Part shown: piece by piece, positions 1 to 64,000 of the stretch
How positions within the stretch are numbered: position 1 is the first letter of the stretch
Layout of the letters: every line of letters starts with the position of its first letter
The notes under the pieces: generated by a model
Told to the model about the DNA's origin: nothing
Databases searched by the model: none
What the model saw: only the letters and a program-made list of their open reading frames with translations
Translations under genes and position numbers: made by a program
Origin: an uncultured SAR116 cluster alpha proteobacterium
GTDB lineage: Bacteria; Pseudomonadota; Alphaproteobacteria; Puniceispirillales; Marisalimonadaceae
Reading direction: 5' to 3'
DNA length: 64,000 nucleotides
NCBI GenBank assembly: GCA_902517815.1
Contig: CABYED010000001.1
Location: 124,001 to 188,000 of the forward strand

Positions 1-251
1 AAATTATTATAAATATATCAGCAAAAAGTTTTTTACATAGTCAAGTAAGAATTATTGTAGGAACAATTTACAAAGTAGGTGACGAAACATTAGAACCTAA
101 CGATATAAAAAAAATTCTTGAAGGGAAAGATAGAAAACTTTCAGGGCCCACTGCTCCAGCAGAAGGTCTTTATCTTAAGAAAGTAGAATATCCAAATGAT
201 TTACTTGATGATAATTGGCCAATTATTTATGACAGTAATCAGTATAATTAA
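1..251 (+). CDS. truA: tRNA pseudouridine synthase A, C-terminal part (cut by window edge)
   Basis: The frame is open from base 3 to the TAA at 249-251. The translated end contains SFLHSQVRIIVGT and, further on, the GPTAPAEGLYL block, both typical of the TruA C-terminus. TruA makes pseudouridine at positions 38-40 of the tRNA anticodon arm. The N-terminal part with the catalytic Asp lies outside the window. It converges on the minus-strand dap/arg run, an arrangement seen in other alphaproteobacteria. The assignment rests on these motifs and on context. Confidence 0.9.
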   Translation, partial: IIINISAKSFLHSQVRIIVGTIYKVGDETLEPNDIKKILEGKDRKLSGPTAPAEGLYLKKVEYPNDLLDDNWPIIYDSNQYN

Positions 252-252
252 A

Positions 253-834
253 TCAAATTGTCATTGATAATGAGCGTGAAAACATTCCTAAACTTGCTTC
301 TATAATAACTGATAAGAAAATCATGCCCGTGGCTCCCCAACCAGTCAAACCAACCTCTTCTTTTCCAATGCGCCATAAAGAAAAGGTAACCCAAATTACT
401 ACCATAATACCAAAAAATACAAAAATTGATGGAGGTAAAATCAAACCTAAAACAGCAAAACTTAACATTAAAATAGCCTGAAAAGACTGTATCCAATTAA
501 ATGGTATTATAAATCTAAAGAATTTATCACTCTTCCCAATTTTTTCAAAAATTGTGTTGACTAAGATTGAGAATAAACAAATATCTATAATTGTAATTAG
601 AAGTAATCTAGGTAGTATTCCACTTTGAATATCACCATCAATATTCGCTTTAATTCCATATGAAGCTAAAGTTGATACAACTGCATTTACAAAAAAGACT
701 ATCCAACAGCTATCCCAAAAACCATTTAAATTTAAGTTGAATAATTGAGAAGAATTACCTTTTTTCGACATGAATTGAAAAGCAGAAAAAAACCCATCTT
801 TTATTACAAAAGGGTTTGGAGGAAATTTAATCAT
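253..834 (-). CDS. Conserved multi-pass membrane protein downstream of dapE
   Basis: This 193-residue protein has four or five hydrophobic segments, roughly at 40-58, 74-94, 105-135, 138-155 and 162-185. I recognise no catalytic motif; the layout recalls Yip1-type membrane proteins, but that is weak. I chose the ATG at 834 over a TTG nine bases upstream because the ATG overlaps the dapE stop codon (ATGATTAA), a usual coupled junction. It is the last gene of the minus-strand dap/arg run and meets truA tail to tail with one base between the stops. Function unknown. Confidence 0.75.
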   Translation of the reverse strand: MIKFPPNPFVIKDGFFSAFQFMSKKGNSSQLFNLNLNGFWDSCWIVFFVNAVVSTLASYGIKANIDGDIQSGILPRLLLITIIDICLFSILVNTIFEKIGKSDKFFRFIIPFNWIQSFQAILMLSFAVLGLILPPSIFVFFGIMVVIWVTFSLWRIGKEEVGLTGWGATGMIFLSVIIEASLGMFSRSLSMTI

Positions 835-1993
835 TTTTTTCAACTCTGAAATAATTTTGGAGGAATTTATTATAAATACTTGTTAACTTCATAATATCAT
901 CAACTTCAACATTTTCATCTATCTTATGCATTGTTTTTCCTACCAAACCAAACTCTATTACAGGACAAATTTTTGTTATGAATCTTGCATCTGAAGTACC
1001 GCCTGTTGTAGATTTTTCTGGATTAATATTTACAACTTTTTTGATTGCATTTTGAAGAGTTGATTTGAGCACTTCATCATTTGTAAGGAAAGGTTCAGCA
1101 TTACAAAAATAATCAAACTCATAGTTTTTAGTAATAGCATCAAACTGGTTTTTTAGCATGGATTCTAGCGAAGCAACAGAATGTAAGGTATTAAATCTTA
1201 TGTTAAATTTTGCCTTTACCTCCCCAGGAACAACATTACTTGCATCATTATTCACATCAATTGTAGTAATCATTACAGAACTAGGTTGGAATTCACTAGT
1301 TCCTTTATCTAAATATATTTTTGTAAAAGGCTCTAGCATTTTTAAAAGTGAGTTTATTGGATTTTCTGCTAAATCAGGATAACCAACATGACCTTGAATA
1401 CCTTTCACAATCAAAGAGCCAGTAAAACTTCCTCTTCTACCAATTTTAATTGTATCACCCATTTGGTTTACATTAGTTGGTTCACCAACAAGACAACCAG
1501 AAATTTTTTCTGACTTGTTTATAAGCCATTCAACTACCTTTTTTGTACCGTTTATGGCCTTTCCTTCTTCATCACTTGTAATTATAAAGGATATACTTCC
1601 ATAATCTTTTAGGTTCTTGTTTGTTTTCAAAAACTCTGACACAGCCGCTATAAAGGCGGCTATCCCAGATTTCATATCTGCAGCACCTCTTCCCCATATT
1701 TTTCCTTTTTTAATTTCCCCACCAAAAGGATCTATGGACCAACTTTGTTCATCACCAGTAGGAACAACATCTACATGACCTGCAAAGCAAATATTTGGAT
1801 CTAAGGAACCAAATCTTGCATATAAGTTTTCAACCTTTTCATCACCCTGTCCAAAATCGATTTTTGTGCAAGTAAATCCCATAGGTTCTAAATATGAAAT
1901 AATTAAGTCAATAGAACCTGCAGATGTTGGAGTTATACTTCTACACTTAATTAAAGCTGAAGTTAACTCTACTGGGTTTAAAACATTAGACAT
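827..1993 (-). CDS. dapE: Succinyl-diaminopimelate desuccinylase
   Basis: A 388-residue M20 metallopeptidase-family enzyme that removes succinate from N-succinyl-LL-2,6-diaminopimelate in the lysine and peptidoglycan precursor pathway. Visible dinuclear-zinc residues are H73 and D75 in AGHVDVVPTGD, D106 in GRGAADMKSG, the E142/E143 pair in TSDEEG, and a C-terminal His near 356 (GKTMHKID). GEPT and GGTSDARF are also family blocks. Length is normal. It lies 12 bases after dapD, so the two DAP genes are probably co-transcribed. Confidence 0.95.
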   Translation of the reverse strand: MSNVLNPVELTSALIKCRSITPTSAGSIDLIISYLEPMGFTCTKIDFGQGDEKVENLYARFGSLDPNICFAGHVDVVPTGDEQSWSIDPFGGEIKKGKIWGRGAADMKSGIAAFIAAVSEFLKTNKNLKDYGSISFIITSDEEGKAINGTKKVVEWLINKSEKISGCLVGEPTNVNQMGDTIKIGRRGSFTGSLIVKGIQGHVGYPDLAENPINSLLKMLEPFTKIYLDKGTSEFQPSSVMITTIDVNNDASNVVPGEVKAKFNIRFNTLHSVASLESMLKNQFDAITKNYEFDYFCNAEPFLTNDEVLKSTLQNAIKKVVNINPEKSTTGGTSDARFITKICPVIEFGLVGKTMHKIDENVEVDDIMKLTSIYNKFLQNYFRVEKND

Positions 1994-2005
1994 AAAAGGC
2001 CTTAA

Positions 2006-2866
2006 CTAATCTCTTAAGAGTTCATTCACAGATGTTTTTGAACGTGTCTGAGCATCAACTTTTTTTACAATTACAGCACAATATAAGCTTGGTCCTTGGG
2101 AACCGTCAGTTAATGGTTTCCCAGGAAGAGAACCCGGAACTACAACAGAGTATGAAGGTACCATACCAATATATATTTCGCCTGTATTTCTATCAACAAC
2201 TTTAGTGGATGCACCAATAAATACTCCCATAGATAAAACTGCACCTGTTTCGATAACGACACCTTCTGCTACTTCAGATCTTGCTCCAATAAAACAATTA
2301 TCTTCAATGATGACTGGTCCTGCTTGAACAGGCTCTAAAACACCCCCAATACCTGCACCGCCTGAAATATGAACATTTTTACCAATTTGTGCGCATGATC
2401 CAACAGTTGCCCACGTATCAATCATACTTCCACTATCAACATAAGCACCAATATTTACAAATGATGGCATTAATACAACACTAGGTGCAATATAAGCAGA
2501 ATGTCTTACCACACTTCCAGGAACTGCTCTAAAACCAGCTTTTTTAAAATCTTCTTTATTCCATCCTGAAAACTTAGAGGGAATTTTGTCCCACCAACTA
2601 GCTGGACCAGTGTTTTGACTTTTTGGTCCTCCGGAAATTACGTCCATATCATTTATCTTAAAAGATAATAAAACAGCTTTTTTAAGCCATTGATTTACTT
2701 GCCATTTACTATTTCCCAACGGCTCAGCTACTCTTAATTTACCTTTATCTAGGTAATCTAAAGCAGTTTCAATAGAGTCTCTGATTTCACCAGTAGTATT
2801 TGGATTAATATCTTCATTATTATCGAAAACTCTTTCTATAACTGACTTCATATTCTTTATATCCAT
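2006..2866 (-). CDS. dapD: 2,3,4,5-tetrahydropyridine-2,6-dicarboxylate N-succinyltransferase
   Basis: A 286-residue acyltransferase that succinylates tetrahydrodipicolinate with succinyl-CoA, the step before the aminotransferase and DapE. The middle of the protein (about 105-230) shows left-handed beta-helix hexapeptide repeats, for example [20 protein letters not shown], followed by IGGVLEP and IGARSEV. The length matches the alphaproteobacterial DapD family. It sits between the HAD phosphatase gene and dapE on the same strand. Confidence 0.95.
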
Positions 2867-2910
2867 GACGATCCCTTAAATTAAATTAAAACAAATTACC
2901 TTTTTTCAAA

Positions 2911-3606
2911 TTATAACATATTACTTAAAATAGATTTTATATCTGATCCAGTGAAATTAATATATTCTCTTAAAATATCAGCTTCTTTTTTGTTAAAATC
3001 ATTTTCAATCCATGCCGTACTCATTCCTAATTCACTAGCAGGCTTTAAGTTTTTAGCTGTATCTTCAAAAAAAATACTTTTAGAAATATTACTATCATCA
3101 AGACCAAGTTTTTTTTTCATCATTAGATAAGAGTTAAGATCTGGTTTGGCTATATAATTTGCATCTTTAATGTCAAAAATAATCTCAAATTCTTCAAATA
3201 TTCCCATTGATTTTAATATATTTTTTGCATGTTGAAATGTTGCATTAGTGTAAATTGATTTCTTGCCTTTAATTTTACCTAGTAATGTTTTAAGTTTAAT
3301 ATCTTTATCTAATTCACTAAAATCTACATCATGTACAAATTCAAGAAATGGCTCTGGGTCAATTTTTTTTTCGATCATTAAACCTCTTAAGGTTAGGCCA
3401 TATTTTTTATACATATTTCTTTGAAGTTTGAGAGCGTCAACCTCATTTAGATCAAAAAAATCTTTAATGTACTCTGTCATTCTTAAAGAGACTCTAGTAA
3501 ACAAACCTAAATTAAAATCATAAATTGTATTATCTAAGTCAAAAATCCAATGATCATATTGTTCATTAAAGTCTATGGTATCTTTATTATTCAAAAATAA
3601 TTTCAT
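2911..3606 (-). CDS. HAD hydrolase, pyrimidine 5'-nucleotidase type
   Basis: A 231-residue HAD-superfamily protein. Motif I is FDLDNTIYDF, with the nucleophile D23 and the acid D25. A motif II-like stretch is SIYTNATFQH, and a late acidic motif is FFEDTAKNL. It resembles the SDT1/PHM8-like pyrimidine 5'-nucleotidases, which sit next to argB or dapD in many alphaproteobacteria. The substrate is probably a nucleoside monophosphate, but this is inferred from family and position. It starts 11 bases after argB ends. Confidence 0.85.
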   Translation of the reverse strand: MKLFLNNKDTIDFNEQYDHWIFDLDNTIYDFNLGLFTRVSLRMTEYIKDFFDLNEVDALKLQRNMYKKYGLTLRGLMIEKKIDPEPFLEFVHDVDFSELDKDIKLKTLLGKIKGKKSIYTNATFQHAKNILKSMGIFEEFEIIFDIKDANYIAKPDLNSYLMMKKKLGLDDSNISKSIFFEDTAKNLKPASELGMSTAWIENDFNKKEADILREYINFTGSDIKSILSNML

Positions 3607-3617
3607 AAAAATAAAAA

Positions 3618-4532
3618 CTAATTAGTACCTTTTCTAATGATAGTTCCTACACCATGTTCTGTAAAAAGCTCTAACAATAAAGAATGAGGCATTCTTCCAT
3701 CCATAATTACAGATGCCTCTGCACCACCTAACACTGCATCAATGCATGTTTTAATTTTTGGGATCATGCCCCCGACAACAATTTTATTTTTAATTAATTC
3801 TTGAGCTTCTGAAATTGTTAATTCTGTTATCAATTTACCGTTTCGGTCAAGAACTCCATTAACATCAGTTAACATTATCATTCTAGAAGCTTTCATTGCA
3901 GCTGAAATAGAACCTGCTGCCGTATCAGCATTTATATTATATGTTAAGCCATCGGTTCCAATCCCAACAGGCGCAATTACAGGTATCATTTTTTCATTAA
4001 TTAAAGCATGAATAACTTGAGGATCAATTTTTTCTGGTTCACCTACATAACCAAGATCAATTGCTTTTTCTACATTAGAGTCAGAATTGTCATCAACTTT
4101 ATTTAACCTTTTGGCAGTTATTAAATTTCCATCTTTACCAGAAATTCCAACTGATTTTGCACCAGAGTTAGCAATGGCTGAAACTATCGATTTATTTGTT
4201 ACTCCGCTAAGAACCATTTCGACTACATCAATTGTTGCAGCATCCGTTATTCGAAGTCCATTTATAAACTCGGTTTTTATTTGAAGCTTAGATAACATTT
4301 CACCTATTTGTGGTCCACCTCCATGTACTACAACAGGAAGCATCCCTACTTGTTGTAATAAAACAATATCTTTTGCAAAGCTGTTTACATATTCCTTTTT
4401 ACCCATTGCGTTTCCACCAAACTTTACAACAATAACCTTATTTGCATAACGTTTCATAAAAGGTAAAGTTTCTGTTAGTAAATCAGCTTTTTTTAGCCAT
4501 TCAGATTGAATTTGATCTTTATTTTTTTTCAA
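3618..4532 (-). CDS. argB: Acetylglutamate kinase
   Basis: A 304-residue amino-acid-kinase-fold enzyme that phosphorylates N-acetylglutamate, the second step of arginine synthesis. Visible blocks are VVKFGGNAMG (about 35-44), VVVHGGGPQIG (about 67-77), MLTDVNGVLD and GGMIPKI. The start codon is TTG at 4532; the upstream frame closes quickly and no ATG gives a full N-terminal helix. The gene lies within the same-strand run from engB to dapE. Confidence 0.95.
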   Translation of the reverse strand: MKKNKDQIQSEWLKKADLLTETLPFMKRYANKVIVVKFGGNAMGKKEYVNSFAKDIVLLQQVGMLPVVVHGGGPQIGEMLSKLQIKTEFINGLRITDAATIDVVEMVLSGVTNKSIVSAIANSGAKSVGISGKDGNLITAKRLNKVDDNSDSNVEKAIDLGYVGEPEKIDPQVIHALINEKMIPVIAPVGIGTDGLTYNINADTAAGSISAAMKASRMIMLTDVNGVLDRNGKLITELTISEAQELIKNKIVVGGMIPKIKTCIDAVLGGAEASVIMDGRMPHSLLLELFTEHGVGTIIRKGTN

Positions 4533-4606
4533 TGCTTTAACCGTCTAAAATTTATACCACTATTATTATCATATATTTTTGAATTTAATTATTATTTTAT
4601 CTTTTT

Positions 4607-5242
4607 TTATGCAAAGCTTGCTAAATATGTTCTCAAATTTTCAATACCATTATTTTTGAGACTTGAAGTAACCATTATTTCTGGGAAAGCAGCTGTATAT
4701 TTAGAAATAATTTTATTTGAATTATTTTTAACCTTTATTATTTCTTCATCACTCAATTTATCAATCTTTGTAAGAACTAAAACCCAACTTACTGCTGCTG
4801 TATCAAGTTCTTTCATTATAGTTTTATCTAAATCTCCAATTCCTCGCCTACTGTCAATTAACAGACATACAGTTCTTAATGTTGGTCTACCTTTTAAATA
4901 CTTTAAAGTAAGAGATGTCCATAATTTTATATCTTTCTTTGGTGCTTTTGCATAACCATAACCAGGTAGATCAACTAATCTAAGCCTATTACTTTGATAA
5001 ACAAGGTCAAAAAATATCAATTGCCTAGTTCTTCCTGGTGTTTGACTAGTTCTAGCTAAGGTTTTTCTATTTGTAAGGGCATTAACAAGTGAGCTTTTAC
5101 CAACATTAGATCTTCCTGCAAATGCTACCTCATTACCTTCTTGAGGAGGTATTACATTAATATCAAGAGCTGCAGCTATGAATTTACATTCCCCTGAAAA
5201 TATTTTTCTAGCTTTTTCAATTTCGAGATCATCATATAACAA
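4607..5242 (-). CDS. engB: Ribosome biogenesis GTPase EngB (YihA/YsxC)
   Basis: A 211-residue GTPase needed for large ribosomal subunit assembly. G1 is GRSNVGKSS (43-51), the switch I threonine lies in QTPGRT (67-72), G3 is DLPGYGYAK (91-99), and G4 is LTKIDK. The start appears to be a TTG at 5242, 13 bases after the yidC stop. The yidC-engB-argB order is typical of alphaproteobacteria. Confidence 0.95.
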   Translation of the reverse strand: MLYDDLEIEKARKIFSGECKFIAAALDINVIPPQEGNEVAFAGRSNVGKSSLVNALTNRKTLARTSQTPGRTRQLIFFDLVYQSNRLRLVDLPGYGYAKAPKKDIKLWTSLTLKYLKGRPTLRTVCLLIDSRRGIGDLDKTIMKELDTAAVSWVLVLTKIDKLSDEEIIKVKNNSNKIISKYTAAFPEIMVTSSLKNNGIENLRTYLASFA

Positions 5243-5255
5243 GAATTCAACCTAC

Positions 5256-6980
5256 TTATTTTGATTCTTTATTCATCTTATTCATAATTACCCATTGCTG
5301 ACATATTGAAAGAAGATTATTCCATGTCCAATATATTACTAAACCAGCAGGGAAAGTTGCTAATAAAAATGTAAACGCAACTGGCATCCACGCAAATATT
5401 TTTGCTTGTATAGGGTCCGGTGGAGTTGGGTTTAGTCTTTGCTGTAAAAACATAGTCACACCCATTAACAACGGCCAAATACCAATATTTAAAAAGTCTG
5501 GTAAAAATGACGTACTATAGGGAAGCAAACCAAATAAGTTAAAAATACTGGTTGGATCTTGAACAGATAAATCTTTAATCCACCCAAAAAAAGGTGTTTG
5601 CCTCATTTCAATTGAAACAAATAAAACCTTATATAGAGCAAAGAACACTGGAATTTGGACTAAAATTGGCAAACATCCTGCTGCAGGATTCACTTTTTCT
5701 TTTTTATAAAGATTCATCATTTCTTGGTTTAATTTTTGTCGATCATCACCAACTCTTTCTCTCAATTTTTGAATCTGAGGTGTTAGCACTCTCATTTTAG
5801 CCATGCTCTTGTAGGATTTATTTGCTAATGGAAAAAATAATAATTTAACAATTACTGTTATAGCTAAAATTGCCAATCCAAAATTACCTAAATAATCATT
5901 TGCCCAAGATAAAGCATAAAAGAAAGGTTTCGTTAAAAAATAAAACCAACCAAAATCAATAGCCAAGTCAAAATGTTGAATATTAAACTTTTTTTCATAT
6001 TCATCAAATAAAGCTAATCTTTTTGCTCCTGCAAATGTTCTTGATAAAAACTCACCTTTAGAGTTCGCAGGAATAGTTACAGCATTTCCTAAAAAATCAG
6101 TTTGATATTGTCCACCATTTGAACTTAATTTTCTAAAAGTAAAGTTGTATTTCTGGTTTTGATCAGGTAATAGAGCTGTCATCCAATATTTGTCGGTCAA
6201 ACCAATCCAACCCCCTATTTCTTCAGGTTTTATATTAATACCCTTTTTGCCAGCCTCTGTTAAATCACCATAACTTTGTTCAGACAATGTTCTGTCAAAA
6301 ACTCCAAGTGGACCCTCATGCAATACAAAAAAATCAATTGTTTCTGGTTCGCCAGCTCTTCTAATTAAACCATATGGATATAAAGTAACTGACTTAGCAG
6401 AAGTATTTTCTACTCTCTGGTTAACAGTGATCATAAAAGTATCGTCAATACTTATGTCTTGATAAAAATTAATTCCTTCACCATTATTCCACTTTAAAGT
6501 AATATTTTTTTCAGGAGTTAAAAGATTACTTGATGACTGCCATAATGTTTTACCATTAGGGACTTTAACCCCATCCGGGCTACTCCATCCAAATTCAATA
6601 AAATATGGTGTCCTACCATTAGACTTTAGTAATAATTTAATCATATCGCTCTCAGGCTCGAGCGTTTCTCGATACTGTGTTAAAGTAATATCATCGATTC
6701 TTGCACCCCTTAATGATATGGACCCAGATACCTCTTTACTTTCCATTGAAATTCTTGGAACTGTTTTATTTTGATCAGTTGGCTTAGTATTATCTGATGT
6801 AATAATTCCATTACCTATATTTTCAGGCAAAGGAATGTTTGAGGTGTCATTATTTTCTTTTGTAATTTTTTCTTGTTGATATAAATCTTTTTTGGGATCA
6901 ACAAATAATATTTGATAGCCTATGAGCACAGCCATAGATAAGCAAATTGCTGCAACTAAATTTCTCGTTTCTGGGTTCAT
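5256..6980 (-). CDS. yidC: Membrane protein insertase YidC
   Basis: A 574-residue Oxa1/YidC-family insertase that places membrane proteins into the inner membrane alone or with Sec. An N-terminal anchor lies at about 10-26. A large periplasmic beta-domain follows (about 70-330, with GGWIGLTDKYWM). The conserved C-terminal insertase core with five membrane segments is at about 343-565 and includes NPAAGCLPILVQIPVFFALY and TFPAGLVIYWTWNN. Length is normal. It is in the rpmH-rnpA-yidD-yidC set. Confidence 0.97.
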   Translation of the reverse strand: MNPETRNLVAAICLSMAVLIGYQILFVDPKKDLYQQEKITKENNDTSNIPLPENIGNGIITSDNTKPTDQNKTVPRISMESKEVSGSISLRGARIDDITLTQYRETLEPESDMIKLLLKSNGRTPYFIEFGWSSPDGVKVPNGKTLWQSSSNLLTPEKNITLKWNNGEGINFYQDISIDDTFMITVNQRVENTSAKSVTLYPYGLIRRAGEPETIDFFVLHEGPLGVFDRTLSEQSYGDLTEAGKKGINIKPEEIGGWIGLTDKYWMTALLPDQNQKYNFTFRKLSSNGGQYQTDFLGNAVTIPANSKGEFLSRTFAGAKRLALFDEYEKKFNIQHFDLAIDFGWFYFLTKPFFYALSWANDYLGNFGLAILAITVIVKLLFFPLANKSYKSMAKMRVLTPQIQKLRERVGDDRQKLNQEMMNLYKKEKVNPAAGCLPILVQIPVFFALYKVLFVSIEMRQTPFFGWIKDLSVQDPTSIFNLFGLLPYSTSFLPDFLNIGIWPLLMGVTMFLQQRLNPTPPDPIQAKIFAWMPVAFTFLLATFPAGLVIYWTWNNLLSICQQWVIMNKMNKESK

Positions 6981-7079
6981 TTTTTCTCGCTCAATTTATA
7001 TCTAATAGAAATACATATCTTTTTTTTATTATTTGTTTAACCTAAAGTACCTTTTATTAAAAGAAATGAATTAAATAAT

Positions 7080-7304
7080 TCATTTTATGGGATCATGTCC
7101 ACTTTTCCCCCATGGATGACATTTAATAATTCTTTTAAAACCTAACCAAATCCCTTTTTTTAAACCAAACTTGATTATCGAATCTTTTGTGTATTCAGAA
7201 CAAGTGGGTAGGTATCTACAATTATTTCCTAATAAAGGTGAAATAATATATTTATAACAATCAATTAGAATTATTGAAGAAAATGTTAAAAATCTTTTCA
7301 TCAT
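7080..7304 (-). CDS. yidD: Membrane protein insertion efficiency factor YidD
   Basis: A 74-residue protein with the YidD signatures NNCRYLPTCSEYT (C29, C35) and CHPWGKSGHDP near the C-terminus, plus an amphipathic N-terminal helix. YidD assists YidC-dependent insertion at the inner membrane. Its first ATG overlaps the rnpA stop codon (ATGA), so translation is probably coupled. Confidence 0.95.
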   Translation of the reverse strand: MMKRFLTFSSIILIDCYKYIISPLLGNNCRYLPTCSEYTKDSIIKFGLKKGIWLGFKRIIKCHPWGKSGHDPIK

Positions 7305-7642
7305 AATCTACTCAAACATTGTTTCAATTGATTGTGCATCTCAAAAAAGGAAGCCTTCAAAATTGACTGTTTTGCTATTAAAACATAACTATATTTTTCT
7401 TTAAACAAAATATTATCTTCTTTTAACAAGCTTGAAATTAATGCCCTCATTCTTCTTTTTGCCCTATTTCTTTTTACTGCATTACCAATTCTTTTAGTTG
7501 CTGTGAAACCAAACATCAGCCCTTTATCTGACAAATTAGGGTTGCAATACTCTTGTAGAATGAAATTTTTGTTATTTGTTTTTTGCCCATACTTATTTGA
7601 TAAAACAAAATCTCTTCTCTTCTTTAAAGTTACAAGTTTCAT
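7301..7642 (-). CDS. rnpA: Ribonuclease P protein component
   Basis: A 113-residue basic protein carrying the RnpA signature KRIGNAVKRNRAKRRMR (about 50-66). It binds RNase P RNA and helps mature the 5' ends of tRNAs. It lies 58 bases downstream of rpmH on the same strand and overlaps yidD by four bases, the classic arrangement. Confidence 0.95.
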   Translation of the reverse strand: MKLVTLKKRRDFVLSNKYGQKTNNKNFILQEYCNPNLSDKGLMFGFTATKRIGNAVKRNRAKRRMRALISSLLKEDNILFKEKYSYVLIAKQSILKASFFEMHNQLKQCLSRL

Positions 7643-7700
7643 TTTATCATCTCATAAGCTATTTACTTAACAAACAAGATATAGAAATAATTAAGAAAAT

Positions 7701-7835
7701 TTAAGCTGAGAGTTTTTTTCTTCCTTTAGCTCTTCTATTTCGAATTACATTTCTTCCCCCAACAGTAGAGATCCTGGATCTATATCCATGTCTTCTTTTT
7801 CTAACTAAATTACTAGGTTGAAATGTACGTTTCAT
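7701..7835 (-). CDS. rpmH: Ribosomal protein bL34
   Basis: A 44-residue reading frame on the minus strand begins [18 protein letters not shown] and ends [10 protein letters not shown], which is unmistakably L34. The start ATG is at 7833-7835 and the TAA at 7701-7703. It is the first gene of the rpmH-rnpA-yidD-yidC run. It is easy to miss because it is short. Confidence 0.97.
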
Positions 7836-7912
7836 TATTTTCCTGTATTAAATACAGCCTCTCGGATTAATCTAAGTATATTTAGACAGTTTGCATCAGT
7901 TAGTCAATATGA

Positions 7913-8404
7913 TTATTTTTGTGTACGCTCAGAAATTGTAGGAGCTGGCTTCATTTCCATATCCCACGGAAAATATATCCATGTATCTTGAGAAACTTCT
8001 GTTATAAATGTATCAACCTGTTCCCTACCACTTGGCTTAGCATATACTGTTGCATAATGAGCATTCGGCAAGCTTGATCTTATAGCTTTAATAGTTTCAC
8101 CAGTATCTACAAGATCATCAACTATTAGCCAACCTTCACCATTATTAGCTACGCTAGATTCTTTCAAAACTTTTATATCACCCTTAGTTTTTTGACTGTA
8201 AGATAAAACACAAAAGGTATCGATTAATCTGATATCTAATTCTCTGGCTACTATAGCTGCAGGGACCAGCCCTCCTCTTGTAACAGCAATTATTCCTTTA
8301 TAAGGATTCAATTCAGATAAACGCCAAGCTAAAGCTTTGCTATTTCTGTGTATCTCTTCCCAAGACACTGGAAAAGATTTGTCATAAATATTTATGTTAC
8401 TCAT
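7913..8404 (-). CDS. gpt: Xanthine-guanine phosphoribosyltransferase
   Basis: A 163-residue purine salvage enzyme that makes GMP or XMP from the base and PRPP. The PRPP-binding loop is [10 protein letters not shown] (about 96-104), with the two adjacent Asp residues of type I PRTases. VTRGGLVPA is the second family block. I chose the ATG at 8404 ([11 protein letters not shown]) because the 15 extra upstream codons are AT-rich and look untranslated. Gpt versus a hypoxanthine enzyme is judged from the length and the C-terminal FPWDMEMKP. Confidence 0.9.
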
Positions 8405-8449
8405 AAGCCTTATATAAAAAATTAAATAAATGTTAATATAACAAAACAT

Positions 8450-8854
8450 AACAAAGCAAAATAATAATTATTATAGACTGAATAAAATTAATAAATTGAT
8501 AAGTTAAACTAATCGTAATCGTTGAGACACTCTTTTACAAGCCAACAATTTTCAGTAGTCATGCCGTGATTACTAATCTTAGGAGAATTTGGAGATTTCT
8601 TAAAAAATTAATATTAAGTCAATCCTTGACTAAGAGAGTAGTTAAAATAATTAAGTAGGTTTTTATTTTATTCTTAAGGTAAAACCTCGCATGTTTAGCT
8701 AAGAATGTTTTTCATTGATTTAAGTTACAGATTTTGAAAAAATATATTAATTTTTAAAAATCTAGGTGCCTCCATAAGCACTCCCACTTTTAATGACCAA
8801 ATCTAATAACTTTCATATATTTGATAAATTTGAATTTTTGAATGTGATTATTTA
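8450..8854. other. Gene-free spacer left of the tRNA-Arg island
   Basis: About 400 bases without a convincing reading frame on either strand. I see no clear terminator hairpin and no tRNA. It separates gpt from the first copy of the tRNA-Arg upstream region, so it may contain the outer edge of the accessory region. Confidence 0.5.
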
Positions 8855-9033
8855 TTCGATTGTTTAAAGAGTGCGTGATTTGTGATAGGTAAGTAGATGT
8901 TTGATGTTTTTTTAGTCAATTTGATGTATAAAAGTGCCGCTACATGTGGTACTACATAAAATGTCTAAAAATATAGCTAAAAAAGTCAATAAAAATAATG
9001 CGCTCGTAGATCAGCTGGATGAACACTAGACTA
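8855..9033 (+). repeat. Diverged first copy of the tRNA-Arg upstream region plus tRNA 5' half
   Basis: This stretch matches 10996-11173 in order and length (179 versus 178 bases), by eye at roughly three-quarters to four-fifths identity. Shared blocks include GTGATTTGTGATAGGTAA, CTACATAAAA and AGCTAAAAAAGTCA, followed by the tRNA 5' half. The match stops inside the tRNA anticodon loop. It is best read as a displaced or duplicated promoter plus 5' half of the tRNA-Arg gene. Confidence 0.85.
9000..9033 (+). pseudogene. Truncated and decayed 5' half of tRNA-Arg
   Basis: The sequence starts with the acceptor strand GCGCTCGTAG and keeps most of the D arm and the 5' anticodon stem (CACTAGACTA). 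It then departs abruptly from the intact tRNA at 11139 at the anticodon. It has a C-to-A change in the D stem and lost bases after GGAT. The 3' half is absent, so it cannot make a tRNA. Confidence 0.85.
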
Positions 9034-9117
9034 TTAATTGAAGTTTAGGTTTCATATACTATTTAGTGATCTACTTTTCAATTCAACTTGATAATAAATA
9101 TGTAGGATAAATAAATA

Positions 9118-9894
9118 ATGAAAAAAATTTTAATATTTGGCTTGCCAGGGTCTGGCAAGTCTACTCTTGCAAATAAGTTATCCAAGAAACTAGATTGTTT
9201 ACATCTAAATGCTGATGAAGTTAGGGAAAAGTTCAAAGATTGGGATTTTTCTGATGATGGTAGATTAAGACAAGCATACAGAATGAAACAATTAGCTGAA
9301 GAAAATAAAAATCAATATATCATTTTAGATTTTGTTTGCCCAAAAAAACAATATAGAAACATAATCTCTCCAGACATTTCAATCTTCATGGATACTATTG
9401 TAAAAGGAAGATTTAAAGACACTAACTCTATTTTTGAAAAACCTACAAAGGAAGAAAAAGTTAATTACATATTTAAAACTTTTGATTCTGATAAACACGT
9501 TCAAAATATTTTAAAAAATCTAATCACATTTAATTGGCGAAATCCAACTGTGCAAATGTTGGGCAGATGGCAACCTTTTCATGATGGGCATGTAGCCTTA
9601 TTCAAAAGGGCATTTAAAAAAACTAAGCAAGTTGTCATCCAAGTTAGAGATTGTCAAGATTGGAATAACAGTAACCCTTTCAATTATTACGATATAAAAA
9701 ATGGCATTATAAAAAAATTGTCGCAAGAAAATTTTGTACTAAATAAAGATTATGTAATAATGTTAGTGCCAAATATAATTAACATAACTTATGGAAGAGA
9801 TGTTGGATATAAAATTGAAGAAGAAGTTTTTGATGAAAAGATTAAAAACATTAGCGCGACAAAAATTAGAAAAAAAATGGGATATGATAAATAG
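9118..9894 (+). CDS. Fusion of APS-kinase-like P-loop kinase and HxGH nucleotidyltransferase
   Basis: A 258-residue two-domain protein. The N-terminal half has a P-loop GLPGSGKST (8-16) and an APS-kinase-like stretch with NADEVR (31-36) and DWDFSDDGRLRQA (41-53). The C-terminal half is a NadM-like nucleotidyltransferase with GRWQPFHDGH (149-158) and ISATKIRKKM (245-254). Comparable fusions are often labelled nicotinamide-nucleotide adenylyltransferase. It precedes a sulfotransferase by 66 bases, which suggests a role in making an activated sulfate or sugar donor, but this is inference. It lies between two tRNA-Arg copies and so is probably acquired. Confidence 0.8.
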   Translation: MKKILIFGLPGSGKSTLANKLSKKLDCLHLNADEVREKFKDWDFSDDGRLRQAYRMKQLAEENKNQYIILDFVCPKKQYRNIISPDISIFMDTIVKGRFKDTNSIFEKPTKEEKVNYIFKTFDSDKHVQNILKNLITFNWRNPTVQMLGRWQPFHDGHVALFKRAFKKTKQVVIQVRDCQDWNNSNPFNYYDIKNGIIKKLSQENFVLNKDYVIMLVPNIINITYGRDVGYKIEEEVFDEKIKNISATKIRKKMGYDK

Positions 9895-9960
9895 CAAATA
9901 AACGCTCTGAAATAATTTATTAATATACATAAGTCATTATTTTTAAAAAATGGTTTGCAA

Positions 9961-10755
9961 ATGAAAAATATAATTTGGTTAGCAAGTTATCCTAAAAGTG
10001 GTAATACTTGGTTGAGAGCAGTATTAAGTTTTGCTTTATATAATAACTTAGATATTAATAAATTAAGAATTAATTCATTAAATAATATTATCAAAAATTT
10101 ATATCCTAATCATGATAGAAAAGAACCTGGAGAAGTTAAAAATTATTGGGATATTGCGCAACAAACCATTTCAAAGAATGCTGGTTCTAATAATGTTATT
10201 ATCAAAACACATAATATATTTGGAAATATTGGTGGTATAAATTTTCCAAATAAAGAGTTTACTTCTAAGATAATTTATATTGTTCGAGATCCAAGAGATG
10301 TTTCTATATCGTATTCACAACATTTTGGTATAGATTTAAATACTGCTGTAGAACGTCTATTAAAAAAAACAAATTTTATTTTTGATAATGAAAATAATTT
10401 AGGTGAAGTACTTTCATCTTGGCAAAATCACGTTAATTCATGGACTAATTCAGATATACCAAAAATAATTATAAAATTTGAAGATTTATTAGTAGATCCT
10501 AAATCAATAATTATAAAATTATTTCATTTTTTAAAAATTAAACCTCGCATTTCTGTTGGTAAAATAATTGAAAAGACTTCTTTTAAAAATTTACAAGATA
10601 AAGAAAAAAAAATAGGATTTGCAGAAGCAAGCTCTAAAACCTCACTTTTTTTTAGAAATGGTAATAAAGATCAATGGATAAAATATGATAAAAAAAATTT
10701 TAAACCCATAACTGTGAATTTTAGAAAAACTATGAAATCATTTAACTATATCTAA
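9961..10755 (+). CDS. PAPS-dependent sulfotransferase
   Basis: A 264-residue cytosolic-type sulfotransferase-fold protein. The 5'-phosphosulfate loop is YPKSGNTW (10-17), and the 3'-phosphate site is IVRDPRDVSISY (107-118). These bind PAPS; the acceptor cannot be told from sequence. The ATG at 9961 is preferred over a TTG two codons upstream. It follows the APS-kinase-like fusion gene within island segment A and is very AT-rich. A surface polysaccharide or small-molecule target would fit but is not shown. Confidence 0.85.
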   Translation: MKNIIWLASYPKSGNTWLRAVLSFALYNNLDINKLRINSLNNIIKNLYPNHDRKEPGEVKNYWDIAQQTISKNAGSNNVIIKTHNIFGNIGGINFPNKEFTSKIIYIVRDPRDVSISYSQHFGIDLNTAVERLLKKTNFIFDNENNLGEVLSSWQNHVNSWTNSDIPKIIIKFEDLLVDPKSIIIKLFHFLKIKPRISVGKIIEKTSFKNLQDKEKKIGFAEASSKTSLFFRNGNKDQWIKYDKKNFKPITVNFRKTMKSFNYI

Positions 10756-10995
10756 ATCATCCAACTATGTAAGCATATAAATATTTGTAAAATCTAAAGA
10801 TATATTGTTAAAATTTTGAAAGGTTTTTTTAGATATTTATTCTAAAACTTAAAACCATATAACAGTTTTTTTTCAAATTATCTTAATGTTTTTAGAGTTT
10901 AAATGGATTTATTTATTAGTTTTATAATATTTAGTTTGATTATCATTTTGATATCATCGATTGGTATAGCAGTTGAAATACTGGTTAATTGTTTT
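10756..10995. other. Gene-free spacer before the second tRNA upstream copy
   Basis: About 240 AT-rich bases with no supportable gene. With the repeat copy that follows, it makes a gap of nearly 400 bases before the tRNA. Confidence 0.4.
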
Positions 10996-11173
10996 TTCGA
11001 TTGTTTGAAGAATAAGTGATTTGTGATAGGTAAAGAAATGTTTGGTTTTTTTAGTAAAATTGAAGTATTAAAGTGGTAATATATGTGGTGCTACATAAAA
11101 CAGCCAAAAATTGAGCTAAAAAAGTCATTAAAAACAATGCGCTCGTAGCTCAGCTGGATAGAGCACTAGACTA
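10996..11173 (+). repeat. Second copy of the tRNA-Arg upstream region, running into the intact tRNA
   Basis: Matches 8855-9033 and is the copy in front of the functional tRNA. A promoter is plausible: TTAAAG and TACATA spaced 18 bases apart are kept in both copies (TAAAAG in the first). This would place transcription start about 35-40 bases upstream of the mature tRNA. The promoter call is tentative. Confidence 0.8.
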
Positions 11174-11215
11174 CGAATCTAGGGGTCAGGGGTTCGAATC
11201 CTCTCGAGCGCACCA
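11139..11215 (+). tRNA. tRNA-Arg (anticodon ACG)
   Basis: A complete 77-base cloverleaf with encoded CCA. The acceptor stem GCGCTCG pairs with CGAGCGC. The D stem GCTC/GAGC, the anticodon stem CTAGA/TCTAG and the T arm with TTCGAAT are present. The anticodon ACG is at 11173-11175; its A34 would be edited to inosine to read CGU, CGC and CGA. The gene is the attachment site of the integrase at 11321: partial copies of its 5' half (9000-9033) and 3' half (17902-17968, 22798-22832) flank the accessory segments. Confidence 0.97.
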
Positions 11216-11222
11216 ATTCTCT

Positions 11223-11250
11223 TTCTTTTAATATCAATTACTTAAAAGAA
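11223..11250 (+). terminator. Hairpin after tRNA-Arg, possible terminator
   Basis: A 9-bp perfect stem TTCTTTTAA/TTAAAAGAA with a 10-base loop lies 8 bases after the tRNA. It is AT-only and has no strong T run, so the terminator role is weak. Confidence 0.3.
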
Positions 11251-11282
11251 TAGATATTAAATACACCTCAGTGAATACTCAG

Positions 11283-11305
11283 TTTTGACACAGATTTGAC
11301 ACAGT
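11283..11305 (+). repeat. Left end repeat: tandem TTTGACACAG, candidate integrase arm site or promoter
   Basis: Two copies of TTTGACACAG separated by one A lie just upstream of the integrase gene. The whole 23-base block recurs identically at 17818-17840 near the right end. Each unit also contains TTGACA, a -35 consensus, so it may be the integrase promoter, an integrase binding site, or both. Confidence 0.75.
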
Positions 11306-11320
11306 AAAAGGAGTCAAAAT

Positions 11321-12304
11321 ATGGGTTGTGTTCGTAAAAGAGGTAAATCTTGGAACGCTCAAGTTAGAATATCTGGATGGAGAAGTTTTACAAAAACATT
11401 TAAGACCAAATTAGATGCAACTGAATGGGTTTTTAATTTTGAAAAAGAACTTAGGTCAAAACCAATTCCAGAAAAAGATATTAAAAGTTTAAAGTTAAAA
11501 AACTTATTTAATAAATATAAAGTAGAAATTCTTCCCAAGTTAAAAAGTTATAAAATTGTTTGTTTTAAGTTAAATGTTTTATCTAGATCATGGTTAGGTG
11601 AGATCAAAGTTATAAATTTAACAAAAAGACATTTAGAACAATTTTGTGCAGAAAGAAAATTAATAGTCAAAGATGGAACTATTAAATCTGAATTGATGTT
11701 AATTAAAAGAGTTTTTAAAATTGCAACAGACAAATGGAATTATGGGATACCATTTAATGCTTTTAATGGACTTGACATCCCCTCACCTCACAAACCACGA
11801 ACTAGACGACTTCTTTTAAATGAATTATCTGTACTTATCTTTAATGCAGAAAAACAGAGAAACAAATACATCTCCACTATCATTCAATTTGCAGTGGAAA
11901 CTGGAATGAGAAGATCTGAGATACTAAAACTAACCTGGAATGATGTAAACCTAGATACTGGAATTGCCTCCTTGTATGACACTAAAAATGGGGACGATAG
12001 ACATATTCCATTAACTAAGATTGCTATAGAATTACTATCTAATCTAACCAAATCATCAGAGTTTGTATTTCCTATCTCTGCTAATTGTTTAAGACTTGCC
12101 TGGGAGAGATGTAGAAACAAATCTAATATAAAAGGATTAAGGTTTCATGATCTAAGACATGAAGCAGTATCAAGGTTTTTTGAAATGGGTTTATCAGTTC
12201 CAGAGGTTGCATTGATATCTGGTCATAAAGATGTAAGACAATTATTTAGATATACTCATCTTAAACCAGAGAGTCTAATTGCTAAGTATTCACAAATATT
12301 TTAA
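11321..12304 (+). CDS. int: Tyrosine recombinase/phage-type integrase
   Basis: A 327-residue integrase with an N-terminal arm-binding-like region (about 1-50, KTFKTKLDATEWV), a SAM-like core-binding domain (about 55-155) and a catalytic domain. The catalytic set is complete: R197 in TGMRR, K222 in TKNGDDRHIPL, H276 and R279 in HDLRH, H302 in SGHKD, and nucleophile Y311 in RYTH. A Shine-Dalgarno AAAGGAG precedes the ATG. Position next to tRNA-Arg shows it targets this gene. It appears intact and may be active. Confidence 0.95.
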   Translation: MGCVRKRGKSWNAQVRISGWRSFTKTFKTKLDATEWVFNFEKELRSKPIPEKDIKSLKLKNLFNKYKVEILPKLKSYKIVCFKLNVLSRSWLGEIKVINLTKRHLEQFCAERKLIVKDGTIKSELMLIKRVFKIATDKWNYGIPFNAFNGLDIPSPHKPRTRRLLLNELSVLIFNAEKQRNKYISTIIQFAVETGMRRSEILKLTWNDVNLDTGIASLYDTKNGDDRHIPLTKIAIELLSNLTKSSEFVFPISANCLRLAWERCRNKSNIKGLRFHDLRHEAVSRFFEMGLSVPEVALISGHKDVRQLFRYTHLKPESLIAKYSQIF

Positions 12305-12314
12305 AATATGAACT

Positions 12315-12560
12315 ATGAAAATCAGGCAATTCATTAAATATTTTAATAAATTTAAAATTAGATTGCCAGATGAAGAACAGTCAGAAAAAAGAAGAACTAG
12401 AGAAAAAGATATAATAGAAACATTTGCTAAAGATGATGTTGATCTTGATTATGCTAATAGATGGAATGCTCCACTATTAAAAAAGAAAGTCAAAACTAAA
12501 ACCATGATTATCATAAATTCAATTCTTGTGTGTATTATGATATATTTAATAGTTAAATAA
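12315..12560 (+). CDS. Small protein with charged N-terminus and C-terminal membrane segment
   Basis: An 81-residue protein of unknown family. Residues 1-60 are highly charged; residues about 62-80 form one membrane segment ending in IYLIVK, suggesting a tail anchor. It starts 10 bases after the integrase stop and is followed by the DUF2905 gene after two bases, so it is probably co-transcribed. Confidence 0.65.
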   Translation: MKIRQFIKYFNKFKIRLPDEEQSEKRRTREKDIIETFAKDDVDLDYANRWNAPLLKKKVKTKTMIIINSILVCIMIYLIVK

Positions 12561-12562
12561 TT

Positions 12563-12760
12563 ATGCAAAAACTCTTAATCATTTTAGGAATAGTAATTTT
12601 AGTAATTGGATTACTCTATCCTTACATAAAAAAACTTGGATTAGGGCAGTTGCCAGGTGATATCATGTTTAAGTCTGGTAATTCAACTTTCTTTTTCCCA
12701 ATAGTAACTTGTATTATTATTAGTGTTGTTCTAACCATAATTTTCAATTTGTTTAAATGA
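12563..12760 (+). CDS. DUF2905-family small membrane protein
   Basis: A 65-residue protein with two membrane segments (about 3-22 and 44-63) joined by the family block LGQLPGDIMFKSGNSTFFFP. This matches the DUF2905 pattern widespread in bacteria; function unknown. The next gene starts within its stop codon (ATGA). Confidence 0.85.
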   Translation: MQKLLIILGIVILVIGLLYPYIKKLGLGQLPGDIMFKSGNSTFFFPIVTCIIISVVLTIIFNLFK

Positions 12761-12978
12761 ACGAATTTGTATTAGTCATAATTGTAACAATGGGTCTAGG
12801 TAAAGAACCATCTTCATTTGAGATTAGATTACCAAAAGAAACTTATAAGAAATGTATAGAAGATTCCAAAACTTATGAATTTCCCTATAAAGAAATACAT
12901 AAAGTAATTTCAGTGAAAACTAGATGTGAGAAAGTGATTGGAAATCCAAAACAATTGAATAATGGAAGATCTATATAA
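12757..12978 (+). CDS. Hypothetical small protein with N-terminal hydrophobic stretch
   Basis: A 73-residue protein of no family I recognise. The first 14 residues (MNEFVLVIIVTMGL) are hydrophobic and could be an export signal or anchor; two cysteines lie at about 33 and 57. It overlaps the preceding gene by four bases, which supports it as a real gene. Confidence 0.6.
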   Translation: MNEFVLVIIVTMGLGKEPSSFEIRLPKETYKKCIEDSKTYEFPYKEIHKVISVKTRCEKVIGNPKQLNNGRSI

Positions 12979-13129
12979 ATAAATTTTTTCCGCATCTAAT
13001 ATCAAAATTATAAATATTATAAATAGTATTAATTAAACATAAGAAAAAGATAATCCTCTTGTGTTTAAAGTTTACATTGTATGAGATTACAAACCTATTG
13101 AGTTACAATTGTATATTGGAACGGATCTT

Positions 13130-13420
13130 AGTAAGGTAACCAGTTTTTATTATGAAACACCCAAGTTGGAATGGTGTTAAAATATTCCCAGCAGGACGAG
13201 GGAGAAATAACCCTCACAGGACATGAAGTTTATCTTCATCAGACACATGTTCTGACCGAAGTTTAAGTTGAGAAAGAATCTGACTGCATTGTGCCAACTC
13301 TGGAATGCCTCAGATAGAATGGGATATCGGACTTCTCACCCAACTAAATGAATTACAAAGGTAATACTATTGGTTCATGTAGTTTCTCAGATGAAGATGT
13401 GAACTTGGTCATCAGACTCA
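13130..13420 (+). ncRNA. Candidate structured RNA in the integrative element
   Basis: A stretch without a sustained open frame in which G+C rises to about 44% over 13181-13340 against about 30% around it. On the plus strand it folds by eye into a chain of hairpins: GAGGG/CCCTC at 13199-13216, ATGAAG/CTTCAT at 13223-13239, and a CAGA/TCTG pair just after. AGTTG/CAACT and TGGG/CCCA pairs follow. The motif CAGGAC precedes the first two hairpins. In AT-rich genomes such G+C islands usually mark structured RNA. I cannot match it to RNase P, tmRNA, SRP or 6S RNA. The strand is not certain. Confidence 0.4.
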
Positions 13421-13421
13421 A

Positions 13422-13454
13422 GAAAAACACTTAACCTTTGAGTAGGTTAAGTGT
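13422..13454 (-). terminator. Rho-independent terminator for the AEC transporter gene
   Basis: An 11-bp perfect stem ACACTTAACCT/AGGTTAAGTGT with a six-base loop. Read on the minus strand it is followed by TTTTTC. It lies about 40 bases past the stop of the minus-strand transporter gene and also closes the RNA candidate region on the other side. Confidence 0.75.
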
Positions 13455-13493
13455 GTCCAAAATCATCTCCTCAAGAAGTTTGAACAATTGCTT

Positions 13494-14405
13494 TTAAAAT
13501 ATACTTCCTACTAACGGTATTAGAAAAAGTGCAATTATATATGTCAAAATACCAGACCTGACTACAGCATCTGTTTTTACCTTGTAAATAGAAGCAAATA
13601 CTAGTCCCATTGCTCCAATAGGTGTTGCAGAAAGCATTAAAGTAGTTTTTGCATCTATAAAGGAAATACCTGATAACCAAATTATTGTTATTAATACTAT
13701 TAAAAAACCAAATAATTTTAAAAATGTAATTAAAAAAGATAATTGTATCTGTGTTGTATCTGTCTTGTAAGATAATAAGATACCCATTGCTAATAAAGTT
13801 AATGGAACACCTGAGGCACATATAAAATCTACTAATCTATTACTACTTTCTGGAAGATTTATAGAACTATGATAAATTATTAAACCGAGTATCAAACCTA
13901 TAAAAGCAGGATTCTTTATCTGTTTTAACACTGCCTTTTTAATATCTAATTTATTTTGAGTAGTAAAATCTAATGCAGACACACTTAATCCAACTGTTAT
14001 GAAGTCAGCAGCAATAACAGTTTCTATTGGCACAATATCTTTAGCAGCAAATTCAACTAATAGTATTGGATATAAAAAAAATAAATGATTTCCAAAAGAT
14101 GCCGTCATTCCAATTATGATACATTCAGGATTTTCTCTATTAAAAAACTTTTTTGCTATAATAAATGCAATAAAATAGATAAATCCTTGTGCTAAAAGGT
14201 AACAAAAATATAACTTCCAGTTTATGAACTCATAATTTAAGTTTCCAATTATTTTAATACCGAAAGCAGGCACTACAACTATAGCAACAAGTTTAGAAAA
14301 TATTTTTGCTTCAGAATCATTAAATAATGAAAATTTTCCTAATGAATAACCAATAAACACCAGACCAAAAAGAGGTAAAGTGGAGAAAAATAGATTTGAA
14401 AACAT
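13494..14405 (-). CDS. AEC-family (auxin efflux carrier-like) permease
   Basis: A 303-residue integral membrane protein with about ten hydrophobic segments in two halves, each opening with a Gly/Pro-rich helix (FIGYSLGKF; VPLTLLAMGILLSYK). The pattern and length fit the AEC family, whose bacterial members export or exchange small organic anions such as malate. The substrate is unknown. It is oriented against the integrase and has its own terminator. Confidence 0.8.
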   Translation of the reverse strand: MFSNLFFSTLPLFGLVFIGYSLGKFSLFNDSEAKIFSKLVAIVVVPAFGIKIIGNLNYEFINWKLYFCYLLAQGFIYFIAFIIAKKFFNRENPECIIIGMTASFGNHLFFLYPILLVEFAAKDIVPIETVIAADFITVGLSVSALDFTTQNKLDIKKAVLKQIKNPAFIGLILGLIIYHSSINLPESSNRLVDFICASGVPLTLLAMGILLSYKTDTTQIQLSFLITFLKLFGFLIVLITIIWLSGISFIDAKTTLMLSATPIGAMGLVFASIYKVKTDAVVRSGILTYIIALFLIPLVGSIF

Positions 14406-14623
14406 TTATAAATATCCCACTTCCTTACACATTTAAAATGGAAAATTTAAATGTTGTCTTAAATTACTATGGATAATTTTTTTAACAAGTTAATAATTAC
14501 TATCAAAATAAAATGCTTATTTATTGATCATAAAAATTTTTAACAAATTATAAATTGGGATTTATGTGAAAAACATAGTTAACTATTATTTATAAAATCA
14601 TAAACTTAAATATAGGTGTTTAA

Positions 14624-14914
14624 ATGACAATAATGGTATTATTAGACTTTGATATAAAAGAAGGTAAATTAGAGGAGTTTCTTAAAATATTAGAAGAGAC
14701 TTTACCTGACACTAGGTCATATAATGGTTGCTTATTTTTAAAAACTTGCGTTTATGAAGATCAAAATAAAATATGTTTAGTTGAAGAATGGGAAACAAAA
14801 AAACATCAAGAAGAATATTTTGCCTGGCGTGTAAGCACAGGTTTAACAGAAGCGATAGAACCGTATGTAAGTAATGTAGTGACTACTTATATGGATGTTA
14901 AGCAAAGTTTTTGA
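14624..14914 (+). CDS. Antibiotic biosynthesis monooxygenase (ABM)-like protein
   Basis: A 96-residue dimeric alpha/beta-barrel protein with the usual GCLFLKTCVYEDQ and EEWETKKHQEEYFAWR blocks. Relatives include quinol monooxygenases such as YgiN, but many have no known reaction. A TAGGTG ribosome site lies seven bases upstream of the ATG. It is a single gene with open spacers on both sides. Confidence 0.8.
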   Translation: MTIMVLLDFDIKEGKLEEFLKILEETLPDTRSYNGCLFLKTCVYEDQNKICLVEEWETKKHQEEYFAWRVSTGLTEAIEPYVSNVVTTYMDVKQSF

Positions 14915-15104
14915 GATAGAACACAAGTTTTAAAAAAATTTGAAAATTAATATATCCGCAAAAGTATTATAAAACCACCTTAAAAATATCAAATACATTC
15001 CTATAAACACTATTAGTATCCATTTAAGGACTGCTGAGTATGACTAAATACTCATATTGATAAACTATATTCACCTTATCAAATAACTATAGAAAAGAGT
15101 AGAA

Positions 15105-15302
15105 ATGAACCTAAAGCGCAAACTGAATCTTCTGGAAAAACTAAAAGAAGAACGAGATACAATAGAACAAAAACTAAGATTTGGAGTGAAACCCAGATGG
15201 AATGGAAATACTAGTTATTCCTTTTTTAGAGAACTTCGTGAATCGCTATCAACATCAAATCAAACAAAACTTAATAATCTAAAAAGGAGTATGAGTAGAT
15301 GA
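15105..15302 (+). CDS. Hypothetical small basic protein (operon partner 1)
   Basis: A 65-residue basic, helical protein; residues 5-27 (KLNLLEKLKEERDTIEQKL) could form a coiled coil. I do not recognise the family. A weak AAGAG ribosome site precedes it. Its stop overlaps the start of the next gene (ATGA), so the two are a coupled pair. A toxin-antitoxin-like pair is possible by size and layout but is unsupported by motifs. Confidence 0.55.
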   Translation: MNLKRKLNLLEKLKEERDTIEQKLRFGVKPRWNGNTSYSFFRELRESLSTSNQTKLNNLKRSMSR

Positions 15303-15493
15303 ACACACATAATTATCTAGTAAGAGTAAAAGACAAACATTGGGAAGATATACAAAGAGTAAAAACTCTGGATAATTGTTCTGCAAATTCCATTATCAAC
15401 GAAGGGATAAGACTTGTAGTGAAAAACAAATTAGAAGAACTCTCTACATTGAGAAAGAATAGAACAAGTCTTCAGAATATGGTTTCAGCATAA
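15299..15493 (+). CDS. Hypothetical small protein, possible ribbon-helix-helix (operon partner 2)
   Basis: A 64-residue protein. The block YLVRVKDKHWEDIQRV followed by SANSIINEGIRLVV has the strand-helix-helix rhythm of ribbon-helix-helix DNA binders, though without a clear signature. It is translationally coupled to the gene before it. Confidence 0.5.
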   Translation: MNTHNYLVRVKDKHWEDIQRVKTLDNCSANSIINEGIRLVVKNKLEELSTLRKNRTSLQNMVSA

Positions 15494-15495
15494 TA

Positions 15496-15822
15496 TTAAA
15501 CTAAGATGTTATCCTCTAAAACAATACCTCTATTGGCAAAGATCTTTATTGGCACTTTTGACTTATGTTGTTTTTCAATTTCTTGCCAAATAGGTTGACA
15601 GTTTTTGTATGCATTTTCATCTTTATACTCAAATATATGCCCTAATCTAAAACTACCATCTCGGTTCCATACTCTCATTATTGCATGCCTTAATAAACCT
15701 TTAGACTTTAATTTTGGAAGAAATTTTTCTTTCTTATCTTGCCAATTATGCAATGTAATTAGCATATCAGATTCTGTTGAAAAATCTTGAGTACTATAAT
15801 TAATTAACTTTGAATCTTTCAT
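15496..15822 (-). CDS. Hypothetical protein, dimeric alpha/beta-barrel-like
   Basis: A 108-residue soluble protein. It contains a RVWNRDGSFRLGHIFEYKDE stretch with the order and spacing of ABM/NIPSNAP-like ferredoxin folds. Function unknown. It converges with the small gene pair with two bases between the stops. Confidence 0.55.
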   Translation of the reverse strand: MKDSKLINYSTQDFSTESDMLITLHNWQDKKEKFLPKLKSKGLLRHAIMRVWNRDGSFRLGHIFEYKDENAYKNCQPIWQEIEKQHKSKVPIKIFANRGIVLEDNILV

Positions 15823-16012
15823 TATAACTCCTGAGAAAACTGTTTGATTAATTATTAATAATGTCGATCATTTTAACAATTATTTTTTATATATTTATTT
15901 AACACCAACAGTATCCAGAGAGAAATATCAATTATATACCCTTAGATTTTCACACATTTAGGCATGATAATTGCATAATTCAGTAAAGTAATTTTCGTGT
16001 TTCCTCCCCTTA

Positions 16013-16040
16013 AAAAAGAGAGTTTTCGGACTCTCTTTTT
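16013..16040 (+). terminator. Strong orphan terminator, possible small-RNA 3' end
   Basis: A 10-bp perfect stem AAAAAGAGAG/CTCTCTTTTT with loop TTTTCGGA, followed by ATTTTT. No plus-strand gene ends nearby; the closest, 15496-15822, is on the other strand. The hairpin could end a short plus-strand RNA starting after about 15970. Stem symmetry would also let it stop minus-strand transcripts. Confidence 0.7.
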
Positions 16041-16111
16041 ATTTTTAAAGGTATAAATGGAATTAAAAGTCTAGGTTCTCTGCCAGTTTTTTTAGTCAGA
16101 TTTTAGAGGGT

Positions 16112-16225
16112 TTAAAACCCCATTGGGTTAAGATACATTGAAGGGTTAATATTAAAAAATATATAACCTTTTAATAAAACAAAAAAACTTACAACACCCA
16201 AAAAAATCTTAAAATCTTTACTCAT
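16112..16225 (-). CDS. 37-residue membrane micro-protein
   Basis: The frame starts MSKDFKIFLGVV, has one hydrophobic segment at about 7-24, and ends MYLNPMGF. An AAGAGGTAG ribosome site lies nine bases upstream of the ATG. It begins 23 bases after the 48-residue membrane gene, so it is probably the third gene of the zinc-ribbon operon. Its small size leaves doubt. Confidence 0.5.
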   Translation of the reverse strand: MSKDFKIFLGVVSFFVLLKGYIFFNINPSMYLNPMGF

Positions 16226-16248
16226 AATATTTAACTACCTCTTAAATC

Positions 16249-16395
16249 TTAAACTATAAAAAAGTGATAAACTAACAATCCTACTAAAATACCCTTGATG
16301 AATGATATCCAGGCAACTCCATGATCTGAAATACCAAGTTTTTCTTTCCACCAATCTATTTGTTTTTTTTCCCAGTCAATATAATTTTGTATCAT
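16249..16395 (-). CDS. 48-residue membrane micro-protein next to zinc-ribbon gene
   Basis: The frame starts MIQNYIDWEKKQIDWWKEKL, an amphipathic Trp-rich helix, followed by one membrane segment at about 28-48 ending in LVYHFFIV. A GAGGTG ribosome site precedes the ATG, and the ATG overlaps the stop of the zinc-ribbon gene (ATGA). Both signals argue that it is real. Family unknown. Confidence 0.65.
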   Translation of the reverse strand: MIQNYIDWEKKQIDWWKEKLGISDHGVAWISFIKGILVGLLVYHFFIV

Positions 16396-16613
16396 ATTTT
16401 CACCTCAAATACTTGAAGATAAATTTTTGATGTGTTCAATCTACATCTTATTATTCGTTTAATGTTTTCTATCTGACTAATAAATCTAATTCTTACGCTT
16501 CTTATATCCCTTATGCAGTTATAACAAATAGATACCCATTCTTTATGATGTCCATATTTACATCTCCATAAAGTCTTGAATGGGTATTCACATTTACTAC
16601 AAAAATAACTCAT
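16392..16613 (-). CDS. Small four-cysteine zinc-ribbon-like protein (paralogue 1)
   Basis: A 73-residue protein with C5-x2-C8 and C30-x2-C33 as a likely zinc site, plus C18 and C57. The layout is C-x2-C-x2-P-x-K-x2-W-x-C-K, then W-V-x2-C-x-N-C-I-R. The same pattern is in the proteins at 25993 and 26550, and 25993 also shares the later NIK...I-x-C-x-L block. No DNA-binding or enzyme domain is visible. It heads a short operon with two membrane micro-proteins. Confidence 0.7.
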   Translation of the reverse strand: MSYFCSKCEYPFKTLWRCKYGHHKEWVSICYNCIRDIRSVRIRFISQIENIKRIIRCRLNTSKIYLQVFEVKI

Positions 16614-16799
16614 TTTTAAATATTTATACCCCTAATTTATTATCATTAATCATAATCTATAAATGTAATAAGTATCAATTCAAAAATACTCCTCACTTAA
16701 AACTGACATGCAAAACCTAATCTATAAACCACCATAGTGTTCATAAAGAAATAGCAATTACTCTTTACCTTCAAAGAATATTTTGATTAGACTGTAATT

Positions 16800-17426
16800 A
16801 TGGATAAAAAAAATAAAATTTCTTGTTCATGTGGTTCATGCCAATTATTTCTAAATGACCCATTACCTAAATATTCTGTAATGTGTGCATGTGAAGATTG
16901 TAGGCAGGCATTGCGATGGGCAGAGATAAATGGGGGTAAAAAACCTAAAGATATACTCTATTCTGTATATTTACGTTCAGATATTCAAAGTTATAATGGA
17001 ATTGAGAATATGATTGCAACTCAACTCAGAGGGGATGCAAGTTCAACGAGGATATATTGTAAGAATTGTTTTTCTTGTTTTGCCGTTGACCATGTCAACT
17101 ATCAAAATAATGTGTTTATGATTCAACCTGATTATTGTAAACAGAACTTTAACTTGCAAATACCACCATTAGCAGTCCTAAATTTACAAGATTATCCGGG
17201 AGAATTTGCTGAACTAGAATCTGATACTATTCCTGTTTTTCATTCAAGAAAATATCCTCAAGAGAGAAAAAGATTTTTATCCATAGAACCAATATCTGAG
17301 TATCTTACCCCACCAAAAATTCCTGCTAAAGGAACAACAATTCGAGAAATCATTTCAAAAATTGGAAAAATTAGAGTTTTGGATTTAATTAGAGGTGATA
17401 ATCTAGAGGAATTAGAGAATGAATAA
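16800..17426 (+). CDS. DUF6151/GFA-like zinc protein
   Basis: A 208-residue protein. CSCGSCQ (9-15) and CACEDCRQA (29-37) form the kind of zinc site seen in glutathione-dependent formaldehyde-activating (GFA) proteins, and YCKNCFSCFAVDHV supplies more Cys. The rest resembles DUF6151 proteins. Any reaction is unknown; binding of glutathione adducts is a family-based guess. It overlaps the next gene by eight bases. Confidence 0.7.
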   Translation: MDKKNKISCSCGSCQLFLNDPLPKYSVMCACEDCRQALRWAEINGGKKPKDILYSVYLRSDIQSYNGIENMIATQLRGDASSTRIYCKNCFSCFAVDHVNYQNNVFMIQPDYCKQNFNLQIPPLAVLNLQDYPGEFAELESDTIPVFHSRKYPQERKRFLSIEPISEYLTPPKIPAKGTTIREIISKIGKIRVLDLIRGDNLEELENE

Positions 17427-17799
17427 GTTAATTCTTAAGCAAGAGGTTTTGGATGCGTATGATGGTTATGTTAAGGCATTTATAAAAGGAGATACAAAAG
17501 AAGTTGAAAACTATTTAAGTTTTCCCAACTATAGATTTCACGATGGTGAAATAAAAGAACTTAACGAGTTTCACTCTAACCTAGATGAATTAAAAAACAG
17601 AGGTTATAAAGATACAATTGCACTTAGTATTGATGTTGTAGAAATTAATGAAGAAAAAGCACATTTAGTTTTAAAAGAGGCATTGAGAGTTAAGGATAAT
17701 AATAAACCACTAGAAGAAATAAGTTCATTTTATATCTTTATTAAAGAAGACAATAAATGGAAAATAAAATTCAGTTCTGCTTTCTTTTTTCTTAAGTAA
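17419..17799 (+). CDS. SnoaL/NTF2-like protein
   Basis: A 126-residue protein with the NTF2-like cone pattern: an N-terminal helix pair (YDGYVKAFIKGDTKEVENYL), FHDGEIKELNEF, and strand blocks ending in FYIFIKEDNKWKIKFSSAFF. Such domains may be binding or catalytic; no active site can be called. It overlaps the GFA-like gene and is the last gene before the right end of the element. Confidence 0.65.
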   Translation: MNKLILKQEVLDAYDGYVKAFIKGDTKEVENYLSFPNYRFHDGEIKELNEFHSNLDELKNRGYKDTIALSIDVVEINEEKAHLVLKEALRVKDNNKPLEEISSFYIFIKEDNKWKIKFSSAFFFLK

Positions 17800-17817
17800 T
17801 AATTAAATACCCTCAGA

Positions 17818-17840
17818 TTTTGACACAGATTTGACACAGT
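17818..17840 (+). repeat. Right end repeat identical to 11283-11305
   Basis: All 23 bases match the block upstream of the integrase, including the tandem TTTGACACAG. Downstream, AAAATATGGGTT also matches the integrase start region, at a larger distance. So this is either a second integrase arm site or the remnant of a second integrase promoter and start. Confidence 0.8.
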
Positions 17841-17901
17841 TACGCAGTAAAATATATAATAATTAAATAATAAATCTGTGAGAAAATATGGGTTTGAAAG
17901 G

Positions 17902-17968
17902 GTCAACTGGATAGAGCACTAGACTACGAATCTAGGGGTTAGGAGTTTGAATCTTCTCGAGCGCACCA
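17902..17968 (+). pseudogene. tRNA-Arg 3' part (attR-like copy)
   Basis: From CTGGATAGAGC onward it matches the intact tRNA through the anticodon, variable and T arms to the CCA. There are a few transitions in the T arm, for example AGGGGTTCGAAT to AGGAGTTTGAAT. The acceptor 5' strand and most of the D arm are missing, so it cannot fold into a tRNA. It marks the right end of segment B. Confidence 0.9.
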
Positions 17969-18306
17969 TCACCTTTTATAACTCATTGATATTTATAAAA
18001 TATTTTTTAAATATTGTCTCTGTAGACAAGGTTTTATACCAAATTATATACCAAAATAAGTATGATTTTGTATGTTATGAAAATGTTTTAAGGCATTACT
18101 TATATAAATAGTTAATACCTTTAAAAGGTTTATAAATGAAAAACTTTTTCTTTTATATTTTCTATTATTTGGAGAATTTAGTTCTAAATTTGTTAATAAA
18201 AAAGGTTAATTCAAGACAAAGCTATATAATAACTAAAAAACCCTGGGTCATTATCTTTTATTGTGTTTATTTGAATAGAATTAATAAGTGATTTGATATA
18301 TTTGGT
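17969..18306. other. Gene-free spacer right of the attR-like copy
   Basis: No convincing gene. A 51-codon plus-strand frame at about 18136-18291 starting MKNFFFYIFYYLE has an AAAGG upstream, but it is AT-rich and may be chance. Confidence 0.4.
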
Positions 18307-18338
18307 TATGTCTGACAAAACTAAATTTGTCAGACATA
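18307..18338. terminator. 13-bp inverted repeat after the ABC operon
   Basis: A perfect stem TATGTCTGACAAA/TTTGTCAGACATA with loop ACTAAA lies 13 bases beyond the stop of the minus-strand binding-protein gene. There is no T run on the minus side, so it may stabilise the mRNA 3' end or be a protein site rather than a classic terminator. Confidence 0.5.
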
Positions 18339-18351
18339 TACTATTTAATTT

Positions 18352-19137
18352 TTATAATGATGGTAAAGATGGTAGATCTTGTCCTAACCATTTAAGTGAA
18401 ATTTTATTAAGATCACCACCTAGTTTTTTATGAAGAATAAAAACATTTACCCATCTTAATAAATCTTCGTTTCCTTTTTTAACTCCAATAAAGCAAGGGC
18501 TATCTTTAATGATAAACTTTCTTTCTAAATCAAAATCAGGATTAGCCTCTGTTACAGATGCTGCAACCGTATTTCCAGCAACAAGTACTTGAACTTGTTT
18601 TGACTTTATAGCACTTAATGTTGCTGCATTATCACCAAACCTTGTAATTTTAGCACCCTTAGGGGCCATTTTAGTTAATTCTAAATCTTCTAATGTTCCT
18701 CCTGTAACACCAATTGTAAGGCCATCTAAATCTGCATAGGAAGAAACTTTAACCGAGGATGAAGCAAAAACACCAGAATAGAATGGAGCGTATGCACTAG
18801 AAAAGTTAATGGACTTGGCTCTTGATGGATTAGCACCCATTGTGGATATAACTAAATCAACCTTATCTGTTTCTAAAAATGGAATTCTTTGTTTTGAGAC
18901 CACTGGAACAATTTTTAGCTTTACTCCTAAATCTTTTGCAATAAGTTTTGCTACATCAACATCATAACCTTCATGTTCTCCAGTTTTACCAACTGATCCA
19001 AAAGGTGCAAAAGCTTCTGGAACGGCTATCTTTACTTCACCATTTTTAAGAATTTCATTTAGGTCAGCAGCATTTGCTGAAAAACTCATAAAGAATAGAC
19101 TTAAAATAAATCCATATATCATTTTTTTCGAAAACAT
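18352..19137 (-). CDS. Amino-acid-type ABC transporter substrate-binding protein
   Basis: A 261-residue periplasmic solute-binding protein of family 3. A signal peptide covers about 1-23 (MFSKKMIYGFILSLFF and on to SANA). The usual blocks follow: GYDVDVAKLIAKDLG, VDLVISTMG and LDGLTIGVTGGT. I chose the ATG at 19137, which has AAAGGAAA upstream and begins the signal peptide directly. The ligand cannot be deduced; polar amino acids are typical. It follows two permease genes on the same strand. Confidence 0.9.
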   Translation of the reverse strand: MFSKKMIYGFILSLFFMSFSANAADLNEILKNGEVKIAVPEAFAPFGSVGKTGEHEGYDVDVAKLIAKDLGVKLKIVPVVSKQRIPFLETDKVDLVISTMGANPSRAKSINFSSAYAPFYSGVFASSSVKVSSYADLDGLTIGVTGGTLEDLELTKMAPKGAKITRFGDNAATLSAIKSKQVQVLVAGNTVAASVTEANPDFDLERKFIIKDSPCFIGVKKGNEDLLRWVNVFILHKKLGGDLNKISLKWLGQDLPSLPSL

Positions 19138-19156
19138 TTTTTTTCCTTTCAATTTA

Positions 19157-19840
19157 TTAATTATCAATGGTGTATTTTTTTTCTAACTGTTTTGCGTAAA
19201 TAGCTAGGGGGTAACACAGGCAGAAATACAAAACTGCCATAATAGGAAAGATTATAAATGGTTCAGATCCTATTACAGGAGCATTTGCCCATCTTTTTCC
19301 TAATAACATTAAATCCTGAAAACCAATTATATATGCTAGAGAAGTGCCTTTTATAATTTGAATTAGAAAACTTACTGTAGGTGCAATACTATATTTATAA
19401 ACTTGAGGTATTATTATAAGCCTTAAAGTCTGTAAGAAATTTAAATTTAAAGCAGTTGCTCCTTCCCATTGTCCTCTAGGTATGGCTAAAACAGCTCCTC
19501 TCCACACCTCTGCTAGATATGCTGAAGTAAAAACCACCAATGATATACTAGCAGCGTACCAAGGATCAAAGTCTTGTCCGATAAAACGTGGGATTCCTAA
19601 TCCAATAATAAATAATAACATTAGGAGAGGTAAAGATTGAAATAACCATACGTACGAAAAGCTAATATAATTCAAAATTTTTGATGGATATATTCTTAAA
19701 AAAGTTATTAATAAAGCAACTAATCCACCACCAATAAAAGCAATTAATGATAAATAGATTGTGAATCTAGTAGCCGATATTAATTGTGCTATAATTATTC
19801 CTAGTGGCTTATCAAAAATTTCAATCAATATCTCTTGCAT
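19157..19840 (-). CDS. Amino-acid-type ABC transporter permease (second)
   Basis: A 227-residue HisM/HisQ-like permease with about five membrane segments. The EAA loop is EGATALNLNFLQTLRLIIIPQ (about 124-144), where an ATPase subunit would dock. It abuts the other permease gene with no bases between them, indicating coupled translation. The partner ATPase gene is not in this operon. Confidence 0.9.
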   Translation of the reverse strand: MQEILIEIFDKPLGIIIAQLISATRFTIYLSLIAFIGGGLVALLITFLRIYPSKILNYISFSYVWLFQSLPLLMLLFIIGLGIPRFIGQDFDPWYAASISLVVFTSAYLAEVWRGAVLAIPRGQWEGATALNLNFLQTLRLIIIPQVYKYSIAPTVSFLIQIIKGTSLAYIIGFQDLMLLGKRWANAPVIGSEPFIIFPIMAVLYFCLCYPLAIYAKQLEKKYTIDN

Positions 19841-20515
19841 TTACATTCTCTTTTTCAATGTTTTATTAAAAATAACTTCTAAAGAAGTTTTAAATAATAA
19901 AGAAAGAGCAACGTATAAAATCGATAAAACAATAAATATTTCAAAAGTTCTGAACGTTCTGCTATCAATATATAAGCCAGCATGAGTGAGATCATTGACA
20001 CCAATCTCAGAAATAATTCCTGTAGTTAAAAAAATAAAAATAAATTGGCTTGATAATGAAGGAAACATTTTAATCAATGTGTGAGGAAGCACAATTTTTC
20101 TGAATATTGTCAATTTATTTAAATTTAAAGAATAGGCAGCCTCTAGTTGACTATTCGGAGTAGAGTTAAATCCTGACCTTAATATTTCTCCAAAATATCC
20201 TGTAAAATTTATTGTTAATGCTAGAAGCGCGTGTGCCCAAAATGGCCACACATATTGAAATATTAATGGCAAACCAAAGGTAACAAAAAATAATTGAACT
20301 ATTAATGGGGTGTTGCGAATAAAATCAATCCAACAAATAGATAAATAGTTTAATGGTTTTACTTTCCAATAAATTAATGCAGCTAAAATAAATGCTATTA
20401 TAAAGCCAAGACAGCCTGAGATAATTGTTAGACTAGAGCTTATTAATATCCCATCGAATATAAGACTTATATATTCTGATGATCTATAAATTTCAAAAAA
20501 ACGAAAGTCAAACAT
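19841..20515 (-). CDS. Amino-acid-type ABC transporter permease (first)
   Basis: A 224-residue HisMQ-family permease that begins the minus-strand operon permease-permease-binding protein. It has an EAA-type loop with LEAAYSLNLNKLTIFRKIVL and about five membrane segments. The two permeases should form the heterodimeric channel. No P-loop/ABC-signature protein is encoded nearby, so an ATPase from elsewhere must serve it or the system is incomplete. Confidence 0.9.
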   Translation of the reverse strand: MFDFRFFEIYRSSEYISLIFDGILISSSLTIISGCLGFIIAFILAALIYWKVKPLNYLSICWIDFIRNTPLIVQLFFVTFGLPLIFQYVWPFWAHALLALTINFTGYFGEILRSGFNSTPNSQLEAAYSLNLNKLTIFRKIVLPHTLIKMFPSLSSQFIFIFLTTGIISEIGVNDLTHAGLYIDSRTFRTFEIFIVLSILYVALSLLFKTSLEVIFNKTLKKRM

Positions 20516-20868
20516 TTTAAAAAATTAACACAAGTACTTAATAGAATTTAAATGGACTAAAGATTAATATTTAAAAATATGTTATCAAACGTTTAAGGCG
20601 ACTAAAAATATGTCAAAAGAGTGTAATTTGTAATTTATGATTAATTATTAGTCATAAATAAAAAAATTACTAATCAGAAGTAGTTGTAAAAATTTTCTAA
20701 TAAATCTTAAAAAAAGATAATTGAAACCTGTTCAGTGTTCAATTGACTACGGTTTTTATAATTAAATATGCCAAAAAAGACGTCAATGTAATGAAATCTT
20801 AATAAAAAAACTTTGATGATTAATTTTATTAGTTTTAAATAAAAATTATAATTTTATAAGAGGTAAAG
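20516..20868. other. Divergent intergenic region
   Basis: About 350 bases between the ABC operon (minus) and the methyltransferase cluster (plus). It must hold both promoters. I see no sure -10/-35 pair and no hairpin. AAGAGGTAAAG at its right end is the ribosome site of the next gene. Confidence 0.5.
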
Positions 20869-21486
20869 TTGACTATTATTTCAAGAAGAATTTTAATACC
20901 ATCCTCAGGAAAGTCTAAAATAGCTCTGAAACGTGCTTCTAAGTATAAGGATATAATGGTTTCAAATGGCATTAAGGCAAGATTAGGCTTATTTATTGGT
21001 GGTGAATTGAATGGTTCCATCCAACTTACCGCAGCTTACCCAAATATGACAGATGCTACTAAATCGTTTGTAGAACTTAGTAAAAATAAAGAAATAATTG
21101 ACCTTATGGATAAAAGACAAGAGGATCCTGCAGGTCATTTAATTGGACCAGAGGTTTATAGAAGTGTTTATGGTCAACCATCTCCAAAGCATAATATAAT
21201 ATTGATTAGGGAATATGAAGTTGATAGAAAATTTCTTCCTCAATCTATTGAAATCCTTACTGAAGCAGATGCTTTAGCCAAAGACGTAGATACCAATGTA
21301 TTAGCCCTTTATCCAATTATAGCTGACAAAATGGATACTTTATATGTTGTCTATTATTATTCATCATTTGAATCTATGGGTGATATAATCGATAGAATTG
21401 GAATGTCTAAGGAATTCCAAAATTTAGTCAGCAAGGCTAATGAAACTGGAAAATTAAAAGCATCTAATGTTGTAAAAATAATTTAA
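20869..21486 (+). CDS. Hypothetical protein, NIPSNAP/ABM-like
   Basis: A 205-residue soluble protein that appears to contain two related alpha/beta units, one with RARLGLFIGGELNGS-type strands and one with YPIIADKMDTLYVVYYYSS. This recalls double dimeric-barrel domains. The start is a TTG at 20869 placed well after AAGAGG; the next ATG would remove the first strand. It leads a three-gene plus-strand cluster with a similar short protein and a methyltransferase. Function unknown. Confidence 0.6.
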   Translation: MTIISRRILIPSSGKSKIALKRASKYKDIMVSNGIKARLGLFIGGELNGSIQLTAAYPNMTDATKSFVELSKNKEIIDLMDKRQEDPAGHLIGPEVYRSVYGQPSPKHNIILIREYEVDRKFLPQSIEILTEADALAKDVDTNVLALYPIIADKMDTLYVVYYYSSFESMGDIIDRIGMSKEFQNLVSKANETGKLKASNVVKII

Positions 21487-21503
21487 ATTTTAAAGGAATT
21501 ATC

Positions 21504-21785
21504 ATGAGTATTTTAGTACGTTTTTCACCACCATCTATGACAGCAGAACAGTATGATGCAATTGTTGAAAGAATGTATAAAGAGGGCGTTCATCCAGATC
21601 CCGGACTTGAATTAGAATTATGCTTTGGATCTGGTGACCAAATGAAAGTTTCTTTGCTTTTTGACTCAAAAGAACATTTTGAATCATTTGGAGCTAAAAT
21701 AGGCCCAATCCTCTCAGAAATGGGTATGGACCCTGGTGAACCTGAAGTTTTAGAGATTCATAATATAATCAGAAGAAACAGTTAA
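21504..21785 (+). CDS. Hypothetical small dimeric alpha/beta-barrel-like protein
   Basis: A 93-residue protein beginning MSILVRFSPPSMTAEQYDAI, with the ELCFGSGDQMKVSLLFDSKE strand pair typical of small ABM-like proteins. AAAGGA precedes the start. It lies 17 bases after the previous gene and 33 before the methyltransferase gene. Confidence 0.6.
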   Translation: MSILVRFSPPSMTAEQYDAIVERMYKEGVHPDPGLELELCFGSGDQMKVSLLFDSKEHFESFGAKIGPILSEMGMDPGEPEVLEIHNIIRRNS

Positions 21786-21818
21786 CTGCTTAAATAAAAA
21801 ACAACTGGAGGTATGTAA

Positions 21819-22589
21819 ATGGAATTTCAAAATGAAATTGGCCTTATACAAAGAAAAATGGCTGCAAGCGTTGCAGGGTCTTCACGAAGGCTTGAAATTT
21901 TAAATGTATTAGACATACAATCTGGTCAACAAGTGCTAGATATAGGTTGTGGAGGTGGACACTTGCTTGAAGAATTAGCAAAAGCTGTTGGCCCTAAGGG
22001 TAAAGCAATTGGGTTAGATACAAGTGAAGATCAGCTTAAACAAGCTAAAGAAAGATGCGCCTTATATGATAATGCTTTCACACTCCTGGGTTTTGCTAAT
22101 AAGATAAATTTGGAGAGTAATAGTTGTGATGCTGTTGCCTCCGCACAAACTTTTGAATATATAGAGGATGTTGATGGTTCTATTGAAGAGGTTACTAGAA
22201 TTCTTAAACCATCATCTATATTTGTAAATATATCTATTCTTTGGGATTATTACAAATTTTATGGTGCTGACGATAACTTAAACAATCTTATACAAGATAC
22301 ATTCAAGGCTCATTGTTTCCATCAAATGCTTCCCACAACATTATCTGGCAGACTTAAAAAGTTTGGTTTTAAACAGCTTAAACATATACCATTACCAATG
22401 TTTATAACAACGACAGACGATAACTCGCCAGCTAAATATGCGGCTGAGGTTATGGCGCAATTTGCCTTACAACAAGGTGTTCCAAAAGACAAAGTTAATG
22501 AATGGCAAAATCAATTAAAATTAGCTGAAGATACTGGACACTTTGCTTACACTAACCTTCCAATATTAACTTATGGTTATTTAAATTAA
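21819..22589 (+). CDS. Class I SAM-dependent methyltransferase
   Basis: A 256-residue methyltransferase. Motif I is VLDIGCGGGHLLEEL (about 38-52), the acidic residue ending strand 2 lies in AIGLDTSEDQL, and motif IV-like AVASAQTFEYIEDVDG follows. The UbiE/Methyltransf_11 pattern fits small-molecule methylation; the substrate is unknown. GGAGGT lies eight bases upstream of the ATG. It is the last gene before the decayed tRNA 3' end. Confidence 0.85.
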   Translation: MEFQNEIGLIQRKMAASVAGSSRRLEILNVLDIQSGQQVLDIGCGGGHLLEELAKAVGPKGKAIGLDTSEDQLKQAKERCALYDNAFTLLGFANKINLESNSCDAVASAQTFEYIEDVDGSIEEVTRILKPSSIFVNISILWDYYKFYGADDNLNNLIQDTFKAHCFHQMLPTTLSGRLKKFGFKQLKHIPLPMFITTTDDNSPAKYAAEVMAQFALQQGVPKDKVNEWQNQLKLAEDTGHFAYTNLPILTYGYLN

Positions 22590-22797
22590 GATTTATAACA
22601 AAATCATCCTATCAATCCTCCTAACCCTTCTTTGAACTCTGGTCAGTTTTTCATGGACTATGGTCAATGGGCAGACCACCCCTGATTTGGGAAATTGTCT
22701 ACTGCAAACAATGTTGTAGATAAGCTTTTTATCGTTGACGTACTAACTGTATTTGCTAAGCCATTAATATTGTTGAAGTTTAGATAAAACCATTGCT
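22590..22797. other. Unexplained spacer with raised G+C
   Basis: About 200 bases in which 22620-22700 is noticeably richer in G+C than its surroundings. No open frame and no clear fold is seen. It may be a relic gene or RNA left by an older insertion. Confidence 0.35.
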
Positions 22798-22832
22798 ATG
22801 GTTAGGCATTACACCTCATCTCAAGCGCACCA
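22798..22832 (+). pseudogene. Strongly decayed tRNA-Arg 3' end
   Basis: GGTTAGG, 12-13 changed bases, then CTCAAGCGCACCA follow the same order and almost the same spacing (33 versus 32 bases) as the 3' end of the copy at 17902-17968. The following TCA also matches. It sits 12 bases from copD and would mark the outer right border of the accessory region. Confidence 0.6.
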
Positions 22833-22843
22833 TCATAATTAAA

Positions 22844-23719
22844 TTAAATACCCATTGGGGTAGGTAATGAAGTTGTTAAAATACTTGTTAGAATCAAAAT
22901 AATTAATGATATAATACCTTCTATTTCGATAGACTTTTTTAACTTATATTTACCTAATTGATAATCAATTTTTAAATAAGGTACTAATCTAAGTTTATTT
23001 AACGCACCAATTGATAATAAAATAGATACTAAAACAAATTTTAATAACAAAATATTTCCATAAATAGTTGAAAATAAACTGTATATATTCCCTACTAAAA
23101 TGTATGAAAACACCAAGCCAACTATTACTAATATCGCAACATAAAAAATTGCAAAAAAACCAAATTTTTCGGATATTACAATTAAATTTCTAAAATTTTT
23201 ATTAATGCACATATAACGCAGAGGTAAGAATGAACCTAACCAAAAAGAAATGCAAATTATGTGTAATATCAATAATGTCTGCGTTGAAATTCCTTTAATA
23301 GTCGAATGGCCTATAATAACAAAAGAAAAAAGAATTGATAAAATTCCTAATGTTTTAAATAAAACAGGGAAAAATTTATCATTTAAAATTGAAAAAATTA
23401 TTAATATAAAGCCTGTTGTTAAAAGAATTGCAGACTTACCCGACAAAGTTTCAAATGATATCATTATTAATGATATATCAATAACACTTTGAAAATCTCC
23501 ACCTAAATTTCCAGCAACCGATAGAAAAGCTAATAAACCTATAAATAATCCGAAAATGGAAAACTTTTTTATCAAATTTTGACAATAAACTTTAACAATA
23601 ATGTCAAAAAAATTGCTAAAATGAAGACTAAATAAAATTGTTCCAATAGTAGTTAAAACTGATAAATAAATAAATGTTCTTAATATTGGGTTTAAAATTG
23701 TCCAGACATCAAAAATCAT
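22844..23719 (-). CDS. copD: CopD-family copper resistance membrane protein
   Basis: A 291-residue protein with about eight membrane segments. The CopD blocks are GHSTIKG, LHIICISFWLGSFLPL with its conserved His, and ALNKLRLVP. It follows copC with one base between stop and start, so both are one transcript. CopC and CopD are thought to bind periplasmic copper and pass it across or into the inner membrane. Confidence 0.85.
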   Translation of the reverse strand: MIFDVWTILNPILRTFIYLSVLTTIGTILFSLHFSNFFDIIVKVYCQNLIKKFSIFGLFIGLLAFLSVAGNLGGDFQSVIDISLIMISFETLSGKSAILLTTGFILIIFSILNDKFFPVLFKTLGILSILFSFVIIGHSTIKGISTQTLLILHIICISFWLGSFLPLRYMCINKNFRNLIVISEKFGFFAIFYVAILVIVGLVFSYILVGNIYSLFSTIYGNILLLKFVLVSILLSIGALNKLRLVPYLKIDYQLGKYKLKKSIEIEGIISLIILILTSILTTSLPTPMGI

Positions 23720-23720
23720 T

Positions 23721-24065
23721 TTATTTTACTTCAAAATCAGACTTACCTTTAATGATATGACCATCCGGACTTAATGCACGCCATTCAATTCTATACTTAC
23801 CTGAACTTAATTTAGGCATTGGAAGAGTATGTTCTTTTGCTCTATCACTTAATGAAGTTAAATCTAAATTTATCTTTTCTTTATTATCAACTCTTATCAT
23901 GACAATTTTTACTAATTTAACTAAAGAATTAAATTTCATATTTATTTGAGATGGAACTTTTACATAGGTCACATTGTCCTTAGGTAAAATCTCACTTAAT
24001 TGAGAATGTGAAAAAGATGCTGAAATTTTAAATATAAATAAAAGTACCAAAATTATTCTTATCAT
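23721..24065 (-). CDS. copC: CopC-domain periplasmic copper-binding protein
   Basis: A 114-residue exported protein. The signal peptide is MIRIILVLLFIFKISASFS; cleavage after it would expose His20 as the mature N-terminus, as needed for the CopC histidine brace. The SPDGH block supplies D101 and H103, the other copper ligands. The ATG at 24065 is preceded by GGAG, which is why I rejected the longer frame. It lies directly upstream of copD. Confidence 0.88.
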   Translation of the reverse strand: MIRIILVLLFIFKISASFSHSQLSEILPKDNVTYVKVPSQINMKFNSLVKLVKIVMIRVDNKEKINLDLTSLSDRAKEHTLPMPKLSSGKYRIEWRALSPDGHIIKGKSDFEVK

Positions 24066-24225
24066 TATTTCTCCATTATTTCTGATGTAGGTAAATATTT
24101 TAAATAACATTCTATAAACCTTCTTCTAAGAGGAGAGTAAAGAAAAAATTTTTATCTTTTTATTTAATCATTAGAACCTAAATTATTTTATTTAATTTTT
24201 AATATTATTTTGTTTAATTTATAAT

Positions 24226-25050
24226 ATGATAAAAATTATTTTCAGTAGGAAAGGTCTCGATAGTACTGCCGGTGGAATCCCAAGTCCCAAAAAAGGAAAA
24301 AATATTCAAAGTTTTCCAATTCCATATAGAACAAATACTTTAACTTCATATGAGTATCTTGGTTTTGGTAAAGAAATAAATCAGTTATCTAAAAAAAAGA
24401 TTAAACCTTCAGATACCTGTCATTATGATCCTAACCTAGAAACTGGTCAGTTTGGTCAAGTAGGAGCTGCACAAACACATCTAGAAAATAATAAGGTTGG
24501 AATAGGTGATATTTTTCTGTTTTGGGGATGGTTTAGAGAAACTGTCCAATTTCAAAATAAAATTTCATTTTCAAAAACTGATCCTGGTCACTATAGGATG
24601 TTTGGTTGGTTTCAGATTGGAAAAATTATAAAACTTGGAGATGACCCAAGCTGGTATTCAAAGGAGAAACCAAACCCAAATTCGCACCCACACATCATTG
24701 GTAAATGGAAAAAAAATAATACTCTTTACATTGCAAAAAAAAATCTTGAAGGTTTTGAGTTAAAAAATTTTCCAGGGTTTGGAAAGTTTAAAGCTACTAA
24801 AATGACAAATCTAAGCTTTAACCCATTAGTAAAAAAATCTAAATGGATTTGTCCTCAGTGGTTAAATCCTAAACATGGTGGTTGTGGAATGTCATATCAC
24901 AAAAATCTCAGTAGATGGAAAGAAAACACAGTAGACATTGTTGGACGAGGCCAAGAGTTTGTTGCCAAACCTAAAAATGATAAAGAATGTAAAAAATGGT
25001 TAATGTCTATTTTTCAATCAGCTGATTTAAAAGAAAATATAAACGTTTAG
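24226..25050 (+). CDS. Nmad3-like (nucleotide-modification-associated domain 3) protein
   Basis: A 274-residue protein. The N-terminus IIFSRKGLDSTAGGIPSP, the middle FGQVGAAQTHLENNKVGIGDIF and LFWGWFRET match the Nmad3 pattern as I remember it. Such proteins are linked by context to modified-base pathways in phages and bacteria; their activity is unproven. The C-terminal part has CPQWLNPKHGGCGMSYH. Here it stands alone beside copCD with no visible DNA-modification partners. Family call moderately sure, function not. Confidence 0.65.
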   Translation: MIKIIFSRKGLDSTAGGIPSPKKGKNIQSFPIPYRTNTLTSYEYLGFGKEINQLSKKKIKPSDTCHYDPNLETGQFGQVGAAQTHLENNKVGIGDIFLFWGWFRETVQFQNKISFSKTDPGHYRMFGWFQIGKIIKLGDDPSWYSKEKPNPNSHPHIIGKWKKNNTLYIAKKNLEGFELKNFPGFGKFKATKMTNLSFNPLVKKSKWICPQWLNPKHGGCGMSYHKNLSRWKENTVDIVGRGQEFVAKPKNDKECKKWLMSIFQSADLKENINV

Positions 25051-25124
25051 ACTAAATGTATTCTTTAATGAGTTTATAAATCAATAATGTTTACCAATGA
25101 ATATTAGTTATTTAGAATATAAAG

Positions 25125-25757
25125 ATGAAATTAATTACTGCTACTCCAAGCCCATTTGCTCGTAAGGTACGTGTTGCTTTACTTGAAAAAAATATAAGTT
25201 ACGAAGAAATTATTGATATACCATAGAATTCAAACACCAAAACAAATGGTATTAATCCTCTTGGCAAAATTCCTATCCTCCTTTTAAAAGATCAAGAACC
25301 TATGTTTGACAGCAAAGTTATAAATCAATATTTAGATTACCTAGAACCAAATCCACTTCTATATCCTAGGTCATTTCAAGAGAACATTTCTGCTAGATTA
25401 TTAGAAACAGTTGCAGATGGAATTTGTGACTCTGTTGTTTTAGTATTTTTAGAAAACTCTAGAAACAAAGATTTGAGAAGTAAAAATTGGATTAAAAGAC
25501 AAGAGAAAAAAATTTTTGAAGGGGTAGAGTATTTATCAAATTATCTTAAAGACAAACAATTTTTTGTTGGAAATAGTTTCAGCATTGCTGATATAAGCTG
25601 TTTTTCTTGCTTAGAATACATTGATCTTAGATTTCCAAAATTTGAATGGAAAAACAGATATAAAAATCTAAATAAATACTGGAATATTCATAAAATTAGA
25701 GATTCATTTAAAAAGACAAAACCAAAAACACAAATCATAGAACCTATTCAAGATTAA
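25125..25757 (+). pseudogene. Glutathione S-transferase gene interrupted by an in-frame TAG
   Basis: A GST frame starts MKLITATPSPFARKVRVALL at 25125 and meets TAG at 25224-25226 (codon 34). It then continues in the same frame through NPLGKIPILLLKDQ to the GST C-domain block SIADISCF and a TAA at 25757. Relatives usually have Trp at the stop position (DIPW), so one G-to-A change of TGG explains it. No frameshift is needed. It is either a recent pseudogene, a strain variant or a sequencing error. Confidence 0.85.
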
Positions 25758-25896
25758 AAAAATAAACTTAAGAAAATCTATGATTATAATAATTTATAAA
25801 TATAATAAAAATGCTTTTAAGTTTTAAATTAAACTGCCAGATTAAATTATTTATTGAAAAGATTATTTAGATTATCTCTGGAGTTGGGGATCAGTA

Positions 25897-25989
25897 ATGA
25901 GTAAATTGGGAATTATTTTAATAATTTTATTTGTAATTTTTGTATTTTTTCCAACTATGTCTTATTGGATTAATCAGTGGAGTTTTTAA
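25897..25989 (+). CDS. 30-residue membrane micro-protein upstream of zinc-ribbon gene
   Basis: The frame starts MSKLGIILIILFVIFVFFP and ends INQWSF, a single membrane helix with a short tail. GGAG lies about 12 bases upstream and it ends three bases before the zinc-ribbon gene. The pairing with a zinc-ribbon gene mirrors the locus at 16249-16613. Confidence 0.5.
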   Translation: MSKLGIILIILFVIFVFFPTMSYWINQWSF

Positions 25990-25992
25990 AAG

Positions 25993-26226
25993 ATGTTTAA
26001 GTTAAATAGTTTTTGTAAAGAATGTTTTGATCCACATAAAATAATATGGAGTTGTAAAAAAAACTTTTTAGATAAAAATTGGATTTATCTTTGTGGTAAT
26101 TGCATAAGATATTATCAATATTTAAATGGTAAAGGTTTTAGATCTCAATTCCAAAATATAAAATCTTTCATTAAGTGTAATTTACAGTTGAAGAAAATAG
26201 AACTGCCATTTTATGAAGCAATGTAA
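25993..26226 (+). CDS. Small four-cysteine zinc-ribbon-like protein (paralogue 2)
   Basis: A 77-residue protein with C8-x2-C11, C21, C34-x2-C37 and C62. It shares with the 16392 protein the pattern C-x2-C-x2-P-x-K-x2-W-x-C-K, W-I/V-x2-C-x-N-C-I-R and the later NIK-x-I/F-I-x-C-x-L. A zinc-binding treble-clef or ribbon is likely. It lies between micro-membrane genes. Confidence 0.7.
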   Translation: MFKLNSFCKECFDPHKIIWSCKKNFLDKNWIYLCGNCIRYYQYLNGKGFRSQFQNIKSFIKCNLQLKKIELPFYEAM

Positions 26227-26234
26227 ATAAAATT

Positions 26235-26525
26235 ATGGAACATATGATTTTTGAAATATTTATATTTTGTATGTTTATAATTTTAGGTGTTTTAATTTTT
26301 GGTATAATGAAATGGTTATTTAAATATTTAAAACTATGCTACCTCCACATTAATTGGAAAATTAAAATATTAATTATTTTTCCTCTAAGTGCTCTTATAA
26401 TTATCCCTTGGTTTCTTTTTCAAACTCTAATTTTTAAAGGTTATGTAGAATTAATTATGGCAATTATATTAGGGTCTATCGGCTCTCACTATATTTTTGG
26501 GGATGAAGAAAAAAATGAAATTTAA
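26235..26525 (+). CDS. Small membrane protein in zinc-ribbon cluster
   Basis: A 96-residue protein with three hydrophobic segments (about 4-30, 42-66, 70-87) and a charged C-terminal tail DEEKNEI. It lies eight bases after zinc-ribbon paralogue 2 and 24 before paralogue 3, so the genes probably form one transcript. Family not recognised. Confidence 0.6.
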   Translation: MEHMIFEIFIFCMFIILGVLIFGIMKWLFKYLKLCYLHINWKIKILIIFPLSALIIIPWFLFQTLIFKGYVELIMAIILGSIGSHYIFGDEEKNEI

Positions 26526-26549
26526 AAAATATTTATATATTATTAATCT

Positions 26550-26759
26550 ATGAAATATCATTATTGTTCAAGATGTAATCATCCCTCTAAAAAATTATTT
26601 AATTGTAAGTACGAGAAAAATGACAATGATTGTTTTGTTCTTTGTGCCAATTGTGCATTAAAGTGTAGCAAGATTTTTAAAAAAACTTTTAAATCAAAAT
26701 CTGGAAAATTTGTTTCAATTGGTTTGTTAAAATCCAGGAAAGAAAGAAGTATTTTTTAA
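26550..26759 (+). CDS. Small four-cysteine zinc-ribbon-like protein (paralogue 3)
   Basis: A 69-residue protein with C6-x2-C9, C19, C32-x2-C35 and extra C28 and C39. It shares C-x2-C-x2-P-x-K, the C-K after it, and F-V-x2-C-x-N-C with paralogues 1 and 2, but its C-terminus is different and very basic. Function unknown; RNA or protein binding is possible. Confidence 0.65.
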   Translation: MKYHYCSRCNHPSKKLFNCKYEKNDNDCFVLCANCALKCSKIFKKTFKSKSGKFVSIGLLKSRKERSIF

Positions 26760-26822
26760 TTCTATTCAAAAAAGTATTGAATAATCTTTACCTCTAATTT
26801 TAAATTTGTTTAAATTACGTGC

Positions 26823-27185
26823 ATGACAAAACCAATAAATATATATTCTAAATTCAATAAATTTGATGATTACTGGTCTCCAAAAGTAATATCTGAGATG
26901 AATAATTATCAATTTAAACTAGTTAAAATAAAAGGGGAATTTATTAAACATCATCATTCAGACACAGATGAAGTTTTTATCGTAATCAAAGGTAGTATGA
27001 AAATAGAATTTGATGCAGAAATCATAGAAGTAAATGAAGGTGAAATGATAGTAGTACCTAAAGGAGTGGATCACAAACCAACTGCTGAAAACGAATGTCA
27101 TGTGATGTTAGTAGAACCAAAAGGAATATTAAATACTGGTAATGTAAAAGGAGATTTAACAGCTCCTAATGATGAATGGATTTAA
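26823..27185 (+). CDS. Cupin-domain protein
   Basis: A 120-residue single-domain cupin. Motif 1 is GEFIKHHHSDTDEVFIVIKG (about 39-58), with metal ligands H44, H46 and E51-type residues. Motif 2 is GVDHKPTA, with its His. It probably binds a divalent metal; enzyme and substrate are unknown. It is followed by the MORN-like gene after three bases. Confidence 0.85.
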   Translation: MTKPINIYSKFNKFDDYWSPKVISEMNNYQFKLVKIKGEFIKHHHSDTDEVFIVIKGSMKIEFDAEIIEVNEGEMIVVPKGVDHKPTAENECHVMLVEPKGILNTGNVKGDLTAPNDEWI

Positions 27186-27188
27186 GCA

Positions 27189-27770
27189 ATGATTTCAGTT
27201 TATATAAAATTCATTTGGATGATTGTTTTTACATTCCTAATCTTTTTTATAGTTCGTTCTGTTCATAGTGAGACCATGAATGATTTAATTTGGGAAAAAG
27301 GAATTTATTATAAAAAAAATACCAATATTCCTTTCAGTGGAAAGATAAATGGAAACATCAAAGGTCAGTTCCAAGATGGAAAGAAAGAAGGTACATGGTT
27401 AAGATATTATAGTAATGGACAATTATTTTCTGTATCAAATTATAAAACTGGTAGAAAAAATGGTGCCTGGATTACTTACAACAATAAAGGTCATTTAATA
27501 GAAAAGGGTCAATACAAAAATGATCTTGAAGAGGGTCACTGGATACGTCTATTTGAAAATGGTGAAATAAGCTACAAAGGTAAGTTTAAGAATGGCAAAA
27601 AATCAGGATCTTGGGTTGCTTTCTATTATAATGGACAATTGAAATATCAAGGGAATTATAAAAACGGGACCAAGGATGGTTATTGGGAATATTTTTCTCC
27701 ATCTGGTTATTTATATGAGGATTATTCTGGTTATTTTAAAAACAATAAAAAAGTTAGCAGTAAAATTTGA
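27189..27770 (+). CDS. Exported MORN/YwqK-repeat protein
   Basis: A 193-residue protein with an N-terminal membrane or signal segment (about 5-28). It then has five repeats of the type G-x-W-x3-Y-x-N-G-x-L, for example GTWLRYYSNGQL, GAWITYNNKGHL and GSWVAFYYNGQL. These MORN-related repeats form extended beta sheets found in envelope proteins. It is probably periplasmic. Its role is unknown. Confidence 0.8.
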   Translation: MISVYIKFIWMIVFTFLIFFIVRSVHSETMNDLIWEKGIYYKKNTNIPFSGKINGNIKGQFQDGKKEGTWLRYYSNGQLFSVSNYKTGRKNGAWITYNNKGHLIEKGQYKNDLEEGHWIRLFENGEISYKGKFKNGKKSGSWVAFYYNGQLKYQGNYKNGTKDGYWEYFSPSGYLYEDYSGYFKNNKKVSSKI

Positions 27771-27790
27771 AAAAAATTACTAACTTAATT

Positions 27791-28036
27791 TTAGCCTGCA
27801 ACTCCTCTTAGCATTGAAATAAATGGAATTATTTTAGAGACAAAATTTTGAAATAGAGCAACAGGATTAATTCCAAATCTTGGCAAAATAAAAAATATCA
27901 TTACTACAAACAATAGTGTTAAAATTATTGGAAAGATGAATTTAGGACTTCCATTCTCGCCTTTAGACATAAATAAATTAAATACAAAATAAGCAATCGA
28001 AAAAATGATAACTAAAAAGATTATAAGTTTTAACAT
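27791..28036 (-). CDS. Small two- or three-helix membrane protein
   Basis: An 81-residue hydrophobic protein: helices at about 2-23, 33-54 and possibly 57-75, joined by SKGENGSPKF. No family recognised. It converges with the MORN-repeat gene. Confidence 0.6.
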   Translation of the reverse strand: MLKLIIFLVIIFSIAYFVFNLFMSKGENGSPKFIFPIILTLLFVVMIFFILPRFGINPVALFQNFVSKIIPFISMLRGVAG

Positions 28037-28055
28037 TTATTAAGTTTATGCTTTA

Positions 28056-28202
28056 TTACTGTAAGTTTGGTTTTTTTGAAAAATGTTTAGTTAACATTTT
28101 TCTTATGTTGTCCTTAATTTTAGAGTAATTCCAAATACAGACAAATGAAGCTAAAGCTAAAACAAAAGTAGAAAATAAACTTGTTGTAGAAACAATACAC
28201 AT
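28056..28202 (-). CDS. Possible 48-residue membrane micro-protein
   Basis: The frame starts MCIVSTTSLFSTFVLALASF, a single membrane helix, and ends in a basic tail KKPNLQ. There is no clear ribosome site, so it may be chance; composition and neighbours make it worth keeping. Confidence 0.35.
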   Translation of the reverse strand: MCIVSTTSLFSTFVLALASFVCIWNYSKIKDNIRKMLTKHFSKKPNLQ

Positions 28203-28286
28203 AAATATACTTTAATTTAAGAATAGATACTTTTCAAGTTGTATTTAAAAAATTAAACATTTTTAATTTAATATTTTTTCTTATAT

Positions 28287-28829
28287 TTAATAAATATCTG
28301 TAAGCGATGAATTATTATTTTTTGGATTATTTACATCCATAGAAACACGATAAAAATTTATATTATTGTTTGCATTACTATTAAAAATATCTTTTCCTAA
28401 AAGAAATGACGTAATTTCAGACTCTTCTAATAAGACAGGTTGTCTGTGATGTATATGATTTATTTGATCTACGGAATTTCTTGTCAAAATTAAACAACCA
28501 ATCTCATTATATAGACCGGCAAAATAATTAGTTTGGGAAAAGTGATAATAAGGTATTTTTTTATTATCTTTTCTTTGCCACTCATACCAACCATTGTTAA
28601 AAATTATACATCTCTTTGAATTTTTAAATGATGGCTTTTCATTCATAGTTTCAGAACGACAATTAATTAGGTTCATATCTTGTTTCCATAATGGAGAATA
28701 TGACCATTTCATTAACAGCGATTTTTCTTTAGTTTTTACTGGTACTAATTGTGACGGACATACATTATACGATACTTCATATTCTAAATTGAATGCATTT
28801 TTTGACGAAATAACAAATCTTCCACACAT
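28287..28829 (-). CDS. SRAP/HMCES-family protein (YedK-like), abasic-site DNA-protein crosslinker
   Basis: A 180-residue protein starting MCGRF. Removal of Met leaves Cys2, which in this family bonds covalently to abasic sites in single-stranded DNA. The conserved INCRSET (N56, R58), GWYEW (E83) and HHRQP (H127/H128) are present. I chose the ATG at 28829 because Cys must follow the first Met; the longer frame would bury it. It is shorter than YedK (about 220), mainly in loops. Confidence 0.88.
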   Translation of the reverse strand: MCGRFVISSKNAFNLEYEVSYNVCPSQLVPVKTKEKSLLMKWSYSPLWKQDMNLINCRSETMNEKPSFKNSKRCIIFNNGWYEWQRKDNKKIPYYHFSQTNYFAGLYNEIGCLILTRNSVDQINHIHHRQPVLLEESEITSFLLGKDIFNSNANNNINFYRVSMDVNNPKNNNSSLTDIY

Positions 28830-28937
28830 CTGAATAGAATACCTTATTCTATTCAAAACTAGTAAACAAAAAAAAATTAATTAATAATTATAATAAATAT
28901 TTAAAAATTAATGTTTATGTTGTTCTGAGTTAAACCT

Positions 28938-29315
28938 TTGCTTGCTGATATTATTTTAATTTTACATTTTCTTGTTGTAATTTTTATTACTGTTGGTTTT
29001 TTATTGGTGCCTATTGGTTATTATTATGATTGGAGTTGGATAAAAAACTTTAAACTAAGATTATTTCATTTTGGTCTAATGTTTATAGTGACATTCGAAA
29101 CTCTTGTTGGCATAACTTGTCCATTAACCTCTATTGAAAATTATCTTCGAGGAATAAATAATAGTAAATCTTTTATTTCTTTTTGGATTGAAAAGATTAT
29201 TTACTGGGACTTTCCAACTAGTTTTTTTATATTTTTATATTTTGTATTTTTAGGATGGACATTTTTAATGTGGAAGATTTATCCACCAAAGTTTAAGAAC
29301 AGTTATTTAAAATAA
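28938..29315 (+). CDS. DUF2784-family membrane protein
   Basis: A 125-residue protein with three or four membrane segments. The family block LHFLVVIFITVGFLLV opens it, and ITCPLTSIENYLRG (about 59-72) is the DUF2784 signature. The start is TTG at 28938; an upstream ATG frame closes. Function unknown. Confidence 0.8.
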   Translation: MLADIILILHFLVVIFITVGFLLVPIGYYYDWSWIKNFKLRLFHFGLMFIVTFETLVGITCPLTSIENYLRGINNSKSFISFWIEKIIYWDFPTSFFIFLYFVFLGWTFLMWKIYPPKFKNSYLK

Positions 29316-29362
29316 TTTATCATAAATATTAGATTAAAAACTTTAACAAATAAGAGATTAAT

Positions 29363-29536
29363 ATGGATTTTAAATATGCTCAAAGTTGGTTACTTGGAAT
29401 TGTTTGCTTTGTATATGGAATTTATAGAATTATAGGTGGATCGGATGAATCCTTTAATTGGGTAGACGCTGCAGCTATTTTTGGATTTTGCTATTCAATT
29501 TATTATACCCAACTAAAAAAATTAGGAGAAGATTAG
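29363..29536 (+). CDS. 57-residue membrane micro-protein, possible relative of 32291
   Basis: The frame starts MDFKYAQSWLLGIVCFVYGI and has two membrane segments split by GGSDESFNW. The second includes IFGFCYSIYYTQ, like the GGFCFGVYLTK of the protein at 32291. AAGAGA lies eight bases upstream. No known family. Confidence 0.6.
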   Translation: MDFKYAQSWLLGIVCFVYGIYRIIGGSDESFNWVDAAAIFGFCYSIYYTQLKKLGED

Positions 29537-29606
29537 AGATATTCAATTATGAATAAACATACATTTTGTATATATAAGTATGTATAATTTTATTAATTAT
29601 TATATA

Positions 29607-29801
29607 TTAATCTTTTTTTAATAGATTTTTAATGCTGTTTAAAAGTTGTTGATTATCGTCTTTATACTTAAATTTTATTAATGCAATTTTATCATCAATG
29701 TTATTAGCTTTTTCCAGATAAGAGTTAAAAAAATCACTTTTCTTGGATTTTAGCTTTTCTTCAGTTTTAAATTTATTAAGCTTATCATTTTCTTTATTCA
29801 T
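29607..29801 (-). CDS. Hypothetical small charged protein
   Basis: A 64-residue Lys/Asp/Asn-rich, helical protein without Cys or membrane segments. It could form a coiled coil. No family recognised. Confidence 0.45.
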   Translation of the reverse strand: MNKENDKLNKFKTEEKLKSKKSDFFNSYLEKANNIDDKIALIKFKYKDDNQQLLNSIKNLLKKD

Positions 29802-29897
29802 AAATTATAGTACCACATGTCAGATCTTAAAATAAATATAGCTTGAAAATTTTTATTACTCTTTACGTTAAGCTATTAATCAGTTTAAAATTTACAT

Positions 29898-30230
29898 ATG
29901 ATAAAAGATAAATTTTGCTTTGTATATGTAACAGTTGAGAATTTTGAGCAAGCAGAGCTAATTGCTGAACTTGCGATTAAAGACAAATTAGTAGCATGCG
30001 CAAATATTTTCCCAGAGTCTCATTCCATGTTTGAATGGAAAGGAGAAGTTAAATTAGAAAAAGAAACAGTTTTACTTTTAAAAACATTAGTTAATAAATA
30101 TGATTTACTTGAAAAGTTAATAATTAAAAATCACGTATACGAAACACCATGTATACTAAAGATAGATGTTTCTAAGGGGCATAAAGATTTTTTAAAATGG
30201 GTTGAAACGTCTGTAAGTCTATCTGATTAA
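29898..30230 (+). CDS. cutA: CutA1-type divalent-cation tolerance protein
   Basis: A 110-residue trimeric ferredoxin-like protein. The CutA signatures are VACANIFPESHSMFEWKGEV (about 34-53) and HVYETPCIL (about 78-86). It was named for copper tolerance, though its true role is unsettled. The next gene starts one base after its stop. Confidence 0.92.
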   Translation: MIKDKFCFVYVTVENFEQAELIAELAIKDKLVACANIFPESHSMFEWKGEVKLEKETVLLLKTLVNKYDLLEKLIIKNHVYETPCILKIDVSKGHKDFLKWVETSVSLSD

Positions 30231-30231
30231 A

Positions 30232-30669
30232 ATGTATAAATTATATATGAAAAAAATATCTACTTTTTTAATGATTTCGTTTATGTCTATTTCAATGACT
30301 TATGCTTCTGAAAAAATAATCTTGGAAGACTATATCAATTCTTTTGCATGGGAAAAAAGGATAGTCCTTTTTATTTCAAAATCAAAATACGTTTATTTCA
30401 TAAATGAAACCGATAATTTTTTTAAAAAAAACAAGTGTGAGAATGATAATAGAAATTTAAAGTATATTCGAATAGTAGGTGATGAAGTAAAAAAATATAA
30501 TATTTCAGAAAAATTTAAAAACAAATATGGAATGTGGTTGATTGGTTATGACGGTCAAATAAAATCATATTCATCAGATATCTCATTATTAAAAGAAATT
30601 TATAATGTTGTAGACAAAATGCCTTTAAGGAAAGAAGAAATAATAAAACAAAAAATTAAATGTAACTAA
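30232..30669 (+). CDS. Exported DUF4174-like protein
   Basis: A 145-residue protein with a signal peptide (MKKISTFLMISFMSISMTYA after five leading residues). The mature part has WEKRIVLFIS, YGMWLIGYDGQIK and the VDKMPLRKEEI end, the DUF4174 pattern related to thioredoxin-like folds. Whether translation starts at 30232 or at the ATG at 30247 is open; the latter starts the signal peptide directly. Confidence 0.75.
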   Translation: MYKLYMKKISTFLMISFMSISMTYASEKIILEDYINSFAWEKRIVLFISKSKYVYFINETDNFFKKNKCENDNRNLKYIRIVGDEVKKYNISEKFKNKYGMWLIGYDGQIKSYSSDISLLKEIYNVVDKMPLRKEEIIKQKIKCN

Positions 30670-30756
30670 TAAATTAAGTTGATAGTTGAATAAAATAAAA
30701 AAATTACCAAATATCTACATGATCACGAAATTAAAACATCTGCTATACTCTACAAA

Positions 30757-31434
30757 ATGATATTTTATATAACACTACTTCTAATATTATCAATTGCCCC
30801 AATGATATGGCTAAATTATGTATTTACTAAAAATGACAAAATTCTAATAAACATGCCTTTTACTGGATTAGAGTTCGGCAAAATTATTCTTAAGGAACTT
30901 GGTTTAAATGATGTTAAAATTGAAAAATCTTTAAGTATGGATCATTATGATCTTAGTGAAAAAAAAGTAAAAGTTTCAGAAAATCGTCTTTCTCGGAAAA
31001 GTCTTACTGCAATATCGATTGTCTGCCACGAAATTGGTCACGCAATGCAACATCATGAAAAATATAAACCGCTTGAACACAGGACAAGTCTTGTTAAGAA
31101 TACAGCATGGATCTCACAGTTAGGTAGCGGGTTATTATTAATGGGTATACCGACAATCTTTGCAACTGGTTCTTATTCATTAATAAAAGTTTGTCTAATA
31201 TTAGTATTATTATCACTTATAATAGGTGTAATAGTTCATTTAATAACTTTAGAAGTTGAATTAGATGCTAGTTTTAATAGAGCTTTGCCATTAATTAAAA
31301 GTAAAGTACCAGAAGAATATCATGACGCTTGTCAATCTATTCTTAAAGCTGCAGCTTTTACTTATGTTATTGGAGTTATAAGAAACTTTGTGTCACTAAG
31401 ATTTATTTGGTTATTACTTTCAAGAATTAGATAA
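30757..31434 (+). CDS. YugP-type zinc metallopeptidase
   Basis: A 225-residue membrane metallopeptidase. The zinc motif is CHEIGHAMQHH (H91, E92, H95), and the downstream LEVELDASFNRAL supplies the third ligand region. Membrane segments lie at about 2-22, 120-140 and 145-168. A Gly-rich NMPFTGLEFGK stretch near 35-42 is typical. The substrate is unknown. Confidence 0.9.
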   Translation: MIFYITLLLILSIAPMIWLNYVFTKNDKILINMPFTGLEFGKIILKELGLNDVKIEKSLSMDHYDLSEKKVKVSENRLSRKSLTAISIVCHEIGHAMQHHEKYKPLEHRTSLVKNTAWISQLGSGLLLMGIPTIFATGSYSLIKVCLILVLLSLIIGVIVHLITLEVELDASFNRALPLIKSKVPEEYHDACQSILKAAAFTYVIGVIRNFVSLRFIWLLLSRIR

Positions 31435-31436
31435 TT

Positions 31437-31631
31437 ATGACTACTAAAAAACAAAAATATATTATTACACTTTTAGTAGATAATAAAGAATGGAACAGCC
31501 AACCTATAGAGGGAGAATTGGGTGACCTTCAGAGTATAATTGATGAAGCGTTAGAACAACACAGAATTTCTAGATTTTTTACAATTAGACCAAAGCACGT
31601 AGAATTTAAAAGAGCAACGTTACTTAAATAA
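31437..31631 (+). CDS. Hypothetical small soluble protein
   Basis: A 64-residue protein with no recognised family. It starts two bases after the peptidase gene, so it is probably co-expressed. Confidence 0.55.
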   Translation: MTTKKQKYIITLLVDNKEWNSQPIEGELGDLQSIIDEALEQHRISRFFTIRPKHVEFKRATLLK

Positions 31632-31642
31632 ACATATTTGAT

Positions 31643-32185
31643 TTAATCTATAAAATTAATTTCTTTAATATAAATATCTGCAGAATGATCTCTTCCAAAT
31701 GCAACAACTCCTACAGATGTAATATTTTCAGGATTAATTTGTTTAGATAAGAAAATACTAGACCTTTTAAATTCATTAATTGGTAATTTAAATATTTTGT
31801 AATCATTAACAACTTTAAAACTAATTTGATAATATTGCCACGGTAGTAAAGTACCAGATGTTCTCAGGTGAATAAAATAATTTTGATTATTACCTTTTGC
31901 AGTTATTTTAATAAATTTTGTGCCCTTTAAACTTGATTTTTCAACTTTTCTTCTAATTTGAATGAAACCACCCTTATTTTCTGTGGAAACGTTTCCAGTC
32001 AAACGTGCATACAAATTATTGTTTTCATTAAAAAACTCGACTTTACCCGTAGATATCCCACCCATAACTTGATCTGAAATAAATTGCCACTTTTTTGGAT
32101 TTTCAAAATTGTCTTTAAATATCGTATTACCTACTGCTTCTTGGGTTAAAATAAAGAAAAGAAAAATAAATTTAAAAATATTCAT
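31643..32185 (-). CDS. CIA30-like (NDUFAF1-like) exported protein
   Basis: A 180-residue protein with a signal-like N-terminus (about 1-19). The domain has FISDQVMGGISTGKV, NKGGFIQIRRK and SVGVVAFGRDHSADIYI, the pattern of the complex I intermediate-associated protein 30 beta-sandwich. In bacteria these are mostly uncharacterised and probably bind sugars or membrane parts. A role in complex I assembly should not be assumed. Confidence 0.8.
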   Translation of the reverse strand: MNIFKFIFLFFILTQEAVGNTIFKDNFENPKKWQFISDQVMGGISTGKVEFFNENNNLYARLTGNVSTENKGGFIQIRRKVEKSSLKGTKFIKITAKGNNQNYFIHLRTSGTLLPWQYYQISFKVVNDYKIFKLPINEFKRSSIFLSKQINPENITSVGVVAFGRDHSADIYIKEINFID

Positions 32186-32290
32186 ACTAAATAAGAAAAT
32201 TACGTTTTATAATGATAATTATTTTAATTTTATTTGTAATAAAAGTTTATCAATTTTTTAATTTAATAAACTTAAAAATATTGGAACAAA

Positions 32291-32476
32291 ATGAAAAAAC
32301 AAATTATTGGCTGGATTATTGTTGCATCTGCATTGATATGGGGCATATTAAGATGGATGGATTTAGTTGAACCAAATTTTGTTATAAATTTTTTTGCCAT
32401 TGGTGGCTTCTGCTTTGGAGTTTACCTTACTAAAAATCCAAATGAAGAAAATGATGAATTTAAATCTAATAATTAG
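32291..32476 (+). CDS. 61-residue membrane micro-protein
   Basis: Two membrane segments (about 4-22 and 29-47) with GGFCFGVYLTK in the second, then an acidic tail. It resembles the 57-residue protein at 29363 in spacing and motif. Function unknown. Confidence 0.6.
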   Translation: MKKQIIGWIIVASALIWGILRWMDLVEPNFVINFFAIGGFCFGVYLTKNPNEENDEFKSNN

Positions 32477-32513
32477 CATTTAAATTTTAGGTAAATTTAA
32501 ATTCGAGACTGAA

Positions 32514-32681
32514 ATGACCAAAAGAGATTATCCAAAAGAAATCAGCCAAGATGAGTGGCTAAAAAGACAAAATTATTTTCTTGAAGAACAAAACAAGAGA
32601 CTAAAAAATGAATTAGCTGAATCTAAGGAATATATAAATGTACTTATTAACAAGTTGAAGTTATATCAATCAAAACAGTAA
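32514..32681 (+). CDS. 55-residue coiled-coil micro-protein
   Basis: The frame starts MTKRDYPKEISQDEWLKRQN and continues with a heptad-like helix to KLYQSKQ. It is charged, has no Cys, and lies 13 bases upstream of the MAPEG gene. Codon use is ordinary. It is plausible as a real short gene. Confidence 0.55.
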   Translation: MTKRDYPKEISQDEWLKRQNYFLEEQNKRLKNELAESKEYINVLINKLKLYQSKQ

Positions 32682-32694
32682 CCTGGAGAAAAAA

Positions 32695-33075
32695 ATGACG
32701 CTAACAAGTATTCTGATACTATCTTTTTTATTAGTCCTAATCCAAATTACCATTCCTGTACTAATAAGCCTGTTAACAAATAATGTAAAATTATCTTATT
32801 TATTCTCTTCCAGAGATAATATTGCAAATACTTCAATTTATATAGGTAGAGCTAATAGATCATTAAAAAATTTATTTGAAACACTACCAATATTTATTGG
32901 ATTAATTCTTTTATCAATTATTAGTGATGTAGATAATTCTTTCCTAGCAATGATCTGGTTATTAGCAAGAATAATCTATGTTCCAGTATATATTGTTGGA
33001 ATAAATTATGTAAGGACAGGCATTTGGGCAATCGCTCTTATTTGTTTAATTATGATGAGTTTGAACTTTTTATAA
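32695..33075 (+). CDS. MAPEG-family membrane protein
   Basis: A 126-residue protein with four membrane helices. RANRSLKNLFETLPIFIGLI (about 53-72) is the MAPEG block that binds glutathione in eukaryotic members. CTGGAG is a possible ribosome site. Bacterial members of this short type are mostly uncharacterised. Confidence 0.85.
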   Translation: MTLTSILILSFLLVLIQITIPVLISLLTNNVKLSYLFSSRDNIANTSIYIGRANRSLKNLFETLPIFIGLILLSIISDVDNSFLAMIWLLARIIYVPVYIVGINYVRTGIWAIALICLIMMSLNFL

Positions 33076-33079
33076 GAAT

Positions 33080-33376
33080 TTAAGAATTTGAATCAACTAT
33101 AACCTCACCACTGTAAACAACTTCTTTGGGGGATAAAGAATTTGGTAGGGAATTATGTTTTGATAAATAAGATCTAATTTCCTTCAAATGTTTTTCATCG
33201 TCATATTTCCAGATACTTGTCACTTGATTTTTAAGTGAGGTATTTTGTATCATTGTAAAATTTACTTTAAGTTTATCTTTAAGCGCATCTTCATAAATCT
33301 TTTGAGAAATAGTAATAAACATTTCTGCATGTTGTTCGTTTTGGAATGTTCTAACTGTTATTCTCATTATAGACAT
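33080..33376 (-). CDS. Hypothetical protein, ABM-like
   Basis: A 98-residue protein. RITVRTFQNEQHAEMF and VTSIWKYDDEKHLKEI have the rhythm of small dimeric alpha/beta-barrel proteins. Met1 or Met4 may start it. Function unknown. Confidence 0.55.
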   Translation of the reverse strand: MSIMRITVRTFQNEQHAEMFITISQKIYEDALKDKLKVNFTMIQNTSLKNQVTSIWKYDDEKHLKEIRSYLSKHNSLPNSLSPKEVVYSGEVIVDSNS

Positions 33377-33473
33377 AAAAATATTCTATAAACTGATTAC
33401 AAGAAATTCAAATATTTTATATGATACTACTTAAGTTTGATTTTTATTTGTAATAAAAAATATTGAGGTATAA

Positions 33474-34448
33474 ATGGCCAAAGCAATAGTCTTAAGAGAA
33501 CACGGTAATTCTAATGTTTTTAAATTAGAAGACATTGAAATCAAAAAACCAAAAGAAAATGAACTCCTTATCAGACAAACAGCAATAGGAGTTCATTTTC
33601 ATGATATTTATGTTAGATCAGGGCTTTACAAAACACTAGAGCTCCCTGGAATACCAGGCCTTGAAGCGGTTGGTATGATAGAAGAAACAGGACCAGGTAT
33701 AGAGGACTTTAAAAAAGGAGATAAAATAGCATACATAACAAAAGATTATGGAGCGTATTCAAGCCACAGAATTTTGGATAAAAATCTAGCTGTTAAAATT
33801 CCTAATTTTATTTCAGATGAAATGATGGCAACTAATTTCTCAAGAGCAATTACAGTACAAATGTTAATTGAAGAGGTTACCAAATTAAATGCTTCTGATA
33901 CAATTCTAATTACAGCAGCCACAGGCGGTGTTGGAAGAATTTTTTCTCAATGGGCTAAATCAAAAGGAGCTGTTGTGATTGGTGCTGTTGGAAGTAAAGA
34001 GAAAATTATTACAGCAAAATCTTATGGATGTGATCATACACTTACTTATCATCAAGAAGATTTTATAGAAACAGTAATGAAACTAACAAATGGTAAAGGT
34101 GTAGATAAAATTTTTGATTCAGTTGGCAAAGATACATTTGAAAATTCTTTAAAGAGTATTAAAGTATGTGGACATTTAATAAATTTTGGACAATCATCAG
34201 GACCTCTTGACCCAATTCCAATGTCTGTTTTAGCTAGTAAATCCCTTACAATTTCAAGACCAATTTTGTTTGATTATATTTCTGATTTAGCCTTATACCA
34301 AAAAATGGCTGATTCAGTTTTCCAAGCATTCAAAAATAATAAAATAATATTACCAGAATTTCAGCCTTTCAAACTTAAAGATGCTAATTTAGCTCACAAT
34401 ATGTTAGAATCTAGAAGAGGTGGTGGAAGTGTGTATTTGGAGCCTTAA
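33474..34448 (+). CDS. NADPH:quinone oxidoreductase (zinc-free MDR family)
   Basis: A 324-residue medium-chain dehydrogenase/reductase of the quinone reductase type. GVHFHDIYVRSGLYK (about 36-50) and the AATGGVGRIFSQWAKSKGA nucleotide site (about 146-164) are the family blocks; the zinc ligands of alcohol dehydrogenases are absent. It probably reduces quinones or enals using NADPH. Confidence 0.92.
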   Translation: MAKAIVLREHGNSNVFKLEDIEIKKPKENELLIRQTAIGVHFHDIYVRSGLYKTLELPGIPGLEAVGMIEETGPGIEDFKKGDKIAYITKDYGAYSSHRILDKNLAVKIPNFISDEMMATNFSRAITVQMLIEEVTKLNASDTILITAATGGVGRIFSQWAKSKGAVVIGAVGSKEKIITAKSYGCDHTLTYHQEDFIETVMKLTNGKGVDKIFDSVGKDTFENSLKSIKVCGHLINFGQSSGPLDPIPMSVLASKSLTISRPILFDYISDLALYQKMADSVFQAFKNNKIILPEFQPFKLKDANLAHNMLESRRGGGSVYLEP

Positions 34449-34481
34449 ATAAGTCTCTGTTAATATAGAAAATTAAATATT

Positions 34482-35369
34482 ATGAAATTAGATACTTGGA
34501 AAAATCCTGAAGCAATTGTTAGCTGTGAGTGGTTAAGTCAAAATCTTAACAACAATAATATTAGGATATATGATTGTACAACTTATCTACATTACAGAGA
34601 TAATGATCCTACTTTACCCTACATAGTAGAAAGTGGCAGAGAAAATTATGAACTTTGTAACATTCAAAATTCTAGTTTCTTAGATCTTCATCATGATCTT
34701 TCTGATCAAAATAGTCCGTTTAGGTTTACATTACCTAAACTTGAAATACTCGCAGATAGTTTTAAAAAAAAGGGAATAGGAAGTGATTATCACGTAATAC
34801 TCTATTCAAGAAATGGGACACAATGGTCGGCACGTATCTGGTGGATGTTAAGAGCAGTTGGATTTGATAGAGCGAGCATATTAGATGGTGGATTTAATCA
34901 GTGGCAAAAAATGAACTTACCTACTTCAAGAAGTAACTTAATCTTTTCACAATCAGATTTTAATTTTTCACCAAGAAAAAATATTTTTATAAATAAAGAC
35001 GTAGTATTAGAGGCAATAAATAATCCAAAGTTTAAAATTTTAAATTCATTAACCGCCGATATTCATAATGGAGAAAATCCAAGATATGGCAGACCTGGTA
35101 GAATACCAACAAGTATCAATGTACCATTTCATGAATTACTTGATAGTGAAACAGGTAAATTAAAAAAATTTGATGAATTGTCAAAAATTTTTCAATTAAA
35201 AGGCATTACTAAAGATAGCTGTGTTTTAAATTACTGCGGTGGTGGTATTGCCGCATCCTTAGAAGCATTTGTCTTATATCAATTAGGTTTTGAAAATATA
35301 ACAATTTATGATAATTCACTTCATGAATGGGCAGCTGTTGATCAAACCTTACCAATGGAGAATAGTTAA
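34482..35369 (+). CDS. Two-domain rhodanese-type sulfurtransferase (SseA-like)
   Basis: A 295-residue protein with two rhodanese domains, about 12-150 and 165-292. The first has LYSRNGTQWSARIWWMLRAV and DGGFNQW. The second has the active Cys loop NYCGGGIAA. In SseA and TST enzymes the loop is CGSGVTA or CRKGVTA, so the preferred donor (mercaptopyruvate or thiosulfate) cannot be decided here. Confidence 0.88.
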   Translation: MKLDTWKNPEAIVSCEWLSQNLNNNNIRIYDCTTYLHYRDNDPTLPYIVESGRENYELCNIQNSSFLDLHHDLSDQNSPFRFTLPKLEILADSFKKKGIGSDYHVILYSRNGTQWSARIWWMLRAVGFDRASILDGGFNQWQKMNLPTSRSNLIFSQSDFNFSPRKNIFINKDVVLEAINNPKFKILNSLTADIHNGENPRYGRPGRIPTSINVPFHELLDSETGKLKKFDELSKIFQLKGITKDSCVLNYCGGGIAASLEAFVLYQLGFENITIYDNSLHEWAAVDQTLPMENS

Positions 35370-35426
35370 TTTTTAAACTCTTATTAATTAAAAAATATCT
35401 TTGGAATCTAGTTACAAATAAAACTT

Positions 35427-36011
35427 ATGTTAAAATGTTCTTTTATTGAAGGCCCTATATTACATAGATTAAAATACGGCAAAGGTAGAGGCCAAAACCT
35501 TGCTAAAGCTATTGGTATGAAATTTAATAAAAATAGAAACATAATAGATGCAACAGCTGGACTAGGATACGATTCTTTTATTCTTGCTTCTCTTGGAGCT
35601 AAAGTCACATTAATTGAACGATCACAAAAAATGTATGAACTCCTTCAAAATGGTATTAATGAAGGTATATCATTTGGTGGTGAAATTGAGAAAATTATAA
35701 ATAGAATGGAATTATTATTTGGAGATTCTAAAGATATTTTACCAAAACTTACACCAGAAGTGATTATGATCGATACAATGTATAAAGAGAGAAAGAAAAC
35801 AGCTCTTGTTAAAAATAACATGAGGTTAGTTAGAGAGATAGTAGGACCTGATACTGATTATATTGAACTTTTAGAAGTTGCTTTAAATTGCGCAAAAAAC
35901 AGGGTAGTTCTCAAACAACCTAGATATGCTGAACCAATTAAAGATATTAAAAAATGTTCCCACCAGATTTTAGGAAAAACTATACGCTATGACATATTTA
36001 TGACCAATTAG
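35427..36011 (+). CDS. rsmJ: 16S rRNA (guanine1516-N2)-methyltransferase
   Basis: A 194-residue SAM methyltransferase of the RsmJ type. GKGRGQNLAKAIG (about 18-30), motif I DATAGLGYDSFILASLG (about 39-55), IMIDTMYKERKKTALVK and VVLKQPRYAEPI match the family closely. RsmJ modifies G1516 of 16S rRNA. It is shorter than the E. coli protein by about 50 residues, lacking the N-terminal extension. Confidence 0.88.
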   Translation: MLKCSFIEGPILHRLKYGKGRGQNLAKAIGMKFNKNRNIIDATAGLGYDSFILASLGAKVTLIERSQKMYELLQNGINEGISFGGEIEKIINRMELLFGDSKDILPKLTPEVIMIDTMYKERKKTALVKNNMRLVREIVGPDTDYIELLEVALNCAKNRVVLKQPRYAEPIKDIKKCSHQILGKTIRYDIFMTN

Positions 36012-36128
36012 CTTTTTAATAAATTATTTCGTTAGTTTATAAATAAAATCTAAATATTTATGAAAAATATTAAATATTCTTATTTATAAGACGTAATAAT
36101 AGAGTAATTGATTCTGGAATTATTGATA

Positions 36129-36650
36129 ATGAAATTATATTTTTTACTATTTTCGTTCATATTTTTATCTGGTTGTTTTCATAAGACAACTCTCATAAGT
36201 AATTCACCCATAAGTAATTATGGTCAAAGAATTGTAAAAATTCCAAACCAGACAGAATCAATTGATGACGTTATTACTGGTAAAAATATTAACAAGGCTA
36301 ATGTTTCCTCATCAAATAAAGACATAAATTATACTAATAAAGTTGAAAATATTGATTTTTCTTCTAGTAAATTTCTAAAAGGCGATCCTGGCTGTATAAA
36401 TATTATGAGAGTTAGGGTGCTTGGTAGTTTAAGCTATGACGAATTAATGTACGAACTTAGAAAAAGAGCAGCAACTATGGGTGGAAATGCTATTGGTATT
36501 TACGATTTAAACGAAAATAAAGAAATCATCTACGCTAATAAAGAAATTGATGTGAAAAATAGTTTAAAAGTACGTTACGAATTCATGAAGCAGACTAATT
36601 TACTTTCAAGCGTAACTGCTGATATTTTCAGATGTAAATCAGACGCATAA
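36129..36650 (+). CDS. Lipoprotein, DUF4156-like
   Basis: A 173-residue lipoprotein. The signal peptide ends with lipobox LSGC, giving lipidation at Cys15. After a Ser/Asn-rich linker, GDPGCINIMRVRVLG and LRKRAATMGGNAIGIYDLN resemble DUF4156-type lipoproteins. I chose ATG 36129 over an upstream TTG because it starts the signal peptide. Confidence 0.75.
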   Translation: MKLYFLLFSFIFLSGCFHKTTLISNSPISNYGQRIVKIPNQTESIDDVITGKNINKANVSSSNKDINYTNKVENIDFSSSKFLKGDPGCINIMRVRVLGSLSYDELMYELRKRAATMGGNAIGIYDLNENKEIIYANKEIDVKNSLKVRYEFMKQTNLLSSVTADIFRCKSDA

Positions 36651-36693
36651 TTAAAAAGTTTTTTAAAAAAAGAAAAAATACTATGATTATAAA

Positions 36694-36897
36694 ATGAAAT
36701 TTTTCATTTTAATAATTAGTTTCTTATTTCCATTTGCGTTGGCGTATCTGATAAAAACAACTCAAATTAGCATTTTTGTTGCTCTTATTATTATTATTTT
36801 ATTCACAATTTTAATAATTAGTTATTTAAGTAAAAATAATAAATATGCACAATTTTCTCTAAAAAGTTTCTTTTTCAAAACAAAGAAAAAAAATTAA
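36694..36897 (+). CDS. 67-residue membrane protein
   Basis: Two adjacent hydrophobic segments (about 2-20 and 25-45), then a basic tail rich in Lys and Phe. No family recognised. Its end overlaps the converging gene by four bases. Confidence 0.5.
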   Translation: MKFFILIISFLFPFALAYLIKTTQISIFVALIIIILFTILIISYLSKNNKYAQFSLKSFFFKTKKKN

Positions 36898-37307
36898 GTT
36901 GAAGTTAGTGTATTAACTAAATTCATTGCTATTGCAGTACAACTTACAGATGAGCCAATCATAATTGCCCTATCGCCCCACTGCATCCCAACATAAATCC
37001 AACCAATACAACTAACTACATAGGCTATCTGCCCATAAAGAGTATATGATGCACTTATTAGGAATATACCTGCTACTGCTAAAAGCATAGCTATCCATTT
37101 GACATACCAATCACGCGTACCCGTTGGGGTTGTGGGTTTAATTTCATCATACTCTGTCTGAAGCTCTTCTAGTTCTTGCTTAAGTCTCTTCTTCTCTTGA
37201 GACAATTCCATTGCCAGCCTTCCAGCTTTTGTCATTGAACTTCCTGAAATAGAAGTATTAGCCTCATTAGGTTTGTCAGAAATTACAGTAATATTTTTAT
37301 CTTCCAT
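36894..37307 (-). CDS. Coiled-coil plus membrane-domain protein
   Basis: A 137-residue protein. Residues about 27-56 form a charged coiled coil (KKRLKQELEELQTEYDEI), and three membrane segments follow at about 67-87, 91-108 and 114-135. AAGGTG lies upstream of the ATG at 37307, which I preferred to a GTG three codons earlier. The layout suggests an oligomeric membrane protein; no family recognised. Confidence 0.65.
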   Translation of the reverse strand: MEDKNITVISDKPNEANTSISGSSMTKAGRLAMELSQEKKRLKQELEELQTEYDEIKPTTPTGTRDWYVKWIAMLLAVAGIFLISASYTLYGQIAYVVSCIGWIYVGMQWGDRAIMIGSSVSCTAIAMNLVNTLTST

Positions 37308-37433
37308 AGTAATCACCTTAAATAATAATGTGGAATACCTTGTAAATTATTTTAAAAGATTGTCAAAATTTAGTTCAAAAATTTTTGAATTAACATAAAA
37401 TATTTTAACTATAGAAATCAGGGGGAAAATTTT

Positions 37434-37925
37434 ATGAAATGGGAGAGTGGAGCTTTACTACATATACATATAGCGCCTAAAGCTTCAGCTAATATGATCG
37501 AATTGGAAGAAGCTGAATTAGTTGAAGGTAAAGGCATTGTCAATGATCGATACTATAACGAAACAGGTACATATTCCCCAAAACCAGACATTAGGGATAT
37601 AACTTTAATAGAAAATGAGGTTCTAGAGGCATTAGCAGCTAATCAACCACCACTTCAAGAAAAACCTATTATTTTGAAACCAATAGAACATAGAAGAAAC
37701 TTAACAACTTCTGGCGTTCCACTTAATTATCTAGTTGGAAAAAAATTTAAAGTTGGTGAAGCTATTTTATTTGGTGGAAGGCTTAACTTTCCTTGCAAAT
37801 ACCTCGCTGACCTTCTTAAAAAACCACTTGTTTTACCATTATATAATAGATCAGGTCTCAATTGCTCGATAGTTAAGGGTGGTAAAATTAGAAAAGGTGA
37901 CCAGATTATTCAAATTGAAGACTAA
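37434..37925 (+). CDS. MOSC-domain protein
   Basis: A 163-residue single MOSC (molybdenum cofactor sulfurase C-terminal) domain. GIVNDRYYNETGTYS and RRNLTTSGVPLNYLVGKKF are family blocks, and C122 in NFPCKYL is the usual late Cys. MOSC proteins handle sulfur or molybdenum-cofactor chemistry; the partner here is unknown. Confidence 0.88.
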   Translation: MKWESGALLHIHIAPKASANMIELEEAELVEGKGIVNDRYYNETGTYSPKPDIRDITLIENEVLEALAANQPPLQEKPIILKPIEHRRNLTTSGVPLNYLVGKKFKVGEAILFGGRLNFPCKYLADLLKKPLVLPLYNRSGLNCSIVKGGKIRKGDQIIQIED

Positions 37926-37926
37926 A

Positions 37927-39129
37927 TTAAATATATGCAAGCATCCAACCACAAAGCGATATAAAAAACACAGCTGCCCATTGTGGTATTTTAGTAAAAA
38001 ATAAAATTATAAAAGAAATTAAAATAAGAATAAAATCGTGATAACTTTTTAGACTAGTAATGATGATAGGATCATATAATGCTGCAATCAATAGTCCTAT
38101 CACACTGGCATTAACACCTTTAAAACCACTAATGATAAAATCAAATTTTCTTAATTGATTCCATATAGATAAAGTACCAAGAAGTAAAAGAAATGATGGT
38201 AGGAAAATAAAAAACAAACAGAATATACTTGTAAACAAAGTATTGATTTCACTTTTTAAAAAAATTCCTAAATAGGATGAAAATGTAAATAAAGGACCCG
38301 GTATAGCCTGTGATGCGCCATAACCTGCTAAGAATAAATCATTTTCAATCATACCACTAGCAACAAATTCTTCATTTAATAATGGTAATACAACGTGCCC
38401 TCCTCCAAAAACTAAGGAACCAACTTTAAAGAAACTATTCGCTAAATTTAAAAGATTAGAATTAAAAATTTCATTTACAATTGGGAGAATTATTAAAAAA
38501 GCAAAAAATAAAATTATTGGGAAAATCTTCCAAAAACCTATTTCAACAGAAAACTTTTGGTTTTTTCCTTTTCTTTTTTTTTCTCTATATACAAACACCC
38601 CAATTAGACCACTTAGAATCAAACACATTAATTGATTTAATGATGATGGAAAAATTATTAAAAACAAAGCTGTGAAAAATGTAATTAAATATCCAACGTT
38701 GTCTTTAATTAAACTTTTACTCATCCCCAATATTGCTTGAAATACAATTATGACAACAATTGCTTTCAAACCTTTTAAAACACCTTGAGGAATTGAATTG
38801 TCATAATTTAAAATTGCATAACCAAATAGCATAAGAATTGTTACTGAAGGCATCGTAAAACCCACCCAAGCTAAAATAGCTCCTTTTACACCTTTGAAAT
38901 AATATCCTATAGATATACCAACCTGACTAGATGATGGACCTGGCAGAAAATTACAAAGAGAAACAAAATCAGCATAAAGTTTTTCATCTAACCATTTTTT
39001 TTGTTTTACAAAGAAGTTCCGAAAATAACCAATATGGGCAATTGGTCCTCCAAAGGAAGTAAAGCCTAATAATAGAAAGGAGAGAAAAATATCTAAATTT
39101 TCAATTTTTATTTTATTATTTTTTTTCAC
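37927..39129 (-). CDS. chrA: Chromate transporter (ChrA family)
   Basis: A 400-residue two-domain CHR protein with about ten to twelve membrane helices. Each half starts with the family pattern: FTSFGGPIAHIGYFRNFFV near 19-37, and VFGGGHVVLPLLNEEFV near 240. NFLPGPSSSQVGISIG is also typical. ChrA exports chromate using the membrane potential; in marine oligotrophs the natural substrate may be another oxyanion. Confidence 0.92.
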   Translation of the reverse strand: MKKNNKIKIENLDIFLSFLLLGFTSFGGPIAHIGYFRNFFVKQKKWLDEKLYADFVSLCNFLPGPSSSQVGISIGYYFKGVKGAILAWVGFTMPSVTILMLFGYAILNYDNSIPQGVLKGLKAIVVIIVFQAILGMSKSLIKDNVGYLITFFTALFLIIFPSSLNQLMCLILSGLIGVFVYREKKRKGKNQKFSVEIGFWKIFPIILFFAFLIILPIVNEIFNSNLLNLANSFFKVGSLVFGGGHVVLPLLNEEFVASGMIENDLFLAGYGASQAIPGPLFTFSSYLGIFLKSEINTLFTSIFCLFFIFLPSFLLLLGTLSIWNQLRKFDFIISGFKGVNASVIGLLIAALYDPIIITSLKSYHDFILILISFIILFFTKIPQWAAVFFISLCGWMLAYI

Positions 39130-39203
39130 TATTAAGTAGTCTAAATTTATTTTATTCTATGATTTTATACTACTAAATAACTAAGCTTAACAGAGGATTA
39201 AAT

Positions 39204-39653
39204 ATGAAAATTAAAAATGTAGTATTTTATATAAGCTTCTTATTAATCTCCAGTATTTTTTCTATAACGCCTTTACTTGCTAATGAAGGTGCTCAGGGAG
39301 TAGTTAAAGAAAGAATGGACAAATTTAAGATAAGCAAAAAAATGATGCAAACTATTCATAAATCTATACAAAATGAAGACTTTGAAACAATAGAAAAATC
39401 CGCAACTACTCTCTATAATTGGAGTAAAGAAATGATAAAATATTTCCCAGAAGGAAGTGATGGAGCTCCTTCTGAAGCCTCTGCAGACATTTGGTTAGAT
39501 CCAGAGGGTTTTAAAAAAGCAGTTAACAATTTTGAGTTAGCATCTTTAAAATTAATTAATAATTCTAAAGAAAAAAATTTCGACAATACAGTGGATTCTT
39601 TCCGAAGCCTTGCTGGAACATGTAAAGGATGTCACCAAAAGTTTAGAAATTAA
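39204..39653 (+). CDS. Cytochrome c' (class II c-type cytochrome)
   Basis: A 149-residue exported protein with a signal peptide (about 1-26) and a single C-terminal haem site CKGCH (C140, C143, H144). The four-helix-bundle layout with the haem at the C-terminal end is the class II/cytochrome c' form. It is periplasmic and may bind gases such as NO. It lies 23 bases before the Zn-dehydrogenase gene. Confidence 0.92.
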   Translation: MKIKNVVFYISFLLISSIFSITPLLANEGAQGVVKERMDKFKISKKMMQTIHKSIQNEDFETIEKSATTLYNWSKEMIKYFPEGSDGAPSEASADIWLDPEGFKKAVNNFELASLKLINNSKEKNFDNTVDSFRSLAGTCKGCHQKFRN

Positions 39654-39676
39654 ATTATTTTAAAAGGTATAACATT

Positions 39677-40726
39677 ATGCAAGGAATTGTATTTCTAGGA
39701 GACAAAAAATTAGAAATTCAGGGTTTTGACGACCCTTCACCAGGGCCGGATGATGTGATTATTGAGATCAAAGCTTCAGGAATGTGTGGAAGTGATCTCA
39801 AATTTTACAGAGCGAATAATGGTCCATCATCTCTAGGTCTTGGAGGTGATGATAAACCAGTTATTGCTGGACATGAACCATGTGGTACTATTGTAGAAAT
39901 AGGATCTAACGTTCCAAAAAAAACTTTTCAATTAGACACACGTGTAATGCAACATCATTATGAAGGGTGTGGCACCTGTTTACACTGTTCCACAGGATGG
40001 CAACAACTTTGCATTGATGGAGTTAAAGCCGTTTTTGGTGTTACCGGACACGGTGCGCATGCTAAATATATGAAGTGTCCTGCTAGCACATTAGTCCATT
40101 TGAGAGATGAAATATCATTTGTAGCTGGTGCAGCAATATCATGTGGAACTGGGACCGCATGGGGAGCTTTAGAAAGACTAGATTTAAAGGCAAGTCAAAC
40201 TATAGCGATTTTTGGCATGGGACCCGTTGGATTGTCAGCAGTCATGTTAGCTAACAAAATGGGGTCAAGAGTTATTGCAATTGACATAAATAAACAAAGG
40301 TTAGAGAGATCAGTTGAATTTGGAGCAGACATACTAATAAATCCTAACGAAAGCAATGACTTATTAGAAGAAATAAAGGATTTAACAAATGGTACTGGAG
40401 TCGATGCATCATTAGAAGCGTCATCTTCACCAGAGGCACGTTCATTGGCAGTAAAGAGTGTGAAAACATGGGGCAAAGCATGCTTTGTAGGTGAAGGTGG
40501 AGATATCACTTTAGATGTTAGTAATGATCTATTAAGGAGACAAGTTACACTTATAGGAAGTTGGACATTTTCAAAACATGGACAAGCCCAATGTGCTGAT
40601 TTTATAGTAGATAAAAAACTAAATGTTGATAATTTATTTACACACACGTGGTCACTAAACCAAGCAGAAGAAGCCTATAAAATATTTGACAAGCAATCCG
40701 ATGGGAAAGCCGTTATCATACCCTAG
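39677..40726 (+). CDS. Zinc-dependent alcohol/polyol dehydrogenase
   Basis: A 349-residue MDR-family enzyme with both zinc sites: catalytic C37 and H66-E67 (GHEPCG), and structural C98, C101, C104 and C112. The NAD(P) site is FGMGPVGLSAV (about 177-187). The substrate, perhaps a sugar alcohol or threonine-like compound, is unclear. It follows the cytochrome c' gene on the same strand. Confidence 0.9.
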   Translation: MQGIVFLGDKKLEIQGFDDPSPGPDDVIIEIKASGMCGSDLKFYRANNGPSSLGLGGDDKPVIAGHEPCGTIVEIGSNVPKKTFQLDTRVMQHHYEGCGTCLHCSTGWQQLCIDGVKAVFGVTGHGAHAKYMKCPASTLVHLRDEISFVAGAAISCGTGTAWGALERLDLKASQTIAIFGMGPVGLSAVMLANKMGSRVIAIDINKQRLERSVEFGADILINPNESNDLLEEIKDLTNGTGVDASLEASSSPEARSLAVKSVKTWGKACFVGEGGDITLDVSNDLLRRQVTLIGSWTFSKHGQAQCADFIVDKKLNVDNLFTHTWSLNQAEEAYKIFDKQSDGKAVIIP

Positions 40727-40735
40727 ATCTTTAAA

Positions 40736-42145
40736 TCAATTCTGTTTGTAATGCGATTTCCAAGGTCCATAGTGTAAGCTTAGACTTATAAATAAGCCAT
40801 AAATTATCAAACCAGACGACATAGTAATAAATAATAAATACGGACTAGCTACATTATTATATAAAAAGAATGAAGTTAAAATCACAACAAAAATCAATCT
40901 TAAAAAGGTTCCTACAACTGGCCAAAACAAAGTATTGAATGCTTGACATACAAAATAAAGACCAAGACCAAGAGCAAAAAAGCCATAAAAGGGTGCAACT
41001 ACTTTCAAATAAACTTCAGCAGCATCTATAGCTTGAGGATTGTGTGTGAAAAAATTGGACCAGAGTTCAGGATAAAATGAAAAAAACAATCCTGTAATAC
41101 CGACAATGAAAACAGAAAAAGCTGTTCCCTTCCAAGTCATTTGTACAGCTCTTTTTAATTTGTTCGCACCAACATTTGCCCCTACTATTGCAATAAGGGC
41201 ACCACCTACTCCAAATATAATAGGAATCAAAAGCAATTCTAACCTTATTGCAATACCAAATCCAGCTGTCCAATGTGATCCGAAAATTCCAATCACTGCT
41301 GTACAGAATAATGCTAATGAAATCGTCATTAAAGACTGACAACTTGCTAATGAACCCGATTTAATTAACTTTAAAAATCCGTCTAAATGCAAAATTTTTG
41401 AAAATTTAAATGTATAAGAATGATTTCCAAAAAAATAAAAACCTAATATAAATATTAATCCAAAAAAATATCCAGACAATAATGAAATGGCAGACCATTC
41501 TAAAGAATTAAATAAATAATTTTCACTTAAAAAAACTACATTATTTTTTAAAATAAAATTTCCATCAAGATAATTAAAATTGAAACTTGCTAGTAAAACA
41601 TGAGAAGACAGAACAATCAGCCAACTAAAAGCTGGCATTATTGTATTACCTGAGCCTCTAGTAATAGAAATAATAATATTAAATAACCAAATCAAAAAAA
41701 TTCCACCCAATAATATGTTACCATAACTCAATGCTGCGCTGCTTACCTCTTGATCTATTTTCATAAAGATAAAAAATCTTTCTGAAATGGAAAAAAAAAG
41801 TAACATCATAAGTAGTGCTCCCAACAATGAAATTAATATTGCTGACCTAAAGATACATTCTGCTAAGTGTAGGTTTTTGCTTCCAAAAGCTCTTGCAGTA
41901 GCACCGCTTATAGCTCCACCAAAAGCTCCATTAGATAGCATGCTTGTTAACATGAAAATTGGAAAAATATAAGCTACACCAGCTAATTCAGAAATGCCTA
42001 TTTTCCCTATATACCAAAGATCAAATATAACAGTACTAGCAGATAAAAAGGTAGCACATATATTTGGTATAGCTAATTTAAAAAAAATCTTATTAAATGG
42101 TAATTCAATTAGTTCATTAGAAATTTTGTTTTTATTCAAAACCAA
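40736..42145 (-). CDS. MATE-family efflux transporter
   Basis: A 469-residue membrane protein with twelve segments. The opening LPFNKIFFKLAIPNICATFL, the FDLWYIGKIGISELAG block and the GNTIMPAFSW helix are MATE features. MATE pumps export cationic compounds using Na+ or H+. The start may be TTG at 42145. It begins ten bases after the D-aminoacylase gene and is probably in its operon. Confidence 0.9.
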   Translation of the reverse strand: MVLNKNKISNELIELPFNKIFFKLAIPNICATFLSASTVIFDLWYIGKIGISELAGVAYIFPIFMLTSMLSNGAFGGAISGATARAFGSKNLHLAECIFRSAILISLLGALLMMLLFFSISERFFIFMKIDQEVSSAALSYGNILLGGIFLIWLFNIIISITRGSGNTIMPAFSWLIVLSSHVLLASFNFNYLDGNFILKNNVVFLSENYLFNSLEWSAISLLSGYFFGLIFILGFYFFGNHSYTFKFSKILHLDGFLKLIKSGSLASCQSLMTISLALFCTAVIGIFGSHWTAGFGIAIRLELLLIPIIFGVGGALIAIVGANVGANKLKRAVQMTWKGTAFSVFIVGITGLFFSFYPELWSNFFTHNPQAIDAAEVYLKVVAPFYGFFALGLGLYFVCQAFNTLFWPVVGTFLRLIFVVILTSFFLYNNVASPYLLFITMSSGLIIYGLFISLSLHYGPWKSHYKQN

Positions 42146-42155
42146 TCTTTCAAGA

Positions 42156-43913
42156 TTAATTTATAAATTCTAATGTCTTTTCTTCATCCTTAACTGACTT
42201 AACAACAGTACCAGGTCTTTCTTTGGTAAATTTACCATTTTTGTAGGTAACTTTACCCGATACAATTGTAGTTACATATCCCTTGGTGTACTGCATTAAT
42301 CTTTTTCCGCCTGCAGGCAAATCTTGGGTCATAAATGGATCAGAAGAACCCACATTTTCCCAGTCTATTATGTTGATATCAGCTTTTAAACCAACTTTTA
42401 AAAGGCCTCTGTCATTCAAACCAGCTGCATTTGCAGTGTCAGAAGTTAATCTTCTTACTGTTTCTTCCATAGAATATGCTTTTTGCTTCACTGACCAATA
42501 TGATATAAGCCAAGTTGGATACCCTGCATCTAAAATAAAACCAACATGAGCGCCGCCGTCACCTAGCCCCATTATAGCATTTTTATCATCAAGCATTTTT
42601 TTACATACACCAAATGTGTGATCAGCATAATTTACCAATGGAGCATATATAAAGTTATTACCATCATTTTCTATAAGAATTTCATATGCTAATTCTGCTG
42701 CCGTCATACCTTTTTGATTCGCCATTGCTTCAATGGACTCTTCTGGCTTAGGATTATAATTAGGTGGTGAACCAAATCTATACATTTGAGTATATCCAAT
42801 CCTATTTATTAGTGGGAAAGTACTTCCCTTAATTGGATCTTCAGATAAAATTTTATTTTTTATTTCATCTTTCCTCATTTCAATTACGCGTCTATCTAAT
42901 GGCAAATCTGAGATAGACTTATATGTGTCTGTTCCAGAAAATGGATTTTGACTTCCATTTAAACCTAATAACAAACCAATAGGTCTTGGAGTAACAACTG
43001 GTCTAATAGGCAAACCTTCTTTTTGAGCTTGTCTCGCCATTGCCATAAGATCTTCCCAGAAGTGAGGCCTGTCATGTCTTTGAGTGCAACTAAAGACAAC
43101 TGGTCTCCCTGAAATTTTCACAATTCTTTTTAGAACTTCAAATTCTGTTTCTGGATCGGGTTCATTCCAATCTGAAACTATTTCCATAAATCCTGCACCT
43201 GCATCTGACAAACCCATTGCAATAGCAGTTAACTCATCTTCATGAGCTCTCAAAGTTGGAGTGTATTCTCCTTTTAAACTCTTATGACTGATTGTACGAG
43301 ATGTTGAAAAACCAAAAGCTCCTGCCTCAACAGCTTCCTTTGCAAGTTTTCTCATTATTTGCATATCTTCTTTAGTTGCAACTTCGTGCTTAATTGCCCT
43401 TTCTCCCATCACATAAACTCTTAATGCTGCGTGAGGTAAAAGCGCACATATATCTATGTCTAATTTGTTTTTTTCAAGAGCCTTAATGTATTCCTCAAAA
43501 GTCTCCCATTGCCAGTTTAAACCCTCGTGCATAACAGGAGCAGGAATATCTTCGACACCCTCCATAAGTTCAACTAACTTAACTCTATCTTCTGGTTTAC
43601 AAGGAGCAAAACCTACTCCACAATTACCCATAACAACAGTGGTTACACCATGGATTGATGAAGGTTTTAGTTGGCTGTCCCAAATCGCCTGCCCGTCATA
43701 ATGAGTGTGGATGTCAACAAATCCTGGGGTTACAACTAAGTTAGTTGCATCAATAACTTGATTAGCTTTACCCGAAAAATCCCCTATAGCTTCAATTATA
43801 CCATTTTTAATAGCTATATCACCTTGTTTTGACTTAGCTCCTGTTCCATCAACTAAAGTGCCATTTTTAATAATTATGTCAAAATCACTAATTTCTCTAT
43901 TTAAGCCGTCCAT
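42156..43913 (-). CDS. N-acyl-D-amino-acid deacylase (D-aminoacylase-type amidohydrolase)
   Basis: A 585-residue amidohydrolase-superfamily enzyme. The metal motif is DIHTHYDG (H69, H71), C98 lies in GNCGVGFAPCKP, and the late Asp lies in GDGGAHVGFILD. The N-terminal beta-sandwich starts FDIIIKNGTLVDGTG. Close families cleave N-acyl-D-amino acids or dihydropyrimidine-like ring amides. GGGGG lies upstream of its ATG. It follows the CoA-transferase gene by 89 bases. Confidence 0.88.
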   Translation of the reverse strand: MDGLNREISDFDIIIKNGTLVDGTGAKSKQGDIAIKNGIIEAIGDFSGKANQVIDATNLVVTPGFVDIHTHYDGQAIWDSQLKPSSIHGVTTVVMGNCGVGFAPCKPEDRVKLVELMEGVEDIPAPVMHEGLNWQWETFEEYIKALEKNKLDIDICALLPHAALRVYVMGERAIKHEVATKEDMQIMRKLAKEAVEAGAFGFSTSRTISHKSLKGEYTPTLRAHEDELTAIAMGLSDAGAGFMEIVSDWNEPDPETEFEVLKRIVKISGRPVVFSCTQRHDRPHFWEDLMAMARQAQKEGLPIRPVVTPRPIGLLLGLNGSQNPFSGTDTYKSISDLPLDRRVIEMRKDEIKNKILSEDPIKGSTFPLINRIGYTQMYRFGSPPNYNPKPEESIEAMANQKGMTAAELAYEILIENDGNNFIYAPLVNYADHTFGVCKKMLDDKNAIMGLGDGGAHVGFILDAGYPTWLISYWSVKQKAYSMEETVRRLTSDTANAAGLNDRGLLKVGLKADINIIDWENVGSSDPFMTQDLPAGGKRLMQYTKGYVTTIVSGKVTYKNGKFTKERPGTVVKSVKDEEKTLEFIN

Positions 43914-44002
43914 AAAAAACTACCCCCTGATCTTAATATTTTGTTATTTAAATTATTTGATGTCAATAAGTGATTTCATTTAAGTTTTTTGTAATTAATT
44001 AA

Positions 44003-45187
44003 TTAATTAATAATTTTATTTTTTCTAAGCATTTGTATCTGTTTGACAGATATTCCAATCTCTTTAAGTACATTATCTGTATCACCTCCTAACAGAGGTG
44101 CAGAATGTCTTACCTTTCCAGGAGTTTTACTTAATCTTGGAAATGCTTGATGCATTAAAATATTTCCATATTCCTTATTATAATGGTCAACAAGAACTTC
44201 CCTGTCATTTATATATGGATGCTCTATTATTTCTGAAATATCTAAAACAGGTCCTACTGTTATTCCTTCTTTTGAAAAGATATGTAAAACTTCTTCTCTG
44301 TTATATTTTTTAATAAATTTTGAAATAGGTTTATCCAAATCATCTTGATTATTTAGTCTGTCACTATTAGTCAAAAACCTTGGATCCTTAATCAAATCAC
44401 TTGAACCTATTGTTAAGGCCAGTTTTTCCCACATTGACTGCATTGACGCTGACAAAGAAACATATTTATTATCTTTTGTTTTATATATCCCTCTTGGTGC
44501 AGCCACATTACTTCTATTTCCTATTCTTGCTGGCACCTTACCTGAAATTTTATAACTTGCGGCCCATGGACCTAAAATTGAAAAAAAAGGCTCAAAAAGA
44601 GACAAGTCTATTACTTGGCCTCCAATATTATTTTTTTTTGATGCCAAAATAGCCATCAAAATGGCACCAAATCCTGTTAATCCAGCAACCATATCAGCAA
44701 GAGCTAAGGGAGGTAAAAGAGGAGCTTGTTTTTCTTCACCAGTCATTGCTGCAAATCCACTCATGCCTTCTACCAAAGATCCAAAACCTGGAGCATTTTT
44801 AAATATCCCAGTTTGCCCCCAACCCGAAATTCTTAAAATAATTAATTTCTTGTTTAACTCATTTAATTGTTCTGGACCAATTCCCCATTTCTCAAGAGTG
44901 CCAGGCACAAAGTTTTCGATAAAAACATCTGCTGATTTTACTAATTCTTTTAAAAGATCTAACCCTTCATCTTTTTTTAGATCTATCGAAATACTTCGTT
45001 TGTTTCTTGAATAAACAGCCCACCAGTGAGAGACACCATTTATTTTCCAATTTCTGAGATCGTCTCCTTTTCCTGGTTTTTCTACTTTGACAACATCTGC
45101 TCCAAAATCAGCAAACATATGACTTACCATATTACCAGCTGCCAAACGAGATAGATCCAAAATTTTAATATTTTCTAATGGTAACAA
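44003..45187 (-). CDS. CoA-transferase, CaiB/BaiF family (class III)
   Basis: A 394-residue class III CoA-transferase. The N-terminus LPLENIKILDLSRLAAGNMV and ADFGADVVKVEKPGKGDDLR are family blocks, and the catalytic Asp lies in LALADMVAGLTGFGAI. It moves CoA between an acyl-CoA and a free acid; the acid is unknown. TTG is the apparent start. It lies 19 bases after the dehydrogenase gene. Confidence 0.92.
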   Translation of the reverse strand: MLPLENIKILDLSRLAAGNMVSHMFADFGADVVKVEKPGKGDDLRNWKINGVSHWWAVYSRNKRSISIDLKKDEGLDLLKELVKSADVFIENFVPGTLEKWGIGPEQLNELNKKLIILRISGWGQTGIFKNAPGFGSLVEGMSGFAAMTGEEKQAPLLPPLALADMVAGLTGFGAILMAILASKKNNIGGQVIDLSLFEPFFSILGPWAASYKISGKVPARIGNRSNVAAPRGIYKTKDNKYVSLSASMQSMWEKLALTIGSSDLIKDPRFLTNSDRLNNQDDLDKPISKFIKKYNREEVLHIFSKEGITVGPVLDISEIIEHPYINDREVLVDHYNKEYGNILMHQAFPRLSKTPGKVRHSAPLLGGDTDNVLKEIGISVKQIQMLRKNKIIN

Positions 45188-45206
45188 AATTTAAATTTCC
45201 TATTTT

Positions 45207-46139
45207 CTATGTTTCATCATTATCAATTTTTAATTTTCTAAGTTGTTTCAACAAGAAATTTCTTTTTTTAGCTCTTTTTTCTAAATCGTCTTCACTAAGA
45301 ACCTTTCTTCGTTCTAACTCTAGTTTTTTACCTGCATTTTCTGACCAATCTGGTATTTTAGTTTGTGATTTAGCCATTTCAATAAATATAGATCCATATC
45401 TAGCCATATAATCTTTGATTCCACCTGGTGCATTTAAATCAATTGTTTCAAAAGGTCCCATAAATGCCCATCTCAGACCTAATCCGTCTTTTATAGTTGC
45501 ATCAATATCTTCAGAACTAGCATATCCTTCTGAGTATAATCGCATCGCCTCATTTAAAAGTGCACCTTGTAATCTATTTAGTATAAAACCATCAATTTCT
45601 TTATTAACGGTTACAATAGATGAACCTGAGATTTTAAAAATTTCTTTAGCTTTTTCAATCGATTTTGTTGATGTGTTTTCACCTGGGCAGATTTCTACAC
45701 ATGGTATAAGATGTGGTGGATTAGCAGGGTGTGCTATTAGGCATCTATGTTGTCCTCTAAGGTTCTGTGTTATTTTTGAAATTGGTATGGCGGAAGAAGA
45801 TGACCCAATCACTACATTTTGAGGTGACAAATTATCTAACCTTGCAAATAATTCTTGTTTAACAGATAAAATTTCAGGTGCACTTTCTTGGATATACTCG
45901 ACTTTAGCGCATAATTCTTCAAGTCTTACATTTTTAGAAATTTTATTTAAACATTGATCAACATCAACTTTGTCATCTATAGCTTTTAATTCTTCAAGAA
46001 ACAAAGTAACTCTTTTTTCATAACCATTAAAAACTTCAGGATATGGGTCATAAACAAAAACATTAAAACCACTTTTAGAAAATATTGCCGCCCAACTCGA
46101 ACCAATTAATCCACCACCAATTATACCAATATTTTTCAT
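45207..46139 (-). CDS. 3-hydroxyacyl-CoA dehydrogenase-like (lambda-crystallin/L-gulonate dehydrogenase type)
   Basis: A 310-residue NAD-dependent dehydrogenase. The Rossmann loop is IGGGLIGSSWA (6-16). HPANPPHLIPCVE carries the catalytic His, and EIDGFILNRLQ with FMGPFETIDLN matches CRYL1 and carnitine-dehydrogenase relatives better than fatty-acid HADH. It oxidises a 3-hydroxy acid of unknown kind. It heads the minus-strand operon with the CoA-transferase and deacylase. Confidence 0.85.
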   Translation of the reverse strand: MKNIGIIGGGLIGSSWAAIFSKSGFNVFVYDPYPEVFNGYEKRVTLFLEELKAIDDKVDVDQCLNKISKNVRLEELCAKVEYIQESAPEILSVKQELFARLDNLSPQNVVIGSSSSAIPISKITQNLRGQHRCLIAHPANPPHLIPCVEICPGENTSTKSIEKAKEIFKISGSSIVTVNKEIDGFILNRLQGALLNEAMRLYSEGYASSEDIDATIKDGLGLRWAFMGPFETIDLNAPGGIKDYMARYGSIFIEMAKSQTKIPDWSENAGKKLELERRKVLSEDDLEKRAKKRNFLLKQLRKLKIDNDET

Positions 46140-46274
46140 GAAAATTCCTTTAGAGTTAATTTCTATTAATTATTACGTTATTTATAATTTAACTAATAGA
46201 ATAACTTAAATTATTTATTTATATTTTGAAAATCGTGATAATTTATCACTAAATTTAATTTTTGGGATTAATTT

Positions 46275-47207
46275 ATGGGACAATTGGTCAGTGGCGTTTG
46301 GACAAAAAGCTCAGTTTCAAACAATCAAAAAGATGGAAGTTTTAAAAGAGTAGATAGTGTTTTCAGAAATAAAATAAGTATTAATGGCCAAATTTATAAA
46401 CCTGAAACAAATCGATATCACTTATATGTAAGTCATGCATGTCCATGGGCTCATAGAACGTTAATATTTAGGTTTTTAAAAAAACTTGAGAACCATATCT
46501 CTGTGGATTATGTGCATCCAGATATGCTTGAAAATGGTTGGTCCTTTTCGCAAAACTTTCCAAAAACAACAGGTGATAGCTTGTATGGTAAAAAGTATGT
46601 ACATGAAATCTATCAAATTTCAGATAAGAACGTATCTTCGAAAGCAACAGTTCCTATTTTATGGGATAAAAAAACTAATACAATTGTAAATAATGAGTCT
46701 GCTGAAATAATCCGGATAATGAATAGTGCATTCAATGATATTACAAAAAATTATGATGATTACTATCCATCAAATTTAAGAATTGAAATTGATAAAATTA
46801 ATAAAGTAATTTACGAGAACATTAACAATGGGGTTTACAAATCTGGTTTTTCAAGAACTCAAGAAGCGTATGAAGATGCAGTAACAAAATTATTTTCATC
46901 ATTAGAAATGATTGATGAAATCCTAGAAGATAAAAAATATTTAGTTGGAAATGTGCTAACTGAAGCAGACATCAGATTAATTCCTACATTATTAAGATTT
47001 GACAGCGTTTATTATGTTCATTTCAAATGTAATTTGAAAAAAATAAATGAGTTTAAGAATATTAGTTCTTATGTAAAAAGAATGTTTAACAATCCAGCTA
47101 TAAATACAACAACAAATTTTGATCATATCAAAAGACATTATTATTATTCTCACGAACATATAAATCCATATAGAATTATACCTTTAGGTCCAAACTCACC
47201 AGTTTAA
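46275..47207 (+). CDS. Glutathionyl-hydroquinone reductase
   Basis: A 310-residue Xi-class glutathione transferase. SHACPWAHR (53-61) holds the catalytic Cys56, and the C-terminal helical domain has AEDIRL-like TEADIRLIPTLLRFD. It removes glutathione from glutathionyl-hydroquinones. It is divergent from the CoA-transferase operon, and converges with the gamma-glutamyl hydrolase. Confidence 0.9.
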   Translation: MGQLVSGVWTKSSVSNNQKDGSFKRVDSVFRNKISINGQIYKPETNRYHLYVSHACPWAHRTLIFRFLKKLENHISVDYVHPDMLENGWSFSQNFPKTTGDSLYGKKYVHEIYQISDKNVSSKATVPILWDKKTNTIVNNESAEIIRIMNSAFNDITKNYDDYYPSNLRIEIDKINKVIYENINNGVYKSGFSRTQEAYEDAVTKLFSSLEMIDEILEDKKYLVGNVLTEADIRLIPTLLRFDSVYYVHFKCNLKKINEFKNISSYVKRMFNNPAINTTTNFDHIKRHYYYSHEHINPYRIIPLGPNSPV

Positions 47208-47216
47208 ATTGTTGTA

Positions 47217-47984
47217 TTACTTTCTTTTTGAATAAATTGAACATGCTGATCCAAACTCAGCAAACAAACATCTGTTTAATTCGTTTTTTTCAGGTTCATA
47301 TTCGGCATGCCACTGAACACCAATTGCAAATGAAGAATGATCAGGAATACTAACTGCTTCAATAATACCATCATCTGAAACAGCTTCTATTCTTAAATTA
47401 TTAGCAATAATATCGATAGCCTGACCATGAAGTGAATTAACTAAACAAGAGTCCTTTTTGAGTAATTTTGAAAAATACCCGTTTTTTACAAAATCAATTC
47501 TATGTTTTAATTTAAAAATTTGCTCAACCGTTACATCTTCTCCTCTTGGCATACGATGATCATTTTTGTCATCCAGCAAATGTACCCGATAATGCAATGT
47601 TCCACCATAGGCTACATTCATTTCTTGTATGCCTCTACAAATTCCAAAAATTGGAATACCCAAGCTAACACATTTAGGTATCATTTCTAAAACAATCTCG
47701 TCTCTACCAACATCAATGGGCTCATCTGGCGGGAATGGATTACCTCCAAAATGATGCGGCTCAACGTTTGCTCTTCCTCCAGTTAAAACTATACCATCGA
47801 TTTTTTTTAGGAGTAGATCTAGATCTTTACCTTTTATATATGAGGGAATTAAAATTGGTATTGCGTTACTAAATTTAGATACTGCATTTACATACCTTAG
47901 ACCAGTTGAATGAGAGACTTGCCTACCACCAAAATTAATAATTTCATTAGTTGATATACCAATTATTGGTTTGTTTGAAGACAT
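47217..47984 (-). CDS. Gamma-glutamyl-gamma-aminobutyrate hydrolase-like (class I glutamine amidotransferase)
   Basis: A 255-residue peptidase C26 enzyme. The nucleophile is C116 in GICRGIQ, and the His/Glu pair is H226/E228 in VQWHAEYE. The LTGGRANVEP block is typical of PuuD. In the putrescine route PuuD frees GABA from gamma-Glu-GABA; here the companions of that pathway are absent, so the substrate is open. Confidence 0.88.
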   Translation of the reverse strand: MSSNKPIIGISTNEIINFGGRQVSHSTGLRYVNAVSKFSNAIPILIPSYIKGKDLDLLLKKIDGIVLTGGRANVEPHHFGGNPFPPDEPIDVGRDEIVLEMIPKCVSLGIPIFGICRGIQEMNVAYGGTLHYRVHLLDDKNDHRMPRGEDVTVEQIFKLKHRIDFVKNGYFSKLLKKDSCLVNSLHGQAIDIIANNLRIEAVSDDGIIEAVSIPDHSSFAIGVQWHAEYEPEKNELNRCLFAEFGSACSIYSKRK

Positions 47985-48021
47985 GATTTATTTGAAACTT
48001 TCTGTTATTTTAAATTTTTAA

Positions 48022-48747
48022 TTAACAACCTAGTTGTTTTGCTAGGTCTTTTAAATCTTTTGAAACAATATCCCATTTTCTATCACTTTTATAATCGTTT
48101 ACTTGAGCAATATCAAACAACTTATCCTTGCCGTACTCAAAAGGTCTGTGAACATAAGCAGTTTTCATACCCTGAAGACTTGCCGCTTTTAAATCATCAT
48201 CATGAGCCGCAACCATCAAACATTCTTCAGTTTTTAAATCAAGAGCATTGCAAGCTTTTAAGTAAGCTTCTGGCTCAGGTTTATAATGACCAATTACTTC
48301 TGCTCCTAAAACAACATCCCAACTGAGATTTGAAAATTTTGCCATGTTAACTATTAAAGCTATATTTCCATTAGATTGAGTGGCTAAAATATATTTTTTC
48401 TTGAGTAGATTGATACCCTCACTGCTATCTGGCCAACCTGGAAGTCTATGCCAAGCTTTTACAAGCATTTTAAAATCTTCATCTGATAAATTATGCAAAT
48501 TAAACTTTGAAGCAATTTTTTTCAAATTTTCCATGTGTAAAATATCAAGTATAGTAAATGATCTTCTTCCCTTTCTTATCTCCTCCATAGCTGGTTGATA
48601 TTCTGCTCTCCATGCGTCGGCAAAATCAAAAGGATCTAATGAAATGTCGTTTTTCTTTGCAACACTCTCTACTTCTCTAGCTATACCAGTCCTCCAATCA
48701 ACAACAGTCCCAAATACATCAAACAAAAGTGCTTTAACTTTTAACAT
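48022..48747 (-). CDS. Haloacid dehalogenase type II-like HAD hydrolase
   Basis: A 241-residue HAD protein. Motif I is LLFDVFGTVVDWR with nucleophile D10; the Val-Phe after it is typical of L-2-haloacid dehalogenases. SNGNIALIV is motif II and MVAAHDDDLKAAS the late acidic motif. I chose the ATG at 48747 with GGAGG upstream. It may act on halo- or phospho-compounds. It lies 37 bases before the gamma-glutamyl hydrolase gene. Confidence 0.85.
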   Translation of the reverse strand: MLKVKALLFDVFGTVVDWRTGIAREVESVAKKNDISLDPFDFADAWRAEYQPAMEEIRKGRRSFTILDILHMENLKKIASKFNLHNLSDEDFKMLVKAWHRLPGWPDSSEGINLLKKKYILATQSNGNIALIVNMAKFSNLSWDVVLGAEVIGHYKPEPEAYLKACNALDLKTEECLMVAAHDDDLKAASLQGMKTAYVHRPFEYGKDKLFDIAQVNDYKSDRKWDIVSKDLKDLAKQLGC

Positions 48748-48868
48748 TTTGCCTCCAATCAATTAATATGTTAAATATATCTAATAAGTATTCTTAAAAC
48801 TGAAATTTAATCTACCTAAAAAATAAATAAGTAATCTTTGAATTTTAATCACAGATCTTTTCAGCCAA

Positions 48869-49783
48869 ATGAATAAAGATAAATCAAAAGAAATAAAAAC
48901 ATTATCTCCTGCATTGCTAGCTGTACTCTTTATGGTTTTATCAGGCATTTTTGCAACAACTATGCATTGTTTAATAAGGTTTGCAACTGAGGATAATCAT
49001 CCATTTGAAGTTGCTTTTTTTAGAACAATATTTGTTCTACTCATTTTTCTTCCTGTAGTTATAAAAAATGGTATGGCATCGCTTAAATCTAATAATGTTA
49101 AATTACAATCATATAGAGCAGTTGTTGGCAGTATAGCTATGTTATGTATGTTCTATGGTCTTAGTATAACAGAATTGGCAAAAGCAACTGCGCTTATGTT
49201 TACTGTTCCTATTTTTGCAACAATATTAGCAATTATTTTTCTCAAAGAGATCGTTGGAATAAGAAGATGGCTTGCAATGTGTGTGGGATTTATAGGAGCA
49301 TTAATTGTTTTAAGACCAGATGTTGAATTAGGTTTTGGGCCATTACTAATTTTATGTGCTTCATTAATGTGGTCTTCTTCTATGTTAATGGCAAAGAAAC
49401 TTACACAAACAGATACAACTGTAAGTATAACATTTTGGCAAGCGGCAGGTCTCATACCTGCAACATCCATACTTGCCATACAAGTTTGGGTTTGGCCTAC
49501 TTTTGAACAGCTAATAATGTTTTTATTTATTGCTATAGCTGGAACTTTAGTTCACTGGTTTTTAAATGAAGCTCTCAAGAGAGCTGACATTACTGCACTT
49601 CTTCCACTAGACTATTTGAGGTTAATTTGGTCAGTATCACTAGGTTTTATATTTTTTAACGAAATACCACATGTTGGTTTATGGCTTGGGTCTGCGCTAA
49701 TACTTGGGGCTTCAACATATATAGGTATAAGACAAGCAAAAAAGAAAGAACAGTTGAGTACTAATACAAATATAAATTTATAA
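48869..49783 (+). CDS. EamA/DMT-family transporter
   Basis: A 304-residue membrane protein with ten helices in two EamA repeats, for example VGSIAMLCMFYGLSI in the first half and LLPLDYLRLIWSVSLGFIFF in the second. The DMT superfamily exports metabolites; the substrate is unknown. It converges with the SDR gene with two bases between the stops. Confidence 0.9.
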   Translation: MNKDKSKEIKTLSPALLAVLFMVLSGIFATTMHCLIRFATEDNHPFEVAFFRTIFVLLIFLPVVIKNGMASLKSNNVKLQSYRAVVGSIAMLCMFYGLSITELAKATALMFTVPIFATILAIIFLKEIVGIRRWLAMCVGFIGALIVLRPDVELGFGPLLILCASLMWSSSMLMAKKLTQTDTTVSITFWQAAGLIPATSILAIQVWVWPTFEQLIMFLFIAIAGTLVHWFLNEALKRADITALLPLDYLRLIWSVSLGFIFFNEIPHVGLWLGSALILGASTYIGIRQAKKKEQLSTNTNINL

Positions 49784-49785
49784 CT

Positions 49786-50520
49786 TTAACGACCTCCAGA
49801 AACAGGCACAACTGAACCAGAAATATAGCTTGATTTGTCACCTAATAACCACATGACCGTTTTAGCAACTTCTTCTGCACCACCTATCCTTCCAAGTGGA
49901 ACTGATGGCATTAATCTATTAACCCTAGACGCATCACCTGCTTTGGCATGAATTTCAGTATCAATCAAACCTGGTGCAACAGCGTTAACTCTTATTCCAA
50001 ATTTTCCAAGTTCTTTTGCCATCCCATAAGTAAGAGAATGAATAGCACCTTTTGACATTGCATAGTGAACAAATTCTCCTCCACCACCAATATCTGCGGC
50101 AATTGAAGACATATTAACTATTGTTCCAGATTTCTGAGAAATCATAACTCTTACTGACTCTTGAGCCACATAAAAGGCTCCTGATATATTTGTATCTACG
50201 ACCATCTTCAAGTCGTCTGGACTAAGATCTTGTATTGGTGAAATTGGTCCTGTTATTCCTGCATTGTTAAAAACACCATCAATTGTTCCAGCTTTATCTA
50301 AGAAATCATTAAACATACTTTTAACAGATTTATTATTAGCTACGTCACATTGTAATATAATTCCGTCACCACCTGAATCTCTAACTAGTTTAAGACATTG
50401 TTCTGCAGCCTTTGAATTTTGATTATAGTTAATTCCTACAAACATTTGTGCTTTAGCGGCTTCAATTGCAGTAGCCTTTCCAATGCCTTGGCTTGCTCCT
50501 GTAATTAAAATATTTTTCAT
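49786..50520 (-). CDS. Short-chain dehydrogenase/reductase (FabG-like)
   Basis: A 244-residue classical SDR. The cofactor loop is TGASQGIGKA (7-16), NNAG lies near 85, and the catalytic set is S138/S139, Y153 and K157 (YAMSK). It likely acts on a 3-oxo or hydroxy compound with NADP. It follows the 2-hydroxyacid dehydrogenase gene by 17 bases, suggesting a common pathway. Confidence 0.9.
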   Translation of the reverse strand: MKNILITGASQGIGKATAIEAAKAQMFVGINYNQNSKAAEQCLKLVRDSGGDGIILQCDVANNKSVKSMFNDFLDKAGTIDGVFNNAGITGPISPIQDLSPDDLKMVVDTNISGAFYVAQESVRVMISQKSGTIVNMSSIAADIGGGGEFVHYAMSKGAIHSLTYGMAKELGKFGIRVNAVAPGLIDTEIHAKAGDASRVNRLMPSVPLGRIGGAEEVAKTVMWLLGDKSSYISGSVVPVSGGR

Positions 50521-50537
50521 TGATATTTCCTTTTTTA

Positions 50538-51557
50538 TTAGATTTTTTTAAATTTTTCTCGAAAAATTCCTAATACTTCTGAATTTACTGGCCTTGGTGG
50601 ATCCTTCCCATCAAAAATATCTAAAAGCTGTGTTGCAACAAATTCAGACATTTTATTTCGACTATCTCTTGTAATACCTGCTGTATGAGGGCTAGCTATT
50701 ACATTTTCAAGTTTTAAAAGTTTATGCGTTGACGGAGGTGGCTCAAACTCCCATACATCCAAACCTGCCCCTGCTAAATGTCCTTGTATAAGTGTATCAT
50801 ATAAATCATCTTCGTTATGGATTGATCCTCGAGAAGTAGTAACAAAATAACTTCCTTTTTTCATTTTCTTAAACCAATCTTTGTTGATCATATTATTTGT
50901 TTCTTTATTTAAGGGTATATGAACAGAGACAACGTCACTTTCTGATAATAAAATATCTAATTCGGTTTTGCTTGCATGTTTCTTTTTAAAAGTTTCTTCA
51001 GACAAGTAAGGATCATAAGCCAAAATATTACAATTAAATGCAACTTTACATATTTCTGCAACTCTACCACCTGTATTTCCAAGACCTATAATTCCAACAT
51101 TTTTATTTAAAAGATCTTTTCCCATTAAACTCACTCTTGGCTCGTTCCAACCTCTCCTAAGAGCATGGTCACATTCACCAATTCTTTTAAATAAATTTAA
51201 AATCATTCCTACTGCGTGTTCAGCTACACCTTCAGCATTTCCGCCAGTTTGATTAACTACTAATACACCTGCATCTGTACATGCCTCAACATCAATAGTG
51301 TCGTAGCCTGCACCAGAAGATGAGACGACAATTAAGTTAGGCAATTTACTTAAAAATTGTTTACTAACTTGTAAAAATTTTGGGACCTCATCTCTTGCTG
51401 CCCCGACTTGATATGCATCTGCTTTTTGTAAAATTGACATGCACTTTTGTTCATTATCAGAACTATTAATTTTTAATATTTCAACTTTAGATTGAGAGTG
51501 TAAAATATCTAAACCATTTTGGGCAGGCAATGTATCTAAATAAACTATTGTAGGCAT
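50538..51557 (-). CDS. D-isomer-specific 2-hydroxyacid dehydrogenase
   Basis: A 339-residue NAD-linked dehydrogenase of the SerA/GyaR group. GIIGLGNTGGRVAE is the nucleotide site, and VSVHIPLNKETNNMI and SPHTAGITRDSR are C-terminal family blocks with the catalytic His. The ATG at 51557 is preceded by GAGGA; the longer frame has no support. The substrate could be glyoxylate, hydroxypyruvate or a branched oxoacid. Confidence 0.9.
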   Translation of the reverse strand: MPTIVYLDTLPAQNGLDILHSQSKVEILKINSSDNEQKCMSILQKADAYQVGAARDEVPKFLQVSKQFLSKLPNLIVVSSSGAGYDTIDVEACTDAGVLVVNQTGGNAEGVAEHAVGMILNLFKRIGECDHALRRGWNEPRVSLMGKDLLNKNVGIIGLGNTGGRVAEICKVAFNCNILAYDPYLSEETFKKKHASKTELDILLSESDVVSVHIPLNKETNNMINKDWFKKMKKGSYFVTTSRGSIHNEDDLYDTLIQGHLAGAGLDVWEFEPPPSTHKLLKLENVIASPHTAGITRDSRNKMSEFVATQLLDIFDGKDPPRPVNSEVLGIFREKFKKI

Positions 51558-51702
51558 ATTATCCTCATAACGAAAACACTCCCATATGATATTCATTTTC
51601 CAAATTCATGCAAAGTAAATGAAACTATTTTTTTAAGTATTTTATAAGATACTATTGTAGGATAATAATATACCGGTTTAATTTATATTTATGAGGATTA
51701 AA

Positions 51703-52086
51703 ATGATTAATAGAATATTGATTCCAGATATACTTCAGCCAGTAAGTCATTATTGTCATGTAGTTGAAGCAAATGGTGTGGTTTGGGTTTCAGGATTAGT
51801 AGGCATGAATTTTGATGAAACAATTCCAGAGAATACTAAGGATCAGTTTGATATTGCCATGCGAGATCTAGATACTTGTCTTATTGCAGCCGGAAGTTCG
51901 TCAAATGATGTAGTTAAAGTGAGAGTCTTTTTAACTGATATTAGAGATAGATCTATTATTAATCCAAAAAGAATTGAATATTTTGGAGAACATAAACCTG
52001 CATCTACTTTATTAGAAGTATCTGCTCTTGTAGACCCAAGAATGAAAGTTGAAATTGAAGCTGAAGCAATTGTTACAAAATCATAA
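51703..52086 (+). CDS. RidA/YjgF-family enamine/imine deaminase
   Basis: A 127-residue Rid-family protein. VWVSGLVGMNFDETIP, TCLIAAGSSSNDVVKVRVFL and KVEIEAEAIV are typical. Archetypal members carry an Arg at the late active-site position; here a REF-type variant is possible because RMKVEIEAEA is used. The start is the ATG at 51703, with GAGG nine bases before. It lies 16 bases upstream of the amidase gene. Confidence 0.88.
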   Translation: MINRILIPDILQPVSHYCHVVEANGVVWVSGLVGMNFDETIPENTKDQFDIAMRDLDTCLIAAGSSSNDVVKVRVFLTDIRDRSIINPKRIEYFGEHKPASTLLEVSALVDPRMKVEIEAEAIVTKS

Positions 52087-52102
52087 TAAGAGAGAAATTT
52101 AG

Positions 52103-53419
52103 ATGGACTTAATCAAACTAAGCGCTAATGAAGCATTAAAAATGATGAAAGAAGGCAGTCTTTCTTCTGAAGAGTATGTGAAAGCATTTTTAAAACAAAT
52201 AGAATTAAGAGAAAATGAAGTTGGCGCTTGGATTTTTTTAGATCCTAAACTTGCAATAGACCAGGCAAGAGAAGCTGATAAAAGATGGAAAGATAAAACT
52301 GCAGGTAAATTAAACGGCCTCCCAATTGGTATTAAAGACATCATCGATACAAGGGATATGCCTACAGAAAACGGATCTCTCTTATGTAAAAACAGAAAAC
52401 CATCTAAAGATGCTCATTTAGTTAGATTACTGAGAGATGAGGGTGCTGTTATTATGGGTAAATGTGTTACAACCGAGTTTGCTTTATCAGGTCCTGGTAA
52501 AACAAAAAACCCAAAAGATTTAGAATGCACCCCTGGTGGCTCTTCATCGGGTTCTGCTGCTGCTGTATCAGACTATATGGTACCGCTAGCAATTGGATCA
52601 CAAACAGGTGGCTCTGTTTTAAGACCCGCATCATTTACAGGTATATTAGGATTTAAACCAACATTTGGAACAATATCAAGATCTGGAATGTCACCAATTT
52701 CGCAAAGATTAGACCACCCTGGTATTTATGCAAATTGTGTTGAAGACATAGACTTAGTTGCCTCAGTGATTTTATCATATGACAGTGAAGATTTAGATAT
52801 GATCCAAAATTACCAATATAAAAACGATCTCAATTTAAATAAGTCACTTAAATTTGGATTTGTTAGAGGACCTGTTTGGAATTTTGGTGATAAAGATATG
52901 AAAAATGGAATTGAAGAGTTTGTAAAAAATTCACAACTTGATATTGAAGATTTAGACCTTGGAAAAGATTTTGAAGATGCGGCTAATGCACACGAAATTA
53001 TAATGAACGGATCTATTGCCAACTCTCTAATAAATTATTATCAAGCTGATAAATCTAACCTTCATCCATTTACAGTTAAAAGAATAGAAGCAGGAATACC
53101 AGTATCAGCAAGTGATTACGTTTCAGCAACAGAAAAAGCAAAAAAAATGGAACAAACTTTAAGACAATTCTTTCTTAAATATGATGCTATTATTACTCCT
53201 TCAGCACCAGGGCAAGCGCCTCGTGATCTAATGAATACTGGAAATGCAATTTTTAACGGATATTGGACTATGATGGGAGTTCCAGCAATCAGCCTACCTT
53301 TTTTAAAAGGAGTCGACAATTTACCAATAGGCATTCAATTTATTGCAAATTGGAGTGAAGATTTAAAATTATTGGAAATTTGTAAGGAAGTCTTAAGAAA
53401 AGAAAAGCTTGCTGACTAG
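52103..53419 (+). CDS. Amidase-signature-family amidase
   Basis: A 438-residue amidase. The catalytic triad is K78 (GIKDI), cis-Ser S147 (GGSSSGSA) and nucleophile S171 (GSQTGGS). It is about the size of bacterial amidases and lacks the extra domains of GatA. It hydrolyses an amide of unknown structure. With RidA upstream, nitrogen release from amides or imines is likely. Its stop codon lies within a terminator hairpin. Confidence 0.9.
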   Translation: MDLIKLSANEALKMMKEGSLSSEEYVKAFLKQIELRENEVGAWIFLDPKLAIDQAREADKRWKDKTAGKLNGLPIGIKDIIDTRDMPTENGSLLCKNRKPSKDAHLVRLLRDEGAVIMGKCVTTEFALSGPGKTKNPKDLECTPGGSSSGSAAAVSDYMVPLAIGSQTGGSVLRPASFTGILGFKPTFGTISRSGMSPISQRLDHPGIYANCVEDIDLVASVILSYDSEDLDMIQNYQYKNDLNLNKSLKFGFVRGPVWNFGDKDMKNGIEEFVKNSQLDIEDLDLGKDFEDAANAHEIIMNGSIANSLINYYQADKSNLHPFTVKRIEAGIPVSASDYVSATEKAKKMEQTLRQFFLKYDAIITPSAPGQAPRDLMNTGNAIFNGYWTMMGVPAISLPFLKGVDNLPIGIQFIANWSEDLKLLEICKEVLRKEKLAD

Positions 53420-53434
53420 AGCAGTCAGCAAGCT
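53406..53434. terminator. Bidirectional terminator between amidase and dctP
   Basis: A 12-bp perfect stem AGCTTGCTGACT/AGTCAGCAAGCT with loop AGAGC. It contains the amidase stop codon. The minus side is followed by TTTTCTTTTCTT, which suits termination of the minus-strand dctP transcript; the plus side is less T-rich. Confidence 0.85.
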
Positions 53435-53449
53435 AAATTAGTTATGTTT

Positions 53450-54466
53450 TTAAAGTAAACCTATTTTCTTCATATAAGATAAATTTGACTCTAAAGCCTC
53501 TTTAGCAAGCGGGCTTTTTGAAGCAGCAGAGTTCCATGCCTCAACAGCAATTTGTCTGAACTTTGCTCTCTCACTAACTGGCCAGTCAATAATTGTTAAG
53601 TCACCAGCTGCCTTATCTTTTGCAACCTGAGCTCTACCATCAAGGCCAGCATCTCTTAGCTTAGCTGTCCAAGTCATGTAGGTCCAAACTGTTAAGGCAG
53701 TTTGATGTTGTTTACTTAATTTATTAAAAACTTTCTTGTTAATAATAGTCTGTAGGTTAGCCATTGAGTGAATACCCGGATACAATGGATATTTAGCAAT
53801 TTTATGGAAACCACTAGCATGGTTGTTTATGTAGACTGAAGCATCAGCAGCATCAACAATACCTTTTTCTAGAGAAGTATAAACCTCAGAGAAAGGAATT
53901 GAAGAAGGTGAAGCACCTGCTCTTCTAAAAACATCGGCAGCTAATCCTTCAGGTGATCTAATTTTCACACCTTTAAGATCTGCAACTCCATTGATCGGCA
54001 CTTTTGAGACGAGAGCTTCTTTTCCATAAGGACCACAGCCTAGAACAAGAATTTTACCTGGTAGAACGCTATCATATATCTTTTGTAACATTTCTTTTCC
54101 ACCACCGTGCATACAATATTCTTGATATTGTTTTGGTGTATCGTAACCAGCAATCAAGTCCCCCATAATTGCAAAAGCTGGATCTCTTCCTGCAAAATAA
54201 GCAATAGCATTGAAATCACCGTCTAGGATACCATTTGCAACTGCATCAATTGTTTCTCTGTGAGGTACAACAGACTTTGTTGGTAATCCTTCAATTTGTA
54301 ATTTGCCATCGGTAAGGTCTGACAATATTTTTGCCTTTTCACCCATATAAGTATGAGCCCAGTCACCGGCTTTGGAGCTCATCTGAAATTTTAATTTTTT
54401 TGCACTAGCGGCACCAGTAAAGGTTAGACCAGCTACTACTAAGGCACTTATTAATATTTTTTTCAC
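53450..54466 (-). CDS. dctP: TRAP transporter substrate-binding protein (DctP family)
   Basis: A 338-residue periplasmic binding protein. The signal peptide is VKKILISALVVAGLTFTGAA and ends near ASA. KLKFQMSSKAGDWAHTY, VADLKGVKIRSPEG and GIVDAADASVYIN are DctP blocks; the Arg in KIRSP normally binds a carboxylate. I chose the GTG at 54466 because GGAGG lies nine bases before it. The ligand is unknown but is likely an organic acid. It is divergent from the fused permease. Confidence 0.92.
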   Translation of the reverse strand: MKKILISALVVAGLTFTGAASAKKLKFQMSSKAGDWAHTYMGEKAKILSDLTDGKLQIEGLPTKSVVPHRETIDAVANGILDGDFNAIAYFAGRDPAFAIMGDLIAGYDTPKQYQEYCMHGGGKEMLQKIYDSVLPGKILVLGCGPYGKEALVSKVPINGVADLKGVKIRSPEGLAADVFRRAGASPSSIPFSEVYTSLEKGIVDAADASVYINNHASGFHKIAKYPLYPGIHSMANLQTIINKKVFNKLSKQHQTALTVWTYMTWTAKLRDAGLDGRAQVAKDKAAGDLTIIDWPVSERAKFRQIAVEAWNSAASKSPLAKEALESNLSYMKKIGLL

Positions 54467-54488
54467 TATATTCCTCCTTTTGTGAAAA

Positions 54489-54611
54489 TTAGCTGAAACC
54501 ATCAGCTATATAGAACATCATCCATGTAATTAAAACCGCGAAAGCAAATCCAGCAATCCAAGCCCAGGGACCGTAGGTATCTACATGATCGCTTCTAACA
54601 GGTTTAGCCAC
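54489..54611 (-). CDS. 40-residue membrane micro-protein linked to a TRAP transporter
   Basis: The frame begins MAKPVRSDHVDTYGPWAWIA with a GTG start and a strong AAGGAGG ribosome site. One membrane helix runs from about 16 to 34 and it ends in ADGFS. It lies 22 bases upstream of dctP and 105 bases from the divergent dctQM, so it is the first gene of the binding-protein operon. Strong signals make it a likely real subunit or regulator. Confidence 0.75.
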   Translation of the reverse strand: MAKPVRSDHVDTYGPWAWIAGFAFAVLITWMMFYIADGFS

Positions 54612-54716
54612 AATTTCCTCCTTGGTTCTTGACATACTAAAATATATGTCTCTAAATAATGTTAATGTGTTAATTGTTTATATTGCAAGTAGAAAATTCA
54701 TATCGGGGGAAATTTA

Positions 54717-56774
54717 ATGGCAGAAACAGTCCAAAAACATAATTTAGACTTGGATAATATGGAAAATTTTGAGACTGGGAAAGATAGTTTTGCCTTCTTT
54801 GACCACTTCAGTAAGTTTTCTGGGCTAGCTGTAGCACAACTTTATTTAATATGTGCTGCTGTAACAGGATACGAAGTAATTTCTAGATATATTTTTGACA
54901 ACCCAACCCAATGGGTATTTGAAGTTGTTATGGTTTTAGCTGCTACGGCATGGATGTTATCAGCTGCATATGTAACACTTCACAAACGACACATTGGTAT
55001 TACGGTCTTTTATATAATGGCATCTGATAGAGGTAAATGGTGGCTCGATTTCATTGCTTATGTTGTAGGTATCATAGCCTTGTGGCTACTTATAGATGAC
55101 TCAGTTATTCGAGCACTTGATTCGGTAATGATGCTAGAAAAAGCAGGTAGTGCGTGGAACTCTCCACAACCAATGATATTAAAATCTATGCTCACCATCG
55201 GTGCAACGACTTACATCATTCAATTGATGATTAATCTTTACAGGCATTTTAGCTCAAATATTGCAAAAAAAATAGTTTTAGCAATTTGTGCTTTGATAAT
55301 TTTGAGAATCACTTGCGTTATTATAGTACATTTTATAGGAGAAGAGAGTTTTGCTGGATACATAAACTCCATCTATGCCGCGGTTGGAAGTCATATTAAT
55401 CCACAAGATTACATTAACATGCAGGATATGAATATTGGTACTGCAAGCATATTGATTGTTGTATTGATGCTAGTATTGATGATGACAGGTATGCCTTTGG
55501 GCGTCGTTACTTTATTTGTTTCAGTTCTAAGTGCACTTTGCTATTTTGGATATGGAGGTCTTTATTTAGTTTCTACTAATGCCTTTGGATTATTAGAAAA
55601 ATATCCATTAATTGCTGTGCCATTATTTGTGTTAATGGCTTCAATTTTAGAAAGAGCTGGTGTCGCCGAAGATTTATTTGACGCTATGTCAATTTTTGCA
55701 GGTAAGTTACGTGGTGGCGTTGCCATTCAAACAATCGCTGTGGCAGTTGTTTTAGCTGCAATGTCAGGTGTTATGGGTGGAGAAATTGTTATGCTTGGCT
55801 TAGTTGCCTTGCCTCAATTACTTAGATTAGGTTACGACAGAAAAATGTCTATTGGATTAATTTGTGCGTCTGGGGCATTAGCAACTCTTATTCCACCAAG
55901 CATCATAATGATTATTTATGGATTATCTGCTCAAGTTGCCATTGGAGATTTATTTATGGCTGGAGCTGTTCCTGGTCTAATGCTAGCTGGTCTTTATGCC
56001 ATTTATGTACTTGCAAGATGTAATATAAATCCTTCAATGGCGCCAACTGCAGAAGAGGTAGCAAAAGCAAGACAAAAAGAAATGAAGATGTCTAAAGATA
56101 AGCTATATGCTGTTTTTTTGAGTATCTTCTTAATTTTCTGTGTAATGGGATCAATTTATGGTGGGATTGCATCAGTAACCGAAGCTGCAGCAGTAGGTGT
56201 TTTAGGAGCTATTTTTGTTGCATGGTTTAGAAATGCTTATAGTTGGAACCTACTACAAGTAGCTCTTGCTGGAACGATGTCTACTGTTGGAACAATTATT
56301 TGGTTAATTTTAGGGGCTGTAGCATTTGTGGGAATTTACAATCTTATAGGTGGGGCAGATTTTATGAGGTCCTTATTTTCAGGATTAGGTTTGCCTGCTA
56401 TAGGAATAGTTTTTGTTATGATGGGGATTTTAGTTATCCTTGGAACGTTTATGGAGTGGATTGCAATAGCATTTATAACAGTTCCTGTGTTTGCTCCTGT
56501 TGTTGTTGGAATGGCACCAGAACTAGGTTTAGAACCTGAGTGGGCTGCTGTTTGGTTTGGTGTGTTATTTGTTATGAATATCCAAATTTATTTCCTATCA
56601 CCACCATTTGGTCCTGCATGTTTTTGGTTGAAATCCGTTGCACCAGCAGATATTACCTTACAAGAAATTTTTATATCTGTCCTTCCATTCATAGCTCTAC
56701 AAATAACAGGTATGTTATTGGTAATGTTTTATCCTGATATTGCTCTTTGGTTTCCAAAGTGGCTTGGATCATAG
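54717..56774 (+). CDS. dctQM: TRAP transporter fused permease (DctQ-DctM)
   Basis: A 685-residue membrane protein. The N-terminal DctQ-like domain (about 30-200, with SRYIFDNPTQWVFEVV) is joined to a DctM domain (about 235-680) with GGEIVMLGLVALPQLLRLGY and GALATLIPPSIIMIIYG. Fused QM forms are a known TRAP subtype. It carries substrate in with Na+. GGGGGAAA is upstream of the ATG. It pairs with the divergent dctP. Confidence 0.95.
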   Translation: MAETVQKHNLDLDNMENFETGKDSFAFFDHFSKFSGLAVAQLYLICAAVTGYEVISRYIFDNPTQWVFEVVMVLAATAWMLSAAYVTLHKRHIGITVFYIMASDRGKWWLDFIAYVVGIIALWLLIDDSVIRALDSVMMLEKAGSAWNSPQPMILKSMLTIGATTYIIQLMINLYRHFSSNIAKKIVLAICALIILRITCVIIVHFIGEESFAGYINSIYAAVGSHINPQDYINMQDMNIGTASILIVVLMLVLMMTGMPLGVVTLFVSVLSALCYFGYGGLYLVSTNAFGLLEKYPLIAVPLFVLMASILERAGVAEDLFDAMSIFAGKLRGGVAIQTIAVAVVLAAMSGVMGGEIVMLGLVALPQLLRLGYDRKMSIGLICASGALATLIPPSIIMIIYGLSAQVAIGDLFMAGAVPGLMLAGLYAIYVLARCNINPSMAPTAEEVAKARQKEMKMSKDKLYAVFLSIFLIFCVMGSIYGGIASVTEAAAVGVLGAIFVAWFRNAYSWNLLQVALAGTMSTVGTIIWLILGAVAFVGIYNLIGGADFMRSLFSGLGLPAIGIVFVMMGILVILGTFMEWIAIAFITVPVFAPVVVGMAPELGLEPEWAAVWFGVLFVMNIQIYFLSPPFGPACFWLKSVAPADITLQEIFISVLPFIALQITGMLLVMFYPDIALWFPKWLGS

Positions 56775-57377
56775 AAAATCATTGATGTAAGGATAGATTT
56801 GGAACCAACCATCTAAAGTCATTTTAGATGATAGGTAAACTAAAAAAGCAAGACCTAAATATGATAGCCATTTAAACTTGGTTAATAATTTAACTATAGC
56901 GGTTGCAAATAGAGCCATGATTAAAATGGCAAAGGCAATTCCTAAGATCAACAATGTCTTATTATCCCTAGCTATCGCGGTTATGGCTATAACATTATCT
57001 AGAGACATCGAGATATCAGCTATGATTATAGTTATAAGTGCACCTTTTAATCCTTTTCCGGATAAATCTTTTTGAAGCTTTTCTTTATCTTCATCAGATG
57101 ATGAAAATTCTTTTATGTCATTGTAAAATTTCCAACAAACCCAAAAAAGTAATAATCCACCTAATAAAAGTAATCCAGGAATGCTTATTAAATAAGAAGC
57201 AATAAGAGCAAATAAAATTCTAAGGACTGCAGCAGCCATCAAGCCAATAAAAATTACTTTTTTACGACTTTCTTCCGGAACTGCTGCTGCTGCCATTCCA
57301 ATTATTAAAGCATTGTCGCCAGATAGTACAATATCAGCAACAATTATTTGAGTTACATCTAATATCCACTCAAGCAA
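56769..57377 (-). CDS. TerC/YjbE-family membrane protein
   Basis: A 202-residue protein with about six membrane segments. The two TerC blocks IVLSGDNALIIGMAA (about 16-30) and ISMSLDNVIAITAIA (about 120-134) contain the conserved Asp residues in helices. The family is linked to metal-ion or Mn2+ export. The TTG at 57377 is the apparent start. It converges with dctQM and overlaps it by six bases. Confidence 0.9.
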   Translation of the reverse strand: MLEWILDVTQIIVADIVLSGDNALIIGMAAAAVPEESRKKVIFIGLMAAAVLRILFALIASYLISIPGLLLLGGLLLFWVCWKFYNDIKEFSSSDEDKEKLQKDLSGKGLKGALITIIIADISMSLDNVIAITAIARDNKTLLILGIAFAILIMALFATAIVKLLTKFKWLSYLGLAFLVYLSSKMTLDGWFQIYPYINDFL

Positions 57378-57524
57378 ATCTAATTCTCCAAAAATTTCGA
57401 ATAATTTACATTGTTTAAATTTTTTATCAATGAAGTCCTAAATTTAATTTAAACCAATTTTTATATTTTAATATTGATATGCGAATATAATTGACTAGTA
57501 TCTCTTGAAACAAAAGGAAAAATA

Positions 57525-59120
57525 ATGAATAAGGATTTCAATTATATCATAGTTGGAGCTGGCTCTGCTGGTTGTGCTGTTGCAAATAGATTATCAGAAA
57601 ATCCAAATAATAAAGTGTTATTAATAGAAGCTGGTAGATCGTCACATCCTGTTTCAAGGCTTCCAGCAAGTTTTGCACTTTTAATTGATAATCCTAAAGC
57701 TAATTGGAGATATAGATCTGAACCTGAAGAAAACACTTCTAATAGACTAATCCCTATACCACGGGGAAAATTACTTGGTGGCTCTAGTTCTATTAATGGG
57801 CTTGTGTATGTCAGAGGCAATAAACTCGATTATGATACTTGGGCTCAAATGGGTAATACTGGGTGGTCTTATGACGATGTCTTGCCTTTTTTTAAAAAAA
57901 TTGAGAATTACCAAGGTGAAATAACAGAACTTAGGAGTTCTGAGGGTCCATTAAAAATTTCAGAAGTAGTAGATAGGAATCCTATTTATGACGGGTTATT
58001 CAAAGGTGCAGGTGAAATAGGTATACCAACCAATAAAGACTATAATGGTGATGAACAAGAAGGCATAAGTTATACTCAAACGACAATTTTTAAAGGCGAA
58101 AGAATGAGCGCAGAAGTTGCTTATTTAAAGCCGATTAGATCAAGAAAAAATCTTACTATAATTACTAATTTACTTGTTACAAAATTGTTATTTGATGGTA
58201 AGATATGTATTGGGGTAAAAGTTAAAAACAAAAATAAAATTAATGAATTTTTTGCTCAGAACGAAGTTATTTTATGTGGTGGAGCTATAAATTCGCCACA
58301 AGTATTAGAGTTATCTGGAATTGGAAATCGTTCTATTTTAGAAGAAAAAGGTATATCTTTAGTTCATGAATTAAAAGGAGTTGGAGAAAATTTAAGAGAT
58401 CATCTAGGTCCAAGATTAGTATATAATATTACTAAAAGAGGGATATCATATAATGATAAGGCCAGAGGTATAAATTTAATAAAACAAGTTCTGACTTATG
58501 CTTTTAAGAGAGAAGGTTTTTTAACTTTACCGTCAGCTCCAGTTCTTGGATTTTTCAAAACTAGAAAAGAATTAGTTGCCCCGGACATTCAGGTACATTT
58601 TATTCCATATAAGGTTGTATTAAATAATGGAAAAAGAACCTTAGGAAAGGAACCAGGTATTACCTGCACTGTTAATCAAAACTTACCTGAAAGCAAGGGA
58701 ACTATTCATATTAAATCGGACAAACCAGAAGAATATCCTAGTATAAAATATAATTTTCTATCGAGCCAGTTAGATAGAGACACTCTAGTTGCAGGAGTTA
58801 AATTAATAAGAAAACTAATGCAATCAGAAGCAATGAAAGAATTTTGTGATACAGAAATTCAACCTGGGTACGACTTTTCTTCAGATGAAGAAATTATGCA
58901 ATTTATCAGGAACAAAGCTGAGACGCTTTATCATCCTTCAGGGACATGTAAAATGGGATTCGACCAAGAATCAGTTGTTGACAAAAATTTAAAAGTTCAT
59001 GGCATTAAAGGTCTTCGTGTTGCTGATGCTTCAATAATGCCAACGCTAGTCTCCGGGAATACAAATGCAGTTTGTATGATGATTGGTGAACGTTGCGCTG
59101 ACTTTATATTGAATAACTAA
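57525..59120 (+). CDS. GMC-family FAD oxidoreductase (choline-dehydrogenase-like)
   Basis: A 531-residue flavoenzyme. The FAD-binding loop is VGAGSAGCAVANRLSE (about 9-24), followed by IEAG, GGSSSINGLVYVRGN (about 86-100) and the catalytic-region YHPSGTCKMG (about 467-476). It oxidises an alcohol to an aldehyde; choline is only one possibility. AAAGGA precedes the ATG. The methyltransferase gene starts two bases after its stop. Confidence 0.92.
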   Translation: MNKDFNYIIVGAGSAGCAVANRLSENPNNKVLLIEAGRSSHPVSRLPASFALLIDNPKANWRYRSEPEENTSNRLIPIPRGKLLGGSSSINGLVYVRGNKLDYDTWAQMGNTGWSYDDVLPFFKKIENYQGEITELRSSEGPLKISEVVDRNPIYDGLFKGAGEIGIPTNKDYNGDEQEGISYTQTTIFKGERMSAEVAYLKPIRSRKNLTIITNLLVTKLLFDGKICIGVKVKNKNKINEFFAQNEVILCGGAINSPQVLELSGIGNRSILEEKGISLVHELKGVGENLRDHLGPRLVYNITKRGISYNDKARGINLIKQVLTYAFKREGFLTLPSAPVLGFFKTRKELVAPDIQVHFIPYKVVLNNGKRTLGKEPGITCTVNQNLPESKGTIHIKSDKPEEYPSIKYNFLSSQLDRDTLVAGVKLIRKLMQSEAMKEFCDTEIQPGYDFSSDEEIMQFIRNKAETLYHPSGTCKMGFDQESVVDKNLKVHGIKGLRVADASIMPTLVSGNTNAVCMMIGERCADFILNN

Positions 59121-59122
59121 AA

Positions 59123-59947
59123 ATGGTAAATAGATCTGATATAGAAACTTTTTGGACTCGAGGTGACATTCATTCAAGAATCCATAAAGCTATGTCAGAG
59201 GCTGGTTTAAATGATAGAAAATTAGAGATTGAAGATTTATTTCCTATTGATCAGTATCATGCTCGAGGGATTGCAGCTACTGTAGATCTAGGGAAAAGGA
59301 TGCCAATATATGAAAATCAAAGAATCATAGATATTGGATGTGGACTTGGAGGACCTGCAAGATATTTTGCAAAACAATTTAGATGTTTCATTACAGGAAT
59401 AGACATAACACCTAGCTTTATAGAAATTGGTAATAAGTTTAACAATCTTACCTCAATGTCCAAGCAAGTATCTCTTCAAATAGGTAATGGTGAAACTCTT
59501 GATTTTGAAGATGAAACTTTTGACGGTGGATATTCGCAACATGTAACTATGAATATCAAAAATAGAAAAGAATTTTTTTTGGAAGCATTTAGGGTTTTAA
59601 AAAAAGAGACTTTTTTTGCTTTCTCAGAACATGGATTAGGGCCAGAAGGAAATCCAATTTTCCCATTACCATGGGCAGACACAGCGGAGATGAGTTTTTT
59701 ATTCTCTCCTGAAAGTACAATAGCATTATTAGAAGAAGTTGGATTTCATGACATTCAAATTATAGAGACATCTGAGAAATATATTTCAGGTTATGAAAAA
59801 ATGATAAATACTAAATCTAAAAAAGAAAATCCTATTCTAGGAATTCATGTAATAGGAGGAGCAACAATGAAACAAAGATCTAGAAACTCTATGCAGTGTA
59901 TTAAAGAAAAGCGTACATTACCATTTGAGATTGTATGTAAAAAATAA
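59123..59947 (+). CDS. SAM methyltransferase, glycine/sarcosine N-methyltransferase-like
   Basis: A 274-residue methyltransferase. Motif I is IIDIGCGLGGPARYFA (about 69-84), then GIDITPSFIEIG, and ETFDGGYSQHVTMNI (motif IV). The region around it resembles bacterial sarcosine/dimethylglycine methyltransferases and related UbiE-like enzymes. Coupled with a GMC oxidoreductase, it may belong to methylated-amine metabolism, but the substrate is unproven. Confidence 0.82.
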   Translation: MVNRSDIETFWTRGDIHSRIHKAMSEAGLNDRKLEIEDLFPIDQYHARGIAATVDLGKRMPIYENQRIIDIGCGLGGPARYFAKQFRCFITGIDITPSFIEIGNKFNNLTSMSKQVSLQIGNGETLDFEDETFDGGYSQHVTMNIKNRKEFFLEAFRVLKKETFFAFSEHGLGPEGNPIFPLPWADTAEMSFLFSPESTIALLEEVGFHDIQIIETSEKYISGYEKMINTKSKKENPILGIHVIGGATMKQRSRNSMQCIKEKRTLPFEIVCKK

Positions 59948-59956
59948 TTTTAAAAC

Positions 59957-60649
59957 CTAAAAATTCAAAATTATTCTTTTATTCATTTTACCTTTATTTT
60001 CTATTTTTACAGATTTAACATGATTAATTTCAGATGTTTTATTTACGTGTGTTCCACCACATGGCTGAAAATCAATATTATCTCCAATTTTTATCATTCT
60101 TATTTGCCCTGATCCTCTTGGAGGTTTCACCGCCATAGTTCTAACTAATTCTGGATTTTCGTCTAACTCTTTATCTGTAATGCTTGATATAAAAATTGAA
60201 TGATCTTGATCAATTAATTCATTAATTTTATTTAATACTTCTTCTTTGTCAGGCTTGCTTTCAAGATCAAAGTCTATACGACCTCTTCCGTCACCTATAG
60301 AACCTCCTGTAACAGGAAAAGGTATAATTGAACATAGCAGGTGAAGTGAAGTATGCACTTTCATATAACTATATCTTTTAATCCAATTTAAATTTAATCT
60401 AACCTTTTCATCTTTTTTTAAACCATCAATATTTTCTATCAAATGAACTAATTTATTATCAATATATCTAGTTCCAATAACGTTAATTGTTTGATTATCT
60501 ATTGTGATTGAACCTTCATCTCCAGGCTGTCCTCCACCTTCAGGATAAAAAATAGTTTCATTTAGTACTAAACCTTCAGGTACAATTTCAGAGATAATTG
60601 TATTATGATCTTTCAAATATGAATCGTTTCTGAATAACTCAATTGTCAT
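59957..60649 (-). CDS. Alanyl-tRNA editing protein AlaX-like
   Basis: A 230-residue free-standing editing domain. The zinc motifs are HTSLH (H99, H103) and CGGTH (C197, H201); the N-terminus ETIFYPEGGGQPGDEG is also typical. It clears Ser or Gly wrongly attached to tRNA-Ala. It sits between the methyltransferase and an SDR. Confidence 0.93.
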   Translation of the reverse strand: MTIELFRNDSYLKDHNTIISEIVPEGLVLNETIFYPEGGGQPGDEGSITIDNQTINVIGTRYIDNKLVHLIENIDGLKKDEKVRLNLNWIKRYSYMKVHTSLHLLCSIIPFPVTGGSIGDGRGRIDFDLESKPDKEEVLNKINELIDQDHSIFISSITDKELDENPELVRTMAVKPPRGSGQIRMIKIGDNIDFQPCGGTHVNKTSEINHVKSVKIENKGKMNKRIILNF

Positions 60650-60748
60650 TTTAATACCTTTACTATATCTTAAACTTTACTAACAAATCTCAAAGTAAAA
60701 TGTTATAAAAACTTTCTGAATTATAAATAAATTTAAAGGATAAATAAA

Positions 60749-61453
60749 ATGGATATTAATGGTAAAAGGGCTATTGTTTTTGGGGGCACATCTGGGATAG
60801 GACTTTCAGCAACTCAGATGTTGTCAGATAAAGGTGCTCATGTAATAGCACTCAGCCGGAACCCAGAGAAATTAGAAAATGTTCCCAAAAATGTTACAAC
60901 CATAAAAATGAATGTTTTAGACAGAGATGCGTTAGAAAAGTTTTTTCAAGAAGAAGGCGAATATGATATTTTAGTTAATTCCGCTACCGGTGGCGCCAGA
61001 GCCGTTGGACCATTTTTATCCATGGATTTAGATGGTTACAAAGCCTCATTTGATAAGTTGTGGGGATATACTAATGTAGTTAGATATGGTACTAAATATC
61101 TTAAGGACAATGGAAACATTGTTTTAGTAAGTGGCTCTCCAGCGAGAAAATGTAGACCTGGGCAAATTGCCATTTCATCAGTAGGTGGTGCTGTAGAAGC
61201 ATTTGCAAGAGGTATAGCTCCTGAGATAGCTCCAAAAAGAATTAATATAGTTTCACCTGGAATTATTGATACCCCCATGAGTCCTCTTCAAGGTAAAGAA
61301 AGAGAAGATTATTATAAAAACACAACAAATAACAATTTAATTCCTAGAGCAGGAACTCCAGATGAAGTAGCTACTGGAATAATTTTTGCGATTGAAAACG
61401 AATTTATTACTGGAACAACAATTGATATTGATGGTGGTTGGTTAATTTCATAG
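60749..61453 (+). CDS. SDR-fold protein lacking the usual catalytic Tyr/Lys
   Basis: A 234-residue SDR. The cofactor loop GGTSGIGLSA (12-21) and the NSAT block are intact. Where classical SDRs have Y-x3-K, this protein has ISSVGGAVE, giving Ile142 and Gly146 at those positions. The helix after it (AFARGIAPEI) and the IDIDGGWLIS end are normal. It may bind NAD(P) without ordinary catalysis or use other residues. Confidence 0.85.
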   Translation: MDINGKRAIVFGGTSGIGLSATQMLSDKGAHVIALSRNPEKLENVPKNVTTIKMNVLDRDALEKFFQEEGEYDILVNSATGGARAVGPFLSMDLDGYKASFDKLWGYTNVVRYGTKYLKDNGNIVLVSGSPARKCRPGQIAISSVGGAVEAFARGIAPEIAPKRINIVSPGIIDTPMSPLQGKEREDYYKNTTNNNLIPRAGTPDEVATGIIFAIENEFITGTTIDIDGGWLIS

Positions 61454-61462
61454 AAAAATTAA

Positions 61463-61487
61463 AGGAGAGTATATTTTATACTCTCCT
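61463..61487. terminator. Hairpin terminator between SDR and DUF445 genes
   Basis: An 11-bp perfect stem AGGAGAGTATA/TATACTCTCCT with a TTT loop lies between the converging genes. Read on the minus strand it is followed by TTAATTTTTC, so it probably ends the minus-strand DUF445 operon and may also serve the SDR gene. Confidence 0.75.
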
Positions 61488-61496
61488 GCTTGTACT

Positions 61497-62189
61497 TTAT
61501 AAAATATTAAATCCTATAGGACTTATTACTAAACCTAAAAACCCACCAAAAAAGCCTCCCCAAACTACCAGCCAGCCTAAATGCTCTTTAATCATTTTTT
61601 GAATAATAATTTTTATATCTTCAGGGGATAAATCGGCTAACCTTGCGTCTAATATATTTTCAATCTTTAATAATAAAGATGCGGTAGTTTCAGAACTATT
61701 TTCATTGGAAGTGTTTTCAGTCAAAAAGTCTTCAATAATTATTTTTAATTTTTTAGTAAAAGGATCTTTAAGTGGATCAAGAGCTTTTCGACCACCAACC
61801 ATTGCAAGCATACCACCTAATTGTGAACCCTCTATTGCTTCTACTAAACCTAAAAAAACCTTATCAAAATCAATCTTATTAATGATTATTTCCCTAGCAC
61901 TAACTTTATTATCTAATAAAAAATTATTTATCTGAGTTTCAGTAAATAACTCTTGCAAAATAAGGTTCTTTATTCCTAGTTTAATATCTTCGAATTTATC
62001 TAGAATAACTCCTGATCCATATAAAAGGGGTATTTTTTCAAACAACATATGAATAGCTAACCAATTAGTTATGCTGCCAGATAGAGCAAATACTCCTGTG
62101 ATTATAATGAATGGATAGTTTTCTTGATAAATATAACCTACAATTATAATTAATATTGATAATAAATTTGTTATTAAAGATTTATTCAT
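61497..62189 (-). CDS. DUF445-family membrane protein
   Basis: A 230-residue protein with membrane segments at both ends (about 5-45 and 205-228). The family block GSITNWLAIHMLFEK (about 37-51) and GSGVILDKFEDI are clear. DUF445 proteins are thought to be inner-membrane proteins of unknown role. It is the last gene of the minus-strand run with the FAH and VOC genes. Confidence 0.85.
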   Translation of the reverse strand: MNKSLITNLLSILIIIVGYIYQENYPFIIITGVFALSGSITNWLAIHMLFEKIPLLYGSGVILDKFEDIKLGIKNLILQELFTETQINNFLLDNKVSAREIIINKIDFDKVFLGLVEAIEGSQLGGMLAMVGGRKALDPLKDPFTKKLKIIIEDFLTENTSNENSSETTASLLLKIENILDARLADLSPEDIKIIIQKMIKEHLGWLVVWGGFFGGFLGLVISPIGFNIL

Positions 62190-62215
62190 TATTTATAAAC
62201 CCTCATAAATTTAAT

Positions 62216-63073
62216 TTATAACTTTGGTGCTGCAATCACTGGGTTTTTTAACACTCCTAATAACCCGATATCAACTTCAACAATATCCCCTGGAACCATG
62301 TATACAGCTGGATTCCTTTTATCTCCAACACCACCAGGAGTGCCTGTTACAATGACGTCTCCAGATGATAATGCAGTAAATTCTGAAATGTAACTAATTA
62401 ATCTTGGAATTGGAAAAATAAGATCAGCTAATGTAGCTTTCTGCATCACATTTCCATTTAATCTTAATTCAATTGGTAGCTTTCTATAATCACCCACTTC
62501 ACTTGGTGTAACTAAATAAGGTCCAAATCCGCCTGTACCTGGAAAAGTTTTTCCTGGAGTAAATTGAGAAGTGTGTCTTTGATAATTTCTTATACTTCCA
62601 TCATTGTAACATGTATAACCGGCAATATGATTTAGCGCCTCTTCTTCAGAGATAAACCTACCACCTTTACCTATAACGATTGCCATTTCAGCTTCATAAT
62701 CAAAACGATCAGAATTGTCGGGCTTGATTAAAGGTTGCAAATGAGCAACTTGGGAGTCCGCAAACCTGGTGAAGATTGTTGGGTTATCAACATCAGGTCT
62801 ACCAGTTTCTTTTTTATGTTCTAAATAATTTAACCCAATGCACATAATTTTTTCTGGATTTGGAATTACAGGTAAAAAAGTAAAATCTGAAAAAGATAAA
62901 TCTTTTGTTTTACCTGCAATATAGTCTTCTGCTTCTTTTTCCATATTAAGTGATATTAATTCTTTAATAGAATTAATTTCTGGATCTAATTTGCCAGTAA
63001 GGTCAACAATTCCATCTTTTACAACTGCTCCAAAACCTGTTTTTCCTAATCTAGTAAAACTTAGTAACTTCAT
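62216..63073 (-). CDS. Fumarylacetoacetate hydrolase-family protein
   Basis: A 285-residue FAH-fold enzyme. IMCIGLNYLEHKKETGRP, then DYEAEMAIVIGKGGR with metal-binding acids, and VIVTGTPGGVGDKRNPAVYM match the family. It hydrolyses or decarboxylates a C-C bond in oxo-acids from ring cleavage. It lies 13 bases after the VOC gene, which suits a shared degradation route. AGAGGAAA is its ribosome site. Confidence 0.92.
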   Translation of the reverse strand: MKLLSFTRLGKTGFGAVVKDGIVDLTGKLDPEINSIKELISLNMEKEAEDYIAGKTKDLSFSDFTFLPVIPNPEKIMCIGLNYLEHKKETGRPDVDNPTIFTRFADSQVAHLQPLIKPDNSDRFDYEAEMAIVIGKGGRFISEEEALNHIAGYTCYNDGSIRNYQRHTSQFTPGKTFPGTGGFGPYLVTPSEVGDYRKLPIELRLNGNVMQKATLADLIFPIPRLISYISEFTALSSGDVIVTGTPGGVGDKRNPAVYMVPGDIVEVDIGLLGVLKNPVIAAPKL

Positions 63074-63086
63074 TTTATTTCCTCTC

Positions 63087-63929
63087 TTAAGATCTCATAA
63101 TTGCTTTTCCCCATAAATTGAGGGTTCTTTCTTCTTGAGGCCAGTTCTTTGGCGGTCGACCAATTACCGTTTCCAATTCAGCTGATATTTCTATCCAATT
63201 TCCATCAATATCTTCGATAAATACGAATAAATTATTTCCTGGACCATGTCTACCAGGACCCCACATCAATTTTACATTATTTTGAGCAAAATGATCACAC
63301 CATGTTTTTATATTATTCCATTCACAAGCTTCATATGAGTGATGATCCATTCCATTTTGTGAGGATTTAAAACACGCAATTGTGTGATGTTCGTGATTAG
63401 ATGTTGTAAAACAAGTTGCAAGTTCACCAGTGCTTTTTATTACTCTGTCGGTTACTTGAAACCCAAGTTTTCTTTGATAGAAGTTTTGAAACCTTTTTAC
63501 GTCTTTAGACGCAAAAGTTAGATGCTGTAATGGTGCATGAATACTTTTGGTGTAAAAATTATTTTCTTTTTTTTGAACACCAAAACAAATCATATTATTA
63601 TCAGGATCTTGCAATGAAAAAGATCCTGATTGATAAAATTCTGAAACAAAGTCGTTGATTTCACATTTATTTATTTTTAAAAATTCTTTATACCTTTCTA
63701 AATTTTCTTCATTTTTACAAACCATTCCCGCATAGCCGAGTGTATTGTTTTTTCCTGTTTTTATTATTATTTTACGACCAGGTCCCTCGCACAAAAACTT
63801 TTGATTTGTTAGCCTATTTGTCTTCATATCCATTACATTTGAATAAAATTCAGCTAATCTTTTTGGATCACGACTTTCAATTTCAAGATGATTTAATGAA
63901 ATATTAGCTTGAACAGCATCTAGGGACAT
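63087..63929 (-). CDS. VOC-family (extradiol-dioxygenase-like) protein
   Basis: A 280-residue protein with two vicinal-oxygen-chelate domains (about 8-125 and 132-275). The second has PLQHLTFASKDVKRF with the first His, NGMDHHSYEACEW with the second, and GNWIEISAELE with the Glu. This is the metal triad of extradiol dioxygenases. The ring substrate is unknown. It starts four bases after the stop of a partly seen gene. Confidence 0.85.
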   Translation of the reverse strand: MSLDAVQANISLNHLEIESRDPKRLAEFYSNVMDMKTNRLTNQKFLCEGPGRKIIIKTGKNNTLGYAGMVCKNEENLERYKEFLKINKCEINDFVSEFYQSGSFSLQDPDNNMICFGVQKKENNFYTKSIHAPLQHLTFASKDVKRFQNFYQRKLGFQVTDRVIKSTGELATCFTTSNHEHHTIACFKSSQNGMDHHSYEACEWNNIKTWCDHFAQNNVKLMWGPGRHGPGNNLFVFIEDIDGNWIEISAELETVIGRPPKNWPQEERTLNLWGKAIMRS

Positions 63930-63933
63930 TTAT

Positions 63934-64000
63934 TTACCTTATTGATTTTGTTTCATGATGATACTTTTGAATATCGTCAAAAATTTCATTAATATATTTT
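63934..64000 (-). CDS. C-terminal end of an unidentified protein (cut by window edge)
   Basis: On the minus strand a frame is open from the window edge to a TAA at 63934 and ends NEIFDDIQKYHHETKSIR. It stops four bases before the VOC gene, so it is likely the upstream gene of the same operon. Too little is visible to name it; a flavin monooxygenase or hydrolase would fit by context only. Confidence 0.55.
   Translation of the reverse strand, partial: KYINEIFDDIQKYHHETKSIR

Follow-up and report, generated by a model that had tools for sequence, protein, structure and literature searches.

The window analysed here is a 64,000-nucleotide stretch of the 2.04-Mb genome of a SAR116-cluster alphaproteobacterium, and the relatives named below belong to the same cluster. 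Within it, a tRNA-Arg(ACG) gene is flanked on both sides by inserted DNA (Table 1). On its 5′ side, two similar stretches, 8848-9033 and 10989-11173, align locally with 83% identity over 188 columns (BLAST E 6e-48), and the copy-versus-copy local score of 213 stands against at most 39 across 300 shuffles. The homology takes in about 150 bp of upstream DNA together with the 5′ half of the tRNA gene, and it ends at 9033 and 11173, the first base of the anticodon (tRNA position 35 as placed by ARAGORN). A colinear match of about 179 bases ending in the anticodon loop had been reported in the initial annotation; the pairwise alignment bears it out, far above shuffled sequence, and moves its start roughly 8 bases to the left of 8855.

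The displaced fragment of the element spanning 8848-11173 is therefore a 5′ half, in the same orientation as the complete tRNA gene and upstream of it, with the island in between. Specifically, a one-base deletion and changes in the D-stem (TAGATCAGCTGGATGAAC) mark the left fragment as a pseudo-half. Many of the relatives are presumably single-cell genomes, judging from their AG- names. An artefact of single-cell amplification is ruled out by the 17% difference between the copies and by the recurrence of the arrangement in many genomes.

Table 1. Features at the tRNA-Arg(ACG) locus, in positions of the window.
Feature	Position	Strand	Basis
Anchor gene, presumably xanthine phosphoribosyltransferase-like (name read from the sequence by eye); adjoins tRNA-Arg(ACG) in uninterrupted relatives	7913-8449	-	Comparison with relatives
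Left (probably older) copy of the mobile upstream module; repeat TGCCGCTACATGTGGTACTACAT at 8935-8957	8848-8999	+	83% to right copy; closest G050, 85%
Decayed displaced 5′ half of tRNA-Arg, to the first anticodon base	9000-9033	+	Alignment to functional tRNA
Left end of inserted segment, past the crossover	9034-9117	+	Similarity to G030/G050/G055/G014 left ends within shuffle scores
Cargo: P-loop kinase/cytidylyltransferase-like (nucleotidyltransferase) two-domain protein, 258 aa	9118-9894	+	AAA_33, APS_kinase, CTP_transf_like
Cargo: sulfotransferase, 264 aa	9961-10755	+	Sulfotransfer_1, E 1.7e-25
Conserved right-end segment; behind the end of a WYL-domain gene in G050, G048 and G047	10897-10988	+	Comparison with relatives
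Right (current) copy of the mobile upstream module, abutting the functional tRNA; repeat TGGTAATATATGTGGTGCTACAT at 11074-11096; presumed promoter in use	10989-11138	+	Alignment
Functional tRNA-Arg(ACG); anticodon loop CTACGAA (presumed 7-bp overlap) at 11171-11177	11139-11215	+	ARAGORN; junctions in relatives
Candidate arm sites TTTTGACACAGATTTGACACAG of the 3′-side element, repeated near its far end (17812-17855)	11278-11307	+	Alignment
Tyrosine integrase, 327 aa, of the conventional 3′-side element	11321-12304	+	Phage_integrase, E 3.1e-27
Displaced 3′ part of the tRNA (positions 12-77), 92% copy; far end of the 3′-side element	17903-17968	+	Alignment

Between the two copies, the 258-aa kinase/nucleotidyltransferase shares 35-41% identity with five proteins of Stenotrophomonas, Xanthomonas and Clavibacter phages. 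No integrase was found within 9034-11173 among the window's open reading frames or profile matches. The repeats of the GGTGCTACAT type in the two module copies may well be integrase arm sites, as their position and the G030 case described below suggest. A search with this repeat for a cognate integrase gave no match in viral contigs, and the inspected matches away from the locus lay inside protein-coding genes. A scan for consensus promoters returned sites no more numerous than in shuffled sequence, such scans being uninformative in DNA this rich in A and T.

With respect to the native state of the site, the uninterrupted arrangement is present in close relatives. The anchor gene is followed by the tRNA gene, at a distance of 91-136 bp (about 100 bp), in 18 relatives from the window's genus and in two from the sister genus g3. 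These uninterrupted relatives have a native upstream sequence (..TTTTCTTACTTGATTATAATTATTTATGTAGATAAC..) in common, and this sequence is absent from both copies in the window. Comparison with island-free relatives, proposed in the initial annotation as a way to decide which copy is closest to the native one, thus singles out neither, and the idea that the left copy is the native one is rejected. Neither the native upstream region nor the native 5′ half was found anywhere in the window, and in the roughly 400 bp from the anchor gene to the left copy (8450-8847) neither that region nor any piece of the tRNA can be recognised; the relatives are thus the basis for reading a displacement of the native copy. 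In five genomes of genus g2, a module of the window's type lies directly between anchor gene and tRNA with no insert, so that there it is the resident upstream region, be it an ancestral feature or the relic of an earlier element.

Inserts between the anchor gene and the tRNA, accompanied by a module of the window's type, were found in 12 genomes of two genera, and they are about 1-13 kb long where they can be measured. The genomes are that of the window, G014, G019, G024, G026, G034, G048, G050, G052 and G055, with a spacing of about 1.3-13 kb, together with G005, where the insert runs to the contig end, and G030, where it is split over two contigs; fragmentation is general among these assemblies, and a good many lack part of the genome. 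In G050, two successive inserts make up the 13 kb. Behind the common module the cargo varies from genome to genome, and includes TPR-methyltransferases, nucleotide cyclase and WYL regulators, as well as proteins that we take, from reading the sequences and not from profile matches, to be an OGT-like glycosyltransferase and an acyltransferase-like protein. The cargo of G050 includes a Zorya II-like set (hits to ZorA2, ZorB2 and ZorE) and a type ISP restriction-modification enzyme; carried by the successive 5′-side inserts at L032:1438-5243 and L032:7934-12814, these genes are an instance of defence cargo stacked at one tRNA. Most of the 5′ inserts lack an integrase.

On the other side of the tRNA lies an element of the conventional kind, which restores the 3′ half. 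The segment 11216-17968 contains the integrase gene, a transporter that we take from its sequence to be auxin-efflux-carrier-like, an ABM protein, a DUF6974 protein, two further proteins and the displaced copy of tRNA positions 12-77, which was absent from the initial annotation. TTTGACACAG repeats occur at both ends. As this element sits on the other side of the same gene, the working tRNA is composite, with its upstream region and 5′ half on one side and its 3′ half on the other both derived from elements. A 72%-identical integrase is found at tRNA-Arg(TCG) in the relatives L059, L062 and L068. A further integrase, a 377-aa DUF6538 protein, directly follows tRNA-Arg in L034, L055, L064, L066 and L069 (97-98% identical, two genera). 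In L034, the tRNA end and the integrase's own upstream start recur in inverted orientation on the far side of the integrase, so the unit seems to have inverted-repeat ends. As a candidate mover of the 5′ inserts this protein is unsupported, since it also occurs behind native upstream regions (G022, G035) and sits on the 3′ side.

One alternative to a separate 5′-side element holds that the 11321 integrase placed both segments, using repeated loop cores in a tandem array. One anticodon loop does serve both segments, and in both the window and G014, which have 5′ inserts, that integrase lies on the right-hand side of the tRNA. Yet 5′ inserts occur without it beside the tRNA in G050, G055, G048, G024 and G034, and the GGTGCTACAT-type repeats of the module differ from its candidate arm sites (TTTGACACAG). 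Of the 5′ half, moreover, the 3′-side element retains at its far end just tRNA positions 12-35, and of the upstream module nothing. We consider this reading improbable.

At the left junctions of the inserts, displaced 5′ halves cut at the loop are kept in five genomes, namely G019, G030, G050, G055 and G014. G019 and G030 retain an intact native upstream region and tRNA positions 1-39 at this junction, where the cut comes immediately after CTACGAA and foreign DNA begins; the functional tRNA stands behind a foreign upstream module, 3 kb away in G019 and on another contig in G030. The cut position is identical in G050, G055 and G014, where the 5′ half is more decayed. No further intact displaced 5′ halves were found in the rest of the 136 genomes of the order, nor in 385 sampled across the class, by an exact pattern that leaves decayed ones uncounted.

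One of these left junctions also carries an integrase. On the G030 contig CAKZQZ010000045.1, a 424-aa tyrosine integrase with an intact frame (int424) begins about 170 bp past the loop. It matches the phrog_1 integrase family with E 3e-28, and Pfam Phage_integrase just under the cut-off; it is followed by a resolvase-like protein and then by genes of no named function. Homology to this integrase-bearing left end is seen in the left ends of the inserts in G050, G055 and G014 (scores 53, 41 and 44 versus null maxima of 30-32); those of the window and G019 are not recognisably of the G030 type.

These junctions bear on a second alternative, in which homologous exchange in the flanking genes brought the interval in from another genus, with no site-specific recombinase on the 5′ side. 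The general lack of integrases in the 5′ inserts would fit such an exchange, and the g2 genomes in which the module adjoins the anchor gene without an insert make that genus a possible donor. It is nonetheless highly improbable, given the native upstream region and 5′ half retained and cut at the loop in G019, G030 and, in decayed form, G014, the genus-like anchor gene of G014 and G019 (94-95% identical to that of the window), and the presence of int424 at the cut in G030.

The right module copy of the window is 89% identical to that of G048 and 87% to that of G014, versus 82% to the left copy. A single clade of all copies from the window's genus is rejected (AU p 8e-5), which indicates that the module moves between genera; for the two window copies as sisters, the test gives no formal rejection (AU p 0.19). 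Because the left copy is also of a foreign type, the simplest reading would be that the window has seen at least two rounds of insertion. A local tandem duplication of the upstream region and 5′ half, followed by insertion of two genes and decay of the left copy, had been offered as an alternative in the initial annotation; it accords with the colinearity and common orientation of the copies and with the sister relation left standing by the AU test, but it is disfavoured to the point of being highly improbable as well, since the upstream region native to the genus is unlike either copy, the copies in G048 and G014 match the right one better than the left one does, and five other genomes show the same stop at the anticodon loop, mostly beside different cargo.

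An exact 21-mer, GGGGGTACTTATGGGGGTACC, lies between the cut and int424 and again upstream of the functional tRNA of G030 (contig C71); as the ends of this element are on different contigs, we infer their linkage. The GGTGCTACAT-type repeats of the window are a different version from this 21-bp repeat. Elsewhere among 58 genomes of the family, GGGGGTACTTATGGGGGTACC occurs in two places only (up to 3 mismatches, control 0), in G015 and G055, each time at the far end of an element terminating in a displaced tRNA-Arg 3′ half. At the far end in G015 (L210, reverse strand, at the start of the reversed contig), the G030-type repeat stands with a vestigial tRNA 5′ half and the displaced 3′ half, and hence the same arms appear in the opposite mode. 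It is tempting, though decidedly tentative, to see here one family of attP arms working in two opposite modes, 5′-restoring with a functional 5′ half and upstream region (G030) and 3′-restoring with a vestigial 5′ half (G015, G055), the switch being made by gain or loss of a working 5′ half in attP. If so, expression of the tRNA would pass between host and element promoters. No relatives of int424 were found in viral contigs or phage records, and those in the order are G030 itself (100%) and three proteins at 27-30%, near which no intact tRNA gene was found. The integrase-less inserts may descend from elements with int424-type integrases or may have been moved by them in trans.

Taken together, these observations make it likely that 9034-11173 (about 2.1 kb) is a site-specifically integrated, 5′-restoring cargo element of a kind that has acted at least twice here, joined in the same loop by an independent 3′-restoring element. 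In the proposed mechanism, the attP of a circular form would consist of the module with its arm-site-like repeats, a promoter and the tRNA-Arg 5′ half up to the anticodon loop, and at the circular junction this 5′ half (..CTAGACTACGAA) would be joined to the left-end sequence. A tyrosine integrase would exchange strands within the 7-bp loop CTACGAA. Integration would strand the old upstream region and 5′ half at the left junction, severed from their 3′ half, and would join the upstream module and 5′ half of the element to the resident 3′ half to give a working tRNA. The left copy, itself of the mobile type and decayed, would then be the trace of an earlier round, and the independent 3′-restoring element, with its own integrase, would have entered the same loop from the opposite side. 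The G030 integrase or a relative could move the integrase-less elements in trans; we infer promoter activity and the order of events likewise. The suggestion in the initial annotation that an element brought its own promoter and 5′ half and displaced the native ones therefore holds for the upstream region and 5′ half, as the G019 and G030 junctions attest; the promoter is presumed, and the left copy of the window is not the native one.

For the features observed directly, namely the two copies, the native state in relatives, the left junctions cut at the loop, the spread across genera and one integrase-bearing left end, the best explanation would be that small mobile elements have repeatedly, and across genera, replaced the upstream region and front half of tRNA-Arg. 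Such small cargo elements, some with defence genes (G050), would thus have taken over the upstream region and front half of an arginine tRNA in a lineage of marine bacteria. Should the module be what drives the tRNA, a cell that lost the element and did not regain the host promoter would be left without this tRNA, and retention of the island would be favoured, a possible route to island stability. Island finders that are limited to 3′ fragments, or that demand an integrase, will miss elements of this kind.

Islands that restore the 5′ half are the rarer mirror image of the usual 3′-restoring tRNA island. Conventional islands such as the 11321 element have the tRNA and the loop in common with the 5′ element, whereas they restore the 3′ half and keep the native promoter. 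Tycheposons, a name that appears in PMC10872708, likewise carry cargo and sit at tRNA genes, in marine bacteria with small genomes; a tyrosine recombinase and a tRNA at the border are among their hallmarks, and the 5′ element of the window lacks such a recombinase. The principle of 5′-restoring islands is known and uncommon: in Islander, 159 of 3919 islands have a 5′ tDNA fragment (PMC4383910). The arrangement there is like that of the window, with the island between an upstream 5′ fragment and a full tRNA and the crossover in the anticodon loop, but an integrase encoded on the island is a criterion, and the 5′ element of the window has none. Repeated rounds at one locus with a 3′-restoring island opposite were not found described in the text consulted, nor did a limited literature search return a description of repeated insertion at a single tRNA by elements lacking their own integrase, combined with such an opposite island. 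Recombinant bacterial tRNA genes use the original promoter with very few exceptions (PMC8371274). The pTN3-like archaeal integrases, for which attB is the tRNA 5′ half and the tRNA is expressed from a promoter on the element side, a situation seldom met in bacteria (PMC8371274), resemble the window in both respects, the promoter being presumed here; in their case, however, integration splits the integrase gene, whose promoter then drives the tRNA, whereas int424 is intact and lies about 170 bp past the loop. Finally, dusA islands and SXT at prfC give a new promoter and 5′ part to protein genes (PMC8409611). Their targets are protein-coding, and dusA expression has been measured; they insert at the 5′ end of a gene with an element-supplied promoter and 5′ part, just as is proposed for the tRNA-Arg element of the window.
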